Assembly (NCBI RefSeq): GCF_900112135.1
Contig: NZ_FOLC01000007.1
Span: forward strand, 1-64,000
Source of the DNA: Collimonas sp. OK412
Lineage (GTDB): Bacteria; Pseudomonadota; Gammaproteobacteria; Burkholderiales; Burkholderiaceae_D
Reading direction: 5' to 3'
DNA length: 64,000 nucleotides
In this document: positions 1 to 64,000 of the stretch, piece after piece
Layout: each line of letters begins with the position of its first letter
Position numbering within the stretch: position 1 is the first letter of the stretch
Translations under genes and position numbers: made by a program
Notes under the pieces: generated by a model
Told to the model about the DNA's origin: nothing
The model's input: the letters and a program-made list of their open reading frames with translations, nothing else
The model's database searches: none

Positions 1-290
1 AGCCTGAAACCGGCGAACCAGCGATACGCAACGTTCACTTGTACTTCGCGCATCAACTGCCGTTCACTGCGTACGCCAAACAGATAGCCAATGAATAAGA
101 GTTTGAACAACACTACCGGATCGAGCGCCGGACGCCCGTTATCGGCGCAGTACAGGTGCGCTACCTTCTCACGGATAAAATCGAAATCGACCGCCGCAGC
201 GATCTTACGTAGTAGATGATCACTGGGCACCAGGCTTTCCAGTGTCACCATCTCCAGTTCGTGCTGGTACGGTGCAGGGATTTTTAGCAT
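1..290 (-). CDS. IS1182-like family transposase, N-terminal part (runs off window edge)
   Basis: Reading leftwards from an ATG at 290, the frame is open to the window edge and encodes about 96 residues beginning MLKIPAPYQHELEMV. They are nearly identical to the N-terminus of the transposase at 8675-10120, with a few substitutions such as DFDFIREK for DFEFIRAK. No stop or indel is seen, so this copy may be intact outside the window. This part is the DUF772-type N-terminal region of IS1182/IS5-like transposases; the catalytic DDE residues would lie off the window. Confidence 0.88.
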   Translation of the reverse strand, partial: MLKIPAPYQHELEMVTLESLVPSDHLLRKIAAAVDFDFIREKVAHLYCADNGRPALDPVVLFKLLFIGYLFGVRSERQLMREVQVNVAYRWFAGFR

Positions 291-342
291 GCCCCATTAT
301 AGAAAAAGCCTTCCAATTTCGGAAGGCTTTGTCAGCAACCTG
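1..342 (-). mobile_element. IS1182-like insertion sequence, copy A, partial (right end)
   Basis: The first 342 bases match the right end of the complete IS at 8606-10172 over the same length without indels, with roughly two dozen base differences by eye (about 93% identity). The element ends at 342 with the same 12-base terminal sequence, GTCAGCAACCTG. It is therefore a diverged second copy in the same orientation, cut by the window edge. It abuts a terminator-type palindrome at 343-363 downstream of the BCCT transporter gene. Its left end and left flank lie outside the window. Confidence 0.9.
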
Positions 343-370
343 AAGCTGCGCATTGCGCAGCTTTTTTTGT
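343..370. terminator. Terminator hairpin of the BCCT gene, abutting IS copy A
   Basis: A perfect 9-bp inverted repeat, AAGCTGCGC and GCGCAGCTT, separated by ATT (343-363), is followed on the plus strand by a T-run. It lies ten bases past the transporter stop codon. The IS end stops exactly at its edge. On the minus strand the T-run expected after the hairpin is replaced by IS sequence, so termination of the transporter transcript may now depend on the IS or on a duplicated hairpin beyond the window. Confidence 0.75.
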
Positions 371-372
371 TT

Positions 373-1955
373 CTACCAGGCTTGCTTGGCGACCTTCGCC
401 GTGGTCTTTACCGCAACGGCGGGTTCGAATTCCATACGCAGGCTTTTCATCAGGCAAACCATGTACAGCACCAGCACCACGGAAAACGGCAACGACGCCA
501 GCACGATCGTGGTTTGTATCGCGCTGATGTTATCCGCGAACATCAGGCCGACGGTGACCGCCATGATCAGCGCCGACCAGAAAATGCGCAGCCAGTGCGG
601 CGCATCGGCATCGTCGTCGGCGCCGCGCACCGACAGGTTGGCCAGCATCACGGCGCCCGAATCGGCCGGCGTCAGGAACAGCACGAAGCCGACGAAAATC
701 GCCACGCCCGACATGGCGGTGCCGAACGGGTAGTGCGCCAGCAGCTTGTACATGGTCATGGCCGGCTGTTCCAGCGCTGCCCGGCTCAACTCGGCTGCGC
801 CGTGGCTGATCAGCAGGTCCAGCGCGCTGTTGCCGAACACCGACAGCCACACCAGGGTGAACGCCAGCGGCAGCAGCAGTACGCCGGTGACCACTTCCCG
901 GATAGTGCGTCCGCGTGAAATGCGGGCAATGAACAGGCCGACAAATGGCGCCCAGGAAATCCACCAGGCCCAGTAGAACAGGGTCCATTTACCGAGCCAG
1001 TCGCTCGGCCGGTCATAGGCATACAGGTCAAACGTCTTGCCGACGAAGTTGCTGACGTAGTCGCCCAGGTTCTGGATCATGGCGTTCAGCAGATGCAGCG
1101 TCGGTCCCATCGACAGCACAAAAACCAGCAAGCTCGCAAACAGTACGACGTTCAGGTTTGACAGGCGCCGGATGCCGGTTTCGACGCCGGAGACCGCCGC
1201 CAGGGTCGCCACGATGGTCATCACGATGATCACCGCCAGCAGCGTGCCATGGCTGTTTTGCAGGCCGAACAGGTGTTCCAGGCCGGCGCTGATCTGCAGC
1301 GATCCTATGCCCAGGTTGCTGACCAGGCCCAGCACGGTCACCACGATGCCGAAACAATCGACGGCGTGGCCGGCGGCGCCGTGGACGCGTTCGCCGAGCA
1401 GGGGATACAAGGCGGTGCGCAAAGCCAGCGGCTGCTTGTGGCGGTAGGCAAAGTAGCCCAGCGCCACCGCGATCAAGGCATAGATGGCCCAGCCGTGCAG
1501 GCCCCAGTGGAGGAAGGTCAGGGTCATCGCCTGGCTTGCCGCCGCCGGTGTCGCTGCCGTTCCCTGGGGTGGGTACAGGTAATGCGTCAACGGTTCCGAG
1601 GCGCCGAAATAGAGCAGGGAAATGCCGATGCCGGAAGAAAACAGCATGCCGGCCCAGGCGCCGTAGCTGAAGGCCGGCTGTTCGTCATCCGCCCCCAGTT
1701 TTATCTTGCCGTAAGGAGATGCGGCAAGCCAGACGATGAAACCAAGGTAAGCGGCCACTACCAGCATGTAGTACCAGCCGAAGCTGCTGGCCAGGGTCGC
1801 TTGCGCGCTCGACAGCCAGGCGGTGGATGCCTGCGGGAAGGCGATGATGATGGCGGTGAAGGCAATGATCAGGATTGCCGAAGAGAAGAAGACGGGGCGG
1901 TTGAGCCGTGTCTTCATGGATGGCCGATGGCTGACGGTTGATGCTGGGGCGCTCA
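373..1955 (-). CDS. betT: BCCT-family choline/betaine transporter, short-tail BetT type
   Basis: Secondary transporter of the betaine-carnitine-choline family in the inner membrane, expected to import choline for the adjacent bet pathway. The protein has about 12 hydrophobic segments. The family signature is visible in the stretch WTLFYWAWWISWAPFVGLFIA and in the following ARISRGRTIRE, both nearly as in E. coli BetT. Unlike E. coli BetT, which carries a long hydrophilic C-terminal domain, this protein ends soon after the last membrane helix (KTTAKVAKQAW), so it is a short-tail form. The frame is open to 2100, but that extension is polar, poorly supported and lacks a ribosome site; ATG 1955 (MSAPASTV) is preferred and ATG 1917 (MKTRLNRP) is possible. 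It is divergent from betI across the BetI operator. Specificity for choline is inferred from context. Confidence 0.88.
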
Positions 1956-2134
1956 TTTGATCTGCCCGCGGAATGCCGGTTTTGCTGCCTGGCCTGACTG
2001 TCTCATTGTCTTTGTGCTTGATTGATGTTGCATTTAAATAAACCTCATTCCGATTCTGTTGCCGGGCTTCTGGCCTGATTTTGTTTTCTTTTGTTTTCAT
2101 AAGGAAAACATTTTGCTATCAATGACACCTTGGA

Positions 2135-2173
2135 TTTAAATTGATTGAACGTCCAATCAATTTAAATTATACT
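2135..2173. promoter_or_regulatory. BetI operator palindrome overlapping the betIBA promoter
   Basis: A perfect inverted repeat with 13-base arms lies at 2135-2147 (TTTAAATTGATTG) and 2154-2166, around AACGTC. The core closely resembles the known BetI operator (ATTGATTGAACGTTCAATC-like). A sigma70-like promoter for betI is embedded in it: -35 TTGAAC at 2145-2150, 17-bp spacer, -10 TATACT at 2168-2173. BetI binding would block this promoter directly. The same site lies upstream of the divergent transporter, so both units could be choline-responsive. BetI as the repressor is inferred from family and context. Confidence 0.88.
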
Positions 2174-2229
2174 GAATTTAGGCAGCGGATGGCAGGCCGC
2201 TTTGCGCGAATGTTTTGAGGGGAAGTGCG

Positions 2230-2850
2230 TTGAGGAAAAAAAACGAGATGCTGCCGCTGCGCCGCAAGCAGCTGATCCAGGCCACGCTGGAAGTGATCGA
2301 CCGGGTCGGCCTGGCTGACGCCACCATTGCCTTGATTGCCAGGCAGGCCGGTTTGTCGACCGGCATCATCAGCCATTATTTCGGCGACAAGAGCGGTCTG
2401 CTCGAAGGCACCATGCGCCAGATCCTGCGCGATTTAAGGGAAGACACCCTGCGCCGCCGCAGCGAACTGGCAGAAGACACCGCCGCCGCCCATTTGCGCG
2501 CCATCGTCGACGCCAACTTCAACGACAGCCAGGTCAGCGGCCCTGTCATGAAAACCTGGCTGGCATTCTGGTCGTCCAGCATGCACCAGGAATCGCTGCG
2601 CAGGCTGCAGCATGTGAATGACCAGCGCCTGCGCTCCAACCTGTGCTGCCAGTTTTTGCGCGAACTGCCGTTGCCGCAAGCGCGCCACGCTGCCCGCGGG
2701 CTGGCGGCGATGATCGACGGCTTGTGGCTGCGCGGCTCCTTGTCGGGCAAGACCTTCGACGCTGACGCAGCGCGGCAGCTGGCCTACGAATACCTGGATT
2801 ACCAATTGGCAAAGAAAAGCAACGCCACTGCAAGCGCTGCAGCCGCCTGA
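2230..2850 (+). CDS. betI: TetR-family choline-responsive repressor BetI
   Basis: TetR-type repressor of about 206 residues. The N-terminal helix-turn-helix ([17 protein letters not shown], then [22 protein letters not shown], about residues 10-55) closely follows E. coli BetI, and the C-terminal ligand domain keeps the [13 protein letters not shown] and [16 protein letters not shown] stretches. The start is taken as TTG at 2230, seven bases after a GAGGGGA ribosome site and matching the length of E. coli BetI; a TTG at 2215 and an ATG at 2248 are alternatives. It is the first gene of betI-betB-betA and lies just after the operator it probably binds. Family knowledge: repression is relieved by choline. 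Confidence 0.95.
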
Positions 2851-2891
2851 TCTTTGACCTACCTGATAGCAACCCGTTGAGGAGAATCCCC

Positions 2892-4364
2892 ATGCCTGTT
2901 TTCAAGCAGCAGCAACTTTATATCGGCGGCCGCCGCGTTGACGCCAGCGGCAGCGATACTTTCCAGACCATCAATCCCGCCAATGGCGAAGTGCTGGCAG
3001 AAGTCCAGCGCGCCACCAAGGCTGACGTCGACCGCGCCGTCGCCAGCGCCCGACAAGGCCAGCGCGTGTGGGCCGCACAGACCGCCATGCAGCGCTCGCG
3101 TGTATTGCGTCGCGCAGTAGCGATCCTGCGCGAGCGCAACGACGAACTGGCCGAACTGGAAACCCTGGATACCGGCAAGGCGCTGTCGGAAACGCGCGCC
3201 GTCGACATCGTCACCGGCGCTGATGTGCTGGAATATTATGCCGGCCTGGTGCCGTCGATCGAAGGCACGCAGATCCCCTTGCGTGAAAGCGCGTTTGTCT
3301 ACACCCGGCGCGAGCCGCTCGGCGTGGTGGCCGGCATCGGCGCCTGGAATTATCCGATCCAGATCGCCCTGTGGAAATCGGCGCCGGCGCTGGCGGCCGG
3401 CAATGCGATGATTTTCAAGCCTAGCGAAGTGACGCCGCTGAGCACGCTCAAGCTGGCTGAAATCTATACCGAAGCGGGTTTGCCGGACGGCGTCTTCAAT
3501 GTGCTGACCGGCAGCGGCCGCGAAGTCGGCACCTGGCTCACCGAGCATGCCGGCATCGAAAAGATCTCGTTCACCGGCGGCACCGCGACCGGCAAGAAAG
3601 TCATGGCCAGCGCCTCCAGCTCGACGCTGAAGGAAGTGACCATGGAACTGGGCGGCAAGTCGCCGCTGATCGTGTTTGCCGACGCCGACCTGGAACGCGC
3701 CGCCGATGTCGCCGTGATGGCGAATTTCTACAGCTCGGGCCAGGTGTGCACCAACGGCACCCGGGTGTTTGTCCACAGCTCGGTCAAGCAAGCGTTCGAA
3801 GCCAAGGTGCTGGAACGGGTAGCGCGCATCCGCCTCGGCAATCCGCTCGAGATGAACACCAATTTTGGTCCGCTGGTCAGTTTCCCGCACATGGACAGCG
3901 TGCTGTCTTACATCGAATCCGGCCTGGCCGAAGGCGCGCGCCTGCTGGCCGGCGGCAAGCGCGAAGTCGGCGGCGCCTATGCCAGCGGCGCTTATGTGCA
4001 GCCTACCGTGTTCACCGACTGCCGCGACGACATGAAGATCGTGCGCGAAGAAATCTTCGGCCCGGTCATGAGCATCCTGTCCTTTGAAGAAGAGGATGAA
4101 GTGATCCGGCGCGCCAACGACACGGAGTACGGCCTGGCCGCCGGCCTGATGACGGAAAACCTGAGCCGCGCGCATCGCGTCATCCACCAGCTGGAAGCCG
4201 GCATCTGCTGGATCAACACCTGGGGCGAATCGGCGGCCGAGATGCCGGTCGGCGGTTACAAGCAATCCGGCGTCGGCCGCGAAAACGGCTTGGCCACGCT
4301 GGAGCACTACACCCGCATCAAGTCGATTCAAGTGGAGCTGGGCGCTTACGCCTCGGTGTTCTGA
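2892..4364 (+). CDS. betB: Betaine aldehyde dehydrogenase
   Basis: NAD(P)-dependent aldehyde dehydrogenase of 490 residues, the same length as E. coli BetB, converting betaine aldehyde to glycine betaine in the cytosol. Visible hallmarks are the general-base glutamate E252 in MELGGKSP and the catalytic cysteine C286 in [11 protein letters not shown], at the same numbers as in E. coli. The NAD-binding [11 protein letters not shown] stretch and the C-terminal [13 protein letters not shown] are also present. ATG 2892 follows an AGGAG ribosome site with 7-bp spacing; an in-frame TTG at 2877 is less likely. It lies 41 bp after betI and 72 bp before betA, consistent with one operon. Confidence 0.97.
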
Positions 4365-4436
4365 GCACCGTTTCAACGCTACCGCCTACGTCTCACAACG
4401 ATGCCGCCGAGCCGGCGTCGGTCAGGAAGGATCATC

Positions 4437-6110
4437 ATGCAGCAAGCAAAAGAATACGATTACATCATCATCGGCGCCGGTTCGGCCGGCAATGTACTGG
4501 CTACGCGCCTGACCGAAGACGCGGATACCAGCGTGCTGTTGCTGGAAGCCGGCGGTCCCGACTACCGCTTCGATTTCCGCACCCAGATGCCGGCGGCGCT
4601 GGCGTTTCCGCTGCAAGGACGGCGTTACAACTGGGCTTATGAAACCGATCCCGAGCCGTACATGGACAACCGCCGCATGGAATGCGGACGCGGCAAGGGC
4701 CTGGGCGGCTCGTCGCTGATCAACGGCATGTGCTACATCCGCGGCAATGCGCTGGATTACGATCACTGGGCCAAGCGAGAAGGACTGGAAAACTGGTCTT
4801 ACCTGGATTGCCTGCCGTACTTCAAGAAGGCTGAAACGCGCGACATCGGCGGCAACGACTACCACGGCAGCGACGGCCCGGTCAGCGTGACCACGCCGAA
4901 GAGCGGCAACAACGTGCTCTACCACGCGATGGTGGAAGCCGGCGTGCAAGCCGGTTACCCGCGCACCGATGACCTCAACGGCTACCAGCAGGAAGGTTTC
5001 GGTCCGATGGACCGCACCACCACGCCGCAAGGGCGGCGCGCCAGCACTGCGCGCGGCTACCTGGACCAGGCGCGGGCAAGGTCCAACCTGACGATTGTGA
5101 CGCATGCGCTGACCGATCGCATCCTGTTCTCAGGCAAGCGTGCCGTCGGCGTCGCTTACCTGCACAACGACCAGCTGCAAACCGCGCAAGCGCGGCGCGA
5201 AGTGCTGCTGTGTTCGGGCGCGATCGCTTCGCCGCAAATCCTGCAGCGCTCCGGCGTCGGTCCGGCTGCGCTGCTGCGCCAGCATGCTATTCCCGTGGTG
5301 CTGGATTTGCCGGGCGTCGGCGCCAACCTGCAAGACCACCTGGAAATCTACCAGCAGTACGAATGCAAGCAGCCGGTCTCGCTGGCGCCGGCATTGAAGC
5401 CGTGGAACCAGCCGCAAATCGGCGCCGAGTGGCTGCTGATGGGCACCGGCATCGGCGCCAGCAACCAGTTCGAGGCCGGCGGTTTCATCCGCAGCGACGA
5501 CAGCTTCGAGTGGCCGAATATCCAGTATCACTTCCTGCCGGTAGCGATCAACTATAACGGCAGCAACCCGATCAAGGTGCACAGCTTCCAGGCCCACATG
5601 GGTTCGATGCGTTCGCCCAGCCGCGGCCGGGTCCACCTGCGTTCGAAAGACCCGCGCCAGCATCCGAGCATCCTGTTCAACTACATGTCGACCGAGCAGG
5701 ACTGGCAGGAATTCCGTAACGGTATCCGCATCACGCGCGACATCATTGCGCAGCAGGCGTTGTCTGCCTATGCCGGCCGCGAAATTTCACCGGGAGTGCA
5801 GGTGCAGACCGATGCTGAGCTCGATGCCTTCGTGCGCCGGCATGCTGAAACCGCTTTCCATCCATCCTGTTCCAACGCCATGGGATATGACGAGATGGCG
5901 GTGGTGGATAACCAGGGCCGGGTGCATGGCTTGCAAGGCCTGCGTGTGGTGGATGCATCGATCATGCCGCAGATCACCACCGGCAACCTGAATGCGCCGA
6001 CCATCATGATCGCGGAAAAAATCGCCGACTGCATCCGCGGCCGGCAACCGCTGCCGCGGGTGGAGGTGCCGTATTTCGTTGCTGGCGGCAAGCCGGCACG
6101 GCAGGGCTGA
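4437..6110 (+). CDS. betA: Choline dehydrogenase (GMC oxidoreductase)
   Basis: FAD-dependent oxidoreductase of 557 residues (E. coli BetA has 556), oxidising choline to betaine aldehyde at the membrane. The N-terminal dinucleotide fold [16 protein letters not shown] and the GMC signature around [19 protein letters not shown] are clear. The C-terminal active-site region shows H475 in [11 protein letters not shown] and the conserved asparagine in [21 protein letters not shown] 4437 follows an AGGAAGGA ribosome site; the frame extends to 4401 without support. Last gene of the bet operon. The next gene downstream is convergent, with only 33 bp between stop codons. Confidence 0.96.
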
Positions 6111-6143
6111 CCGAGGCGGCGCCATGACGGCGCCGCTGCCTCA

Positions 6144-7406
6144 TCAGCGCTGTTGAAAGACAGCGAATATCAATGCTGCCGCAGCGTAGGCAATGCCCGC
6201 CAGGCAGACGCCGCTCCAGCCGCCGGCGACCCAGGCCAGCGCCGCGCTGGCCGCGCCTAGCGCGCCGCCGATAAAGAAAATGCCGACGAACAAACCGTTC
6301 AAGCGTCCCCGCGCTTCCGGCTGCAGCAGGTTGATGGCGCGCCGGCCCAGTGTCTGGTCGGTGGTCACGCCGGCGTCCAGCCCGATGGCGGCCAGCACCA
6401 GCATGCCCAGCGCCAGCCACGGATGGATGGAAATGGCGAAACCGCCCCATCCGGCGCCGGCCACGCCAGCCAGCAACAACGCCCCTATCATCAGGAGGTG
6501 TGCTGCCAAGGTCGCCTGGCGGGTCCAGCCGCGGTCGCCGATACGGCCGGCCAGCGGTGCAACGATGGCGCCCGCCGCGCCTGCCAGTGCGAACAGGGCG
6601 ATGTGGCGCTGGTTCATGTTGAACGGCTGCTGCGTCAGGAGCAGGGCGACCGCGGTCCAGAACAGGCTGAAAGCAGCCATGGCAAGCGCGGCGGTCAGCG
6701 CGCGCCGGCGCAGTATCGGCTGGCTGCGCAGCAAGCTCCACAGCGATCTGATCAAGGCCGGATAAGACAGGATGGCGGCGGGCTGGCGCAGCGGCAGCGT
6801 ACGCCTCAGGGTGATCGCAACCACGGTTACCGAAACGGCCAGCACAAGATACAGCAGGCGCCAGCCGCCGGCATCCACCAGCAGGCTGGCCAATGGCCGC
6901 GACAGCAGGATGCCCAGCATCAGGCCGCTCATGACGTTGCCTACCACCTTGCCGCGATGCGCCTCGCAAGCCATCAGCGCCGCCAGCGGCACCATGATCT
7001 GGATCGCGCTGGAGGCAGCGCCCGCCAGGAAGATCGCCAGCAGGAACAGCCAGCCGGAAGTCGACAGCGTGGCCGCTGCCAGCGCCAGCGCGCAGCACAT
7101 CAGCAAGCGCACGATCAGGCGCCGGTTTTCCAGCAGGTCGGCGAGCGGCACCAGCAGTACCAGGCCGGCGGCGTAACCGAGCTGCGGCAGCATGGCGACC
7201 ATGCCGCTCAGCCGCGCATCCAGGCCCAGTGCCGCGGCGATAGGGCCGATCAGGGTCTGGGTTGCGAATAAATTGATGACGGTAATGCCGACCGCGGCAG
7301 CGAACAGCAGTTGCAGCCCGGTCGAAATGCCATCATCGGCGATGCGTGCGGCACTCGTCTTGGAGGCAGGGTAGGGAACGGTTGAGGGGAGTCGAGGGGT
7401 ATTCAT
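6144..7406 (-). CDS. MFS transporter, drug/metabolite exporter type
   Basis: Major facilitator protein of about 420 residues with about 12 hydrophobic segments. The loop PLADLLENRRLIVR resembles the motif-A loop after helix 2, and a second such loop (AGRIGDRGWTRQ) follows helix 8. It resembles uncharacterised exporters that are commonly divergent from a LysR gene. ATG 7406 (MNTPRLPST) is preferred because GGGAAGA lies just upstream; an ATG at 7442 in the same frame would invade the divergent promoter. The substrate cannot be read from the sequence. Regulation by the neighbouring LysR protein is inferred from the divergent arrangement. Confidence 0.85.
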   Translation of the reverse strand: MNTPRLPSTVPYPASKTSAARIADDGISTGLQLLFAAAVGITVINLFATQTLIGPIAAALGLDARLSGMVAMLPQLGYAAGLVLLVPLADLLENRRLIVRLLMCCALALAAATLSTSGWLFLLAIFLAGAASSAIQIMVPLAALMACEAHRGKVVGNVMSGLMLGILLSRPLASLLVDAGGWRLLYLVLAVSVTVVAITLRRTLPLRQPAAILSYPALIRSLWSLLRSQPILRRRALTAALAMAAFSLFWTAVALLLTQQPFNMNQRHIALFALAGAAGAIVAPLAGRIGDRGWTRQATLAAHLLMIGALLLAGVAGAGWGGFAISIHPWLALGMLVLAAIGLDAGVTTDQTLGRRAINLLQPEARGRLNGLFVGIFFIGGALGAASAALAWVAGGWSGVCLAGIAYAAAALIFAVFQQR

Positions 7407-7514
7407 CGCATTCTTCCCAGGGGAGGGGTGGCAGGTTTTCAATGGGGTGATTGTGCATCGTCGATGTTTATGCTACAAGTGAATTATCATCATAAATATT
7501 ATGCGAGTTTATTT

Positions 7515-8426
7515 GTGAATACCCATGACATCGAAGCGTTCGTCGCCGTGGTCGAGACCGGCTCCATTGTTGCCGCGGCGACTCGCCTGCACCTGACCCA
7601 GCCCGGCATCAGCCGTCGCGTGCAAAGCCTGGAAGAGCGGCTGGGAGTGGCGCTGCTTGAGCGGCAGTCGAAGCCGCTCAAGCCGACTGCGGCCGGGCGC
7701 GAGGTCTACCAGCGCGGCCGCCGCGTGCTGGGATCGGTGGCGGATCTGCTGGCGGGCGTCGAACCCGGTTCGGAAGCGAGCGGCGAATTCCGGCTTGGGG
7801 TGGCGCCCTTCGTGGCGGAACTGGCGCTGGCCCAGCCTATCGACAGGCTGCGCAGCGAATTCGCCAGGCTGGCTTTGCGCATTACAACCGGCTGGTCGCC
7901 ATCGCTGCTGACCCTGCTGGAAAGCAATGCGATCGACGCCGCTGCGGTAGTGCTGCCGGACGACGTGATGCCGCCTGCCACGCTGACCACGCATTTGCTT
8001 TGCCATCAGATCCCGCTGATCGTGGCGCACAGGGAAGCGCCCATGCGCAAGGGCAGCTTGTCATTGCAGGAACTGGCGACGCAATCCTGGGTGCTGAGCC
8101 AGGACGGCTGCGGCATACGCCGCTCGATCCGGCATGCGCTGGATGCGGCGCGTTTGCCGGTGGATATTGCGGTGGAGACTTATGGCAGCGAGCTGCAATT
8201 GTCGCTGGTGGCGCGCGGCGTCGGCATCGGCATGGTGATGCCGGGCGCCTTGGCGCGCAGCGCATTCCGCGAACAGTTGCGGGTGTTGCAGGTGCCGCAA
8301 TTCAAGGGGGGAGTGAATACATGGCTGGCGCACGCCCGGGCGCCGGGGCGGCTGGCCGCGCCGATCGAGCGCTTGCGGCAAGACATGAGCGCGATGCTGG
8401 AGGCGGAGGAACAGCTGCCGCTTTGA
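7515..8426 (+). CDS. LysR-family transcriptional regulator
   Basis: LysR-type regulator of about 303 residues. The N-terminal winged helix-turn-helix is clear (DIEAFVAVVETGSIVAAATR, then LTQPGISRRVQSLEERLG), followed by a periplasmic-binding-like effector domain ending near residue 295. No in-frame ATG fits: GTG 7515 gives the usual family start (VNTHDIEAFV), while ATG 7464 would add an AT-rich, unlikely leader. The 108-bp gap to the MFS gene holds an AT-rich stretch with an inverted repeat TTAT-CATC-ATAA at 7484-7495, a candidate regulator or promoter site. It probably controls the divergent MFS gene. Confidence 0.87.
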   Translation: MNTHDIEAFVAVVETGSIVAAATRLHLTQPGISRRVQSLEERLGVALLERQSKPLKPTAAGREVYQRGRRVLGSVADLLAGVEPGSEASGEFRLGVAPFVAELALAQPIDRLRSEFARLALRITTGWSPSLLTLLESNAIDAAAVVLPDDVMPPATLTTHLLCHQIPLIVAHREAPMRKGSLSLQELATQSWVLSQDGCGIRRSIRHALDAARLPVDIAVETYGSELQLSLVARGVGIGMVMPGALARSAFREQLRVLQVPQFKGGVNTWLAHARAPGRLAAPIERLRQDMSAMLEAEEQLPL

Positions 8427-8581
8427 ACGGCTAGGCAAGATTAGCGCTGGCTGAGCAATTTTTGCCTGACGGAGGCCTGTATCTCGGCAAACAAGGATTG
8501 GTGGCCGCGGCTGGCGCGCGCCAGTGCAACTGCGTTTATCAAAGCGCTTCACCGTGATTCGGGCGCGGCACCCGAAAAAAA

Positions 8582-8605
8582 GCCCCGTTCAAGTAAGAAC
8601 GGGGC
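8582..8605. repeat. Left copy of 24-bp duplicated terminator hairpin (IS target duplication)
   Basis: GCCCCGTTC-AAGTAA-GAACGGGGC is a perfect 9-bp stem with a 6-base loop. The identical 24 bases recur at 10173-10196 directly after the IS, so they look like a target-site duplication spanning a whole hairpin. This left copy is preceded by A7, which becomes the T-run for minus-strand transcripts, including the transposase mRNA. On the plus strand the hairpin is followed by IS sequence instead of T's, so LysR transcripts lose their terminator tail. Confidence 0.9.
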
Positions 8606-8618
8606 CAGGTTGCTGACG

Positions 8619-8650
8619 AACCCACCATTTTTTGGTGGGTTTTGTTTTTT
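8619..8650 (+). terminator. IS-internal terminator near left end
   Basis: AACCCACCA and TGGTGGGTT form a 9-bp stem (8619-8627 and 8633-8641) followed by a T-rich tract on the plus strand. It would stop plus-strand read-through from the LysR side from running antisense into the transposase gene. Confidence 0.7.
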
Positions 8651-8674
8651 GTGGTCTGAAATTGCGCCGCGACA

Positions 8675-10120
8675 CTAAAAAACAGGTGATCGGCAGAGGA
8701 AGGCGTCATGCAAGAGGAAATGACGCAGCAAGGCGTATGTGCGGTCGAGATGGACGTTTAAGGAAGCTAAAAGCCGCGCCAGCAGCAGCGCGATCTTCTT
8801 CATATTCTGGCAAGCAGCCCCCAGCAGACATTGCTCGGCAAGCTTGCGCAAGCCACGCATCTTTGCATAACGATGGCCATGTAGCTGCTTAGCGTCGGCG
8901 AAACTGCGCTCCACTGTTTCCTTGCGTCGGGCATAAATACGCTTACCCCACTCAGTAAGCCGCCTGGCGTTGACAGCTTCCTTGGCGCGCTCCCATACGT
9001 GCCGCACCACGACCTTCACCCCATTGGCGCTGTTGGTGCATTGTGTGCGCACAGGGCATCGCTGGCAGATCGCTGCGTTCGATTTGTACTCGCGATAACC
9101 GATCCGGTTAGTCGTACTGTAGGCCAGCGCCTGGCCTTGCGGACACAAGTACTCGTCGCGATACGCGTCATACTGGTATTGGCGTTTATAGAAGGTCCCT
9201 GGCTTGTGATTGGGTGTGCGATACCCCATGATCCCGGCAATGCCACGCTGTTCCAGCCCTTGGCATACCGCCGGCGTGAAATAGCCGGCGTCCAGCCCCA
9301 CCGCACTGACAGGAAAGTTGAAATGACTGCGCTGTCGATCCAGCCGCCCCAGATACGGCATGCTGTCGTGTACCGACGCCGGCGTCACATAGGTATCGGT
9401 GATGATGGCATGCTTGGCGTCGACTGTACGGTGATCCAGGTAAAAGAACCCTTTGGGCTTGTCGTCGCGCACCATGTAGCCGCTCTCGGGATCGGTGCGA
9501 CTGACCTTGATGTCCTTGGTCGGTGGCGTATCGTCGTCATCGCGCTTGAGCGGCTTCTTGCCATGCGCGGCCCGGTCTGCATCGACCGCCGCATCGAGCT
9601 CGGCCAGATAAGCTGAGGGCGTTTGCTGCACCGTCACTACATCAAACTTGTTCTTGTTGGCATTGGCCTTCAGGTGGGTACTGTCGGTGTAGAGCACACG
9701 GCCATCGACCATGCCGCGTCCCATCGCCTGGCGTACGATCTCATCGAAGATGGCTTGATACACCGTGGTGTCCGTGAAGCGCCGACGCCGGTTCTGAGAG
9801 AACGTCGACGCGTCCGGCACCTTGTCGGTGAGTCGGAAGCCAGCGAACCAGCGATACGCCACGTTCACTTGCACCTCGCGCATCAACTGCCGTTCACTGC
9901 GTACACCAAACAGATAGCCAATGAACAAGAGTTTGAACAGCACCACCGGATCGAGCGCCGGGCGCCCGTTATCGGCGCAGTACAGATGCGCTACCTTCGC
10001 ACGGATAAACTCAAAGTCGACCGCGGCAGCGATCTTGCGTAATAGATGATCACTGGGTACCAGGCTTTCCAGTGTCACCATCTCCAGCTCGTGCTGGTAA
10101 GGCGCAGGGATTTTTAGCAT
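8675..10120 (-). CDS. IS1182-like family transposase
   Basis: DDE transposase of 481 residues. The N-terminal DUF772-type region (about 1-110) carries RSERQLMREVQVNVAYRWFAG, followed by a DDE_Tnp_1-type core. Probable acidic residues are D in VLYTDSTHLKANANK, D in AVGLDAGYFT and E in RKETVERSFADAK. Cysteines in CPQGQ, CQRCP and TQCTNS form the zinc-ribbon-like insertion typical of IS1182-like proteins. The ATG at 10120 directly follows GAGGG without usual spacing, and a TATAAT lies just upstream at about 10126-10131, so translation may be leaderless or weak. The frame is uninterrupted and the element may be active. Confidence 0.93.
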   Translation of the reverse strand: MLKIPAPYQHELEMVTLESLVPSDHLLRKIAAAVDFEFIRAKVAHLYCADNGRPALDPVVLFKLLFIGYLFGVRSERQLMREVQVNVAYRWFAGFRLTDKVPDASTFSQNRRRRFTDTTVYQAIFDEIVRQAMGRGMVDGRVLYTDSTHLKANANKNKFDVVTVQQTPSAYLAELDAAVDADRAAHGKKPLKRDDDDTPPTKDIKVSRTDPESGYMVRDDKPKGFFYLDHRTVDAKHAIITDTYVTPASVHDSMPYLGRLDRQRSHFNFPVSAVGLDAGYFTPAVCQGLEQRGIAGIMGYRTPNHKPGTFYKRQYQYDAYRDEYLCPQGQALAYSTTNRIGYREYKSNAAICQRCPVRTQCTNSANGVKVVVRHVWERAKEAVNARRLTEWGKRIYARRKETVERSFADAKQLHGHRYAKMRGLRKLAEQCLLGAACQNMKKIALLLARLLASLNVHLDRTYALLRHFLLHDAFLCRSPVF

Positions 10121-10132
10121 CCCTCATTATAG

Positions 10133-10160
10133 AAAAAGCCTTCCAGTTTCGGAAGGCTTT
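10133..10160 (-). terminator. IS-internal terminator near right end
   Basis: AAAGCCTTCC and GGAAGGCTTT form a 10-bp stem (10135-10144, 10151-10160), followed by a T-run on the minus strand. It would stop minus-strand transcripts entering from the DUF1993 side before the transposase gene. The same hairpin, with one loop change, is at 303-330 in copy A. Confidence 0.75.
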
Positions 10161-10172
10161 GTCAGCAACCTG

Positions 10173-10202
10173 GCCCCGTTCAAGTAAGAACGGGGCTTTT
10201 TC
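10173..10202. terminator. Right copy of duplicated terminator hairpin
   Basis: The 24-bp hairpin GCCCCGTTC-AAGTAA-GAACGGGGC is repeated here immediately after the IS right end, followed by T5 on the plus strand. It lies just past the DUF1993 stop codon. On the minus strand it retains the stem but has lost its own T-run, which sits on the other side of the IS at 8575-8581. Confidence 0.85.
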
Positions 10203-10243
10203 GTTAGTTTTTCAAGCAGGACAGATGAGGACCAGCCCCCGGC

Positions 10244-10753
10244 TTAATAAGCGCCCATGAAGTCACGCTTGCCGACTTCCACGCCGTTGTGGCGCAGGAT
10301 GTCATACGCAGTGGTCACATGGAAGAAAAACTGCGGCAGGCCGTAGCCCAGCAGGTAAGTCTGGCCGGTCAGCTTCTTTTCTTTCGGCGTGCCGGGCCGC
10401 AAGACGATTTCCAGCGTTTCGCTGCCGTCGATCTGCGCTGCGGTCAGGCCGTCGATGAATGCCAGCGTCTTCTGGATGCGGGCGTGCAGATCGGCGAAAG
10501 TCAGTTCGCTGTCTTCATACGCAGGAACTTCGGCGCCTGCCAGGCGGGCCGGCACGCTCTTGGCGAAATCGGCAGCGATCTGCACCTGGCGCAGCAGCGG
10601 GAACATGTCCGGGAACAGGCGCGCCTGCAGGAACGCATTGGGATCGATCTTCTTTTCGGCGGCGTGCGCTTCGGCCTTTGCCAATACGTCGTTGAGTGCG
10701 CTGAGCATCTGCTTGAAGACAGGAATCGAGGCGCTGTACATGGAAATGGTCAT
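10244..10753 (-). CDS. DUF1993 family protein
   Basis: Predicted cytosolic all-helical protein of 169 residues that fits the DUF1993 family (DinB-like fold), of unknown function. Recognisable stretches are MTISMYSASIPVF at the N-terminus, LFPDMFPLLRQVQIAADFAK near residue 50, and the closing LPQFFFHVTTAYDILRHNGVEVGKRDFMG. There is no signal peptide or membrane segment. It starts at ATG 10753 and stands alone; its terminator is the hairpin that received the IS. Confidence 0.88.
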   Translation of the reverse strand: MTISMYSASIPVFKQMLSALNDVLAKAEAHAAEKKIDPNAFLQARLFPDMFPLLRQVQIAADFAKSVPARLAGAEVPAYEDSELTFADLHARIQKTLAFIDGLTAAQIDGSETLEIVLRPGTPKEKKLTGQTYLLGYGLPQFFFHVTTAYDILRHNGVEVGKRDFMGAY

Positions 10754-10845
10754 GGTGTTCCTTGGTTGGTTGTAGCTTGGTGTCCGGGAAAGGTGGCGTG
10801 ATTATAGTACTTGCGTGCCGGGCCTGCTGCTCGCGCTGCGTATGT

Positions 10846-11337
10846 TCAAAGCCCCAGCAGCCTTTTCTTGGTGCTGATCCATTCCGAACGCGAAATCAGC
10901 CCCTGCTTGTATTGCTCCGCCAGCCTGTCCAGCTGCTCAAAATCCACGGGCGCGCGGGTGATTGCCTGCGAAGCCGCGATCTTTTTCTCGATCTCGGTTT
11001 TCAGGTTGGCGAATCGGGTGAATTGCCGGTGGTTGAACAGCACCGTGTTTTCGTCGCCGGCGGCGCGGATCAGGGTGTCGTCGCCTTGCTTGCCGGCGCT
11101 CAGGTAGAAGCGGATATAGCCGTTGGTCAGCAGGCCCGGCAATTGGATGCGGACCGCGCTCAGGGCCGACACGGGGATATCCTTTTCACTATTGCGCGAC
11201 TGCGTCAGGCGCGCCATGGCGCCGGCGCGTTTTATCTGGACGCGGTCGCTGAGCAGGATTACCTGGCCGTTGATGCCCCGTACCTGCATCTCCACCTGTA
11301 TGACAGCTTGGTTCACGTCTGCTACTTTCTGGTTCAC
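10846..11337 (-). CDS. SHOCT-domain protein with PH-like (DUF4429-type) region
   Basis: Soluble protein of about 163 residues. The middle (about 45-105) has the pattern of a bacterial PH/DUF4429-like domain (VSALSAVRIQLPGLLTNGYIRFYLSAG). The C-terminal 30 residues (FEQLDRLAEQYKQGLISRSEWISTKKRLLG) form a SHOCT motif, a short domain associated with oligomerisation. The only plausible starts are GTG codons: 11337 follows GAGAAG and is chosen, and GTG 11316 is the alternative. The role is unknown. It lies between glnS and the DUF1993 gene, all on the minus strand but separated by gaps and a terminator. Confidence 0.72.
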   Translation of the reverse strand: MNQKVADVNQAVIQVEMQVRGINGQVILLSDRVQIKRAGAMARLTQSRNSEKDIPVSALSAVRIQLPGLLTNGYIRFYLSAGKQGDDTLIRAAGDENTVLFNHRQFTRFANLKTEIEKKIAASQAITRAPVDFEQLDRLAEQYKQGLISRSEWISTKKRLLGL

Positions 11338-11401
11338 GATCTTCTCAGGCGATGACTATTGTTGTATTTGCATCGGATAATGTAACACTACCGCCACAAT
11401 G

Positions 11402-11446
11402 AAGAAAGACGCCGGACCGGATTTCCGGTGCGACGTCTTTTTCTTC
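11402..11446. terminator. Terminator downstream of glnS
   Basis: AAAGACG at 11405-11411 pairs with CGTCTTT at 11434-11440, enclosing an inner CCGGA/TCCGG pairing. T5 follows on the plus strand and a short A-rich flank precedes it. It lies 15 bp past the glnS stop. Confidence 0.75.
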
Positions 11447-11460
11447 AGTGTTCAGGAGTG

Positions 11461-13236
<1,776 letters not shown>

Positions 13237-13422
13237 GGAGGATCTGTTTATACGCTTTGCTGAATGAGGATATGACTCATTTTACCGTAGCGTGGCGCTT
13301 TGCAGGCGCGACCTGAGGGATTTTGTTGCACTGCGGTTTTGCGGCCGGCAAGGGGGCGCTGGGCGAATGACGTTTGTTGTTAAAAATGCCATTGGGGTCT
13401 GCCTGCCGAAAAATGCGGTCCG

Positions 13423-14217
13423 TTACATCTGCCTGAACAAATGGGCGAATACACGGCTCACCGCCACGCTTTCGCTGCGGCCGCGCAACTTCAGCGACAA
13501 TTTCCCGCTTTCATCGCGCGTCGCCACCTGGATGAACTGGTGGTTGACGATGGTGCCGCGGTGCACCTGCCAGAATTGCCGGCTGTCGAGCTGCGGCAGC
13601 AACTCCTTGAGGCTGGTGCGTATCAGCGACTCGTTTTCGGCGGTGACCACATTGATGTATTTGTCGCTGGCTTCGAAATAGATCACTTCGCCTATCGGGA
13701 TCATGCGGATCTGGTTGCCGACCGCGGCCCGGATCATGGTCAGCGGTTCGGCGCTGGCCTTGGGCTGCATGTTGCGCAATTGGCCGATCAGGCTGTCCAG
13801 CGCTGCATTGCCGTCGTTGTCTTGCTGCAGGTGCTGCTGCAGGCGAGCGACGGTCTTGCCCAGGCGGGCGTCGCTGATCGGCTTCAGCACGTAGTCGGCG
13901 GCGGCCTGCTCGAAGGCGCTGACAGCATATTCGTCATAGGCGGTGACAAACACGATCAGCGGAAAGGCTTCGTTATCCGGCCATTCCTCGGCCAGCTCCT
14001 GGGCTGCTTCGAGCCCGGTTTTGCCGGGCATCTTGATGTCCAGGAACAGGATGTCCGGACGTTGCCGGAGGGTTTGCTCGACTACCGCCTGGCCGTTGTC
14101 GACGCTGGCGATGATCTGCAGTTCCGGCCACAGGCGCTGCAATGCTTGCTGCAGGGCGGCAGCCAGAATCGGTTCGTCTTCGGCAATCAGGGCGCGCAAA
14201 TTGGAGGAATTGGTCAT
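13423..14217 (-). CDS. LytTR-family response regulator
   Basis: Response regulator of 264 residues. The receiver domain (about 1-125) has the acidic pair AEDEP, the phospho-acceptor D60 in DILFLDIKMPG and the lysine in DYVLKPISD. The C-terminal LytTR DNA-binding domain (about 165-260) is marked by IYFEASDKYINVVT, FWQVHRGTIVNHQFI and SESVAVSR. The start codon overlaps the stop of the upstream kinase gene by ATGA, implying translational coupling. It forms a LytS/LytR-type pair with that kinase; targets are unknown. Confidence 0.93.
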   Translation of the reverse strand: MTNSSNLRALIAEDEPILAAALQQALQRLWPELQIIASVDNGQAVVEQTLRQRPDILFLDIKMPGKTGLEAAQELAEEWPDNEAFPLIVFVTAYDEYAVSAFEQAAADYVLKPISDARLGKTVARLQQHLQQDNDGNAALDSLIGQLRNMQPKASAEPLTMIRAAVGNQIRMIPIGEVIYFEASDKYINVVTAENESLIRTSLKELLPQLDSRQFWQVHRGTIVNHQFIQVATRDESGKLSLKLRGRSESVAVSRVFAHLFRQM

Positions 14218-15308
14218 GGCAGGATGGGCAGTTGGAGCTGAGCGATAACGCCGTGCGGCAGCTTCGGTTTCAGGGTCAGGCTGGCCTGCGCGCCGTACAG
14301 CGCTTGCAGGCGTTCATGGATATTGCTGAGGCCGATGTGGCTGGCATGGCTGGCTGGCTGCAGTTGCGGTCCGGCCGTCAGCCCGAGGCCGGTGTCGCTG
14401 ACGTCGAGCAGCAGCAGCTGGCCTTGGCGGCTGGCGACAACTTCGATCCGGCCGCCTTCGATCTTGGGTTCCAGTCCATGCTTGATGGCGTTTTCCACCA
14501 GCGGCTGCAGCAGCATCGGCGCTATCACGGTGTCGCGCAAGGCTGGGGGCAGCTGCAGGTCGAAGCTGAGGCGGTTGCCCATGCGCAGCGACATCAGTTC
14601 CAGGTAGGCTTCCATCAGGGCGAATTCCTGCGCCAGAGTGGTCTGTTCGATGCGCGACGAGGACAGCGAAGCGCGCAGGAAATGGATGAGCTGGTCCAGC
14701 ATCTGCTGCGCCCGCGGCGGATCCAGCGCAATCAGGCTTTGCAGGGTAGCGAGCGTGTTGAACAGCATATGCGGTTCAATCTGCGCTTGCAGCATCTGCA
14801 ACTGCGCCTGTAACGCCTGTTTCTCGATGCCGACCGAGCGCGCCCTTTCGGTAGCCGCCTGGTTGCGCAATTCTGCCAGCGTGCTGAGGTTCCAGAAGAA
14901 CAGCGTGGCGCCGATGCAGACCGACACTGTCAGGATCACCAGGCCGAGGCCGCCAACGCTCATGTACATCGAAAAACTATCCACGGGCAGGCCGAGCAGC
15001 CAGCTGGCCAGCAGGATGCCGAAGAATAGGGCGAGACTGGAAGCCACCATTGTGAATGCGAGAAAATGCACTTTCCGCAGCATCGCTTTGCGCTGGAACA
15101 GATAACGGCCGGTTTCGATGAACAGCAACGCCAGCATGCCGATGCATAGCGAAAACACCAGGTTGGTCCAGAAGAGGTCGTTGATGCGCATCACATAAGT
15201 GACGATCAGGGCGCAGATGACGTCGATGCCGACGTTGATGAGCAGGCTGCGCAGCAGGCGCCGGGCCAGCGGCTGGTCATTTTGCGGCAATGCGGTGGTC
15301 GGCTTCAT
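14214..15308 (-). CDS. LytS-type membrane sensor histidine kinase
   Basis: Kinase of 364 residues of the His_kinase (LytS/YpdA) class. The N-terminal half has about four hydrophobic segments (residues 15-160). The phospho-histidine region is LQAQIEPHMLFNTLATLQSLI (about residue 195), followed by the ATP-binding lobe with PLVENAIKHG and DTGLGL. Overlaps by ATGA couple it to both the upstream 2TM gene and the downstream regulator. The stimulus cannot be inferred; there is no periplasmic sensor domain, so membrane sensing or small-ligand entry are possibilities. Confidence 0.92.
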   Translation of the reverse strand: MKPTTALPQNDQPLARRLLRSLLINVGIDVICALIVTYVMRINDLFWTNLVFSLCIGMLALLFIETGRYLFQRKAMLRKVHFLAFTMVASSLALFFGILLASWLLGLPVDSFSMYMSVGGLGLVILTVSVCIGATLFFWNLSTLAELRNQAATERARSVGIEKQALQAQLQMLQAQIEPHMLFNTLATLQSLIALDPPRAQQMLDQLIHFLRASLSSSRIEQTTLAQEFALMEAYLELMSLRMGNRLSFDLQLPPALRDTVIAPMLLQPLVENAIKHGLEPKIEGGRIEVVASRQGQLLLLDVSDTGLGLTAGPQLQPASHASHIGLSNIHERLQALYGAQASLTLKPKLPHGVIAQLQLPILP

Positions 15309-15589
15309 GCGTGCGGGTTGTGGTTATGTTTATCTAGTTCTCGTTCTATCATGCGCCGCTTCCATTGCGCGCCCGGAGCGTGCAGGAACACCGCCAAGGC
15401 GTGTGATAGTAACCCGATTCCCCAGCCCAGGGCCGGCCAGAATGCCCATGCATGGCCAGGATTGTGCAGGTAATTCAGCAGCGCCAGGCCGCTGTTGACG
15501 ATCAGGTAAATCGCCAGGTGCCTGAAAAAGCCGAGTTTGCGCTCGACCCGGTCTTGCGCGTCCTGATAGCTGAGTGTGTTGCCGTTCAT
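15305..15589 (-). CDS. 2TM-domain protein co-transcribed with LytS/LytR pair
   Basis: Small protein of 94 residues fitting the 2TM domain family: a charged N-terminus (YQDAQDRVERKLGFFRH), two hydrophobic segments (about 25-45 and 50-72), and a basic C-terminus rich in K, R and H. ATG 15589 has a GGAGAA ribosome site five bases upstream; the frame extends to 15631 without support. Its stop overlaps the kinase start by four bases, so it heads a three-gene operon. A role as an accessory membrane component for the kinase is inference from coupling only. Confidence 0.82.
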   Translation of the reverse strand: MNGNTLSYQDAQDRVERKLGFFRHLAIYLIVNSGLALLNYLHNPGHAWAFWPALGWGIGLLSHALAVFLHAPGAQWKRRMIERELDKHNHNPHA

Positions 15590-15852
15590 CGTTGTTCTCC
15601 TGTGTGGACATGCTTGGATTCTGAACGCCATGGCCGGCGGCCGACAGCAAAATGCGACGAAACCGGCTCAATTTGTCGCGAATGGCGCCTGCGGCGCGAT
15701 GGAACAAATCCGGGACAGGATCGGCAGGGCGGGGTGTGCCAAATAAATCGAATCATTTAAGATGGCAGTTCAGGATCAGCAATACAGCTTCCAGTATCTT
15801 TTTATGGTTGCCTGATCGTTATTCCAACGTATTTGCTTGAAAGAGAAGAGTT

Positions 15853-16641
15853 ATGTGGCCTTATCCCAAAGTTGTCGCGCATCGCGGCGGCGGCACCCTG
15901 GCACCTGAAAATACCCTGGCAGCCATGCGCTGCGGCCTGCAGCATGGTTTCCATGCGGTCGAATTCGACGTCATGCTGGCGCGCGACGGCGTACCTGTCC
16001 TGATGCACGACGCGGTGTTCGGCCGCACCGTGCGCGGCGTCGGCCGGGTCGCCGATTTCAGCGCGGACGAACTGGCCGCGCTGGACGCCGGCAGCTGGCT
16101 GGGGCCGCAGTTTGCCGGCGAGCCGGTATGCACCTACCGCCAGGTGCTGGAGTTTTGCCGGCAGAACGGCATCTGGATGAATGTCGAAATCAAGCCGGCA
16201 GAGGGGTTTGAAGTGGAGACCGGGCGCGTGGTAGCCCAGGTCACCGAGGAATTTTTTGCCGCCGAAGTTGCGGCTCACGCGGCCAGCCGGCGCGGCGCCT
16301 GGGCCGACCCGGCCTTGCCGTTGCTGTCGTCTTTCTCGTTTGCGGCCTTGCGCGCCGCGCAAGTTGCCGCGCCCGACATACCGCGCGGTTTCCTGACGGA
16401 CGCCATCGAAGACGACTGGCAAGAGCGGCTGCAGGAGCTGGATGCGGTGGCCCTGCACACCAACCATAAATACCTGTCGCCGATGCAGGCGCAGTCGGTC
16501 AGCCAGGCCGGCTACGGTCTGTTCTGCTACACGGTGAACAAGCCGGCGCGGGCCAAGGAAATACTTGGCTGGGGCGTAGACGGCTTCTGTACCGACCGGA
16601 TCGACCTGATCGGCGCCGATTTTGCCGGCGCGCAGGGCTGA
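15853..16641 (+). CDS. ugpQ: Glycerophosphodiester phosphodiesterase
   Basis: Cytosolic GDPD-family TIM-barrel enzyme of 262 residues, hydrolysing glycerophosphodiesters to glycerol-3-phosphate and an alcohol. Catalytic and metal-binding motifs are at the N-terminus: HRGGGTLAPENT (about residue 10), then EFDVMLARDGVPVLMHD (about residue 37). NVEIKP near residue 115 provides another metal ligand. ATG 15853 follows a GAGAAGAG ribosome site. There is no signal peptide, which favours UgpQ over GlpQ. No ugp transport genes are adjacent in the window. Confidence 0.93.
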   Translation: MWPYPKVVAHRGGGTLAPENTLAAMRCGLQHGFHAVEFDVMLARDGVPVLMHDAVFGRTVRGVGRVADFSADELAALDAGSWLGPQFAGEPVCTYRQVLEFCRQNGIWMNVEIKPAEGFEVETGRVVAQVTEEFFAAEVAAHAASRRGAWADPALPLLSSFSFAALRAAQVAAPDIPRGFLTDAIEDDWQERLQELDAVALHTNHKYLSPMQAQSVSQAGYGLFCYTVNKPARAKEILGWGVDGFCTDRIDLIGADFAGAQG

Positions 16642-16842
16642 AACGGCTTGTCAGCCGCCGGCAGGAAGCAAGCCAAAAATGGCCGGTAACTTGATGTCAA
16701 CCAAATCCGCAAGCTGGCGTTAATAGAGTGCAGAACCGAGTTTCAGGCCATGTTCACCGTGCCAAGGCCAATGGTTGATCGTTAGCTTTACTCGTAAAGC
16801 ACCAAATTTGCTTGTTTTTAAAATAACTGAAAGGAAGTCAAA

Positions 16843-17061
16843 ATGAAGATCAATAAATTGCTGGCTGCCGTCGTCGTCGCTGCTTTCGCTCTGCCAGTCA
16901 TGGCGCAAAACGCACCTGCCGCAGCACCTGCTCCTGCCGCTCCAGCCGCCGCTCCGGCCGCTGATGCACCTGCTGCAGCACCTGCAAAAAAAATGGGCAA
17001 GAAGCATCACCACAAGAAAAGCCACAAGATCGCACCTACACCGGTAAACAAAGGCGCTTAA
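16843..17061 (+). CDS. Small exported Ala/Pro-rich protein with basic His/Lys tail
   Basis: Protein of 72 residues with a clear signal peptide (MKINKLLAAVVVAAFALPVMAQ, predicted cleavage after MAQ-like AXA site near residue 21). It continues with a low-complexity Ala/Pro linker of repeated AAPA units (about 23-48) and ends with a cluster of lysines and histidines (KKMGKKHHHKKSHK). AAGGAAG lies seven bases before ATG 16843, and a strong terminator follows at 17131, so it looks like a real monocistronic gene. Similar small proteins are common in Burkholderiales without known function; binding of anionic polymers or metals by the tail is speculation. Confidence 0.8.
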   Translation: MKINKLLAAVVVAAFALPVMAQNAPAAAPAPAAPAAAPAADAPAAAPAKKMGKKHHHKKSHKIAPTPVNKGA

Positions 17062-17130
17062 ATAGCGTGCAACACAACTGATATAGGTCGAATCCGGCGC
17101 AAATCCGCCTGGATCAACGTCCTCATGTCA

Positions 17131-17168
17131 TTAAAGGCCCGTTGGGAGCGATCCCGGTGGGCTTTTTT
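17131..17168 (+). terminator. Terminator of the small Ala/Pro-rich protein gene
   Basis: AAAGGCCC pairs with GGGCTTT around an inner GGGA-GCGA-TCCC hairpin, followed by T6. It lies 70 bp past the stop codon. Confidence 0.85.
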
Positions 17169-17205
17169 CATGCATTGGCGGCAGAATAGCCCGGCAGGTA
17201 TCACG

Positions 17206-17211
17206 TATAAT
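17206..17211 (+). promoter_or_regulatory. Candidate -10 box for alaS
   Basis: TATAAT lies about 180 bp upstream of the alaS ATG, with no good -35 (AGAATA-like at 17-bp spacing). Transcription from here would place the inverted-repeat element at 17235-17338 entirely in the 5' leader. Confidence 0.45.
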
Positions 17212-17234
17212 CAAAGGTTTGCAAAAGGACATAC

Positions 17235-17338
17235 TCAGGACTTACGCAAAATTGCCCCAGCGGCGTTACTCCTCCTGGCCGTACGCCGTACTGTCTTCGT
17301 CGTCATGCCTTGCTGGGGCAATTTTGCGTAAGTCCTGA
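17235..17338. repeat. MITE-like 104-bp inverted-repeat element in the alaS leader
   Basis: Two perfect 27-base arms (17235-17261 beginning TCAGGACTTACGC, and 17312-17338 ending GCGTAAGTCCTGA) flank a 50-base centre with smaller palindromes such as GGCGTAC/GTACGCC-like repeats. It encodes nothing and ends 46 bp before the alaS start. The form suggests a miniature inverted-repeat transposable element or REP-type unit; possible TA dinucleotides lie near both ends, but a clean target duplication is not seen. Confidence 0.75.
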
Positions 17339-17384
17339 TATTGCGTCCCTTGCCTTTTTTTCGTTTCATTTTTTGCCCAAGAAC

Positions 17385-20009
17385 ATGAACTCAGCCGAAA
17401 TCCGCGAAAAGTTTCTCAAATTCTTTGAATCCAAAGGCCACACCATCGTGCGCTCGTCGAGCCTGGTGCCAGGCAACGACCCGACCTTGTTGTTTACCAA
17501 TTCCGGCATGGTGCAGTTCAAGGACGTATTCCTGGGCACCGAAAAGCGTAATTACGTGCGCGCCACCTCGGTCCAGCGCTGCCTGCGCGCCGGCGGCAAG
17601 CACAACGACCTGGAAAACGTCGGGTATACCGCACGCCACCACACTTTTTTCGAGATGCTGGGCAACTGGTCGTTCGGCGACTATTTCAAGCACGATTCGC
17701 TGGTCTGGGCCTGGGAGCTGCTGACCAAGGTGTACGGCCTGCCGGCCGACAAGCTGTGGGCCACGGTGTATGAAACCGACGACGAAGCCTACGACATCTG
17801 GCACAAGGTCATTGGCCTGCCGAAGGAGCGCATCGTGCGCATCGGCGACAACAAGGGAGCGCCGTACGCATCCGACAATTTCTGGCAGATGGCCGACACC
17901 GGTCCTTGCGGCCCTTGCTCGGAGATCTTCTACGACCACGGTCCCGACGTCTGGGGCGGCCCGCCGGGAAGCCCGGAGCAGGACGGCGACCGTTACATCG
18001 AAATCTGGAACAACGTGTTCATGCAGTTCGACCGCCAGATCGACCCGAAAACCGGCGTAGCTACCTTGACCCCGCTGCCGAAGCAGTGCGTCGATACCGG
18101 CATGGGACTGGAGCGCCTGGCCGCAGTGCTGCAGCACGTGCACAGCAACTACGAAATCGACCTGTTCCAGCGCCTGATCAAGGCTGCTGCGCGTGAAACC
18201 AATATTACCGACCTGGGAAACAATTCGCTGAAAGTGATCGCCGATCACATCCGCGCCTGTTCATTCCTGGTGGTCGACGGCGTCATCCCCGGCAATGAAG
18301 GCCGCGGTTATGTACTGCGCCGCATCATCCGCCGCGCCTTGCGTCACGGCCACAAACTGGGCCAGACCAAGCCGTTCTTCTACAAGCTGGTCAAGGACCT
18401 GGTGCTGGAAATGGGCGCCGCTTACCCGGAACTGCCGGAAGCGGCAGAGCGCGTTGAGCAAGTGCTGAAGCAGGAAGAAGAACGTTTCGGCGAAACGCTG
18501 GAACACGGCATGAAGATCCTGGAAACCGCGCTGGCCAAGACGCCGAAGAAACTGGATGGCGAAACTGCATTTACGCTGTACGACACGTTCGGCTTCCCGC
18601 TCGACTTGACCGCGGACATCTGCCGCGAACGCGAAGTCGAACTGGACGAAGCGGGCTTCGCCACGGCGATGGAACGCCAGAAGTCGACCGCGCGCGCAGC
18701 CGGCAAGTTCAAGATGGCGGCAGCAGTGGAATACAGCGGCGACAAGACCAGTTTTGTCGGCTACGACAGCCTGGCGCATGACGCCAAGGTACTGGCCTTG
18801 TATGTGGACGGCAGCGCGGTGCAAAAAATCGAAGCCGGCCAGGACGCGATCGTGGTGCTCGACACCACGCCGTTCTACGCAGAATCGGGCGGCCAGGTTG
18901 GCGATTCGGGTGTGCTGGAAGCGGCAGGCGGTCTGTTCGAAGTCGCCGATACCCAAAAGATCCAGGCCGACGTTTTCGGCCATCACGGCAAACTGCTCAG
19001 CGGTTCGCTGGCGGTCGGCGGCCAGCTGAACGCCAAGGTGGATACCGCGGTGCGCGCGCGCACCGTGCGCAATCACTCGGCTACTCACCTGATGCACAAG
19101 GCGCTGCGTGAAGTATTGGGCAGCCATGTCGCGCAAAAAGGTTCTTTGGTCGATGCCGACAAGACGCGCTTCGACTTCAGCCATAATGCGCCGGTCAGCG
19201 CCGATGAAATCCGCCGCATCGAGGAAATCGTCAACCGCGAAATCCTCGCCAACGTCGCTACCGAAGCCAGGCTGATGTCGTTCGACGACGCAGTCGGCGC
19301 CGGCGCCATGGCCCTGTTTGGCGAAAAATATGGCGACGAAGTACGCGTCCTGTCGATCGGCAGTTCGCGCGAACTGTGCGGCGGCACCCACGTCAGCCGC
19401 ACCGGTGATATCGGCCTGTTCAAGGTGGTGGCTGAAGGCGGCGTTGCCGCCGGCATCCGCCGCATCGAAGCGGTGACCGGCGAAGCCGGGCTGGCGCTGG
19501 TGCAGAACCTGAGCAACCGCGTCAATGAAGCCGCGGCGGCATTGAAAGCCCAGCCGGAAGAACTGACCCAGCGCATCGCGCAAGTGCAGGAACACGTCAA
19601 GGCGCTGGAAAAGGAACTGAGCAGCCTGAAGTCGAAACTGGCGGCGAACCAGGGCGACGAACTGGTTTCGCAGGCAGTGGACGTCAAGGGCATCAAGGTG
19701 CTGGCGGCCACGCTGGAAGGCGCCGACAGTGCGACCTTGCGTGAAACCATGGATAAGCTGAAGGATAAGCTGAAGACTGCCGCCATCGTGCTGGCTGCCG
19801 TCAAGGATGGCAAGGTCAGCCTGATCGCCGGCGTCACCGCCGACGCTATCGGCAAGGTCAAGGCCGGCGAACTGGTCAACTTTGTCGCCTTGCAGGTGGG
19901 CGGCAAAGGCGGCGGCCGGCCCGACATGGCGCAAGCCGGCGGCACCGACGCCAGCGGCCTGGCGGCGGCGCTGCAAGGCGTTGCGGCCTGGGTCGGCGAA
20001 CGCGCATAA
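17385..20009 (+). CDS. alaS: Alanyl-tRNA synthetase
   Basis: Class II synthetase of 874 residues (E. coli AlaRS 876), charging tRNA-Ala and editing mischarged tRNA. The catalytic domain starts [19 protein letters not shown] and includes [16 protein letters not shown] and [18 protein letters not shown]. The editing domain has the zinc-ligand HxxxH ([12 protein letters not shown], about residue 567) and [12 protein letters not shown] (about residue 666). The C-Ala domain ends with [20 protein letters not shown] 17385 matches the family start; the frame extends upstream to 17310 through the inverted repeat, which is not credible. No strong ribosome site is visible (CCAAGAAC). Confidence 0.98.
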
Positions 20010-20037
20010 AGAACCTGGCCAGAGATCGTGGCTAGCC

Positions 20038-20096
20038 AAAGCGGGAAGCATCGAATCGCAGTAGTATCGCGGATTGATGTTTCCCGCTTTTTTTCG
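20038..20096 (+). terminator. Terminator downstream of alaS
   Basis: AAAGCGGGAAGCATC (20038-20052) pairs with GATGTTTCCCGCTTT (20076-20090) with one G-T wobble, followed by a run of seven T's. The loop is about 23 bases. Confidence 0.85.
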
Positions 20097-20118
20097 TCCC
20101 TAACTTAACGATCCTGTC

Positions 20119-20670
20119 ATGAGCGATTTCAAATTCTGCCCGGTTTGCGCCACCTCCCTGGTCCAGCGTGTCGATGAAGGCGAGGGCGGGAAGTCGCGCC
20201 TGGCATGCCCGGAAGGTCACTGGACGCATTGGGACAATCCCTTGCCGGTGCTGGCGGCGATCGTCGAGATCGACGGCAAGATCCTGCTGGCGCGCAATGC
20301 GGCATGGCAGGAGGGCATGTTTGCGCTGATCACTGGTTTCATGGAGCGCGACGAGACTCCGGAGCAGGGCATCGCACGCGAAATCAAGGAAGAAACCAAT
20401 CTAGACGCTGAGCAGATCAAGCTGGTCGGCGTCTATGAATTCATGCGCAAGAACGAATTGATCATCGCTTATCATGTCAAGGCTTCGGGCGCGGTCCAGC
20501 TGTCGCCGGAACTGCTGGAATACCGCCTGCTGGAACCGGCCGCGCTGCGCCCGTGGCGCGCCGGCACCGGCCATGCGGTCGCCGACTGGATGCGGGCGCA
20601 GGGACTGGCGGTCGAGTATGTCGAGCGGCCCTTGCTGCAGGCGCAGCCCGAGCCAGCCTTGAAAGCGTGA
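20119..20670 (+). CDS. Nudix hydrolase with N-terminal zinc ribbon
   Basis: Protein of 183 residues with an N-terminal Cys-rich ribbon (FCPVCATSL and ACPEGHWTHW) and a Nudix domain. The Nudix box is GFMERDETPEQGIAREIKEETN (about residues 74-95), with the REIKEE core intact. The architecture resembles NudC-like or ADP-ribose-type pyrophosphatases that act on nucleoside diphosphate derivatives in the cytosol; the precise substrate is not evident. It follows the alaS terminator by 22 bp and precedes the rhomboid gene by 81 bp on the same strand. Confidence 0.9.
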   Translation: MSDFKFCPVCATSLVQRVDEGEGGKSRLACPEGHWTHWDNPLPVLAAIVEIDGKILLARNAAWQEGMFALITGFMERDETPEQGIAREIKEETNLDAEQIKLVGVYEFMRKNELIIAYHVKASGAVQLSPELLEYRLLEPAALRPWRAGTGHAVADWMRAQGLAVEYVERPLLQAQPEPALKA

Positions 20671-20751
20671 GCGGCGCAAAAAATAACGCTCCAGACGGCA
20701 ATGACTGGGTAAAATTGCATGATTAAAATTCCCGCCCGTCCTTGACCCGCC

Positions 20752-22341
20752 ATGCTGATTATCCCGGTAGACCGTAAGCCAGACTGGAAGCGTCCGCCGC
20801 TGGTCACTATCCTGCTGGTGCTGATCAACTTGCTGATCTATTTCGGCATCCAGTGGCATGAGCGCAGCCAGATGGAGCCTGCGGCGCACTATTACCTGGT
20901 CGAATCGCGCCTGCCGGAATTCGAATTTCCCGCCTATGCGCGTTACCTGGAAAGCGACAACAAACCCGAAGCCGCTGCAGCCATGCGCAAGGGGCTCGAA
21001 CTCTGGCAGCGGTTGCGGGCACGGACCGACCTGGCCGTGGCGCGCGACGGCAAGACCGCTTCCCTGGAATATTACGAACCGCTGATCGAGAGCTGGTATG
21101 TGCTCGATGCCGATCTCCGTTTTGCTGCCTTGATGCAGCAAGCGAAACCCGCTGTGCTGGGCACCATAGCCGCTGACGACCTGGCCGAATGGAAGGAACA
21201 GCGGGATCACTACGTGTCGACCCGCAAGCGCAGTTTTACCGAGCGCTATTCGTTGATTCCGGCGCAGGCGTTCGAACGCCCGATCACCTTGCTGACCCAC
21301 ATGTTCCTGCACGCCAGCGTCGAACACGTGCTGGGCAATATGGTGTTCCTGGCGATGGTTGGTTATGCGGTCGAGATCTTGCTGGGCGGCGGCTGGTACC
21401 TGCTGTTTTATCTTTTGTCGGGTTTGCTGTCGGCAGCGTTTTACCTGGTGTTCCGCGGCGACAGCATGATCTTGTCGCTGGGCGCGTCGGGCGCCATTTC
21501 CGGCGTCATGGGGATGTACACCGTGCTGTATGGTTTACGCAAGATACGTTTTTTTTACTGGTTTGTTTTTTACTTCGATTTTTTCAAGGCTCCGGCACTG
21601 ATCATGCTGCCGATCTGGGTCGGCAAGGAAGCCTTCGACCTGTGGTTTGGCGCGCCCTCCAACACCAATTACTACGCCCATATCGGCGGCTTGCTGGGCG
21701 GCGCCCTGCTGGCCCTGGTTTATCGTTTGCTGGCGCGGCGCAAGCTGGAGCAGGCGCACGCTACTTACGTCGCTCCCGCCGACGATGACAAGCAGTTGCT
21801 CAGCTTGCAGCAGAGCGCTTATTCGGCCTTGAGCCGGCTGGATTTCGAGCGCGCCCGGCGTGATTTCAGCAGCCTGGTGAGGCGTACCCTGGCGCAGCAA
21901 AAGACGCCGCAGCCGGACTGGCTGCTGCAATTGTTCAATCTGTCGAAACAAGTGCCGGCCGCGCCGGTTTTCCACAAGACCGCCGAAATGCTGTTGCGCT
22001 TGCCGAAGGGCAGCCTGGCCGAGGACAAGATCCACCAGGTCTACCTGGATTATGTGGCGCGGGCCGAACCGCGGCCGCAGCTGAGCAGCGAGCAGTCGCT
22101 GGCGGCGGCCAAGCGGTTCGCCTTGAACGGCCAGCCGCAAACCGCGGCAGCGATCCTGCAGATATTGATGGTGACCGCACGCCAGCATCAGCAATTGCCG
22201 CAGCTGGTGCAGTTCGTGGCCCGCGGGTTCATGGCAGCCGGCATGCATGAGAAGGCGCAGCATTACCAGAAAATGCTGCAGCAGCAGTTTCCCTTGAGCG
22301 AAGAAAGCCGGCTGGCGACCAGCCCGGGCAACCGGTACTGA
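20752..22341 (+). CDS. Rhomboid-family intramembrane serine protease with helical C-terminal tail
   Basis: Membrane protein of 529 residues. A first hydrophobic helix (residues 18-36) is followed by a long charged loop (about 37-180) and the rhomboid core. The core carries HMFLHASVEHVLGN (about residue 183), the catalytic S246 in GASGAISG, and H310 in YYAHIGG, so the Ser-His dyad is complete. From about residue 335 to the end is a soluble, Ala/Leu/Gln-rich helical region resembling tetratricopeptide-like repeats. The large first loop and tail make it longer than minimal rhomboids. An 8-T run at 21549-21556 inside the gene could be slippage-prone. Its stop TGA abuts the stop of the convergent gene. 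The substrate is unknown. Confidence 0.9.
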   Translation: MLIIPVDRKPDWKRPPLVTILLVLINLLIYFGIQWHERSQMEPAAHYYLVESRLPEFEFPAYARYLESDNKPEAAAAMRKGLELWQRLRARTDLAVARDGKTASLEYYEPLIESWYVLDADLRFAALMQQAKPAVLGTIAADDLAEWKEQRDHYVSTRKRSFTERYSLIPAQAFERPITLLTHMFLHASVEHVLGNMVFLAMVGYAVEILLGGGWYLLFYLLSGLLSAAFYLVFRGDSMILSLGASGAISGVMGMYTVLYGLRKIRFFYWFVFYFDFFKAPALIMLPIWVGKEAFDLWFGAPSNTNYYAHIGGLLGGALLALVYRLLARRKLEQAHATYVAPADDDKQLLSLQQSAYSALSRLDFERARRDFSSLVRRTLAQQKTPQPDWLLQLFNLSKQVPAAPVFHKTAEMLLRLPKGSLAEDKIHQVYLDYVARAEPRPQLSSEQSLAAAKRFALNGQPQTAAAILQILMVTARQHQQLPQLVQFVARGFMAAGMHEKAQHYQKMLQQQFPLSEESRLATSPGNRY

Positions 22342-23688
22342 TCAGGCCTGCGCGGAGCCCTGTCCCAAGCGTTCGATCACATTCTTGTACCGCTGCGCTT
22401 CGTCGGCCGCCGGATTGGCCGGCCATTGTGCGATCACGTGATTGAACAGCGACAAGGCGCGGGCATCCTGGCGCAGGTGATCGGACAGCAGCTTGCCGGC
22501 CAGGACCAGCACGGCAGGCACATCTTTATGGCGGGCGGCGCGTTTGTGGAAGCCCGACACGATCTCCAGCGCAATCTGGTATTCGCGCACGGAAGCGGCA
22601 GCCGCCGCGATTTCCAGCACGTGATCGGGATTGTCGATCTTGAATTCGGGATTGAGCTGGCGCGCCTGGCGCCAGGTGTCGCCGATGCCGCCGGCCTTGC
22701 CCGAGCGGGCCAGTGTAAACAGATGGCGTGGCGCATATTCCAGCTGCTTGCCCTTGTCGCCCTTGAGCATCAGCAGCTTGGCGTAATGGCTCGATAATTG
22801 TGCGTTGGTTTGGTCGTAACGCAGCTCTTCCCACACCATTTCGATGGCCAGGGCGATGTCGCCATCGCGGATCAACGCGCCGATCTGCTGCGCCAGGATC
22901 TCGTCGTCGCTCAAGGGCCGGTGCTGGCGGCTGCTGGCAAGCGCATTGATTTCAAAATTGCGGTCAGGCGCATAGCCGATCTGCTGGTGGTACTGGTACA
23001 TCGTGTAGCCCATCAGGTTGAAACCGACCAGCGTGAAATAAGCGCAGACGAAAATACCCAGGCCGATCATCATGGTGATCGGCAATTTCCCAAGGAATAG
23101 CGCAATGGTAATCGGCGCGCACTGGCTCAATATGAAGCCGAAGGCCCACAGCGCCAGGTAGGGCCAGCCGCATGCCTTGATCATCTTGAATACGTTGAAT
23201 GGATTGATGGCGTCGGTAAAGCTGTGGGTATGTCCCAGCACCATGATGCAGGCCGGCAGCATCAGGTTGGCCAAGGCGCTTCCGAGCAGCCCGAGGAAAG
23301 GATGGAGGTCGGCCATGATGCCGACAAAAATCGCTTGCGCCAGCATCACGAAATAGAGCTTGTAGGGCGACATCTTGTGCATGTCGTCCGGTTCGTCGAA
23401 ATCGGCGTAGCGCAAATTGCCGAGCGAGGTTTGCTCCAGGATCCGGAACGCCTGGCGCATCAGGTCAATCGACAAGCCCAACCCGACCAGCACCGCGATA
23501 ATCAGGATGACCGGCGAGAAGCCGTCGTCGCCGCTGCGGCCCAGCAGCCACAGGCCGCTGCCGATCAAGGCATATACGACAGGACGCCAGACCAGCTGTT
23601 GCTGCAGCGGATACAGGAAAAAAAGAGGCAAGCGCTGCCAGAACGGCGTAATGTTGTTGTAAGGATTTTGGCTAAGACTGTCCTGCAT
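22342..23688 (-). CDS. Unrecognised multi-pass membrane protein with helical soluble tail
   Basis: Protein of 448 residues. The first 240 residues contain about six hydrophobic segments (around 35-50, 60-75, 115-150, 170-190, 195-215 and 215-235) ending with TLVGFNLMGYTMYQYHQQIGY. The remaining 200 residues are soluble and helical, with short repeat-like units (YQIALEIVSGFHKRAARHKD, then LAGKLLSDHLRQDARALSLFNHVI). I do not recognise a named family. The tail resembles in style and length the tail of the convergent rhomboid protease, and the two genes end back to back. ATG 23688 (MQDSLSQNPY) is the start. A functional link with the rhomboid is only a hypothesis. Confidence 0.75.
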   Translation of the reverse strand: MQDSLSQNPYNNITPFWQRLPLFFLYPLQQQLVWRPVVYALIGSGLWLLGRSGDDGFSPVILIIAVLVGLGLSIDLMRQAFRILEQTSLGNLRYADFDEPDDMHKMSPYKLYFVMLAQAIFVGIMADLHPFLGLLGSALANLMLPACIMVLGHTHSFTDAINPFNVFKMIKACGWPYLALWAFGFILSQCAPITIALFLGKLPITMMIGLGIFVCAYFTLVGFNLMGYTMYQYHQQIGYAPDRNFEINALASSRQHRPLSDDEILAQQIGALIRDGDIALAIEMVWEELRYDQTNAQLSSHYAKLLMLKGDKGKQLEYAPRHLFTLARSGKAGGIGDTWRQARQLNPEFKIDNPDHVLEIAAAAASVREYQIALEIVSGFHKRAARHKDVPAVLVLAGKLLSDHLRQDARALSLFNHVIAQWPANPAADEAQRYKNVIERLGQGSAQA

Positions 23689-23948
23689 GCTGGTTCCCCG
23701 GAATGATGCGCAGAGCTGCCTTTGAGCGGCATTGTCGCTGGTGTCTATTCGTTACATTTTGTTACGTCAAAAAAATGAATGTTAGCATGTGAATCGAAAT
23801 TTAAATTGCATTAAAGACATATTTATTTATGGCACCGCTGTTGTAAAAATGATTGATGGATTGTTGCGATGCGTCAAAGGGTCCTGCGTTTGGAGTAGAA
23901 TCATCAAATAGCAGCAAATGTTAAAAATTTTTACATTACGAAGTGGTT

Positions 23949-24176
23949 ATGGAATTTAATAAAGAACTCGATGCACGCGGTTTGCACTGCCCACTGCCGA
24001 TTTTGAAAACCAAGAAGGCATTGGCGGACATGCTGAGTGGCGAAGTGCTGCGTGTGTTGGCGACTGACTCTGGTTCGGTGCGCGATTTCCAGGCATTCGC
24101 GAAGCAGACCGGTAATGATTTGCTGGAGCAAAGCGAAGAAAATAGAGAGTTCATTTTCTTCATGAAGCGTAAATAA
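23949..24176 (+). CDS. tusA: TusA/SirA-family sulfur-carrier protein
   Basis: Small cytosolic protein of 75 residues fitting the TusA/SirA/YedF family, carriers of persulfide sulfur for tRNA thiolation and cofactor synthesis. The invariant cysteine is C14 in the CPxP motif (LDARGLHCPLPILKTKKAL). The alternating fold continues with GEVLRVLATDSGSVRDFQAFAKQTGN. ATG 23949 is preferred over GTG 23943; the ribosome site is weak (ACGAAGTGG). It stands alone behind a 260-bp AT-rich gap. Whether it is TusA itself or a paralogue cannot be settled here. Confidence 0.88.
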   Translation: MEFNKELDARGLHCPLPILKTKKALADMLSGEVLRVLATDSGSVRDFQAFAKQTGNDLLEQSEENREFIFFMKRK

Positions 24177-24389
24177 GAACGTAAGTTGACTGTCGTTCTA
24201 CAGTAAGTCCTTGCCCATCAATAAATGCTGCAACCAGCGTCCTGCTGGTCGTGCCGTCCTCGATTTTTGCTTGTTTCCCGCCACCTTGTCCAAGGCAGGC
24301 ACATCACATTCCCAATGCACCAAACCGCGCTGAACCTGTCTCGTTTTACAAGAGGCTGGCGCGATTAGTCGATTTGCTCTAAGATTTAA

Positions 24390-24405
24390 TAGAACGATCG
24401 TGCTA
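24390..24405. promoter_or_regulatory. Candidate operator palindrome upstream of the etfB promoter
   Basis: TAGAACGATCGTGCTA is a 16-base palindrome with a single mismatched pair. It lies about 30 bp upstream of the -10 box. Its form suits a TetR-family regulator; fatty-acid regulators of that family are known to control etf genes in betaproteobacteria, but the exact regulator is not identified. Confidence 0.55.
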
Positions 24406-24433
24406 AATTTCAGCGTCGGATCGAATTCTCTCT

Positions 24434-24467
24434 TATAATTCCCAATTAAGATTTACGTTAACGTCAA
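24434..24467 (+). promoter_or_regulatory. etfB promoter -10 box with LiuR-like palindrome just downstream
   Basis: TATAAT at 24434-24439 is a consensus -10; the -35 region (CAGCGT-like) is poor. TTTACGTTAACGTCAA at 24452-24467 lies near the expected start of transcription and differs by about one base from the LiuR (MerR-family) operator TTTACGTAAACGTCAA as I recall it. Repression at this position is plausible. LiuR controls branched-chain amino-acid and acyl-CoA degradation genes in proteobacteria. Confidence 0.6.
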
Positions 24468-24502
24468 TTCAGATTTTTCTATTTTCAATAAAAGGCATAA
24501 CG

Positions 24503-25255
24503 ATGAAAGTATTAGTACCAGTCAAGCGTGTCGTCGACTACAACGTCAAGGTGCGAGTCAAGTCGGACGGCAGCGGCGTAGATATTGCTAACGTCAAGAT
24601 GTCGATGAATCCGTTTGACGAAATCGCGGTGGAAGAAGCCACGCGCCTGAAAGAAGGCGGCAAAGTGACGGAAGTGATCGCCATTTCCTGCGGCGTGACG
24701 CAATGCCAGGAAACGCTGCGCACGGCAATGGCGATCGGCGCCGACCGCGGCATCCTGGTCGATACCGCCGATACCGACCTGCAACCGCTGGCGGTAGCCA
24801 AATTGTTGAAGGCGGTGGCTGACAAGGAACAGCCGCAGCTGATCATCCTCGGCAAGCAGGCGATCGATGACGATTGCAACCAGACCGGCCAGATGCTGGC
24901 TGCGCTGCTGGGCTGGCCGCAAGCGACCTTTGCTTCCAAGGTCGTGCTGGAAGACGGCAAGGTCACGGTCACGCGCGAAGTCGACGGCGGACTGGAAACC
25001 ATCGCCCTGACGCTGCCGGCCATCATCACAACCGATTTGCGCCTGAATGAGCCGCGTTACGTGACGCTGCCGAACATCATGAAAGCCAAGAAGAAAACGC
25101 TGGACGTGTTCAAGCCGGCCGACCTGGGCGTGGATGCCGCACCGCGCCTGAAGACGCTGAAAGTAGTGGAGCCGGCCAAGCGCAGCGCCGGCATCAAGGT
25201 GCCTGACGTAGCGACCCTGGTCGCCAAGCTAAAGAACGAAGCCAAGGTCCTGTAA
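24503..25255 (+). CDS. etfB: Electron transfer flavoprotein, beta subunit
   Basis: Beta subunit of ETF, 250 residues, which binds AMP and, together with EtfA, accepts electrons from acyl-CoA dehydrogenases and passes them to ETF-ubiquinone oxidoreductase. [19 protein letters not shown], the [12 protein letters not shown] segment and [26 protein letters not shown] are typical of bacterial group I EtfB. ATG 24503 lies after a weak AAAGG. It heads etfB-etfA-acyl-CoA dehydrogenase and has operator-like palindromes in its promoter. Confidence 0.97.
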
Positions 25256-25362
25256 GCGATTGCAGAGCCGGCGAATTTCCAAACCACTATTCAAGAACCA
25301 GGCGTAACGCCGCATCAGTGCCAGCACGATGCAGGCGAGCCACATATAAATCAGGAGCCCAC

Positions 25363-26292
25363 ATGACAGTCCTAGTCATCGCTGAACACGATAATGCCTC
25401 ATTAAAAGGCAGTACCCTCAACACCGTCACCGCCGCCAGCCAATGCGGCGGCGAAGTCCACGTGCTGGTCGCAGGCAGCAACTGCGGTGCGGCAGCCCAG
25501 GCCGCGGCCCAGCTGGCTGGCGTCAGCAAAGTATTGGTGGCGGACGCCGCTTATTTCGCTGACGGCCTCGCCGAGAACGTCGCCGAACAGGTATTGGCCC
25601 TGGCCGCTGGCTACAGCCATATCCTGGCGCCGGCTACCGCCTACGGTAAAAACATCTTGCCGCGCGTCGCCGCCAAGCTGGACGTCGGCCAGATCTCCGA
25701 AATCACCAAGGTCGACAGCCCCGATACCTTCGAGCGTCCTATCTACGCCGGCAACGCCATCGCCACCGTGCAATCGAACGACGCCACCAAAGTCATCACC
25801 GTCCGCACCACCGGCTTTGACGCTGCTGCCGGCGGCGGTTCTGCTGCCGTTGAGAATGTCACGGCGGCTGCCGACTTCGGCAAATCGGCATTTGTCTCGC
25901 GCGAACTGGCCAAGTCGGATCGTCCTGAGCTGACTGCAGCCAAGATCATCGTATCCGGCGGCCGCGGCATGGGTTCCGCTGAAAATTTCAAGATCCTGGA
26001 ACCGCTGGCTGACAAGCTCGGCGCTGCCATGGGCGCTTCGCGCGCGGCGGTCGACGCCGGTTTCGTGCCGAACGACTGGCAGGTCGGGCAAACCGGCAAG
26101 ATCGTGGCGCCGCAGCTGTATATCGCGGTCGGCATTTCCGGCGCGATCCAGCATCTGGCCGGGATGAAGGATTCCAAGGTGATCGTCGCTATCAACAAAG
26201 ACGAAGAAGCGCCGATTTTCTCGGTGGCGGATTACGGCATTGTCGGCGACCTGTTCGAGATCGTGCCGCAACTGGTGGCCGAACTGGGCTAA
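25363..26292 (+). CDS. etfA: Electron transfer flavoprotein, alpha subunit
   Basis: Alpha subunit of ETF, 309 residues. The N-terminal domain starts [16 protein letters not shown]. The C-terminal FAD-binding domain has the signature [19 protein letters not shown] (about residue 200), then [30 protein letters not shown] and [25 protein letters not shown] 25363 follows AGGAG with good spacing; the frame extends to 25318 without support. It lies 107 bp after etfB and 114 bp before the dehydrogenase. The latter gap contains a GGGCGC/GCGCCC hairpin (26302-26319) without a T-run. Confidence 0.97.
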
Positions 26293-26406
26293 GCCGCCGG
26301 CGGGCGCTGCATGGCGCCCACTTGTCAATGGAACGCATACGGGTGGTATTGCAGGTGCTGGCAGAGTCAGGCCTGGCGATGCCACCCGAATTTTTAGGAG
26401 TAGCTC

Positions 26407-28197
26407 ATGAGTTATGTAGCGCCGTTGAAAGACATGCTGTTCGTGCTGAACGAACTGGCCGGCCTGGAGCAGGTCAGCACGCTGCCGGGTTGCGAAGACG
26501 CGACGCCGGAAACCGTGGAAGCCGTATTGCAAGAGAACGCCAAGTTTTGCAGCGAGGTGGTGGCGCCTTTGAACCGTAGCGGCGACCAGGAGCCGAGCTA
26601 TTGGCATGACGGCGAAGTCACTACCAGCAAGGGTTTCAAGGAAGCATTCAAGGCATTTGCCGAAGCCGGCTGGCAAGGCGTGCAGCATCCGGTCGAATTC
26701 GGCGGCCAGGGTTTGCCCAAGCTGGTGGCGACGCCTTGCATAGAGATGCTGAATGCAGCCAACCTGTCATTCGCGCTGTGCCCGCTGTTGAGCGACGGCG
26801 CCATCGAAGCCTTGCTGACTGCGGGCAGCGATGAGCAAAAGCGGATTTACCTGGAGAACCTGGTATCGGGAAAATGGACCGGCACCATGAACCTGACCGA
26901 GCCGCAAGCCGGTTCCGACCTGGCGCTGGTGCGCACCCGTGCGGTGCCGCAGGGCGACGGCACTTACAAGATTTCCGGCACCAAGATTTTCATCACGTAC
27001 GGTGAACACGATATGGCTGAAAACATCGTGCACCTGGTGCTGGCGCGTACGCCGAATGCGCCGGAAGGAGTGAAGGGCATTTCACTGTTCATCGTGCCGA
27101 AATTCATGGTCAACGCAGACGGTACGCCGGGCGCGCGCAACGATGTTCATTGCGTTTCGCTGGAACACAAGCTAGGCATCAAGGCCAGCCCGACTGCGGT
27201 GTTGCAGTTCGGCGACAACGGCGGCGCTGTCGGCACCCTTGTGGGGGAGGAGAATCGCGGCCTCGAATACATGTTCATCATGATGAACGCTGCGCGTTTT
27301 GCGGTCGGCTTGCAAGGCATCAGCGTGGCTGAGCGCGCTTACCAGAAAGCGCTGGCCTATGCCAAGGATCGCGTGCAATCGCGCGACCTGGCAGGCTCTG
27401 CCGGCGCCGTGACCATCATCCACCAGCCCGATGTGCGCCGCATGCTGATGAGCATGCGTTCACAGACCGAGGCCGCGCGTGCGCTGGCTTATGTCACCGC
27501 GGCGGCCCACGATGCGGCCCATCATCATGGCGACGCTGAGACGCGCAAGGCCAACCAGGCGTTCTACGAATACATGGTGCCTGTGGTCAAAGGCTGGTCG
27601 ACCGAGATTTCGATAGATGTGGCGTCGACCGGCGTGCAGATCCACGGCGGCATGGGCTTCATCGAGGAAACCGGCGCTGCGCAGTTCTATCGCGATGCGC
27701 GCATCCTGACGATTTACGAAGGCACCACGGCGATCCAGGCCAACGACCTGGTCGGCCGCAAGACAGCGCGCGACGGCGGTGCGGTTGCCAAGGCCATCAT
27801 CGCCCAGGTGCGTGCTACGCAAGCCGAGCTGGCGGGCAGCGGTGCGGCTGACCTGGTCGCCATCGGCAAGCAGCTGGCCAGCGGCGCCGATGCCCTGGAG
27901 CAGGTGGTCGCCTACGTGGTCGACAACCTGAAGAGCGATATCAAGGGCGTGTTTGCCGGCAGCGTGCCGTACCTGAAGCTGGCCGGCATCGTGCTGGGCG
28001 GCTGGCAGCTCGGACGAGCGGCGCTGGTGGCAACGCAAAAACTGCAATCGGCTACGGGCGACAGCAATTTCTACCAGGCCAAGATCGGTACGGCGCGTTT
28101 CTTTGCCGAGCATATCCTGTCCCAGGCCGACGCTTACCGCATCTCGATAGTCGAAGGCAGCAGCGGGGTGATGGCGTTGACGGAAGATCAGTTCTGA
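26407..28197 (+). CDS. Acyl-CoA dehydrogenase, long form (DmdC-like architecture)
   Basis: Flavoprotein of 596 residues, alpha,beta-dehydrogenating an acyl-CoA and passing electrons to the EtfAB encoded just upstream. It has the ACAD signature MNLTEPQAGSDLALVRTRA (about residue 160), IHGGMGFIEETGAAQFYRDARI, and the probable catalytic E438 in TIYEGTTAIQANDLVGRK. Beyond about residue 470 it carries an extra helical C-terminal domain, giving the length seen in DmdC-type and other long ACADs rather than the usual 380-400. ATG 26407 follows TTAGGAGT. The substrate cannot be assigned; 3-methylmercaptopropionyl-CoA is only one possibility for this subfamily. Confidence 0.93.
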   Translation: MSYVAPLKDMLFVLNELAGLEQVSTLPGCEDATPETVEAVLQENAKFCSEVVAPLNRSGDQEPSYWHDGEVTTSKGFKEAFKAFAEAGWQGVQHPVEFGGQGLPKLVATPCIEMLNAANLSFALCPLLSDGAIEALLTAGSDEQKRIYLENLVSGKWTGTMNLTEPQAGSDLALVRTRAVPQGDGTYKISGTKIFITYGEHDMAENIVHLVLARTPNAPEGVKGISLFIVPKFMVNADGTPGARNDVHCVSLEHKLGIKASPTAVLQFGDNGGAVGTLVGEENRGLEYMFIMMNAARFAVGLQGISVAERAYQKALAYAKDRVQSRDLAGSAGAVTIIHQPDVRRMLMSMRSQTEAARALAYVTAAAHDAAHHHGDAETRKANQAFYEYMVPVVKGWSTEISIDVASTGVQIHGGMGFIEETGAAQFYRDARILTIYEGTTAIQANDLVGRKTARDGGAVAKAIIAQVRATQAELAGSGAADLVAIGKQLASGADALEQVVAYVVDNLKSDIKGVFAGSVPYLKLAGIVLGGWQLGRAALVATQKLQSATGDSNFYQAKIGTARFFAEHILSQADAYRISIVEGSSGVMALTEDQF

Positions 28198-28222
28198 TTT
28201 TTTTGCCGATGTATGCCGATGT

Positions 28223-28258
28223 AAAAAAGCAGCCGGAATTGAAGGCTGCTTTTTTTTT
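28223..28258 (+). terminator. Terminator after the etf/acyl-CoA dehydrogenase operon
   Basis: AAAAAAGCAGCC (28223-28234) pairs with GGCTGCTTTTTT (28244-28255) around a 9-base loop, followed by further T's. The A-run and T-run on the two sides make it bidirectional, serving the convergent TM2 gene as well. Confidence 0.9.
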
Positions 28259-28275
28259 CGATGCGCGCCACGGAT

Positions 28276-28695
28276 TCAGCCGTAGGCGCCGCCGGTGAAC
28301 AGCAGGTCGAAAGTACGGGCAATGGCGCCGATCAGGGCAATTGCGCCGCAACCCAGGGTCAGCACCACCAGCAGCACCACAAGCCAGCTGGAGTCCGATT
28401 TGCGGCCGGAGTCCGGGTTATATTGGACGTCCCATTTTTCATCCGGGGTCAGTCCAATGACCAGCGATTCGATACAGGCAATCAGGCCCGAGATGATCAG
28501 CGGCCCGAACAGGAATGCCGTTTGCTGGTTTTGTCCCCACAACATGTAAGCCAGCAGGGAAATTGGCAAAGTGGCAAGGTGCAGCCAGCCCCAGGCGTCC
28601 TTGATTCCTCTCAGGTAGAAGCGGTGCAAGCCGATGCTGCCGAATACGGTAGCCGTGAAAGTGGCGAGAGTCTTGTTCTTGTGGGGTTGGGTCAT
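28276..28695 (-). CDS. TM2-domain membrane protein
   Basis: Protein of 139 residues. The N-terminal half matches a TM2 domain: FTATVFGSIGLHRFYLRGIKDAWGWLHLA, then a hydrophobic helix around 55-80. A hydrophilic stretch (LTPDEKWDVQYNPDSGRKSD) separates it from a final hydrophobic segment (about 103-128). About four membrane segments in all. The function is unknown. It stands alone, convergent with the acyl-CoA dehydrogenase gene. Confidence 0.83.
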   Translation of the reverse strand: MTQPHKNKTLATFTATVFGSIGLHRFYLRGIKDAWGWLHLATLPISLLAYMLWGQNQQTAFLFGPLIISGLIACIESLVIGLTPDEKWDVQYNPDSGRKSDSSWLVVLLVVLTLGCGAIALIGAIARTFDLLFTGGAYG

Positions 28696-29039
28696 GTGCG
28701 GGATGGAAGGGGCTGGAACATGTAAAAAAAGAAGGCAATCCTTGCATCAAGTGGGAATATTGCTAATATACGGGCTTGGCTATCGCCACTGATGTTTCCG
28801 AAGTGCAGCATGCATGTCGGAAAGCTGATTGAGGGCGTAGTGTACAGCCTGCTTCAATAGAATGTCACTTTGATAGTCAGGCCCGCTCGCGGCATAGCGC
28901 CGCGGAGCGTTTTAGAGCCCTGCAAATACCTGTTTGACGTAGTGAAACCACACCCATGGCCTGCTTTGGTTGCGGGAGCGGCTCACTTTGCGTTATAATT
29001 TGCGGCTTTTTCCGTGTTCGAACACTTTTTGGAAACATT
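28696..29039. other. 344-bp divergent intergenic region upstream of rpsP
   Basis: No supported coding frame. It holds the TM2 gene promoter on the minus strand and the rpsP promoter on the plus strand. A GC-rich imperfect palindrome lies around 28886-28910 (GCTCGCGGC-ATA-GCGCCGCGGAGC). No riboswitch or tRNA is recognised. Confidence 0.6.
28970..28999 (+). promoter_or_regulatory. rpsP operon promoter
   Basis: Consensus -10 TATAAT at 28994-28999 with a partial -35, TTGCGG, at 28970-28975 (18-bp spacer). It lies 40 bp upstream of the rpsP start. Confidence 0.7.
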
Positions 29040-29291
29040 ATGGTCGTTATTCGTTTATCCCGTGGTGGCGCAAAGAAGCGTCCTTTTTACAACATCGTAG
29101 CTACTGATTCGCGCAATCGCCGTGACGGTCGCTTCATCGAGCGTATCGGCTTCTACAATCCGGTAGCTTCCGGAGCAGAAGAGACTTTCCGCATTGCTCA
29201 GGACCGCCTGACGCATTGGCAAGGTGTTGGCGCGCAATTGTCGCCGACCGTTGCACGTCTGGTTGCCGACGCTGCCAAGAAAACTGCTTAA
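29040..29291 (+). CDS. rpsP: 30S ribosomal protein S16
   Basis: Ribosomal protein of 83 residues in the small subunit. [20 protein letters not shown] and [19 protein letters not shown] are the S16 signature. ATG 29040 follows GGAA. First gene of the conserved rpsP-rimM-trmD-rplS operon; rimM starts 29 bp after its stop. Confidence 0.98.
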
Positions 29292-29320
29292 TCAAGCAGT
29301 TTGAATCGCCAGGTCATCCG

Positions 29321-29902
29321 ATGAGCGCGTCAGTAAACTTGTCGGCCACAGCACCAGCTGGAACTGCAATACCTTCAGATTTGGTGGTGGTCGGTTACAT
29401 TACTGGCGCCTACGGTATTAATGGCTGGGTGCGGATCAAACCGTATTCAGCGGACGCAGATGCACTGTTGCACGCCAAGACATGGTGGCTGGGCCGGCAG
29501 AATTCGCCGGAATTGCACGATGTCGAGATGATGCAGGCGAAAAACCACAGTGGCGACATTGTGGCGCGCCTGATGGGTGTGGCAGGGCGCGATGCGGCCG
29601 AAGCCATGAAGGGCAGTGTGGTGCATATCCCGCGCAGCCATTTCCCGGCGCTTGCCGACGACGAATTCTATTGGGTCGACCTGATCGGCCTGGTGGTTGA
29701 GAATCTGCAAGGCGAGCATCTGGGCGTGGTTGCTGATCTGATGGACAATGGCGCGCATCCGATTCTTCGGATCACGGCGCCGGCCGCCGCGGATCAAGAC
29801 AAGGCCGCACCGGAATTATTGATCCCGTTTGTCGAGCAGTTCGTCAAGACGGTAGATCAGCAAGCAAAGAAAATCACGGTTGACTGGGGACTGGATTATT
29901 AA
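29321..29902 (+). CDS. rimM: Ribosome maturation factor RimM
   Basis: 16S rRNA processing factor of 193 residues that assists assembly of the 30S head. The N-terminal RimM domain has [22 protein letters not shown] and the C-terminal PRC-barrel has [26 protein letters not shown] 29321 is chosen because it gives the normal length; the frame extends back into rpsP but only as an overlap. It is followed by trmD after 68 bp. Confidence 0.96.
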
Positions 29903-29970
29903 ATCCGGAGCTGGAACCAGGCAGCCAAAGCAGCAAACAAGATCGCAAGCGAAACAAGAAGGTGAGCGGT

Positions 29971-30720
29971 ATGCAATTTGATGTCGTCACACTGTTTCCC
30001 GAGATGTTTGCCGCATTGACGCAATCGGGTATTACCCGGCGTGCGTTTGAACAGAAAAAATGTGAACTGGCGTTGTGGAATCCGCGTGATTTCACCACCG
30101 ACAACCACCGTACCGTGGATGACCGGCCTTATGGCGGCGGCCCCGGGATGGTGATGCTGGCGAAACCGCTGGAAGCGGCGATTGAAGCTGCCAAGGCGCG
30201 CCAGCTGCAGCAAGACCTGCCGGCGCCGAGAGTCGTCTACCTGTCGCCGCAAGGCCAGCCGCTGACCCATCAGCGCGTCATGGAGTTGCGTACCGAACCC
30301 GGTTTGGTATTGCTCTGCGGGCGCTATGAAGCGGTGGACCAGCGTTTGCTGGATCGTTGCGTGGATGAAGAGATCAGCCTTGGCGATTTCGTTTTGTCCG
30401 GCGGCGAATTGCCGGCGATGGCGTTGATGGATGCGGTGATCCGGCAATTGCCTGGCGTGTTGAATGACGGCGCCTCGGCGGTCGAAGACAGTTTTGTCAA
30501 TGGCTTGCTGGATTGTCCGCACTACACCCGGCCGGAACAGTATGAAGGCGTGTCGGTGCCGCCGGTCCTGTTGGGCGGCCATCATGCCGAAATTGAAAAA
30601 TGGCGGCGCCAGCAGATGTTGTCGGCGACGGCAAAAAAACGGCCGGACCTGATTCAGAAGATACGTGCAGCAGGTTTGCTGAGCGCCGCCGACGAAAAGT
30701 TTTTACGGAATATGGATTGA
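29971..30720 (+). CDS. trmD: tRNA (guanine-N1-)-methyltransferase
   Basis: SPOUT-class knotted methyltransferase of 249 residues making m1G37 in tRNAs with G36. [57 protein letters not shown] and [15 protein letters not shown] are all conserved. ATG 29971 is preferred; GTG 29962 in frame follows AGAAG and is an alternative. Third gene of the operon. Confidence 0.97.
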
Positions 30721-30901
30721 GTGCCTGGCCAATAACCGAGCACCCGGTCCGTTGTAGTAGGCAGCAACCAAGCAGTAAGCAAGCAGTAACTAGGGGAGGC
30801 CAGCCGGCCACCTGTGTATCAACCCCATCCTCTACTGAGCAGTGCCTGGCAAAAAGGCCTTGCACAAAACGGCGTCAGCAAGATGGTATATGGAGCTAAA
30901 A

Positions 30902-31294
30902 ATGGACTTGATCCAACAACTTGAGCAAGAAGAAATTGCCCGCCTCGGCAAGAATATCCCTGATTTCGCACCAGGCGATACAGTCGTGGTCAGCGTCAAC
31001 GTAGTCGAAGGTACGCGCAAGCGCGCCCAGGCTTACGAAGGCGTCGTGATTTCGCGTCGTAACCGTGGTTTGAACTCCAACTTCATCGTCCGCAAGATTT
31101 CTTCCGGCGAAGGCGTTGAGCGTACATTCCAGCTGTATTCGCCACTGATTGCTTCGATCGAAGTCAAGCGTCGCGGCGATGTCCGTCGCGCCAAGCTGTA
31201 CTACCTGCGTGAGCGTTCCGGTAAATCGGCACGTATCAAGGAAAAACTGCCGCAACGTCGCAACGCTGCAAAAGCTGCACCAGCAGCAGAGTAA
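30902..31294 (+). CDS. rplS: 50S ribosomal protein L19
   Basis: Large-subunit protein of 130 residues at the 30S-50S interface. [43 protein letters not shown] and [19 protein letters not shown] are L19 signatures; the tail is extended and Ala-rich (AAKAAPAAE). ATG 30902 follows GGAG; upstream in-frame codons to 30842 are not credible. The 181-bp gap after trmD holds direct repeats but no terminator, so it is probably still in the operon. Confidence 0.97.
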
Positions 31295-31325
31295 GCCGTT
31301 GTCATGCAGGCATAGGTATTGCATG

Positions 31326-31356
31326 AAAAAAGGGGCGCCGTCAGGCGCCCTTTTTT
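31326..31356 (+). terminator. Terminator of the rpsP-rimM-trmD-rplS operon
   Basis: GGGCGCC (31333-31339) and GGCGCCC (31344-31350) with loop GTCA, flanked by A-run and T6. It lies about 30 bp after rplS. Confidence 0.92.
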
Positions 31357-31517
31357 CATTTGCGCTTCATGATTGCTGCGGGCTGGTACCGAGCCGCATA
31401 TTTTTAGTTGCTGTAAAGTAAAATTGCACTAATTGTTATTAACTGTGACGACGATAGGCCATTCGCGGTCATCGCGGTAAAGTATCAAAAGATTGCTAGA
31501 TTGTTAGAGGAATTTTC

Positions 31518-32198
31518 TTGGTTAAATTGACTTTCGATCCCCTGATGCTGCCGGTTGATGCGGTTGCCGGCGAATCTGCGCTGGCAACCGAACGGATGAG
31601 CGCGGCATGGCTGCGGCAACGGTTCGCGCAGCAGCCGGACTGGCACCCGGAGCATATCGATAGCCAGACTTTGCAGCGCATGACGCAGCTGCAGGGCAAG
31701 CCGGTGACGCCGGCATCGGTGCTGATTCCTATCGTCATGCACGAACAGCAGCCGACCTTGTTGTTTACCCAGCGCGCAGCCCATCTCACCGATCATGCAG
31801 GGCAGGTTAGCTTCCCCGGCGGCCGGATGGAAGAGAGCGATGCCTCGCCGGTTGAAACGGCTTTGCGCGAAGCGGAAGAAGAGATTGGCCTGGCGCGCAG
31901 CCAGGTCGAGGTTATCGGCAGCCTGCCGGAATATTTTACCGGCACCGGCTATCGCGTCACGCCGGTGGTGTGCCTGGTCAATCCGCCGGTCAGCTTGCGC
32001 GCCGATCCTGACGAGGTAGCCGAAATTTTTGAAGTCCCGCTGGCGTTCCTGATGGATGGCTTGAATCATCAGTTGCGCAGCTTTGACCTGCCGGACGGCT
32101 ATCGCCGCACTTTTTATGCAATGCCTTATGAGCGCTTCTTCATTTGGGGGGCGACGGCTGCCATGCTAAGGAATTTGTTTCACTTTCTGCGCGCTTAG
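31518..32198 (+). CDS. nudL: CoA pyrophosphatase-type Nudix hydrolase
   Basis: Nudix protein of 226 residues resembling NudL/CoAse, hydrolysing coenzyme A or its derivatives. The Nudix box lies in GGRMEESDASPVETALREAE plus EEIGLA (about residues 101-126), preceded by the UPF0035-like motif LLFTQRAAHLTDHAGQVSFPGG. The start is probably TTG 31518, seven bases after AGAGGAA; an ATG at 31543 is out of frame. It follows the rplS terminator and precedes the CobD/CbiB-like gene on the same strand, an arrangement common in betaproteobacteria. Confidence 0.88.
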   Translation: MVKLTFDPLMLPVDAVAGESALATERMSAAWLRQRFAQQPDWHPEHIDSQTLQRMTQLQGKPVTPASVLIPIVMHEQQPTLLFTQRAAHLTDHAGQVSFPGGRMEESDASPVETALREAEEEIGLARSQVEVIGSLPEYFTGTGYRVTPVVCLVNPPVSLRADPDEVAEIFEVPLAFLMDGLNHQLRSFDLPDGYRRTFYAMPYERFFIWGATAAMLRNLFHFLRA

Positions 32199-32389
32199 AT
32201 TTATCGTGTGACGCCGCAGGCAGAAAAAATACGGAAAACAAGTTCAGTACAAGTTTGATTCCGCGTGTGTGCTGCGTTATCGTATGGGATACTGCGATTT
32301 TGGACGTTATGGCAAGACCGGCGTGCCGCCACGAAGCGGTCATGAGACGGGATCTTGCAGTGCTATTGCTTTACTTACAAGGCTGGTTA

Positions 32390-33346
32390 ATGACATTTCT
32401 CTCTATTCTGTTTGCATTGCTGATCGAGCAACTGAAGCCGCTGCGCGCGGACAATCCCGTGTATGCATGGGTCAAGCAATTTGCGGGCAAGATAGAAGCG
32501 TCATTTAATGCGGGGCAAGCGCGCCAGGGCCGTTTGGGATGGTTCTGCGTGATCCTGGCGCTGACTGTGCCGACCGCGCTGGTCTACTGGCTGTGCGCGC
32601 ACATCGGCCATTGGGCCGCGCTGCTGTGGAACGTCCTGATCGTGTACCTGACCCTCGGCTTCCGCCACTACAGCCATTATTTCAGCTCGATCCAGCTGGC
32701 GCTCAACACCGGCGACGACGCCACGGCGCGCACCCTGCTGGCTGAATGGACCAAGCTCGACACCACGGATATGGATGTCAGCGAAATCTCCCGCATCGCG
32801 GTGGAAAAAGCGCTGATCACCACCCACCGCCATGTATTCGGCGTGTTTTTCTGGTTCCTCATGCCGGTCGGCCCGGCTTGCGCCGTCATGTATCGCGTCG
32901 CCGAATACCTGGCGCGCGGCTGGAACGAGCCGGACCACATGCGCAATGAAGCCTTCGGGCGTTTTGCAGCCCAGGCGTTTTACTGGATTGACTGGATTCC
33001 GGCGCGCATGACGGCTGCGGCATTTGCGGTCGTCGGCAATTTTGAGGATGCGATCTACGCCTGGCGTAATTTTGCGGATCGCTGGAAAAACGAAACCGAC
33101 GGCATCATCCTGTCCACCGGCGGCGGCGCCATGGGGGTATTGCTCGGCACGCCGCTGGAAACCGCGATTGCCATCCTGCCGGCCGATGCATCCACGGTTG
33201 ATTCGACCGCGATGGAAAGCGAAAGCCCGCCGGGCGACGTACCGACGCCGCGCGCGCTGCAAAGCACGGTGGGCCTGGTCTGGCGCGCACTGTTGCTGTG
33301 GATGTTCCTGTTGCTGCTGTTGTCGGCGGCGATCTGGTTCGGCTAA
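32390..33346 (+). CDS. CobD/CbiB-like membrane protein
   Basis: Protein of 318 residues with an N-terminal FLSILFALLIEQLKPLRADNPVY and about four to five hydrophobic segments, the pattern of CobD/CbiB-like or AmpE-like membrane proteins annotated as CobD/CbiB family. Shared features include LGFRHYSHYFSSIQLALNTGD, VEKALITTHRHVFGVFFWFLM and GPACAVMYRVAEYL. No other cobalamin genes are nearby, so an actual role in cobinamide formation is doubtful. ATG 32390 is chosen; the frame extends to 32144 over the end of nudL but without coding character. Confidence 0.82.
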   Translation: MTFLSILFALLIEQLKPLRADNPVYAWVKQFAGKIEASFNAGQARQGRLGWFCVILALTVPTALVYWLCAHIGHWAALLWNVLIVYLTLGFRHYSHYFSSIQLALNTGDDATARTLLAEWTKLDTTDMDVSEISRIAVEKALITTHRHVFGVFFWFLMPVGPACAVMYRVAEYLARGWNEPDHMRNEAFGRFAAQAFYWIDWIPARMTAAAFAVVGNFEDAIYAWRNFADRWKNETDGIILSTGGGAMGVLLGTPLETAIAILPADASTVDSTAMESESPPGDVPTPRALQSTVGLVWRALLLWMFLLLLLSAAIWFG

Positions 33347-33396
33347 GCAGGACCGGCAGGTAATTGCGTCAGATGGTGTCTTGGTCTTCTATAAGA

Positions 33397-33422
33397 TATA
33401 ATACGTAAGAATCGCTTACGTA
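33397..33422. promoter_or_regulatory. Candidate promoter -10 with overlapping palindrome
   Basis: TATAAT at 33397-33402 runs into TACGTAAG-AATCG-CTTACGTA (33402-33422), an 8-bp perfect inverted repeat, positioned where a repressor would block transcription start. The -35 is unclear. It would serve the DUF3579 gene, from which it is now separated by the palindromic element. Confidence 0.5.
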
Positions 33423-33468
33423 AATGAGTAACGTGAAAATTGTAGCTTGCTTCTACCAGAACCAGAGG

Positions 33469-33670
33469 TTAGGGCCTGTTGCCATATAATTTGGGGGTGC
33501 GAACGCGCGGCATGCGACGCCTGCAGCCGTTCCCGAAGGGTTCAAACCAAAACGTGCGCTGGCCGCGTTGCATGGCTTGCAGGGGCGACCTGCCCCTGCA
33601 AGCCACGCGCCTTGCCAACACACGTTTTGGTTTGAACGCATCCCCCAAATTATATGGCAACAGGCCCTAA
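33469..33670. repeat. Nested palindromic MITE-like element, about 200 bp
   Basis: Three concentric inverted repeats: perfect 29-base outer arms (33469-33497 starting TTAGGGCCTGTTGCC, and 33642-33670); 16-base middle arms TTCAAACCAAAACGTG (33541-33556) and complement (33621-33636); and a central 14-bp hairpin around GGCTTGCAGGGGC (33573-33605). TA dinucleotides border GGGCCTGTT at both ends, compatible with a TA target duplication as in IS630/Tc1-type elements. It encodes no transposase, so mobility would need one in trans. Confidence 0.8.
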
Positions 33671-33714
33671 GCAAATGTCTGTAGCAAGCGTTATAGAAGA
33701 AACGAGCTGTACGC

Positions 33715-34062
33715 ATGGCTGATACCATCCAACCTCCTGACGCCGCCGCCCGCGAATTTTTCATCCAAGGTATTACCAGCGATGGCAGGCAGTTCCGTCC
33801 CAGCGACTGGGCTGAGCGCCTGTGCGGCGTCATGGCCTGTTTTCGCCCGGAAGGATCGGGCGGCCGCAACGCCCACCTGCAATATTCGCCGTATGTGCGG
33901 CCGGTGCTGCTGAACGGCGTGCGCTCGGTCGTCGTCAATGAAGACCTGCGGCAGATTGAGCCATTGGCTTACCATTTTGTGGTCAATTTTGCGAAAGACA
34001 ACGATCTGCAGATCTTGCATGCCTGCCTGTTGCCGGACGCTGAAACACCAAAACCTGCCTGA
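33715..34062 (+). CDS. DUF3579 family protein
   Basis: Soluble protein of 115 residues that fits DUF3579, a small family found mainly in betaproteobacteria, of unknown function. EFFIQGITSDGRQFRPSDWAER, LCGVMACFRP, and SPYVRPVLLNGVRSVVVN are the conserved stretches. There is no signal peptide or membrane helix. ATG 33715 is a clear start though the ribosome site is weak. Its leader contains the nested palindromic element. Confidence 0.88.
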   Translation: MADTIQPPDAAAREFFIQGITSDGRQFRPSDWAERLCGVMACFRPEGSGGRNAHLQYSPYVRPVLLNGVRSVVVNEDLRQIEPLAYHFVVNFAKDNDLQILHACLLPDAETPKPA

Positions 34063-34198
34063 TTTCTTGCCTGCGCCGGCGAGGGTTCTTGCCACACAGC
34101 TTTTAGTTGATTCCCGGCACTAAAAAGAAATCGGCGCGCGACGTTCTCCAGTAAGAAGACCGTGTAATATTTCGCCTATTGTTCGCAATGGAGTAGAA

Positions 34199-37039
34199 AT
34201 GTTTCGTCGTGGCTCGTCAATCTTCATACCCATTGCCTCTTTATCCAGTTTGATATTGGGTCTGGCCATTACGCTCGGCTTGTTTGTCTCGGTACGCCAC
34301 CTCGAATATGAAAAAATGGACGCCGAATTCCGGCGCCTGGCCAGCGGCCACCTGAAGGCCGTGGTGGATGGCCTGGACTCCCTGGTCCATGAGCTGGAAA
34401 CCGTGAATCGCTTGTTTCTCACGGTGGACGACGTCAGCCGTGAACAGTTCCATACCTTCACGGCGCCGATGCTGCGCCGTTCTCCCTTTATCAAGTCATT
34501 GACTTTCCAGCGAGTGCTGACGGCCGCCCAGCGGCCCGCCTATGAAGCGGAAATGCGCAAGCATTTCCCCAATTTCGCGATTCGCCAGCTGAGCGACGGC
34601 AAGCCGGCGCCGAGCATAGGCCGGGACCAGTACCGGGTGGTCGACTATGTGGAGCCGATGACAGGGAATGAAAACGTATTCGGCGTCGATGTCGCGCCCA
34701 GCTTGCTGCAGGCAGAACCGGGGCAGCGTGCACGCGACTCCGGCTTGCCCTCGTCTACCGATCTGTTTGCATTGCGCTCCGCCACCAGCGACGGCAAGCT
34801 GGCGCTGATTATCCTGATGCCGGTATATCGGCACGGCGCAGCGCTGGACAGCGTCGAGCAGCGTCGCCTTGCATTGATGGGCTATACCAGCGCGGCACTG
34901 CGGGCGGATGCTTTCGTCGGCAGTGTCCTGTCGCGCGACGGCGTGCAGGCCCGCGAAGATTTCTACCTGCGGGTATATGCCAGCGCCAAGCCGGAGGAGA
35001 GCACTCTGGTATATCGCCAAGGCAATCCGATTGCCCTGCCCAACGCCAGCGACTGGCTGCCCGCCTGGCTGCTGTACGACGCCCCGCAAGACATGTCGCA
35101 GACTTTCGAGCTGGCCGGCAAGTCCTGGTATATAGAAGCGTCGGCGCCGCCGCGCGTATTCACCAAGAAGAACGCCGGATCGATCCTGGTGCTGATACTG
35201 GGCAGCCTGCTGAGCTGGATGGGCGCCACCTACCTGTATTTCCTGTCGACCCGCTCCAAGCGGATCGAGCAGCTGGTGGATGCCCGCACCCAGCAGGTCA
35301 GGCTGGCGACGCAGATGATGAAAGAGGACATCGTCGCCCGCAAACGCGCCGAAGACGCCTTGCAGCTGCGCGAGCGCGCCATCGAGTCGAGCGCCAACGC
35401 GATCATCATTTCCAGCGCCAAATTACCGGACTACCTGGTGGAGTACGTCAATCCGGCATTCGAGCGGATCACCGGCTACACCGCCAGCGAGATGATCGGC
35501 CGCAACCTGGAGATGCTGCATGGCGACGACCACGACCAGATCGGCCTGGAGGAAATCCGCGCCGCATTGCGTGAAAAGCGCAGCGCGAACGCCGTGTTCC
35601 GCAGTTATCGCAAGGACGGCACCTTGTTCTGGAACGAACTGTATGTGGCGCCGGTGAAAGACAGTTCCGGGCGCGTCAGCCATTTCGTCACGGCGCTGTA
35701 TGACATCACGGAAATGAAGAGCTACGAAGCCGAGCTGGAGCACCAGGCCCGCCACGATACCTTGACCGGGCTGGCCAACCGCAACGTGCTGAGCGACCGG
35801 CTGAGCCAGGCGATCGTCTACGGCGAGCTGTACGGCCACCGGGTGTGGGTGCTGTTCGTCGATCTCGACCGCTTTAAATTCGTCAACGATACGCTAGGCC
35901 ACAATGCCGGCGACCAGCTGCTGAAGGAAGTCGCCAGCCGCCTGAAGGCGTTCACGCGCGAGGCGGACACCATCGCGCGCCTGGGCAGCGATGAGTTTGT
36001 CCTGATCCTGCCGGAGCGTCTTGAGGAAGAGCTGAGCGTGGGCCTGATCCAAGGCATGATGGATGCGATCGCGCGTCCCTTGCAAATCGAAGGCTACGAT
36101 TTTTTCCTGAGCTGCAGCATCGGCGTTGCGGTCTACCCGAATGACGGCGAAGACCCGGAAAGCCTGCTCAAGCACGCCGACATCGCCATGTACCGCGCCA
36201 AGGAAATGGGGAACAACAATTACCAGTTCTATACCGCGGCGATGAATGAACGCGCGCTGGAACGCTTGCGCATCGAGGGCGACCTGCGCAATGCGATGGA
36301 GCGCAAGGAACTGCTGCTCTACTACCAGCCGCAGGTGGATCTGCGCACCGGCCGCATGGTCGGCATGGAAGCGCTGATCCGCTGGAAGCATCCCCAGCTC
36401 GGCATGATTTCGCCGACGCGTTTCATCGACCTGGCGGAAGAAACCGGCCTGATCGTGCAGATGGGCGCTTGGGTGATGCATACCGCCTGCGAACAGAATA
36501 AGACATGGCAGCGCATGGGGCTGGGTTACCTGCGGATGTCGGTGAACCTGTCGACGCGCCAGTTCTTCCAGCAGAACCTGGTGCAGCAGGTCGCCAAGGT
36601 GCTCGAAGAAACCGGGCTGGCGCCGCACTACCTTGAAATCGAGCTGACGGAAAGCCTGGTGATGACGGATGTCGAGCTGGCCGTCGGCATCCTGAATGAC
36701 TTGAAATCGATCGGCGTGCAGCTGTCGATCGACGATTTCGGCACCGGCTATTCAAGCCTGGCCTATCTCAAGAGTTTCCCGATCGACGCGCTGAAGATCG
36801 ACCAGTCTTTTGTGCGCGACATCACGGTTGACCAGGACGACGCGGCGATCGTGGCCTCGATCATTTCCCTGGCCCATAACCTGCGCCTGCAGGTAATCGC
36901 CGAAGGCGTCGAAACGCAAGAGCAGTTATCTTATCTGCAGCGCCATCGCTGCGATGAAATGCAAGGTTTCTATTTCAGCGAACCGGTATCGGCGGATGAC
37001 ATCGAAGTCATCCTGCGCGAGGGAAAAGTATTACCATAG
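34199..37039 (+). CDS. CHASE-PAS-GGDEF-EAL cyclic-di-GMP signalling protein
   Basis: Inner-membrane protein of 946 residues. Helix 1 (about 8-30) and helix 2 (about 325-345) bracket a periplasmic CHASE domain. Then come a linker coiled coil, a PAS/PAC domain (about 395-515), GGDEF (about 530-690) and EAL (about 700-945). The GGDEF active-site motif is G596-S-D-E-F, with the second glycine replaced by serine, which often weakens or abolishes cyclase activity. The EAL domain looks complete: E724 in [37 protein letters not shown] and AEGVET. It is therefore more likely a c-di-GMP phosphodiesterase with a regulatory GGDEF. A single gene, followed by fumC after 70 bp. Confidence 0.95.
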
Positions 37040-37109
37040 GACTCTGTTGGCGCCCTTTGGCTGCGGATTTTGCGGATCTGTCGGGCGTCGTCACTTTTAT
37101 GGAGATGAA

Positions 37110-38501
37110 ATGGCTACCAGCAGAACCGAACGCGATACCTTTGGCAAGATTGAAGTCCCGGACGAGCGGCTGTGGGGCGCCCAGACCCAGCGCAGCCTGC
37201 ATCATTTCCATATCTCCAGCGAGCGCATGCCGCCCGAACTGATCGTGGCGCTGGCGGCGGTCAAGCAAGCGTGCGCGCAAGTCAACCTGGATCTCGGCAA
37301 GCTGCCGAAAACCCAGGCTGCCGCCATCATCCAGGCGGCGCAAGAGGTCGTGGCGGGACAGCATCCGGACGAGTTTCCACTGTCGGTGTGGCAGACCGGT
37401 TCCGGTACCCAGAGCAATATGAACATGAACGAGGTGCTGGCCAACCGCGCCTCGGAAATCCTGGGCGGCGTGCGCGGCGAAGCGCGCCTGGTGCATCCCA
37501 ACGATGCGGTCAACCTGAGCCAGTCCTCGAACGATATCTTTCCGACGGCGATGCATGTCGCCGCCGCTCTCGCCATCGCCAGCAAGCTGCTGCCGTCGCT
37601 GCAAAAGCTGCGCGCGACCCTGCACAGGAAATCCGCGGATTTCGATGACATCGTCAAGATCGGACGCACCCACCTGCAGGATGCGACGCCGCTGACGCTG
37701 GGCCAGGAGTTCTCAGGTTATGTGGCGCAGCTGGACCACGCGGAAAAAATCATCAAAGCCGCGCTGGAACCGTTGTGCGACCTGGCGGCCGGCGGCACCG
37801 CGGTCGGCACCGGACTCAACGCGCCCAAGGATTTCGGCAGCCGGGTGGCGGCGCAGCTGGCGAAAACTGAAAACCTGCCGTTCCGTACCGCCGACAACAA
37901 GTTTGCCGCGCTGGCCGCGCACGACGCCCTGGTTGCCGGCCACGGCGCCTTGAAAACCCTGGCCGCGGCCTTGATGAAAATCGCCAACGATGTGCGCTGG
38001 CTGGCATCGGGGCCGCGTTCCGGCCTGGGCGAGATCAGCATCCCGGAGAACGAGCCGGGCAGCTCGATCATGCCGGGCAAGGTCAACCCGACCCAGTGCG
38101 AAGCGCTGACCATGCTGTGCTGCCAGGTGTTCGGCAATGACGTGGCGATCAATTTCGGCGGCGCTTCCGGTAATTTCGAACTGAATGTATTCAAGCCCCT
38201 GATCGCCCATAATTTCCTGCAAAGCGTGCGTTTGCTGGCCGACGGCATGGCCAGTTTTGAAGAGCATTGCGCCGACGGCATCGCCGCCAACCGCGACCGC
38301 ATCGCCGAACTGATGGAACGTTCGCTGATGCTGGTGACGGCGCTGGCGCCGCACATCGGTTATGACCGCGCGGCACAGATCGCCAAGCATGCGCACCACG
38401 ACGGCAGCACGCTGAAGCAGGCGGCGCTGGCGCTGGGTTATGTGACAGAGCAGGAGTTTGCCGAATGGGTGCAGCCGGCAAAAATGACGTACCCGGAATA
38501 A
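37110..38501 (+). CDS. fumC: Class II fumarate hydratase
   Basis: Iron-independent fumarase of 463 residues that interconverts fumarate and malate in the TCA cycle. It has the superfamily signature [16 protein letters not shown] (about residue 315), and [21 protein letters not shown] and [13 protein letters not shown] line the active site. ATG 37110 follows GGAG. An in-frame extension back to 36954 overlaps the EAL gene and is not credible. Confidence 0.97.
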
Positions 38502-38744
38502 GCGTTTTGCCAGGGCGGCTGAGGCTGGCCGTTCTCGGCAGCCGCAGGTTAAATCATGTTACATCGCACCAAACGTGCAGAGCATCCAATACAATGACGC
38601 TATAGGGATAATGTCGTTTTCGCAATAGAAAAACAATATTTGTTAAAATGACCCTCCGCTACTGTTGCCCTTGCTTATGCGCTTACTGGTTTTGCTGATC
38701 ACACCCGACACGCCGCTGCCGTTGCCGGCCATGGGCTGCCGCGC

Positions 38745-40535
38745 ATGATGAAGTGCTTGCGTGCGCCTGCCATTTGCTTGAAGCCCTATCTGTATGGCAT
38801 GGTTTTTGGCCTGTTGTCCCTGAGCGCGGCCGGCGCCGGCGCCGCCTATCGGGTGGAGATCGAGGCTCCCGGCGATCTGAAGGCTTTGCTTGACCAGCAC
38901 CTCGACCTGTCGCGCTACAAGGACCGCCAGGACCTGAGCGAGGATCAGCTGAAGTTCCTGGTTGATACGGTCGATGAGCAGGTTACGCAGCTGACCTCGA
39001 CTGAAGGTTACTTTTCGCCCAAGACCAGCGTCACGGTGGAACCGGGGGAGGTCAAGACCATCCGTTTGAAGGTCGATCCGCAGCAGCGCACCATGGTGTC
39101 CGCTGCGACTGTCGGCGTCGTCGGCAGTGCCGCCACCGAGATGCCTGAGCGGGTGCGCCAGATACAGCAGAACTGGGGCTTGCCCGCAGGCCAGCCTTTT
39201 CGCCAGGCAGACTGGGCCAAGGCCAAGGATGACGGTTTGCAGGTGCTGCTCAAGAAACGCTATCCGGCGGCCAAGGTCGCGCATTCGGAAGCGCGGATCA
39301 CGCCGGAAGACAATGACGCCGAATTGTCCGTGCAATACGACAGCGGCCCCGCGTTCACACTGGGGGCGCTGCACATCACCGGCACCAAGCGCTACCCGGC
39401 CAGCATCATCGAGAACGTCAATCCCTTGCAGGTAGGGGAGGAGTACAGCGTCGACCGCCTGCTGCTGCTGCAGCGCCAGATCCAGAACACGCCATATTTC
39501 GGCAATGTGATCGTCAGCATCAATGACGATCCTGCGCAAGCGCTGGAATCGCCGGTGAATGTCCAGGTCACCGAGTTCCAGACGCAGCGGATACGCACCG
39601 GGCTGGGTTACGCCTCTGACACCGGAGCCCAGGTGCAAGGCCGCTACACCAACTACAATGTGTTCGGCAAAGCCTGGGTGTTCGACGCCCAGACCAAGAT
39701 CGAACAGCGCCGCCAATACGGTGCGCTGGACCTGTCGATGCCGCCGGACAAGCGCAGCTTCGTCAATGGCATCAACGGCTCGTACGACCGGACCACCCTG
39801 CAGGGCGTCGATTTGCGCAGCATGAAAATCGGCCTGAAGCGCGCCCGCTCGCTGGAAAACTACGATACCGCGCTGACCCTGGATTATTATCGCGACCGCC
39901 TGCAGCAGACCGATGGAGCGACCTTGCCGCCGAATACCGTGGTGCAGCCGGGCCAGCACCAGGCCCTGGTGCCTGGATTTGCCTGGGTCAGGCGCGCCGT
40001 CGACGATTCCATTTTCCCGCGCAGCGGCCATATCTTTTCGGTGCAGACCGGGTTTGCCGTGAAGGGCTTGCTGACCGACCAGACATTTTTCCGGGCCGAT
40101 GGCCGCTACAAGCATTATTTCCCGGTAGCGAAACGCGATGTGGTGATCCTGCGCACCGAGCTGGGCGGCGTGTTTACCGCCGGTTCCAGCGCCGCGGTGC
40201 CGGCCTCCTTGCTGTTCCGCGCCGGCGGCAATGAATCGGTGCGCGGCTATAGTTACGACAGTATCGGCAATGCGCAGAACGGCACCGTCTATCCGACCAA
40301 GTACATGGTGACCGGCAGCGCCGAATACCAGCACTGGCTGACCCAGCAATGGGGCGGCGCCGTGTTTTACGATATCGGCACCGCCACCGACAGCTGGGCC
40401 GACCGCGCTACCAAGGTCGGCACCGGTCTCGGCGTGCGTTACCGCAGCCCGGTCGGGACGGTGAATGTCGACCTTGCCTACGGCGTCCAGGCCAAACAGT
40501 TCCGGCCGCATATTTCGCTGGGCATCGCCTTCTGA
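38745..40535 (+). CDS. tamA: TamA outer-membrane translocation protein (Omp85 family)
   Basis: Omp85-type protein of 596 residues. A signal peptide (about 1-34, ending AAGAGAA) is followed by POTRA domains up to about residue 275 (FTLGALHITGTKRYPASIIENVNPLQVGEEY) and a C-terminal beta barrel with FRAGGNESVRGYSYDSIG and the terminal aromatic-end strand HISLGIAF. Length and the adjoining tamB gene favour TamA over BamA. It works with TamB in assembly or transport of proteins and lipids to the outer membrane. tamB starts 23 bp after its stop, implying an operon. Confidence 0.93.
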   Translation: MMKCLRAPAICLKPYLYGMVFGLLSLSAAGAGAAYRVEIEAPGDLKALLDQHLDLSRYKDRQDLSEDQLKFLVDTVDEQVTQLTSTEGYFSPKTSVTVEPGEVKTIRLKVDPQQRTMVSAATVGVVGSAATEMPERVRQIQQNWGLPAGQPFRQADWAKAKDDGLQVLLKKRYPAAKVAHSEARITPEDNDAELSVQYDSGPAFTLGALHITGTKRYPASIIENVNPLQVGEEYSVDRLLLLQRQIQNTPYFGNVIVSINDDPAQALESPVNVQVTEFQTQRIRTGLGYASDTGAQVQGRYTNYNVFGKAWVFDAQTKIEQRRQYGALDLSMPPDKRSFVNGINGSYDRTTLQGVDLRSMKIGLKRARSLENYDTALTLDYYRDRLQQTDGATLPPNTVVQPGQHQALVPGFAWVRRAVDDSIFPRSGHIFSVQTGFAVKGLLTDQTFFRADGRYKHYFPVAKRDVVILRTELGGVFTAGSSAAVPASLLFRAGGNESVRGYSYDSIGNAQNGTVYPTKYMVTGSAEYQHWLTQQWGGAVFYDIGTATDSWADRATKVGTGLGVRYRSPVGTVNVDLAYGVQAKQFRPHISLGIAF

Positions 40536-40558
40536 TTTTTCTTTTCAAGATTGAACGC

Positions 40559-43500
40559 ATGACCGAAGCAGCCATCTCCAAGGAATCAGCCCGCCCGCCG
40601 CCGAACAAGAACGGCGGAGGCATGCGCTGGCTGTGGCGGACGCTTGCGGTTTTGCCGTTGCTGACGCTGGTGCTGGCAGGCTCGCTGTTTTTCGGCATCC
40701 ATTCCGAATCCGGCACCCGGGCCATGTGGCAATTGGCCACCTGGGCAATGCATGGCAATTTGTCCGGGCAGCTGGCCGGCGGCACGGTTGCGGACGGTCT
40801 GCAGTTGCGCAACGTGGTCTATCGCGACGCCACCCAGCAATACAAGATTGACCGGATCGACGCAAAGTGGCATGTGAACCTGTCGCCGCTCAAGCTGGAT
40901 GTCGCTTACCTGCACGTAGGCAATGTCGACGCCCGGCTGGAGCCGACGCCGCCGGAACCGACCGTCATGCCGGCCAGCCTGGCGTTGCCGCTGCAGCTTG
41001 CCCTCAATGATGTTTCATTGGACAAGCTGTCCCTGCACCAAGGATTGAGCACGACGGAACTGAGCCGCTTGCAGCTGCATGGGGAATCCGACGGCACCCA
41101 GCATAACCTGGTGCTGGAACGGCTTGACACGCCATACGGCAAGGCCAGCGCCAAACTCAGCCTGAACGGCGTGAAGCCGTTTGCGTTGAGCGGCGGGGCG
41201 GATTTGAGCGGCGAATACCAGAAAGAAAAATACCAGGTGGACGCGGTGTTGTCCGGCACCCTGGCGCTGCTGGACATAGGCTTGAATGCACGCGGCGACA
41301 AATTGAGTGGAACTGCGAAGATTGCCGCGACGCCGTTTGCACCCATCCCGTTCCAGCAGCTTGAATTGAACGCCGCCCACATCAATCCGAAACTGTTCAG
41401 CAGCAGCGCGCCGCAGGCCGACCTCAGCCTGCAGGTTGCGCTGAAGCCGGAGATGCCTGCTGCCGCTGCTGCTGCGGCCGGCAGCGCACCGGCTGTGGTG
41501 GACCTGGCGACACTGACGGTGAGCGGACCGATACGCATCGCCAATGCCAACGCCGGCGCGCTGGACCAGGACCGCTTGCCGCTGGTCAGCGCCGGCGCCG
41601 AATTGCGGCTCGATACCCAGGTCCAGCAATTGTCGCGGCTGCAGCTGAAACTGCTGAAAGACGCCAGCATCAGCGGCCAGGGCGAATACCATGGCGACGG
41701 CAAGAACAAGGGCAACGGTGAATTCAGTTTCGACGTTGCCGGCCTGGATCTGCAGGCGCTGCACGGCAAGCTGAAACCGACGCAGTTGCGCGGGCCGCTC
41801 AAGGTCAGGCTGACGCCGGAAAACCAGCAGATCAGCCTGGACCTGGCCGACGCCAACTACAAGGCAAAACTGGAAACCGTGATCGACGCCAAACAGATCG
41901 CCGTGAAAACGGCGCAGCTGGCAGCCGGGGCGGCGCGTCTCGATGCCACTGGCAGCCTGGAACGCGGCGCCGGAATGGCCTACGCGGTAAAAGGCAGCCT
42001 GCGCGATTTCAATCCCTTTCTCTGGATCGACAGCGCGGCTGCGGCGAAAAGCGCTGCCAAGGGCGCAGCAAAATCCGGTAGCGCCGTCAGCGCTCCTAAA
42101 GCCAAGGCTGTGACGGCAAACATCAACATGGATATCGACGCCAGCGGCAACCTGGAGCCGGAACTGAAGGTGAAGCTCAAGTTCGCCATCCGCGATAGCC
42201 GCTACGACCAGCTGCCGATGACCGGCAGCGGCTTGCTCAACCTGGCCGGCGCGCGCTTGCTGCCTAGCGACGTTGCGCTGTCGGTGGCCGGCAACGAACT
42301 GCAGGCCAAGGGCAGCTTCGGCGCTGCCGGCGACCGCCTGGTCTTGAAGCTTGATGCGCCGCAGCTGCAGGGCCTGGGTTTCGGCATTTCCGGCGCCGTA
42401 CACCTGGACGGCCAGCTCAGCGGAACCTTGCAAAAGCCGAATGTGCAAGCCACGTATCGTGCCGAAAAACTGGCCTATGGCGAACATCGGGCGGATAGCC
42501 TGTCAGGGCAGGCCGATATACAGGCGGACCTGAACGCCAAGCTCAATTCCGCCGCCAACCGGCTGGCCCTTAGCGTAGAGGGCCGCGGCTTGCATAGCGC
42601 CGACATGGCGCTCGACAAGCTGAGCCTGAACCTGGCCGGCACGTATGGCGCCCATACCCTGAAGCTGGACAGCAGCGGCACCCTGCGCGGCAAACCTTTG
42701 CACCTGACCTTGGCAGCGCAAGGCCAGCTGAACGAAAGCAAGGCCGGATACGGCTGGCAGGGCCAGCTCAGCGAATTGCAGAACCAAGGCACGCCGCGCA
42801 TCAGCCTGGCGGCGCCGCTGGCGGTCAGCGCCGAGGCGGGGCGCGTGGTGCTGGGCGCAAGCCGCTTGAATGTGGCCGATGCGCAGGTCGACCTGAAAAA
42901 TTTCAGCTACGACCATGGAAAAATCCGTTCGGCCGGCAGCGTCAATGCGCTCAACGTAGCGACGATACTTGGCCTGGCGCATGAGTTCGGCGGCCCCGAA
43001 CTTCCTTTGAAGACGGACCTGGTGCTGGATAGCAGCTGGGATTTTTCGCTGGCGGAGACCGTCGGCGGTTACCTGCAGATCGTCCGCCGCAGCGGCGACC
43101 TGCGCGTCAATCCGGGACGCGGCGACGTCAGCCTCGGTTTGTCGGAGCTGAAGCTGCGGGCAGACCTGCAGGGCGGCCAGGTCAGGCTGGATAGCCGGCT
43201 GGCGGCTTCCAGGATAGGGACGCTGGACGCGCAGCTGCAACTGGCCCTGCAGCATAGCGACAGCGGCTGGGCCGCCAGCGACAGTTCGGCGTTGTCCGGC
43301 CAGGCCAGGTTGCAGGTGCCGCAATTGAAATCCATCGGCGCGCTGATCGGACCGCAGGTTGCGCTGGACGGCAGCCTGGCGCTGGACCTGAGCCTGGGCG
43401 GCCAGCTGGGCAAGCCGATGCTGTCAGGCAAAGTCGCCGGCGACCAGCTTGCCGTCACCCTGTTCGACCAGGGCATCAAGCTGAAGGACGGCACGGCGCG

Positions 43501-44587
43501 CCTGAACCTGGCTGACAACGTGGTCGAGCTGCAGCAGCTGGAATTCCACGGCGGCGACGGCACCATACGCGCCACCGGCCGGCTGCAGCTCGGCCATGAC
43601 AATCCTGACCTGACGGCCAGCGTGGTCGCCGATCGCCTGCAGCTGTTCGCCAGCCCGGACCGCCAGCTGATGCTGTCGGGCCAGGCCAAGATCGCCAACG
43701 TCAAGGAGCAGCTGCACGTCGACGGTAAGTTCACGGTCGACAAAGCCCTGTTCGACCTGCCGAAGAGCAGCGCGCCGGTGCTGGGCGACGATGTGGTCAT
43801 CGTGCGCAAGGAAGTGAAGGCGCGCGCGACGCCGTTGACCGAGCAGGAACGCCTGGCCAAGGCGGCGCAGAAACCGGCCGGCGGCGCCACCCCGGTGATG
43901 AATGTGGAAGTCGATTTTGGCAGTGATTTCCGCTTCCGCGGCAGCGGCGCCGACCTGCTGTTGCGCGGCGCCATGCAGGTCCGCAGCGAGCCTTACCAGC
44001 CCCTGCGCGCCACCGGCACGATCCGGGTCGCGAGCGGCAGCTACGAGGTGTTTGGCCGCAAGCTGGCGATCGAGCGCGGACTGATCAATTTCCAGGGGGC
44101 GATCGACAATCCGAATATCAACATCCTCGCCATGAAGCGCAACCAGGAAGTCGAAGCGGGCGCCGAGATCACCGGCAATCCAGGCAACCTGCGGGTCAAG
44201 CTGGTATCGGAGCCGAACGTGTCGGACGAGGAAAAACTCTCCTGGCTGATGTTCGGCCACGGCAGCGACAGTTCTGCGCTGGGCCAGCGCCAGGCCGCCG
44301 GCCAGGCGCTGGCGCTGCTGGGAAATTATGGCGGCAAGAAGATTGCCCAAGGCATCGGGTTCGACGAATTCTCGATCGGCTCCAGCGACTCCGGCATCGA
44401 AAACGAGCAGGTGGTCAGCCTGGGCAAGGTCATCACCGAGAAAATCAACCTGGGTTACGAACAGAGCCTGACCAGCGCCGCCAGCATCTTGAAACTGACC
44501 TGGCAATTTTCACGGCGCTGGTCGATGGTGATGCGCGGCGGCACCATCAACGGCCTGGAAGTCCTGTACAACTTGCGCTTCGATTAA
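40559..44587 (+). CDS. tamB: TamB inner-membrane component of the translocation/assembly module
   Basis: AsmA-like/TamB protein of 1342 residues. One N-terminal membrane helix (about 26-48) anchors it in the inner membrane, followed by a very long beta-rich periplasmic region that spans to the outer membrane. The C-terminal DUF490 domain is clear: SGSYEVFGRKLAIERGLINF, GNPGNLRVKLVSEPNVSDEE and KLSWLMFGHGSDSSALGQ. An Ala/Lys-rich segment (about residues 495-520) is low complexity. ATG 40559 is chosen; the frame overlaps tamA upstream. It pairs with TamA just upstream. Confidence 0.95.
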   Translation: MTEAAISKESARPPPNKNGGGMRWLWRTLAVLPLLTLVLAGSLFFGIHSESGTRAMWQLATWAMHGNLSGQLAGGTVADGLQLRNVVYRDATQQYKIDRIDAKWHVNLSPLKLDVAYLHVGNVDARLEPTPPEPTVMPASLALPLQLALNDVSLDKLSLHQGLSTTELSRLQLHGESDGTQHNLVLERLDTPYGKASAKLSLNGVKPFALSGGADLSGEYQKEKYQVDAVLSGTLALLDIGLNARGDKLSGTAKIAATPFAPIPFQQLELNAAHINPKLFSSSAPQADLSLQVALKPEMPAAAAAAAGSAPAVVDLATLTVSGPIRIANANAGALDQDRLPLVSAGAELRLDTQVQQLSRLQLKLLKDASISGQGEYHGDGKNKGNGEFSFDVAGLDLQALHGKLKPTQLRGPLKVRLTPENQQISLDLADANYKAKLETVIDAKQIAVKTAQLAAGAARLDATGSLERGAGMAYAVKGSLRDFNPFLWIDSAAAAKSAAKGAAKSGSAVSAPKAKAVTANINMDIDASGNLEPELKVKLKFAIRDSRYDQLPMTGSGLLNLAGARLLPSDVALSVAGNELQAKGSFGAAGDRLVLKLDAPQLQGLGFGISGAVHLDGQLSGTLQKPNVQATYRAEKLAYGEHRADSLSGQADIQADLNAKLNSAANRLALSVEGRGLHSADMALDKLSLNLAGTYGAHTLKLDSSGTLRGKPLHLTLAAQGQLNESKAGYGWQGQLSELQNQGTPRISLAAPLAVSAEAGRVVLGASRLNVADAQVDLKNFSYDHGKIRSAGSVNALNVATILGLAHEFGGPELPLKTDLVLDSSWDFSLAETVGGYLQIVRRSGDLRVNPGRGDVSLGLSELKLRADLQGGQVRLDSRLAASRIGTLDAQLQLALQHSDSGWAASDSSALSGQARLQVPQLKSIGALIGPQVALDGSLALDLSLGGQLGKPMLSGKVAGDQLAVTLFDQGIKLKDGTARLNLADNVVELQQLEFHGGDGTIRATGRLQLGHDNPDLTASVVADRLQLFASPDRQLMLSGQAKIANVKEQLHVDGKFTVDKALFDLPKSSAPVLGDDVVIVRKEVKARATPLTEQERLAKAAQKPAGGATPVMNVEVDFGSDFRFRGSGADLLLRGAMQVRSEPYQPLRATGTIRVASGSYEVFGRKLAIERGLINFQGAIDNPNINILAMKRNQEVEAGAEITGNPGNLRVKLVSEPNVSDEEKLSWLMFGHGSDSSALGQRQAAGQALALLGNYGGKKIAQGIGFDEFSIGSSDSGIENEQVVSLGKVITEKINLGYEQSLTSAASILKLTWQFSRRWSMVMRGGTINGLEVLYNLRFD

Positions 44588-44596
44588 TCCTGGCCA

Positions 44597-45988
44597 TCAG
44601 GCGCGGCGGCCCGACAGTTCGGCGCCGGCGTCGGGCTGCAGTTTCAAGGCAAACGGCAGCGAAGCCAGCGCAACCAGCGCGATCAGCAGGAAGGCCGGCC
44701 AGAAATCGGCGCTGACGATGGTGGCGTGGCCCTGCACCTGGTTCGACACCTGCAATGCAAAACCACCGACCGTCACGCCCAGGCCGATCGCCAGCTGCTG
44801 GGCGACGCTGGTCAGGCTGGTGGCCTGGCTCATCTGGCGCTGGTCGATCTCGGCATAGGCAATCGCATTCAGGCTGGTGAACTGCATCGACCGCACGCAG
44901 CCGCCGAGCAGCAGCATGAGGATGATGAAGATATGCGGTGAATCGGCTTTCAGCACGCCGAACGCCGCCATCGACAGCGCGCCAAGCAGCGTGTTGTAGA
45001 CCAGCACGCTCCTGAAACCGAATTTTTTCAGCACGGTGGTGGTCATGGTCTTGACGAAAATTGCGCCGGCGGCCGAAGCGCAGGTCAGCAGGCCGGACTG
45101 GAACGGCGTCAGGCCGAAGCCCAGCTGGAACAGCAGCGGCAGCAGGAACGGCAAGGCGCCTACGCCGATGCGGAACAGCGAGCCGCCGAAGACGTTCATG
45201 CGCAGCGTCGGAATCTGCAGCAGCCGCAGGTTGATCAGCGGATGCGGAGTACGGAAGGCATGCCATGTGTACGCCAGCAAGCTCACGGTGCCGACTGCCG
45301 CGCAAGCCAGCGAGACGTCGCCGGCCACCAGGTGCCGGCCGGCGCTGGCCAGGCCGAACATCAGCGTCGAACAGCCGATCGCCGACAGCAGGAAACCGAT
45401 CCAGTCGAGCGGTACGGTATCATCGCTGCGCAGGTTCTCGATGTACCGAGTGGCCAGGTAAATGCCGAGGATGCTGATCGGGACGTTGATGAAGAAGATC
45501 CAGCGCCAATGGAAATAGGTGGTGATGAAACCGCCCAGCGGCGGTCCGATCACCGGCCCCAGCAAAGCCGGGATGGTCAGGTAGCTGAGCGCGCGCACCA
45601 GTTCCGCCTTGGAGGTGGTGCGCAGGATGACCAGCCGCCCGACCGGCACCATCATGGCGCCGCCCACGCCCTGCAGGAAGCGGGCCGCGACAAATTCCGC
45701 CAGCGTGTTCGACATGCCGCACAGGATCGAACCGAGCATGAACACGCCAATGGCGCTGCGGAATATCGTGCGGGCGCCAAAGCGGTCGGCCATCCAGCCG
45801 CTGATCGGGATGAATACCGCCAGGCTGACCAGGTAGGAAGTCATCGCCAGCTTGAGCGCGATCGGGCTTTCTCCCATGTCGCGTGCCATCATGGGTAACG
45901 AGGTAGCGATCACGGTAGAGTCCATGTTTTCCATGAACAGGGCGCAAGCTACGATCAGCGGCGTGAGGAAGACGCGGGATATGGCCAT
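44597..45988 (-). CDS. DHA2-type MFS drug exporter
   Basis: Major facilitator transporter of about 463 residues with around 13-14 hydrophobic segments. Helix 1 carries FMENMDSTVIATSLPMMARD, typical of EmrB/QacA-like DHA2 exporters, followed by motif A GWMADRFGARTIF and motif C GPVIGPPLGG. It would export drugs or metabolites by proton antiport. ATG 45988 (MAISRVFLT) is preferred over a TTG at 46015, but neither has a clear ribosome site. Convergent with tamB (9 bp between stops) and divergent from the pabB fusion. Confidence 0.87.
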   Translation of the reverse strand: MAISRVFLTPLIVACALFMENMDSTVIATSLPMMARDMGESPIALKLAMTSYLVSLAVFIPISGWMADRFGARTIFRSAIGVFMLGSILCGMSNTLAEFVAARFLQGVGGAMMVPVGRLVILRTTSKAELVRALSYLTIPALLGPVIGPPLGGFITTYFHWRWIFFINVPISILGIYLATRYIENLRSDDTVPLDWIGFLLSAIGCSTLMFGLASAGRHLVAGDVSLACAAVGTVSLLAYTWHAFRTPHPLINLRLLQIPTLRMNVFGGSLFRIGVGALPFLLPLLFQLGFGLTPFQSGLLTCASAAGAIFVKTMTTTVLKKFGFRSVLVYNTLLGALSMAAFGVLKADSPHIFIILMLLLGGCVRSMQFTSLNAIAYAEIDQRQMSQATSLTSVAQQLAIGLGVTVGGFALQVSNQVQGHATIVSADFWPAFLLIALVALASLPFALKLQPDAGAELSGRRA

Positions 45989-46129
45989 GAAGGGGTAGGC
46001 GGGCGGGGCGGGCAAAAGCCCCGCCTGCCCTGCTTAAAAGGGGATAATTATAGTATTTTTGACAATTTTTTGCCGTTCAGATAGCATGCAATCTGTTACC
46101 TTGGCCGCCTGCCGCTTTTCACAAGAACC

Positions 46130-48019
46130 ATGACCAACACGTTTCCCGCGTCAACCGAGTGTTTTGCCTTGCTGGATGACCGCAGCGCCATTTCTGCGCA
46201 AGCGCATTGTTCCCGACTATACACCGGCCACGTGCGCAGCCTGTCGTGTTTTGAAGCGGACCGGCTGCCGCAGTTGATCGAACAGATGCAGCAAGCCTTG
46301 CGCGAGGGTTTGCACGCGGTGACCTTGTTTACCTATGAACTCGGGATCGGGCTACAGCATGTCGCGCTGCCGCAGCCGCCGGCAGTGGCGCCCCAGCCTT
46401 TGGCGCAAATCCTGCTGTTCTCGCATTGCGAGCGTTTGAACGATGCCGAGGTAGACGCCTGGCTGGCGCAACGCCAGGCTGCAGAACATGGCGCAGCGGA
46501 AGCCGAGGCTGGCATCGCCAATCTCCATCCGAACGTCAGCGCCGCGCAATTCGCCGCCGCCATCGCCAAGATCCACGCCTACATCGAAGCCGGCGACACC
46601 TACCAGGTCAACTATACCTACCGCCTGCGTTTCGATGCCTACGGCAGCCCGGTTACACTGTATCGCCGGCTCAGGCAACGCCAGCCGGTGCCTTACGGCA
46701 GCCTGATCCTGCTGGAGGACGGCGCGGCGGTCCTGTCGCTGTCGCCGGAGCTGTTCGTACGGCATGCGGCCGGCGTGCTGACCACGCGGCCGATGAAGGG
46801 CACCGCCGCCGCCAGCGGCGACGCCGGACAGGATGCCCTGGCCGCCAGGGCGCTCGCCGCGGATCCGAAGAATCGGGCGGAAAACCTGATGATCGTCGAC
46901 TTGCTGCGCAACGACCTGGGACGGATCGCCGTCCTCGGCTCGGTGCGCGTGCCGCAATTGTTCGAGGTGACGCGCTTCAACACTGTGCTGCAAATGACTT
47001 CCACCGTGCAGGCGCAGGTGCGCGACGATATCAGCCTCAGCGCCGTGATCCAGGCGCTGTACCCGTGCGGATCGATAACCGGCGCGCCCAAGCATCGCAC
47101 CATGCAAATCATCAATGAGCTGGAGCCTGAGCCGCGCGGCCTGTATACCGGCGCGATCGGATGGTTCGATGTGGAGCAGCCGGGCCGCCGGTTCGGCGAT
47201 TTCTGCCTGTCGGTGCCGATCAGGACTTTATGGCTGCAGCCAGCTGCGCCGGACGGCTTGCACGGCGCCAGCATACGCCACGGCGAAATGGGCGTCGGCG
47301 CCGGCATCGTGCACGACAGCGTGGCGGCGGAGGAGTTTGCCGAATGCGCATTGAAAGCCAAATTCCTGACTGGCATGGTCGGCGATTTTTCCTTGTTTGA
47401 AACCATGTACGCGACTGCCGCGGACGGATGCCGTCACCTGGACCTGCATTTGCAGCGCTTGCAGGCATCGGCCGCCTACTTTGGTTTTCCTTACGATGAA
47501 AACGTCCTGCGCGCGACTTTGCGCGCGCATTGCGCCAACTTGCCTGCCGGCGCACCCCAGCGCTTGCGCCTGACCTTGTCGGCAGATGGCGGCTGCAGCC
47601 TGCAAAGCGCGGAACTGGGGACGCTTGAACTGCCGGTCAGCCTGTTGATCGCGCCGGCGCGGGTGCAGTCCGGCGACCTGTTCCTGCGGCATAAAACCAC
47701 GGTACGGCAACGCTACGACCAGGCTTGGCAGCAAGCGCAGCAGCTGGGGGCTTTCGATATGCTGTTCTTTAATGATGAAGGCGAGTTGACCGAAGGCGGC
47801 CGCAGCAGTGTGTTTGTCAAGCTGGACGGGCGCTGGTACACGCCGCCGCTGCGGGCAGGTCTGCTGCCCGGAGTGATGCGCAGCGTGGTGCTGGACGATC
47901 CGGCGTGGAACGCCAGCGAACGCAGCCTGGACCTGGAAGATTTGCTGGCCGCCGAGCAGGTCATGGTGTGCAACGCCTTGCGCGGAACCATGCCGGCTAC
48001 GCTGCTGCAGATCGTGTAG
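46130..48019 (+). CDS. pabB: Fused aminodeoxychorismate synthase I and aminodeoxychorismate lyase (PabB-PabC)
   Basis: Protein of 629 residues that makes p-aminobenzoate for folate. The N-terminal two-thirds is a chorismate-binding PabB domain with TRPMKGTAAA (K223 at the position of the PabB PIKGT lysine), RAENLMIVDLLRNDLGRIA, and ALYPCGSITGAPKHRTM. From about residue 425 comes a class-IV aminotransferase domain (PabC-like): FSLFETMYA, the likely pyridoxal lysine K522 in LRHKTT, and ELTEGGRSSVFV. It thus joins two sequential steps; the glutaminase PabA must be elsewhere. Start ATG 46130. Confidence 0.93.
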   Translation: MTNTFPASTECFALLDDRSAISAQAHCSRLYTGHVRSLSCFEADRLPQLIEQMQQALREGLHAVTLFTYELGIGLQHVALPQPPAVAPQPLAQILLFSHCERLNDAEVDAWLAQRQAAEHGAAEAEAGIANLHPNVSAAQFAAAIAKIHAYIEAGDTYQVNYTYRLRFDAYGSPVTLYRRLRQRQPVPYGSLILLEDGAAVLSLSPELFVRHAAGVLTTRPMKGTAAASGDAGQDALAARALAADPKNRAENLMIVDLLRNDLGRIAVLGSVRVPQLFEVTRFNTVLQMTSTVQAQVRDDISLSAVIQALYPCGSITGAPKHRTMQIINELEPEPRGLYTGAIGWFDVEQPGRRFGDFCLSVPIRTLWLQPAAPDGLHGASIRHGEMGVGAGIVHDSVAAEEFAECALKAKFLTGMVGDFSLFETMYATAADGCRHLDLHLQRLQASAAYFGFPYDENVLRATLRAHCANLPAGAPQRLRLTLSADGGCSLQSAELGTLELPVSLLIAPARVQSGDLFLRHKTTVRQRYDQAWQQAQQLGAFDMLFFNDEGELTEGGRSSVFVKLDGRWYTPPLRAGLLPGVMRSVVLDDPAWNASERSLDLEDLLAAEQVMVCNALRGTMPATLLQIV

Positions 48020-48027
48020 CAGGCTGG

Positions 48028-48459
48028 TCAGAACGCGATGATCACGACCGAGCCGGCCACGATCAGCGAACCGCCGATCGCTACCGGCCAGGTCAGCTGT
48101 TCGCCGGCGAACAGCAAGCCGAGCACGATGGCGAAGGCCACGCTCAGTTTGTCGATAGGCGCTACCTTGGACACCGGGCCGATTTGCAGCGCATGGTAGT
48201 AGCACAGCCAGGACAGGCCGGTAGCGATGGCCGACAGCACCAGGAACAGCCAGTTGGAAGAGCTGACCAGCGTCGGTTTCTGCCATTCGCCGCGCAAGCT
48301 GACGATGCCGGCGATCACGAACAGGATGATGACGGTGCGGATGAAGGTGGCGAAGTTGGAGTTCATGCCGGCGACGCCGAACTTGCCGAAGATCGCCGTC
48401 AGGCCGGCGAAGAATGCAGAGCCAAGAGCAAATACCTGCCAGCTGGAGCCGAAATTCAT
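48028..48459 (-). CDS. Half-size EamA/DMT-family membrane protein
   Basis: Protein of 143 residues with about five hydrophobic segments forming a single EamA domain, half the usual ten-helix DMT transporter. Typical stretches are LGSAFFAGLTAIFGKFGVAG and SWLCYYHALQIGPVSKVAPIDKLSV. ATG 48459 follows an AGGGGAA ribosome site. Such single-domain members may work as dimers. The substrate is unknown. It is convergent with the pabB fusion (8 bp between stops). Confidence 0.85.
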   Translation of the reverse strand: MNFGSSWQVFALGSAFFAGLTAIFGKFGVAGMNSNFATFIRTVIILFVIAGIVSLRGEWQKPTLVSSSNWLFLVLSAIATGLSWLCYYHALQIGPVSKVAPIDKLSVAFAIVLGLLFAGEQLTWPVAIGGSLIVAGSVVIIAF

Positions 48460-48527
48460 TTTTTTCCCCTGATATCGAATAGGACTTGACCGACAGGATT
48501 CAAGTCAACGCCATTTTGCCCCGAATT

Positions 48528-50009
48528 TCATTTGGCCGCAGGTTTGCCCGTGGCGGCGGCATCGCGATCGTTCAGCATCGCGTTGCCGGGCAGCTCAGCC
48601 TGGTTCCAGCCGCCGCCTAGCGCCTTGATCAGCAGCACGCTTGCGGCAAAGCGCCGGTTCTGGATATTCAGGGCCGACAGGTCGGCGTTGAATGCGGTCG
48701 CCTGCGCCGTCACCACGCTGGTGTAGTTGACGGTGCCGGCCCTGTACTGGTTCAAGATCAGTTCCAGCGCATGATGCGCGAACTGGACTGTCTCGGCCTG
48801 GACCGCGGCCTCCTGTTCCAGGATGCGCAAGGCCGCCAGGTTGTCTTCCACCTCCTGGAAACTGGTCAGCACCGCCTGCTTGTACACCGCGACGCTGGCG
48901 TCGTAGGCGGCAATCGCCTGGTCGCTTTGGGCGCGCCGCGCGCCGCCGTCGAACAGGGTGGCGGCCAGCGCCGGCCCGAGCGACCAGATGCGGTTAGGAA
49001 CCGTCAGCCAGTTGGCGAAGCTGTTGCTTTGGAAGCCGCCGGAAGCCGACAAGGTCAGGTCGGGGAAATACGCAGCCTTGGCCACGCCGATCTTGGCGTT
49101 GGCCGATGCCGCCAGCCGTTCCGCCGAGCTGACATCGGGGCGGCGCTCCAGCAGCGAGGATGGCACGCCGACCGGGATCGCCGGCAGCACCGCTACCAGC
49201 GGCGCCGGTGTGATCGAGAAAGTAGAGGCTGCCTGTCCGGTTAGCAAGGCAATCGCATGTTCCAGCTGGGAGCGCGCTACGCCATTGTCCAGCGCTTGCG
49301 CCTGCGCGCCTTTGAGCTGGGTCTGGGCCTGGATCACGTCAGAGCGCGCGACCACACCGACGGCATACTGGTTCTGGGTCAGCTGCAGCGATTTCTGATA
49401 GGCCGCTACCGTGTCGTCGAGCAAGGTCTGCTGCATGTCGAGCACCCGCAGCTGCAGGTAATTCTGGGCCAGCGTCGACTGCGCGCTGAGCCTGGCTACC
49501 TGCAGGTCGGCGGCGCTGGCCTGGGCCGAAGCCTGGTTGGCTTCCACCGTGCGGCCGATGCGGCCCCACAGGTCGGGTTCCCAGCTGGCGCTCAGGCCGA
49601 GCGCATCGGTGGTGGTCACCGAGCCGCCGGAACTGCTCAGGCTGCTGCTGCGCCCGCCGGAGCGGGTGGCCGACACGTTGGCCGACACGGTCGGGAAGTA
49701 AGACGACCTGGCCGATTCCACCAAGGCTTTGGCCTGCCGGAACTGCGCTTCGGCTTGCGCCAGGTTCTGGTTGGAGATATTGACTTGCTCGACCAGCGCA
49801 TTCAATTGCGGATCCTGGAAGATTTCCCACCACTTGCCATGCAGTTCCTGGTCTTGCGGGGTAGCTGTCTTCCAGTCTTTCATTTCCTTGAAGGCGGCCG
49901 GCGCAGCCGTGGCCGGCTTTACATAGTCCGGCCCGACGGCGCAGGCGCTCAACAGCAGCGCCGCGGCTGCCGCCGCCAACAGGGTTTTACGGGTAGGTGC
50001 TTGTTTCAT
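48528..50009 (-). CDS. Outer membrane efflux lipoprotein (NodT/OprM type)
   Basis: TolC-like outer membrane factor of 493 residues. A lipoprotein signal ends in LLLSAC (C23), followed by VGPDYVKP, the conserved start of NodT/OprM-type factors. Two outer-membrane-efflux repeats follow, with long helices (ASAADLQVARLSAQSTLAQNYL; ALELILNQYRAGTVNYTSVV). It forms the exit duct of the RND pump encoded just upstream and is the last gene of the minus-strand operon. Confidence 0.93.
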   Translation of the reverse strand: MKQAPTRKTLLAAAAAALLLSACAVGPDYVKPATAAPAAFKEMKDWKTATPQDQELHGKWWEIFQDPQLNALVEQVNISNQNLAQAEAQFRQAKALVESARSSYFPTVSANVSATRSGGRSSSLSSSGGSVTTTDALGLSASWEPDLWGRIGRTVEANQASAQASAADLQVARLSAQSTLAQNYLQLRVLDMQQTLLDDTVAAYQKSLQLTQNQYAVGVVARSDVIQAQTQLKGAQAQALDNGVARSQLEHAIALLTGQAASTFSITPAPLVAVLPAIPVGVPSSLLERRPDVSSAERLAASANAKIGVAKAAYFPDLTLSASGGFQSNSFANWLTVPNRIWSLGPALAATLFDGGARRAQSDQAIAAYDASVAVYKQAVLTSFQEVEDNLAALRILEQEAAVQAETVQFAHHALELILNQYRAGTVNYTSVVTAQATAFNADLSALNIQNRRFAASVLLIKALGGGWNQAELPGNAMLNDRDAAATGKPAAK

Positions 50010-50060
50010 ATTGGATCCGTTGATTATCGTTTTGCATCGGCCATGATTTCCGTGTCGTGC

Positions 50061-53000
50061 TTATGCTTCGCTGGCGTCAGGCAACGGCCTGCCGCCGCGC
50101 CGTTCCCATTTATCCTTGCTCCACAGGCGGAAGCGATCCATGTACAGGTAGACCACGGGCGTCGTGTAGAGGGTCAGCAGCTGGCTCACGATCAGGCCGC
50201 CGACAATCGCGATGCCCAGCGGCCGCCGGAGTTCGGCGCCGTCGCCCTGGCCCAGCGCCAGCGGCACCGCGCCCAGCATGGCCGCCATGGTGGTCATCAT
50301 GATCGGCCGGAAACGCAGCTTGCAGGCTTCGAAAATCGAATCGCGCGGCGACAGGCCGCGGGTGCGCTCAACGTCGAGGGCGAAGTCGATCATCATGATC
50401 GCATTTTTCTTGACGATGCCGATCAGCAGGATCACGCCGATCAGGGCGATCAGGCTGAATTCGGTGCCGGTTGCAAGCAAGGCCAGCAAGGCGCCGACGC
50501 CGGCCGAAGGCAGGGTCGAGAGGATGGTGATCGGATGGACGTAGCTTTCATACAGGACGCCGAGCACGATGTACACCGCCAGCAGCGCCGTCAGGATCAG
50601 CAGCGGCTGGCTGCTCAGGGATGACTGGAACAGGTTGGCGCTGCCCTGGAAGCTGCCGTGCACCGAGGTCGGCACGCCGATCCGGGCCATGGCGTCGTTG
50701 ATTGCCAAGGTGGCGTCGGACAGGGAGCCGCCGACCGGCAGGTTGAAGGAAATGGTGGAGGCGATGAACTGGCTCTGGTGGTTGACGCCGAGCGAGGTGT
50801 TGGTGGGCTGGAAGCTGGAGAACGCCGCCAGCGGCATCTGTTGTTCCGCCGTGGTCGACAAGGTCAGCGCCAGCGACGAATTGGACGCCAGCTTGCCGCC
50901 CGCCGTCAACGCCGGCGGCGTGCCGAGAGCGGACGTAGTGGGCGACAGGTTGGCGGTGCTGGAAGGAATGCTGACGTAAGTGTCGTGCAGGATTTGCGGA
51001 CTCTGCCAATACTGCGGCGCTGCTTCCATCACCACGTGGTACTGGTTCATGCCGCTGTAGATGGTCGACACCTGGCGCTGGCCGAACAGGTCGTTCAGGG
51101 TCGAATCGATTAGCTGCGGCGTGACGCCGCTGCGGATGGCGGTTTCGCGGTCGATGGTCAGGGTGGTCTGCAAGCCTTTGTCCTGCTGGTCGGTGCTGAC
51201 GTCGGCCAGCTGCGGCAGGGTGCTGAACGCCTCGCGGATCTTCGGCTCCCAGGTGCGCAGTTCGTTCAGGTCGTCAGACTGCAAGGTGTACTGGTACTGG
51301 CCGTCGCTGACACGGCCGCCGACCCGGATATCCTGCACCGACTGCATGAACAGGTTGGCGCCGGCAATATGGCTGAGCTTGCCGCGCAGCCGTCCGATCA
51401 CCTGGTCCGCTGTCAGCTTGCGCTGCGTCAGGGGCTTCAGCGTGATGAACATCTGGCCGCGGTTGCTCTGGCCGCCGCCGGTGAATGCGATCACGCTCTG
51501 CACGTCGGGATCCTTGCGGACGATCTCGACAAACTGGTTCAGTTTGGTGCTCATCGACTGGAACGAAATCGACTGGTCGCCCTGGATGCCGCCGATCACC
51601 AGGCCGGTATCCTGCTGCGGGAAAAACCCTTTGGGAATCGCGGTGTAAAGATACACGTTGAGCACGATGGTGCCGAACAGGATCAGCATCATCAAGGGCG
51701 CAAAACGCAAGGCCCACGCCAGCGAACGTTCGTAGCCGCGCAGCATGGCGTTGAAGGCGCGTTCGGTGGCGTTGAAAAAACGCCCCTGCTTGCGGTCCGG
51801 CTCGTGCTTCAGCAGGCGCGCGCACATCATCGGCGTGGTGGTCAGCGACACTACCAGCGAAACCAGGATCGCGACCGACAGGGTGACGGCAAATTCGCGG
51901 AACAGGCGGCCGACGATGCCGCCCATCAGCAGGATAGGGATGAATACCGCGATCAGGGAAATGCTCATCGACATCACGGTAAAGCCGACTTCCTTGGCGC
52001 CCTTCAACGCCGCTGCAAACGGTTTCATGCCACCTTCGATATGGCGCGAGACGTTTTCCAGGACCACGATCGCATCGTCCACCACAAAGCCGGTGGCGAT
52101 CGTCAACGCCATCAGGGAGAGGTTGTCGAGGCTGTAGCCGAGCAGGTACATGGCGCCGAACGTGCCGATCAGCGAGATCGGCACCGCGACCGCCGGGATC
52201 AGCGTGGCGCGGCCGTTGCGCAGGAACAGGAACACCACCATGATCACCAGCGCGATCGACATCAGCAGGGTGTTTTCGGTCTCGCGCAAGGAGGCGCGGA
52301 TGGTCGGCGTCCGGTCCATGGCGACATCGAGGTTGATGGCAGCCGGAATCGAGGCGCGCAGCTGCGGCAGCAGGGCCCGCACTTCATCCACCGTTTCGAT
52401 GATATTGGCGCCGGGCTGGCGGCTCAGGATCACCAGCACCGACGGCTTGCCGTTGGCCGAACCGGAGTTGCGCAGGTTGGCGACCGAGTCGACCACCGTG
52501 GCGACATCGCTGACGCGCACCGGCGCACCGTTGCGATAGGAAACGATCAGCGGCATGTATTCGGCGGCGGTCTTGGCCTGGTCGTTGGCGTAAATCTGCC
52601 AGTTCTTGTCGCCATCTTCCAGCATGCCCTTAGGACGGTTGGCGTTGGTGGCCGCGATCGCTGTGCGGACGTCGGCCGTGCCTATGCCGTATTTGTTGAG
52701 CGCGGTCGGATTCAGCTCGACCCGCACCGCCGGCTGCGAGCTGCCGCCGACGCTGACCTGGCCGATGCCTTTCACCTGCGACAGCTTTTGCGCCAGGATG
52801 GTGTCGGCGGCATCGTACATCTGGCCTTGCGTCATGCTGTCCGAGGTCAGCGCCAGGATCATCACGGGCGCATCGGCCGGATTCACCTTGCGATAGTTCG
52901 GATTGCTGGGCAAGCCGGTCGGCAGCAGGTTGCGCGCCGCATTCAGGGCAGCCTGGACGTCGCGCGCCGCGCCGTCGATGTCGCGGCTGAGGTCGAACTG

Positions 53001-53279
53001 CAGGGTGATGCGGGTCGAGCTGAGCGAACTCGACGAAGTCATTTCAGTGATGCCCGCGATCGATCCCAGTGCGCGCTCCAGCGGCGTGGCCACGGTGGCG
53101 GCCATGGTTTCCGGGCTGGCGCCCGGCAACGAGGCGGAGATCGAGATCGTCGGAAAATCCACCTGCGGCAACGGCGAAACGGGCAGCAGCCGGAACGCCA
53201 CCATGCCGGCCAGGGCGATGCCGATGGTCAGCAGGGTGGTGGCGATCGGCCGTTGGATAAAGGGACGCGAGATATTCAT
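50061..53279 (-). CDS. mdtC: RND multidrug efflux permease, MdtC-like
   Basis: Inner-membrane RND transporter of 1072 residues with 12 membrane helices and two large periplasmic loops. It starts [41 protein letters not shown] (about residue 400) contains the proton-relay aspartates. The C-terminus carries [21 protein letters not shown]. In E. coli MdtB and MdtC form a heterotrimer, and the presence of two adjacent permeases argues for the same here. It is 15 bp downstream of the other permease and 51 bp upstream of the outer membrane factor. Gene name by architecture only. Confidence 0.9.
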
Positions 53280-53294
53280 GCTGTCTTGGCTTCC

Positions 53295-56200
53295 CTACGG
53301 CTTGGCCGGTTCAGGAATCGCGCCGTCGCTGTCGTCGTCGCCCTTGTGCTCGTCTTGATTGATGCCGAAACGTGCTTTTGTACGGCGCGCCAGGTCGTCG
53401 AACGCCAGGTAGATGACCGGCGTGGTAAACAAGGTCAGCACCTGCGACAGCAGCAAGCCGCCGACCATGGTGATCCCCAGCGGTTGCCGCAGCTCGGAGC
53501 CGACGCCGGTGCCCAGCATCAGTGGCAAGGCGCCCAGCAAGGCTGCCATGGTGGTCATCAGGATCGGGCGGAAACGCAGCAGGCAAGCCTGGTAGATCGC
53601 TTCACGCGGGCTCTTGCCTTCATTGCGTTCGGCATCCAGCGCAAAGTCGATCATCATGATGGCGTTCTTCTTGACGATACCGATCAGCAGGATGATGCCG
53701 ATGATGCCGATGATGCCGAGGTCGGTGCCGGCGATCATCAGCGACAGCAGGGCGCCCACCCCGGCCGACGGCAGCGTCGACAGGATCGTGATCGGGTGGA
53801 TGTAGCTTTCATACAGGACGCCGAGCACGATGTACATCGTGATGATCGCCGCCAGGATCAGCATCAGGGTGTTGCTGAGGGAAGCCTGGAACGCCAGCGC
53901 CGCGCCCTGGAAGCTGGTCTGGATGCTGTCCGGCATGCCGATTTCCTTTTCGGCCGTCTGGATTGCCTTGACCGCGTTGCCCAGCGAGGCGCCGGGCGCC
54001 AGGTTGAAGGAAATCGTGGTGGCGGGGAACTGGCCGATATGGTTCACCACCAGCGGCGAAGTACGCTCCTCGATGCTGGCGATGCTCGACAGCGGGACCT
54101 GGTTGCCGTTGCCGGCGACCAGGAAAATGCTGTTCAGCGCCGCCGGGCCTTTCTGGAATTCCGGCTTGACTTCCATCACCACCCGGTACTGGTTCGACTG
54201 GGTGTAGATGGTGGAGATCAGGCGCTGGCCGAACGCGTTATACAAGGCATTGTCGATCGCCGCCGTGGTGATGCCCAGCCGCGAAGCGGCGTCGCGGTCG
54301 ATCGCGATGTAGGCTTGCAAGCCGAGATCCTGCTGGTTGCTGGCGATATCCGCCAGTTCCGGGATCTTGCGCAGGCGTTCGATCAGCTTGGGCACCCAGA
54401 TGCTGAGCTCCGCGGCGTTGGCGTCTTCGACGCTGAACTGATACTGGGTGCGGCTGACGCTGTCTTCAATCGTCAAGTCCTGCACCGGCTGCATGTACAG
54501 CGTGATGTCGCCGACCTGGCGGTCCAGTTCCGGCTGCAGGCGGCGGATGACGTCGCTGGCGCTGATGTTGCGTTGTTCGCGCGGCTTCAGATTGATCAGC
54601 ATGCGTCCGCTGTTGAGGGTGGCGTTGCTGCCGTCGACGCCGATGAACGAGGACAGGCTCTCGACCGCCGGGTCTTTCAGCACCACCGCCGCCAGCGCCT
54701 GCTGCCGTTCCGACATGGCGGCAAACGAAATCGATTGGCTGGCTTCCGAAATGCCCTGGATCACGCCGGTATCCTGCACCGGGAAAAAGCCCTTTGGAAT
54801 GAATATATACAGCACCGCGGTCAGCACCAGGGTGCCGATCGCCACCACCAGGGTGGAAAGCTGGTGGCGCAGCACCCACTCCAGCGCCACGCCGTAGCGG
54901 GCAATGATGTTGTCGAAGAACTCGCCGCTCTTGCGGTAGAACCAGCTTTGTTTTTCTTCCGGGATATGGTGCAGCAGCTTGGCGCACATCATCGGCGTCA
55001 GCGTCAGCGAGATGACGGCGGAAATCAGGATCGCCACCGCCAGCGTGATGGCGAACTCGCGGAACAGGCGGCCGACCACGTCGCCCATGAACAGCAGCGG
55101 GATCAGCACCGCAATCAGCGAAAAGGTCAGCGAAATGATGGTGAAGCCGATTTGCTCGGCGCCTTTCAGGGCCGCCTGCAAGGGCTTCATGCCTTCTTCG
55201 ATGTAGCGTGAAATGTTTTCGATCATCACGATCGCATCGTCCACCACGAAGCCGGTGGCGATGGTGAGCGCCATCAAGGTCAGGTTGTTCACCGAGAATC
55301 CGGCCAGGTACATGATGCCGAAAGTGCCGATCAGCGACAGCGGCACCGCCACGCTAGGAATGATGGTAGCCGGCACGCTGCGCAGGAAGATGAAGATCAC
55401 CATCACCACCAGCGCGATCGACAGCAGCAGTTCGAATTGCACGTCCGCCACCGAGGCGCGGATGGTGGTGGTGCGGTCGGTCAGGATCTGGACATCGATC
55501 GCGCCAGGCAAGGTTTCCTGCAGTTTCGGCAGGATCTTCTTGATGTTGTCGACCACGCCGATCACGTTGGCGCCCGGCTGCCGCTGGATATTCAGGATCA
55601 CGGCAGGCGAGGTGTTGGACCAGGCCGCCAGGCGAATGTTTTCCGCATCGTCGACCACATCGGCGACATCGGAGATGCGGACCGGCGCGCCGTTCTTGTA
55701 GGCGATGATCAGGTTGCGGTATTCGTCGGCCGAACGCAGCTGGTCGTTGGCGTCGATGGTCGAGGCGCGCGCCGGTCCGTCGAAACTGCCCTTGGCCTGG
55801 TTGACGTTGGCATTGCCGATGGCGGTGCGGATGTCATCCAGGTTCATGCCCAGCGCGGCGACTGCGCGCGGATTCAGCTGCAGGCGCACGGCAGGCCGCT
55901 GGCCGCCGGACAGGGTGACCAGGCCGACTCCCGGCACTTGCGAAATCTTTTGCGCCAGGCGGGTGTCGATCAGGTCCTGCACCTTGGGCAGCGGCAGCGT
56001 TTTCGAGGTGATCGCCAGCGACATGATAGGCGTGTCGGCCGGATTCACCTTGTTGTAGATCGGCGGCGTCGGCAAGTCGGACGGCAGCAGGTTGCCGCCG
56101 GCGTTGATCGCTGCCTGGACTTCCTGTTCGGCGATATCGAGGCTCAGGTCGAGGCTGAACTGCAGGGTGATCACCGAAGCGCCGCCGGAACTGGTCGACG

Positions 56201-56441
56201 ACATCTGGTTGAGGCCCGGCATCTGGCCGAACTGGCGCTCCAGCGGCGCGGTGACCGAGGAAGTCATGACGTCCGGGCTGGCGCCGGGATACAGCGTCAC
56301 CACCTGGATGGTGGGATAGTCGACTTCCGGCAAGGCCGAAAGCGGCAACTGCTTGTAGGCGACGATGCCGGCCAGGAAAATCGCCAGCATCAACAGGGAT
56401 GTGGCGACCGGCCGGAGAATGAACTGACGTGAGGGATTCAT
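53295..56441 (-). CDS. mdtB: RND multidrug efflux permease, MdtB-like
   Basis: RND transporter of 1048 residues. [21 protein letters not shown] at the N-terminus is close to Mdt[22 protein letters not shown] holds the paired aspartates of helix 4, and [21 protein letters not shown] is in the C-terminal half. It is the second gene after the adaptor, with a 17-bp gap. Long open frames on the opposite strand are high-GC shadows of this and the next gene. Confidence 0.91.
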
Positions 56442-56458
56442 GCGTTCTTCACGGCCGG

Positions 56459-57877
56459 TTATTGACTGCTGCGGTTATTGGGGGCGGCAGGCGCCGGCGC
56501 AGAGGCTGCGGGGGCAGACGCATCGCCGCCGGCGTCCGCGCGGTGGCGCCGGCCGCCCTTATGGGCGCCGGCAGCGGCGGGGTCGGCCCCGGTCGCTGCT
56601 GCTGCAGGTCCGCCGCGGGTCACCGGCTCCACTTTGGCGCCTTCCTTCAGTTTGTCTATGCCGTCGATCACCACGGTTTCACCGACTGCGATGCCTTTGT
56701 CGATGGCGGTCGATTCGCCTTCCACCGGACCGGCCGTCACGGGGCGGATGGTGACAGTGTGGTCGGCTTTCACGACGTACACGAAATTGCCGCTGGAGCC
56801 GCGCTGGATTGCCGCGTTCGGAATCACGGTGGCGTCGCGGCGGGTGTCCAGCAGCAGGCGGACGTTGACGAACTGGCTTGGGAACAGAGCGTAGCCGGCG
56901 TTCGGGAATTCCGCCTTGAGCTTGACCGTGCCGGTAGTGCTGTCGACCTGGTTGTCGATGGTGAGCAGCGCGCCGCTATCGAGCTTGTTCTTCTGGTCGC
57001 GGTCCCAGACGTCGGTCGCCAGCGTCTTGCCGGCCTGGATCTGTTTCATGACGCTGGGAATATTGTCTTCCGGGATGCTGAATACGCTGGTGATCGGCTG
57101 CAGCTGGGTGATGACGGCGATGCCGTTGGTATCACTGCTCTGCACGATATTGCCGAGGTCGACCTGGCGCAGGCCGATGCGGCCGCTGATCGGCGCGGTG
57201 ACGCGCGAGTAGGTGAGCTGCAGGCGGGCGCTGTCGAGCGCGCCCTGGTCCGACCTGACCGTGCCTTCATATTGCTTGACCAGCGCGGCCTGGGTGTCGA
57301 CTTGCTGGCTGGCGATCGAATCCTGCGCCAGCAATGTGCGGTAGCGCTGCAAATCGATCTGCGCTGCCTTCAGCAGGGCAGTGTCGCGGATCAGCTGGCC
57401 CTCGGCCTGCGTTACCGCCACCTGGTACGGACGCGGATCCAGTTCTGCCAGCAAGTCGCCGGCCTTGACCACCTGGCCTTCCTTGAAATGCAGTTTCATC
57501 AACTGGCCGTTGACCCGGCTTTTCACCGTCGCTGTCGCTTCCGGCGTGACGCTGCCGAGGCCGGAAAGATAGATACGGATATCGCCAGTTTTTGCTGCAG
57601 CTACGCCTACCGGCAATGGGCCGCTCGGTCCGCCGGGCCCGCCGCGCCGGCCACCTTTACCGCCGCCGTTGGCCGCCGACCCCGCTTGCCCGGGTTTTGC
57701 CGCAGCCGCATCGCCAGACTGATGGCTGCGGCCCCAGATCAGGTAAGCCGCCAGCGCCAGCACGACGACCGCGGCCAGCCACCACCAGCCGCGCTGGAAT
57801 CCGCCCTGGCGTTGGCTGGCAAGGGCAGGCCGGGTTTGGCTGGATTGGTCGGTTTGAGAGGTCGGTGTAGTAGTCAT
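56459..57877 (-). CDS. mdtA: RND periplasmic adaptor protein, MdtA-like
   Basis: Membrane-fusion protein of 472 residues. An N-terminal membrane helix (about 31-46, [19 protein letters not shown]) is followed by a Gly-rich linker ([17 protein letters not shown]), lipoyl and coiled-coil regions ([49 protein letters not shown]), a beta-barrel and an Ala/Gly-rich tail with [13 protein letters not shown]. It links the permeases to the outer membrane factor. ATG 57877 has no purine-rich ribosome site. First gene of the operon. Confidence 0.92.
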
Positions 57878-58218
57878 CGCAGGCAGGAGGTCAGTCAGAA
57901 TGTGGACGGATGCAATGCAACAATTTGCCGGGGGGCTGGCCTGCGGCAGATTGTTGAAAAATAATTACATGAGTTTAGCGAGTAAATTTTACCGCCGTGT
58001 GTATTTATTAGAAATTGTTTCAAATTAATGAAAGACGCTGCGAGGCAGTGTAGCCGCTGGCTAGGCGGTCGGCAATTGGGTTGTTTCGGCAGGATCCGCC
58101 GGCAAACGGCGAGGCCGCGGAATATGCGCCAGGAGGGAGTCGGGCCGGGCTGGTTCCGGGGCTGCGCCGTTTGCCGGGAGCCGGCTGCGGCCCGGTCGGA
58201 AACCGGGCCGTTTTGCAG
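57878..58218. other. 341-bp intergenic region upstream of mdtA
   Basis: No gene is supported. The mdtA-proximal 140 bases are AT-rich and likely hold its minus-strand promoter (TTGAAA and TAAAAT-like hexamers without ideal spacing). Near the other end, CGGCCCGGT-CGGAA-ACCGGGCCG (58188-58210) is a strong hairpin followed by T4 on the plus strand; it is just past the stop of the Spy-like gene but lacks a T-run in that gene's direction. Confidence 0.6.
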
Positions 58219-58716
58219 TTAAGGGGCGGCGTCAGGACCGCCGCGGTGACCACCGCGATGGCCGAAACGATGCTGTTCCATTTGCTTGAAGTGGTCGTCA
58301 AACACCTTTTGCTGGACTGGCGTCAGCGCGGCGTAGAACTCCTTGACCGCAGCGGTGCGGTCGGCCAGGCGGCTTTCAGCCCGCTTCAGGAATTCCATCT
58401 TGTGCTCCATGCGTTCAGGGGCGGTTTGCTTGGCCCATTCTTCCTTGCTCGGGCGTTGCGGCTTGTCGGTAGGCGGGACCGGCTTGATTTTGCCGATAAA
58501 GGTCTGCCATGCGGGTTCCTGGGCCGAGGTGATTTTCAGGTCGTCATGCAGTTTGGCCTGCCGTTTTGCCATCTTTTCAGCGAATTTGGCCTGTTGTTCC
58601 GGCGTAGGCGCGTGACGTCCCGGGCCGCCGTCGACCTGGGCCTGGGCGGTCATGCCCATGGCAGCAAAGCTCAGTGCGGTCACGCCAATCAGCAGTTGTT
58701 TGCGAAGCTTGAACAT
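58219..58716 (-). CDS. Spy/CpxP-like LTxxQ periplasmic protein
   Basis: Exported protein of 165 residues. The signal peptide ends around residue 26 (AAMGMTAQA). The mature part is helical and charged, with the family LTxxQ motif as LTPVQQKVFDDHF (about residue 133) and a His/Gly-rich tail (HRFGHRGGHRGG). Relatives are Spy, an ATP-independent periplasmic chaperone, and CpxP, an inhibitor of the CpxA sensor. ATG 58716 follows GGAGA with 7-bp spacing. It is divergent from an OmpR-type two-component pair and upstream of the RND operon on the same strand, which fits an envelope-stress role. Confidence 0.87.
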   Translation of the reverse strand: MFKLRKQLLIGVTALSFAAMGMTAQAQVDGGPGRHAPTPEQQAKFAEKMAKRQAKLHDDLKITSAQEPAWQTFIGKIKPVPPTDKPQRPSKEEWAKQTAPERMEHKMEFLKRAESRLADRTAAVKEFYAALTPVQQKVFDDHFKQMEQHRFGHRGGHRGGPDAAP

Positions 58717-59045
58717 CGTGAAATCTCCATGAATTTAAGTGCAATCCGCACAGTTCGCATTGGACCGCGCTGGTGTATCGCCGGTTTTTCATGGAAGTCC
58801 AGCTTTGTATCTGCATGTATGGCATCCAGTTTGCTTTGTATCTTAATGTGTCCACACAGGTGGCAGATATGCCAATATACAAATTACTATCGTCTTTCTT
58901 GTGCCGAGTTGCCATAATCCTAGAAACTACAGCCGCCGGCAGCTGCCGCCTACCAGGGATTGACCGCATTGAATACTTCGCCATTCATCATTAAGCACTT
59001 CTTTTTTCGATTGGCCGCACTTCCGGTCCTAGGATAATCACGCAT
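58717..59045. other. 329-bp divergent region between Spy-like gene and response regulator
   Basis: No coding frame is supported. It must contain both promoters. The outstanding feature is the paired direct repeat at 58802-58851, listed separately; the remainder is moderately AT-rich with no recognised RNA structure. Confidence 0.6.
58802..58851. promoter_or_regulatory. Paired direct repeats, candidate response-regulator boxes
   Basis: GCTTTGTATCT occurs at 58802-58812 and 58833-58843, 31 bp apart (three helical turns), each followed two bases later by ATGTRT. Each unit therefore reads TGTAT-N5-TGTRT, two 5-base half-sites with 10-bp periodicity, as OmpR/PhoB-type regulators bind. They lie about 86-135 bp upstream of the Spy-like start, so the adjacent response regulator probably activates that gene. 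Confidence 0.6.
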
Positions 59046-59768
59046 ATGGAAACTGCTGCTCACATATTGGTGGTCGATGACGACCACGAAATCCGCACCT
59101 TGCTGGCCGAGTACCTCGACGCCAACGGCTTCCGCACCTTGATGGCGACCAACGGCAACGACATGCGCAAGGTGTTGTCGGAAGCGCGGGTCGACCTGGT
59201 GGTGCTGGATCTCACCTTGCCGGGCGAAGACGGCCTGACGCTGTGCCGCAACCTGCGCGCCGATTCGAACATCCCGGTGATCATGCTGACCGCGCGCGGC
59301 GAACCGCTGGACCGCATCCTCGGCCTGGAAATGGGCGCCGACGATTATTTGTCGAAACCGTTCGAGCCGCGCGAGCTGTTTGCCCGCATCCGCAGCGTCT
59401 TGCGCCGCACCCAGGCGCTGCCGCCGAACATGGCCTCGCCGGAAGCCCAGCAGATCCAGTTCGGACGCTGGACGCTGGACCTGATCGCGCGCCACCTGGT
59501 CAACAGCGAGGGGCTGGTGGTGGCCCTGTCTGGCGCCGAGTACCGTATCCTCAAGGTGTTCCTGGACCATCCGAACCGGGTCTTGAACCGCGACCAGCTG
59601 CTGGAGCTGACCCAGGGGCGCGAATCCGATCCCTTCGACCGTTCGGTCGATATCCAGATCAGCCGCCTGCGCCAGAAACTGGGCGACGACGCGCGTACCC
59701 CGGTGATCATCAAGACCGTGCGCAACGAAGGTTATGTATTGGCCACCGCGGTGACGGTTGAGTCGTGA
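59046..59768 (+). CDS. OmpR-family response regulator
   Basis: Response regulator of 240 residues. The receiver (1-120) has the acidic DDDHE, phospho-acceptor D55 in LVVLDLTLPGEDG and the lysine in DDYLSKPFEPRE. The C-terminal winged-helix DNA-binding domain (about 135-235) has LSGAEYRILKVFLDHPNRVLNRDQLLE and VDIQISRLRQKLGD. The sensor kinase gene follows after 38-47 bp. The closest well-known relatives are OmpR/CpxR/RstA types; a specific name is not justified. Confidence 0.95.
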   Translation: METAAHILVVDDDHEIRTLLAEYLDANGFRTLMATNGNDMRKVLSEARVDLVVLDLTLPGEDGLTLCRNLRADSNIPVIMLTARGEPLDRILGLEMGADDYLSKPFEPRELFARIRSVLRRTQALPPNMASPEAQQIQFGRWTLDLIARHLVNSEGLVVALSGAEYRILKVFLDHPNRVLNRDQLLELTQGRESDPFDRSVDIQISRLRQKLGDDARTPVIIKTVRNEGYVLATAVTVES

Positions 59769-59806
59769 CGCAGCGCGGTTGTGCGCTCGGATAAAGTAGA
59801 AGAGGA

Positions 59807-61174
59807 ATGCCGTTCGTGAGAAATTTTTTTGGCTCGGTTGCCAACCGGGTATTCCTGATCCTGCTGACGGGCATACTGGTCGCCGCCGCCGCCACCAGCT
59901 GGCTGGCTGAAAACGAGCGGCGCAAGGCTTTCAAGGAATTTTATGAATTCCGCATCGCCGAACGGGTCGAGCAGATCGTTTTTTCGCTCGACAATGTCGG
60001 CCCCGACATGCGTTCCGTCGTGCTCCAGACCAGCGAGAATTTTGGCCTGGAAGCCAGCATGGTCAAAGACACCGAGAACGCCGTCGACGACAATCCGTCC
60101 CTGACCTCGCTGCTGAAGGCGCGCCTGGGCGCCGATCGCAGCATTGTGGTGGACAAGCAAAGCGACTGCAAGCTCCATATGCGCAGGAATTTCGATTTTC
60201 GCCGGCCTGAGGAATGCCAGGTGGTATACGTCAGCCTGAAAGACGGGGCGCTGCTCAAGCTCAAGCTGCGCATGACGCGCGGCCCCGGCGCGCCTCCTCC
60301 GGCGCGGCCGCCAGGCATGCCCTACCTGTCGCCTTATTTCGCCTTGTTCCTGACGTTGATCGGCGGCCTGGCTTATTTCGTCGCCAAGATGACGGCGCGG
60401 CCGATCAAGCACCTGGCGGTTGCCGCCGGTGAACTGGGGCGCGATATCGACCGGCCGCCGCTGGACGAAACCGGTCCGACTGAAGTACGGCAGGCAGCCA
60501 CCGCTTTCAACGCCATGCAAGCGCGCATCAAGCGGCAGATCCAGCATCGCACCCACATGCTGGCGGCGATCACCCACGATTTGCAGACGCCCCTGACCAG
60601 GTTGCGCCTGCGCCTGGAAAAGGTGGGTGAGGCCGATTTGCGCCGCAAGCTGCTGGAAGACCTGGCGGTCATGCAAAGCATGGTGCGCGAGGGCCTGGAC
60701 CTGGCGCGCAGCATGGATTCGGCTGAAGCGATGCAAAAGCTCGATATCGATTCCCTGCTCGACAGCGTGTGCGCGGATGCTGTCGACGCCCGGCAGGATG
60801 TGACGCTGGAAGGGCGCACGCGCGCTTCGATCATGGCGCAGCCGAACACGCTGCGGCGCTGCCTCACCAACCTGGTCGACAATGCGACCAAATACGGCCG
60901 TTATGCGCGCCTGCTGGCGGTGCGTGAAGGGAACGACATCGTGATCAGGATCCGCGACGGCGGCACCGGCATTCCTGCCGAGTTGCTGGAAACGGTGTTC
61001 GACCCGTTTTTCCGCCTGGAGACCTCCCGTTCGCGCGATACCGGCGGCACCGGGCTGGGACTGACCATCGCACGCAATATCGCCGAGAACCACCGGGCGA
61101 CGCTGCAGCTGCGCAACCATCCGGAAGGCGGCCTGGAAGCGACCTTGAGGTTGCCGGCCTTGAACGGCATCTGA
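59807..61174 (+). CDS. Sensor histidine kinase (EnvZ-like class)
   Basis: Membrane kinase of about 452-455 residues. Helix 1 (about 10-28) and helix 2 (about 165-190, after a Pro-rich APPPARPPGMP stretch) enclose a periplasmic sensor region. HAMP (KMTARPIKHLAVAAGELGRD) and a phospho-histidine box AAITHDLQTPLTR (H257) follow. The ATP-binding domain shows NLVDNATKYG, DGGTGIP, FDPFFRLE and GGTGLGLTIARNI. The start may be GTG 59816, which has an AGAGGA ribosome site nine bases upstream, since ATG 59807 directly abuts it. It pairs with the upstream regulator. Confidence 0.94.
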   Translation: MPFVRNFFGSVANRVFLILLTGILVAAAATSWLAENERRKAFKEFYEFRIAERVEQIVFSLDNVGPDMRSVVLQTSENFGLEASMVKDTENAVDDNPSLTSLLKARLGADRSIVVDKQSDCKLHMRRNFDFRRPEECQVVYVSLKDGALLKLKLRMTRGPGAPPPARPPGMPYLSPYFALFLTLIGGLAYFVAKMTARPIKHLAVAAGELGRDIDRPPLDETGPTEVRQAATAFNAMQARIKRQIQHRTHMLAAITHDLQTPLTRLRLRLEKVGEADLRRKLLEDLAVMQSMVREGLDLARSMDSAEAMQKLDIDSLLDSVCADAVDARQDVTLEGRTRASIMAQPNTLRRCLTNLVDNATKYGRYARLLAVREGNDIVIRIRDGGTGIPAELLETVFDPFFRLETSRSRDTGGTGLGLTIARNIAENHRATLQLRNHPEGGLEATLRLPALNGI

Positions 61175-61218
61175 AAATAGCCGAGCGGCGGCCCAACAGA
61201 AAATCTTCCCCTGAATGC

Positions 61219-61252
61219 AAAAAGACATGCCTGAAGCATGTCTTTTTTTTTT
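61219..61252 (+). terminator. Terminator after the two-component operon
   Basis: AAAGACATGC (61221-61230) and GCATGTCTTT (61236-61245) with loop CTGAA, followed by T-run; the A-run upstream also serves the convergent lipoprotein gene. Confidence 0.92.
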
Positions 61253-61272
61253 GTGGTTGCGATCAGCCGGGA

Positions 61273-61833
61273 TCAGTAAGGAACATAGTCTGGCGGCGGA
61301 CCGTAGTTGCCGCGTTGCGGCGGGTAATAGTCAGGCGGCGCCGAGTACTGCGGAGCCGGAGCATACTGCTGGCGACGGCTGTTTGCATAGCCGCCGGCGA
61401 CCGGCACCTGGTTGCCCTTGGCGTACATGCATTGGGTATAGACATTGTTGTACTCGCGCTGCATGCCGTAGCTGCTGCGCGCCGCCGAGTCGCCGGCGAC
61501 CGAGCTGCCGGCCAGCAGGCCGACGCCGCCGCCAATCGCCGCACCGGCGCCGGCACGGCCGGTTGCCGCACCGATCAAGGCGCCGGCCGCGGCGCCGATC
61601 ACGGTGCCTGCCGCTGCCGTTCCTACCGCATTATCGGCGGCTGCTTGCGGCGCGTATGGTCCTATACGTTCCTGGGCGTAACGCTGGCAGACTCCTTCGT
61701 CGTTACGGAACTGTTCATAGCTTTTACCCGCACCCGGCAGCGCCATCACATTCGGGCCTGACGGCGCGGTAACGCAGCCGGTCAGCATGACGGCCAGCGA
61801 GGCCGCGATTATCTTGGTCGTTCCACTTATCAT
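61273..61833 (-). CDS. Glycine-zipper outer membrane lipoprotein
   Basis: Lipoprotein of 186 residues. The signal ends in the lipobox VMLTGC (C20). Around residues 70-110 is a glycine zipper (GTVIGAAAGALIGAATGRAGAGAAIGG-type pattern), a membrane-associating motif, and the C-terminus is Pro/Tyr/Gln-rich (PPDYYPPQRG, YGPPPDYVPY). Family members resemble YMGG-like or OmpA-like Gly-zipper proteins; function is unknown. ATG 61833 is taken as start after AAGG; GTG 61836 also fits. The next gene upstream on the same strand ends 11 bp away, so they may be co-transcribed. Confidence 0.84.
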   Translation of the reverse strand: MISGTTKIIAASLAVMLTGCVTAPSGPNVMALPGAGKSYEQFRNDEGVCQRYAQERIGPYAPQAAADNAVGTAAAGTVIGAAAGALIGAATGRAGAGAAIGGGVGLLAGSSVAGDSAARSSYGMQREYNNVYTQCMYAKGNQVPVAGGYANSRRQQYAPAPQYSAPPDYYPPQRGNYGPPPDYVPY

Positions 61834-61844
61834 CACACACCGCC

Positions 61845-62189
61845 TTATCTAGGTTGAGCTTCGTCCGGCATTACCTTCATCCAGCCCTTCGGGCAGCGAG
61901 GAATCTGGGGGTAGTAGCCAGCCGGACTAGGGCAGTAATAAGCATAGTTCGGGGCTTTTTCTATATAGGTTTGCGGCTCAGGTTCAACGTAGACCGGCGG
62001 TGGGGCGTAATACACCGGTGGCGGCGCGTAATACACCGGCGGCGGGCCCCAATACAGCGGTCCGCCTATGGTTACACCGAAGCGCGGGCCGTAAAAGCCG
62101 CCATGTCCGTAATAGCCGTAGGCAAAACTGGCCGAGCTGGTGACCATCAGGCCCGCAGCGGCAAGTACCAATAGAGCAATTTTTTTCAT
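61845..62189 (-). CDS. Small exported Tyr/Pro-rich repeat protein
   Basis: Protein of 114 residues with a signal peptide (MKKIALLVLAAAGLMVTSS, cleavage near SFA). The mature N-terminus is Gly/Tyr-rich, followed by three to four tandem PPPVYYA/PPPVYV units (about residues 40-62). The conserved-looking C-terminus, YYCPSPAGYYPQIPRCPKGWMKV, has two cysteines and matches small YXWGXW-like or hypothetical proteins common in betaproteobacteria. ATG 62189 is preferred. It is likely co-transcribed with the glycine-zipper lipoprotein, suggesting a shared envelope location. Confidence 0.82.
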   Translation of the reverse strand: MKKIALLVLAAAGLMVTSSASFAYGYYGHGGFYGPRFGVTIGGPLYWGPPPVYYAPPPVYYAPPPVYVEPEPQTYIEKAPNYAYYCPSPAGYYPQIPRCPKGWMKVMPDEAQPR

Positions 62190-62482
62190 GATATGTCCCA
62201 CGCATTTATCAGTGATTTAATCATAATCCCGGACAGCCGCAAGCGCAAAAAGGAGTTACGTCTGGTTGCAAATGTTGGCGTCAAGATCAATCATTTTAAC
62301 TCTTTGATACAAAGCGGCTTATATGGGCGGAATGCAGGAGAGCCAATGCGGAGAATTGTTGCAGGACAGCAGGAGATTTTTACTTGCCCCTGCGCGGCAG
62401 TCTGCAAGGCAGTCGGCTTGCGACCTACTCTATAATCAGCCGATCCTCCGCATCGACAGACGACAGAAAACAGGTGAAAGAA

Positions 62483-63706
62483 ATGCAGCAGCCAAGCGCA
62501 CAACAGCAATCCTCCCTCCAGGGCGTCAAGGTGATCGAACTCGGCACCTTGATCGCCGGTCCTTATGCCGCCAGCCTGCTGGGCCAGTTTGGCGCCGAAG
62601 TGATCAAGATCGAAGCGCCGGGCGACGGCGATCCCCTGCGCAAGTGGCGCAAGCTGCACAACGGCACTTCGCTGTGGTGGTATTCGCAAAGCCGCAACAA
62701 GAAGTCGGTGACCTTGAACCTGAAGTCGGAGCAGGGCCAGCAGATTGTGCGCGACCTGGTCAAGGACGCCGATATCGTGATCGAGAATTTCCGTCCCGGC
62801 ACGCTGGAAGGCTGGGGCCTGGGCTGGGAAGATTTGTCGAAGATCAATCCGAAGCTGATCATGGTGCGTGTATCCGGTTACGGCCAGGACGGCCCTTATC
62901 ATGCGCGGCCCGGGTTTGCGGCGATTGCCGAATCGATGGGCGGTCTGCGCAACCTGGCCGGTTATCCCGACCGGCCGCCGGTGCGGGTCGGCGTCAGCAT
63001 CGGCGATACGCTGGCGTCGCTGTATGGCGTGATCGGCGCCTTGCTGGCCATGCACCATCTGAAAGCGAACGGCGGTACTGGGCAGTTCATCGACATCGCT
63101 CTGTACGAAGCGGTGTTCGGCGTGATGGAAAGCCTGATTCCGGAATATGCCGAGTTCGGTTTCGTGCGCGAACGCACCGGCGCCAGTTTTCCGGGCATTT
63201 CACCATCCAGCACTTATCCCTGCCTGAGCGATGTCCGCGGCGAACACTATGTGATCATTGCCGGCAACGGCGACAGCATCTTCAAGCGCCTGATGCACGC
63301 CATCGGCCGCAGCGACCTGGCGGAAGATCCGCGCCTGGCGCGCAACGACGGCCGGGCGCAGCATAACGACATGCTTGATGCCGCCATCACGGAATGGACC
63401 TCGCGGCATGGCCTGGAGCATGTGCTGCAGGTGCTGGAACAGGCGGAAGTACCGAGCAGCAAGGTCTATACCGCGGCCGATATCCACCAGGACCCGCATT
63501 TCCGCGCGCGCGACATGATCCAGCAGCATGTGCTGCCGGACGGCCAGCCGATAGATTTGCCGGGCATCGTGCCCAAGCTGTCGGCGACGCCGGGCCAGAC
63601 CAACTGGGTGGGGCCGGAACTGGGGCAGCATACGGCGGAAGTGCTGGCCACCATTGGCCGGAGCGCCGAGCAGATCGCACAGTTGCGGCAGCAAGGCGTG
63701 ATCTGA
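62483..63706 (+). CDS. CaiB/BaiF-family type III CoA-transferase
   Basis: Family III CoA-transferase of 407 residues. The N-terminus VKVIELGTLIAGPYAASLLGQFGAEVIKIE, then RNKKSVTLNL, ENFRPGTLEGWGL and RVSGYGQDGPY are the family signature. D163 in AGYPDRPP lies where the catalytic aspartate is expected (by eye). The substrate acid is not evident from sequence alone. ATG 62483 follows AGGTGA; the frame extends to 62384 without support. It is a single gene, convergent with a sensor kinase gene. Confidence 0.92.
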   Translation: MQQPSAQQQSSLQGVKVIELGTLIAGPYAASLLGQFGAEVIKIEAPGDGDPLRKWRKLHNGTSLWWYSQSRNKKSVTLNLKSEQGQQIVRDLVKDADIVIENFRPGTLEGWGLGWEDLSKINPKLIMVRVSGYGQDGPYHARPGFAAIAESMGGLRNLAGYPDRPPVRVGVSIGDTLASLYGVIGALLAMHHLKANGGTGQFIDIALYEAVFGVMESLIPEYAEFGFVRERTGASFPGISPSSTYPCLSDVRGEHYVIIAGNGDSIFKRLMHAIGRSDLAEDPRLARNDGRAQHNDMLDAAITEWTSRHGLEHVLQVLEQAEVPSSKVYTAADIHQDPHFRARDMIQQHVLPDGQPIDLPGIVPKLSATPGQTNWVGPELGQHTAEVLATIGRSAEQIAQLRQQGVI

Positions 63707-63712
63707 ACAGCT

Positions 63713-64000
63713 TCAGACCGGAATGTGGATAACCACCTTTAGTCCGTAAGGTGCTGTGCCGCGGGCATGCTGCAGCTCGATCCTGCCATGCAGCCTGGCC
63801 ACGATCGACTTGACGATCGACAGTCCCAGGCCTGAGCCGTCCTGGCCGCTGCCCAGCACCCGGTAAAAGGGGTCGAATACCCGCTCGCGTTCAGCTTCTT
63901 CAATCCCCGGACCGCTGTCTTCCACTTCGATCGATACCAGGCCGGGCTGCATGCCGGCGCGCAGCTCTATGCTGCCGCCTTGGGGGGTATAGCGGATGGC
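63713..64000 (-). CDS. Sensor histidine kinase, C-terminal part (runs off window edge)
   Basis: The last 95 residues of a kinase, continuing beyond the window; no start codon is present. The ATP-binding domain is clear: AIRYTPQGGSIELRAG (end of the N box), VEDSGPGIEEAERERVFDPFYR (G1 and F boxes) and GSGLGLSIVKSIV (G2 box). It ends VVIHIPV. The partner regulator would lie outside. Convergent with the CoA-transferase gene, 6 bp between stops. Confidence 0.92.
   Translation of the reverse strand, partial: AIRYTPQGGSIELRAGMQPGLVSIEVEDSGPGIEEAERERVFDPFYRVLGSGQDGSGLGLSIVKSIVARLHGRIELQHARGTAPYGLKVVIHIPV

Follow-up and report, generated by a model that had tools for sequence, protein, structure and literature searches.

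An IS1182-family insertion sequence of Collimonas that probably targets intrinsic terminators and duplicates the whole hairpin

IS1272 and TnSha1 of Staphylococcus target hairpins, many of which are terminators, and delete part of the hairpin without any target duplication (Furi et al., 2016; PMC4923244). Replacement of a stem-loop by IS1272 was reported in Wan et al. (2017; PMC5678879), whose Fig. 13 also draws a hypothetical pathway b, in which a join made at the 5′ foot would leave two copies of the complete stem-loop. For the targeting of palindromes by some members of the IS1182 family, both papers cite Siguier et al. (2015). ISCaa15, an IS1182 element, is described with 4-bp repeats (PMC3196728). 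The words hairpin and palindrom are absent from the passages available from PMC3281130. In the parts of the literature covered, with ISfinder outside the scope of the search, neither the duplication of a whole hairpin as an observed fact nor paired inward terminators were found for the IS1182 family.

The window analysed here is a stretch of 64 000 nucleotides from Collimonas sp. OK412 (contig NZ_FOLC01000007.1). It carries an insertion sequence of 1567 bp (8606–10172, minus strand in the orientation of the transposase), bounded by 24-bp direct repeats and 12-bp inverted repeats. The transposase gene (8675–10120, minus strand) encodes a DDE-type protein of 481 aa with the Pfam domains DDE_Tnp_1_6 and DUF772, which matched the NF033551 model (transpos_IS1182) with an E-value of 1.1e-143 and 479.7 bits (cut-off 270). 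The terminal inverted repeats (CAGGTTGCTGAC) are perfect over 12 bp and lie at 8606–8617 (plus strand) and 10161–10172 (minus strand); the same or nearly the same ends were found in other Collimonas copies. The type of transposase, the terminal inverted repeats and the palindromic target all place the element in the IS1182 family. It resembles IS1272 and TnSha1, as these are described in the passages available, in its family and in its target, a stem-loop that is often a terminator and shows little sequence conservation. Whereas those elements remove all or part of the stem-loop and leave no duplication, the window IS duplicates the whole stem-loop.

The direct repeat (GCCCCGTTCAAGTAAGAACGGGGC) is 24 nt long and occurs at 8582–8605 and 10173–10196 with 100% identity. 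Each copy forms a hairpin with a 9-bp stem and a 6-nt loop, and the folding z-scores of the two copies relative to shuffled sequences were −5.4 and −4.3. An earlier note on this DNA had described the flanking repeat as a complete stem-loop; structure and coordinates proved exact. The neighbouring genes are convergent and encode a LysR-type regulator on the left (7428–8426, plus strand; Pfam HTH_1 and LysR_substrate) and a DUF1993 protein on the right (10244–10753, minus strand; Pfam DUF1993, E-value 1e-62). Seven A residues precede the left hairpin (8575–8581, T7 on the minus strand) and five T residues follow the right one (10197–10201, plus strand), so that the halves of a bidirectional lysR/DUF1993 terminator now lie on the outer sides of the element, where the note had placed them. 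Terminator-like sites were called at 8606–8581 on the minus strand (left hairpin and A7), in the direction of transcripts exiting the IS, including that of the transposase, and at 10172–10197 on the plus strand (right hairpin and T5). The two predicted sites agree with the proposal that insertion split a terminator, gave each flank a stem and left the transposase gene with a terminator of its own. The reading of the locus as a whole-hairpin duplication at a terminator is supported. From the comparisons described below, we consider it very probable that the lineage of this IS inserts into intrinsic (rho-independent) terminators by virtue of their structure, copies the stem-loop and exchanges one terminator for another.

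The window, which opens at the contig start, begins within a second copy, one of a sister IS, whose end occupies 1–342 (minus strand; 93% identity over 6–342). It is flush with a 21-bp hairpin at 343–363. The presumed partner of this hairpin lies at a contig end (L006), and the pairing is backed by a single relative that aligns across the empty site. Further matches to the IS were found in the same genome, which is in 60 contigs; they are about 84–94% identical and mostly broken at contig ends. Loci L058 (Collimonas sp. OK607) and L098 (congener G014) aligned identically to the IS.

Twenty-five ends of Collimonas copies were scored, 18 in the window genome, six in G014 and one in G003. All 25 were flush with a hairpin of score ≥6, a score reached at 0.65% of the flank positions in the Collimonas background, and chance is thereby excluded. 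Outside the hairpin, an A-rich stretch was seen by eye at nearly all of these ends. IS matches other than the 25 scored ends were remnants in G013, one locus in G011 (L101), with a clear hairpin at the IS end, and one in G031 (L102), where only an interior segment of the IS aligned. The G013 remnants (L235, G013:C17:272000-275200) are shortened and MITE-like, with left ends that are still recognisable; one hairpin is clear, and one is imperfect and set back by a few bases.

Fourteen ends could be assembled into seven paired sites, with duplications of 22, 21, 18, 27, 19, 18 and 19 bp. The two hairpins of each site have the same sequence and the sequences differ between sites. No partner was found for the ends L012 and L015. 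One paired site lies after an apparent tRNA gene, read by eye from the sequence. Empty sites were searched for by joining, for each of the seven sites, the two flanks around a single hairpin copy and comparing the products with 15 genomes of the genus, including their own. At least one fetched relative aligned across the junction, with a single hairpin, for six of the seven sites, and insertion thus makes two hairpins from one. For the site L011/L005, none of the relatives fetched from these 15 genomes spans the junction. The hairpins adjoin the IS ends and might be taken for parts of the element that travel with it; the unlike hairpins at the paired sites and the single hairpin of the IS-less relatives leave this next to no credibility, and hairpins carried by the element were ruled out by the empty sites. 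The group of the window IS shares the hairpin target of IS1272-type replacement. The deletion of the hairpin without duplication, which belongs to the same type, was not found in it: the whole hairpin is duplicated, and the single-hairpin empty sites tell the same for six of seven sites. Two expectations of the earlier note, that other copies would mostly adjoin hairpins with duplications of hairpin length and that empty sites would hold one hairpin, were borne out by these comparisons and those with relatives below, the duplicated sequences being unrelated.

That note had also proposed to look for an empty site between the LysR and DUF1993 genes of a sister strain. The terminator of the window itself has an orthologue in G004 (L115), present there once: one hairpin, differing from that of the window by two loop bases, lies downstream of DUF1993; no LysR gene was matched in the stretch compared. 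At L116, L123 and L125 the LysR neighbour is retained and is followed by one hairpin of another sequence. In two congeners (L124, L122) the stem of the DUF1993 terminator is seemingly broken by a small sequence with hairpins of its own (GCCGTTCAG...), which may be another kind of terminator-associated insertion.

Relatives of the transposase were then considered in other genomes, and the best 80 of 207 were fetched. Throughout the analysis, loci duplicating others were removed (L098, the same DNA as L058; L103, the same as L097; L162, the same as L134). The 5′ end was located by its motif at 67 of the 80 loci and the other 13 have no motif-located 5′ end. A hairpin of score ≥6 lies at most 2 nt from 64 of these 67 ends and is exactly flush with 49; the background for such a hairpin within 2 nt is 1.5% of positions. 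Of the 25 3′ ends located by the motif, 16 are exactly flush with a hairpin and 23 lie no more than 2 nt from one. When a strict flush test was applied, 65 of the 92 motif-located ends scored ≥6, and 22 of the 27 misses were hairpins offset by 1–2 nt. Of the 73 loci searched among these best 80 of 207 relatives, 45 have an exact repeat of 14 bp or longer. By eye, a hairpin adjoins at least one end of 19 of the 28 loci lacking such a repeat; the remaining ones are mostly without a located end, and no hairpin was seen by eye at L089 and L031. Genomes G197, G130 and G354 hold several copies each, with a different hairpin for each copy.

Three of the 67 5′ ends missed the hairpin: L024 and L067 are below the threshold and L089 has a 5-bp repeat that is not a hairpin. 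L031 passes only by a weak hairpin 2 nt away. The earlier note had named short or non-palindromic duplications in other copies as a finding that would speak against it; the 5-bp repeat of L089 is of that kind.

The pooled set comprised 69 distinct duplications of 15–33 bp, the length of which follows that of the hairpin; this range ruled out a duplication of fixed length in the hairpin group. The duplication starts with A in 59 of 69. An A or T tract (at least four in eight positions) lies outside 68 of the 69 on at least one side and outside 52 on both. In 32 of the 69 duplications the cut falls a single A-T pair beyond the G+C-rich stem, and in 50 the palindrome extends past the cut by at least one pair. 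That the cut tends to fall at the edge between A-tract and stem, though pairing continues outside it, could be explained by a transposase that reads terminators as a linear pattern (A-tract, G+C block, T-tract) or as a symmetric duplex site, with no extrusion. A dimer bound to B-DNA is expected to space its two cuts at a fixed distance. The duplications vary with the hairpin and no common stem sequence was seen by eye, so a linear or duplex site seems unlikely to be what is read.

Recognition of the folded structure is the reading that we prefer. The likely substrate would be an extruded hairpin or cruciform, in which the cut points meet at the junction regardless of stem length, so that duplications tracking the hairpin would follow; on B-DNA, the two cuts would have to be made 15–33 bp apart with variable spacing. 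On each strand, the DDE transposase would attach a 3′ end of the element to the terminator stem at its 5′ foot, the join often lying a single A-T pair beyond the G+C-rich stem. Repair of the gaps would then place the whole stem-loop on both sides of the IS. The proposal of the earlier note that the target is recognised by its fold and not as a linear sequence is strengthened by the relation between duplication and hairpin length; recognition of the cruciform itself is a matter of geometry, from which we infer it together with the order of the chemical steps.

In several copies (L025, L026, L137/L168 and L195) the ends abut different hairpins and those copies consequently show no duplication; at L198 one end abuts a hairpin and the other shows none that is clear. 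Three hairpins of genome G288, each present twice, are shuffled among three copies (L184, L187, L190), and for this reason recombination between copies is likely to have produced the copies with unlike end hairpins. Misassembly at repeats in draft genomes is another possible source, less so for L168 (G197:C1:1148400-1152200), which belongs to a one-contig genome and whose two ends abut unlike hairpins. One of these hairpins is the duplication sequence of copy L172, as if L168 and L172 had recombined. L195 (on a Staphylococcus simulans plasmid) and L198 (on an Enterococcus faecium plasmid) are sister-lineage elements without duplication, perhaps representing a third mode or rearranged copies.

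A phylum-wide sample of 150 genomes was searched with NF033551, the model that had detected the window IS; 83 genomes had a match and 20 were above the cut-off. Duplications of 4 bp were found in 11 IS1182-family elements with good terminal repeats. The duplication is GGCC or GGTC in ten of them (L135, L138, L139, L141, L142, L143, L148, L150, L173 and L174) and GACT in the eleventh (L179). Elements were assigned to this class when their terminal repeats matched at 12 or more of 14 positions and the 4-bp repeat was one of those shared (GACT in L179). Left outside the class were, among others, L145 (6–8 bp), L156 (4–6 bp), L153 (3 bp), L159 and L180 (4 bp each), as well as L136/L164, L183, L184, L187 and L190. 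L173 (G000:C26) and L174 (G000:C28), which duplicate GGCC, are in the window's own genome. Detected like the other nine with the same model as the window IS, they differ from it, as do those nine, by the mostly GGCC or GGTC duplication, the rarity of inward hairpins and the end hairpins: a hairpin score of 6 was reached at 0 of the 22 ends of the 11 elements. By eye, in several genomes, their insertion sites seem loosely symmetric (GTC ... GG[CT]C ... often GCAGCC), a pattern that is perhaps a weak palindromic target.

Two trees were built from transposases of at least 380 aa, IS1272 being on neither. The quick tree included the long-branch rows L156, L153, L145, L063 and L030 and the careful tree was made without them. 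The hairpin duplicators form one side of a branch on both (SH-aLRT 90 on the quick tree; support 93/88 on the careful one). Of the outgroup rows, L195 (Staphylococcus simulans) and L198 (ISEfa7) stand nearest. The window IS, with its 24-bp duplication, is outside the 4-bp subgroup and separate from it on both trees. Hairpin duplication is confined to one lineage among the resolved ones; that it is general to the IS1182 family was ruled out by the 4-bp relatives. The hosts of this lineage belong to the Pseudomonadota, Bacillota and Lentisphaerota. It includes L193, an ISBspe1-type element annotated as IS1182-like on an Alkalihalophilus pseudofirmus plasmid, which has a 20-bp whole-hairpin duplication and a transposase 57% identical to that of the window IS, in a host of another phylum.

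The 4-bp relatives also bear on the idea that the IS inserts anywhere and that selection retains the harmless copies, those in terminators. Terminators are intergenic, so survivors would be enriched there. Selection cannot, however, fix the cut at both feet of the hairpin or match the duplication to the hairpin length, and the 4-bp relatives that share the genome lack this tie to hairpins. Selection is very improbable as the whole explanation, and it may add to targeting.

Terminator-like hairpins facing inward were found inside the IS ends; they are absent from the earlier note. The left one (8618–8642, plus strand) faces transcription from the lysR side and was obtained both by folding and by the terminator scan. 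The right one (10135–10160, minus strand) faces transcription from the DUF1993 side and was obtained by folding; read from 10160 to 10135, it has few unpaired T in its tail and is not among the sites of the window terminator scan. In the hairpin lineage, such inward hairpins are present at 111 of the 124 ends of 62 elements, which represent 46 and 45 distinct 60-nt ends and share ancestry, so that these are counts from related elements. By side, they occur on the transposase 5′ side in 59 of 62 elements and on the 3′ side in 52, with both in 49; the two ends of the window IS are included in these counts. Terminator-like hairpins facing outward were found at 3 of the 124 ends, and terminator-like hairpins occurred in 132 of 1860 internal control windows. 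The 4-bp elements have inward hairpins at 2 of 22 ends. A narrower terminator scan, by which stems at the first bases of the IS are missed, gave 22/60 and 24/60 ends.

These inward hairpins might be structures for transposase binding or synapsis and not terminators. Many Bacillota copies use the terminal repeat itself as the first arm of the inward hairpin stem, as would suit that role. In the Pseudomonadota copies, by contrast, the stem lies inside the terminal repeat and its sequence is unlike between elements. The T tracts are directional, as the counts of inward and outward ends indicate, and the 4-bp relatives mostly do without inward hairpins. A binding or synapsis role is possible but somewhat doubtful. 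The inward hairpins may instead replace the host terminator that the IS has broken; they could also only shield the transposase gene, or act as binding sites.

Replacement of the terminator would work as follows. The outer flanks keep the A/T tract, so transcripts exiting the IS would still meet a hairpin and a U-tract. Incoming host transcripts would lose the U-tract and could be stopped by the inward hairpins just inside the IS. Insertion would then amount to one terminator exchanged for another, with the host genes and the transposase gene protected. That termination takes place and is of benefit is what we infer from this arrangement. On balance, we favour the view that a lineage present at least in Pseudomonadota, Bacillota and Lentisphaerota attacks the 5′ feet of extruded terminator hairpins and carries inward terminators that replace the one it breaks, which would make insertion nearly neutral.

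Group IIC introns and IS1397/ISKpn1 prefer stem-loop targets as well, with enzymes or products other than those of the window IS. The target duplications of DDE transposases are usually short and constant in length. A duplication set by the target hairpin points to structure-guided strand transfer, for which the 15–33 bp range gives a clean genomic read-out. The lineage would provide many natural examples of the route that Wan et al. drew, in the passages available, as a possibility beside the deletion made by IS1272. If so, then together with IS1272 one transposase family would act on both sides of the same DNA junction, duplicating in one case and deleting in the other. If the inward hairpins do terminate transcription, the parasite uses terminators as safe sites and repairs the breakage that it causes. 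Intrinsic terminators and DNA hairpins might also be studied in vivo with the IS as a marker or tool.
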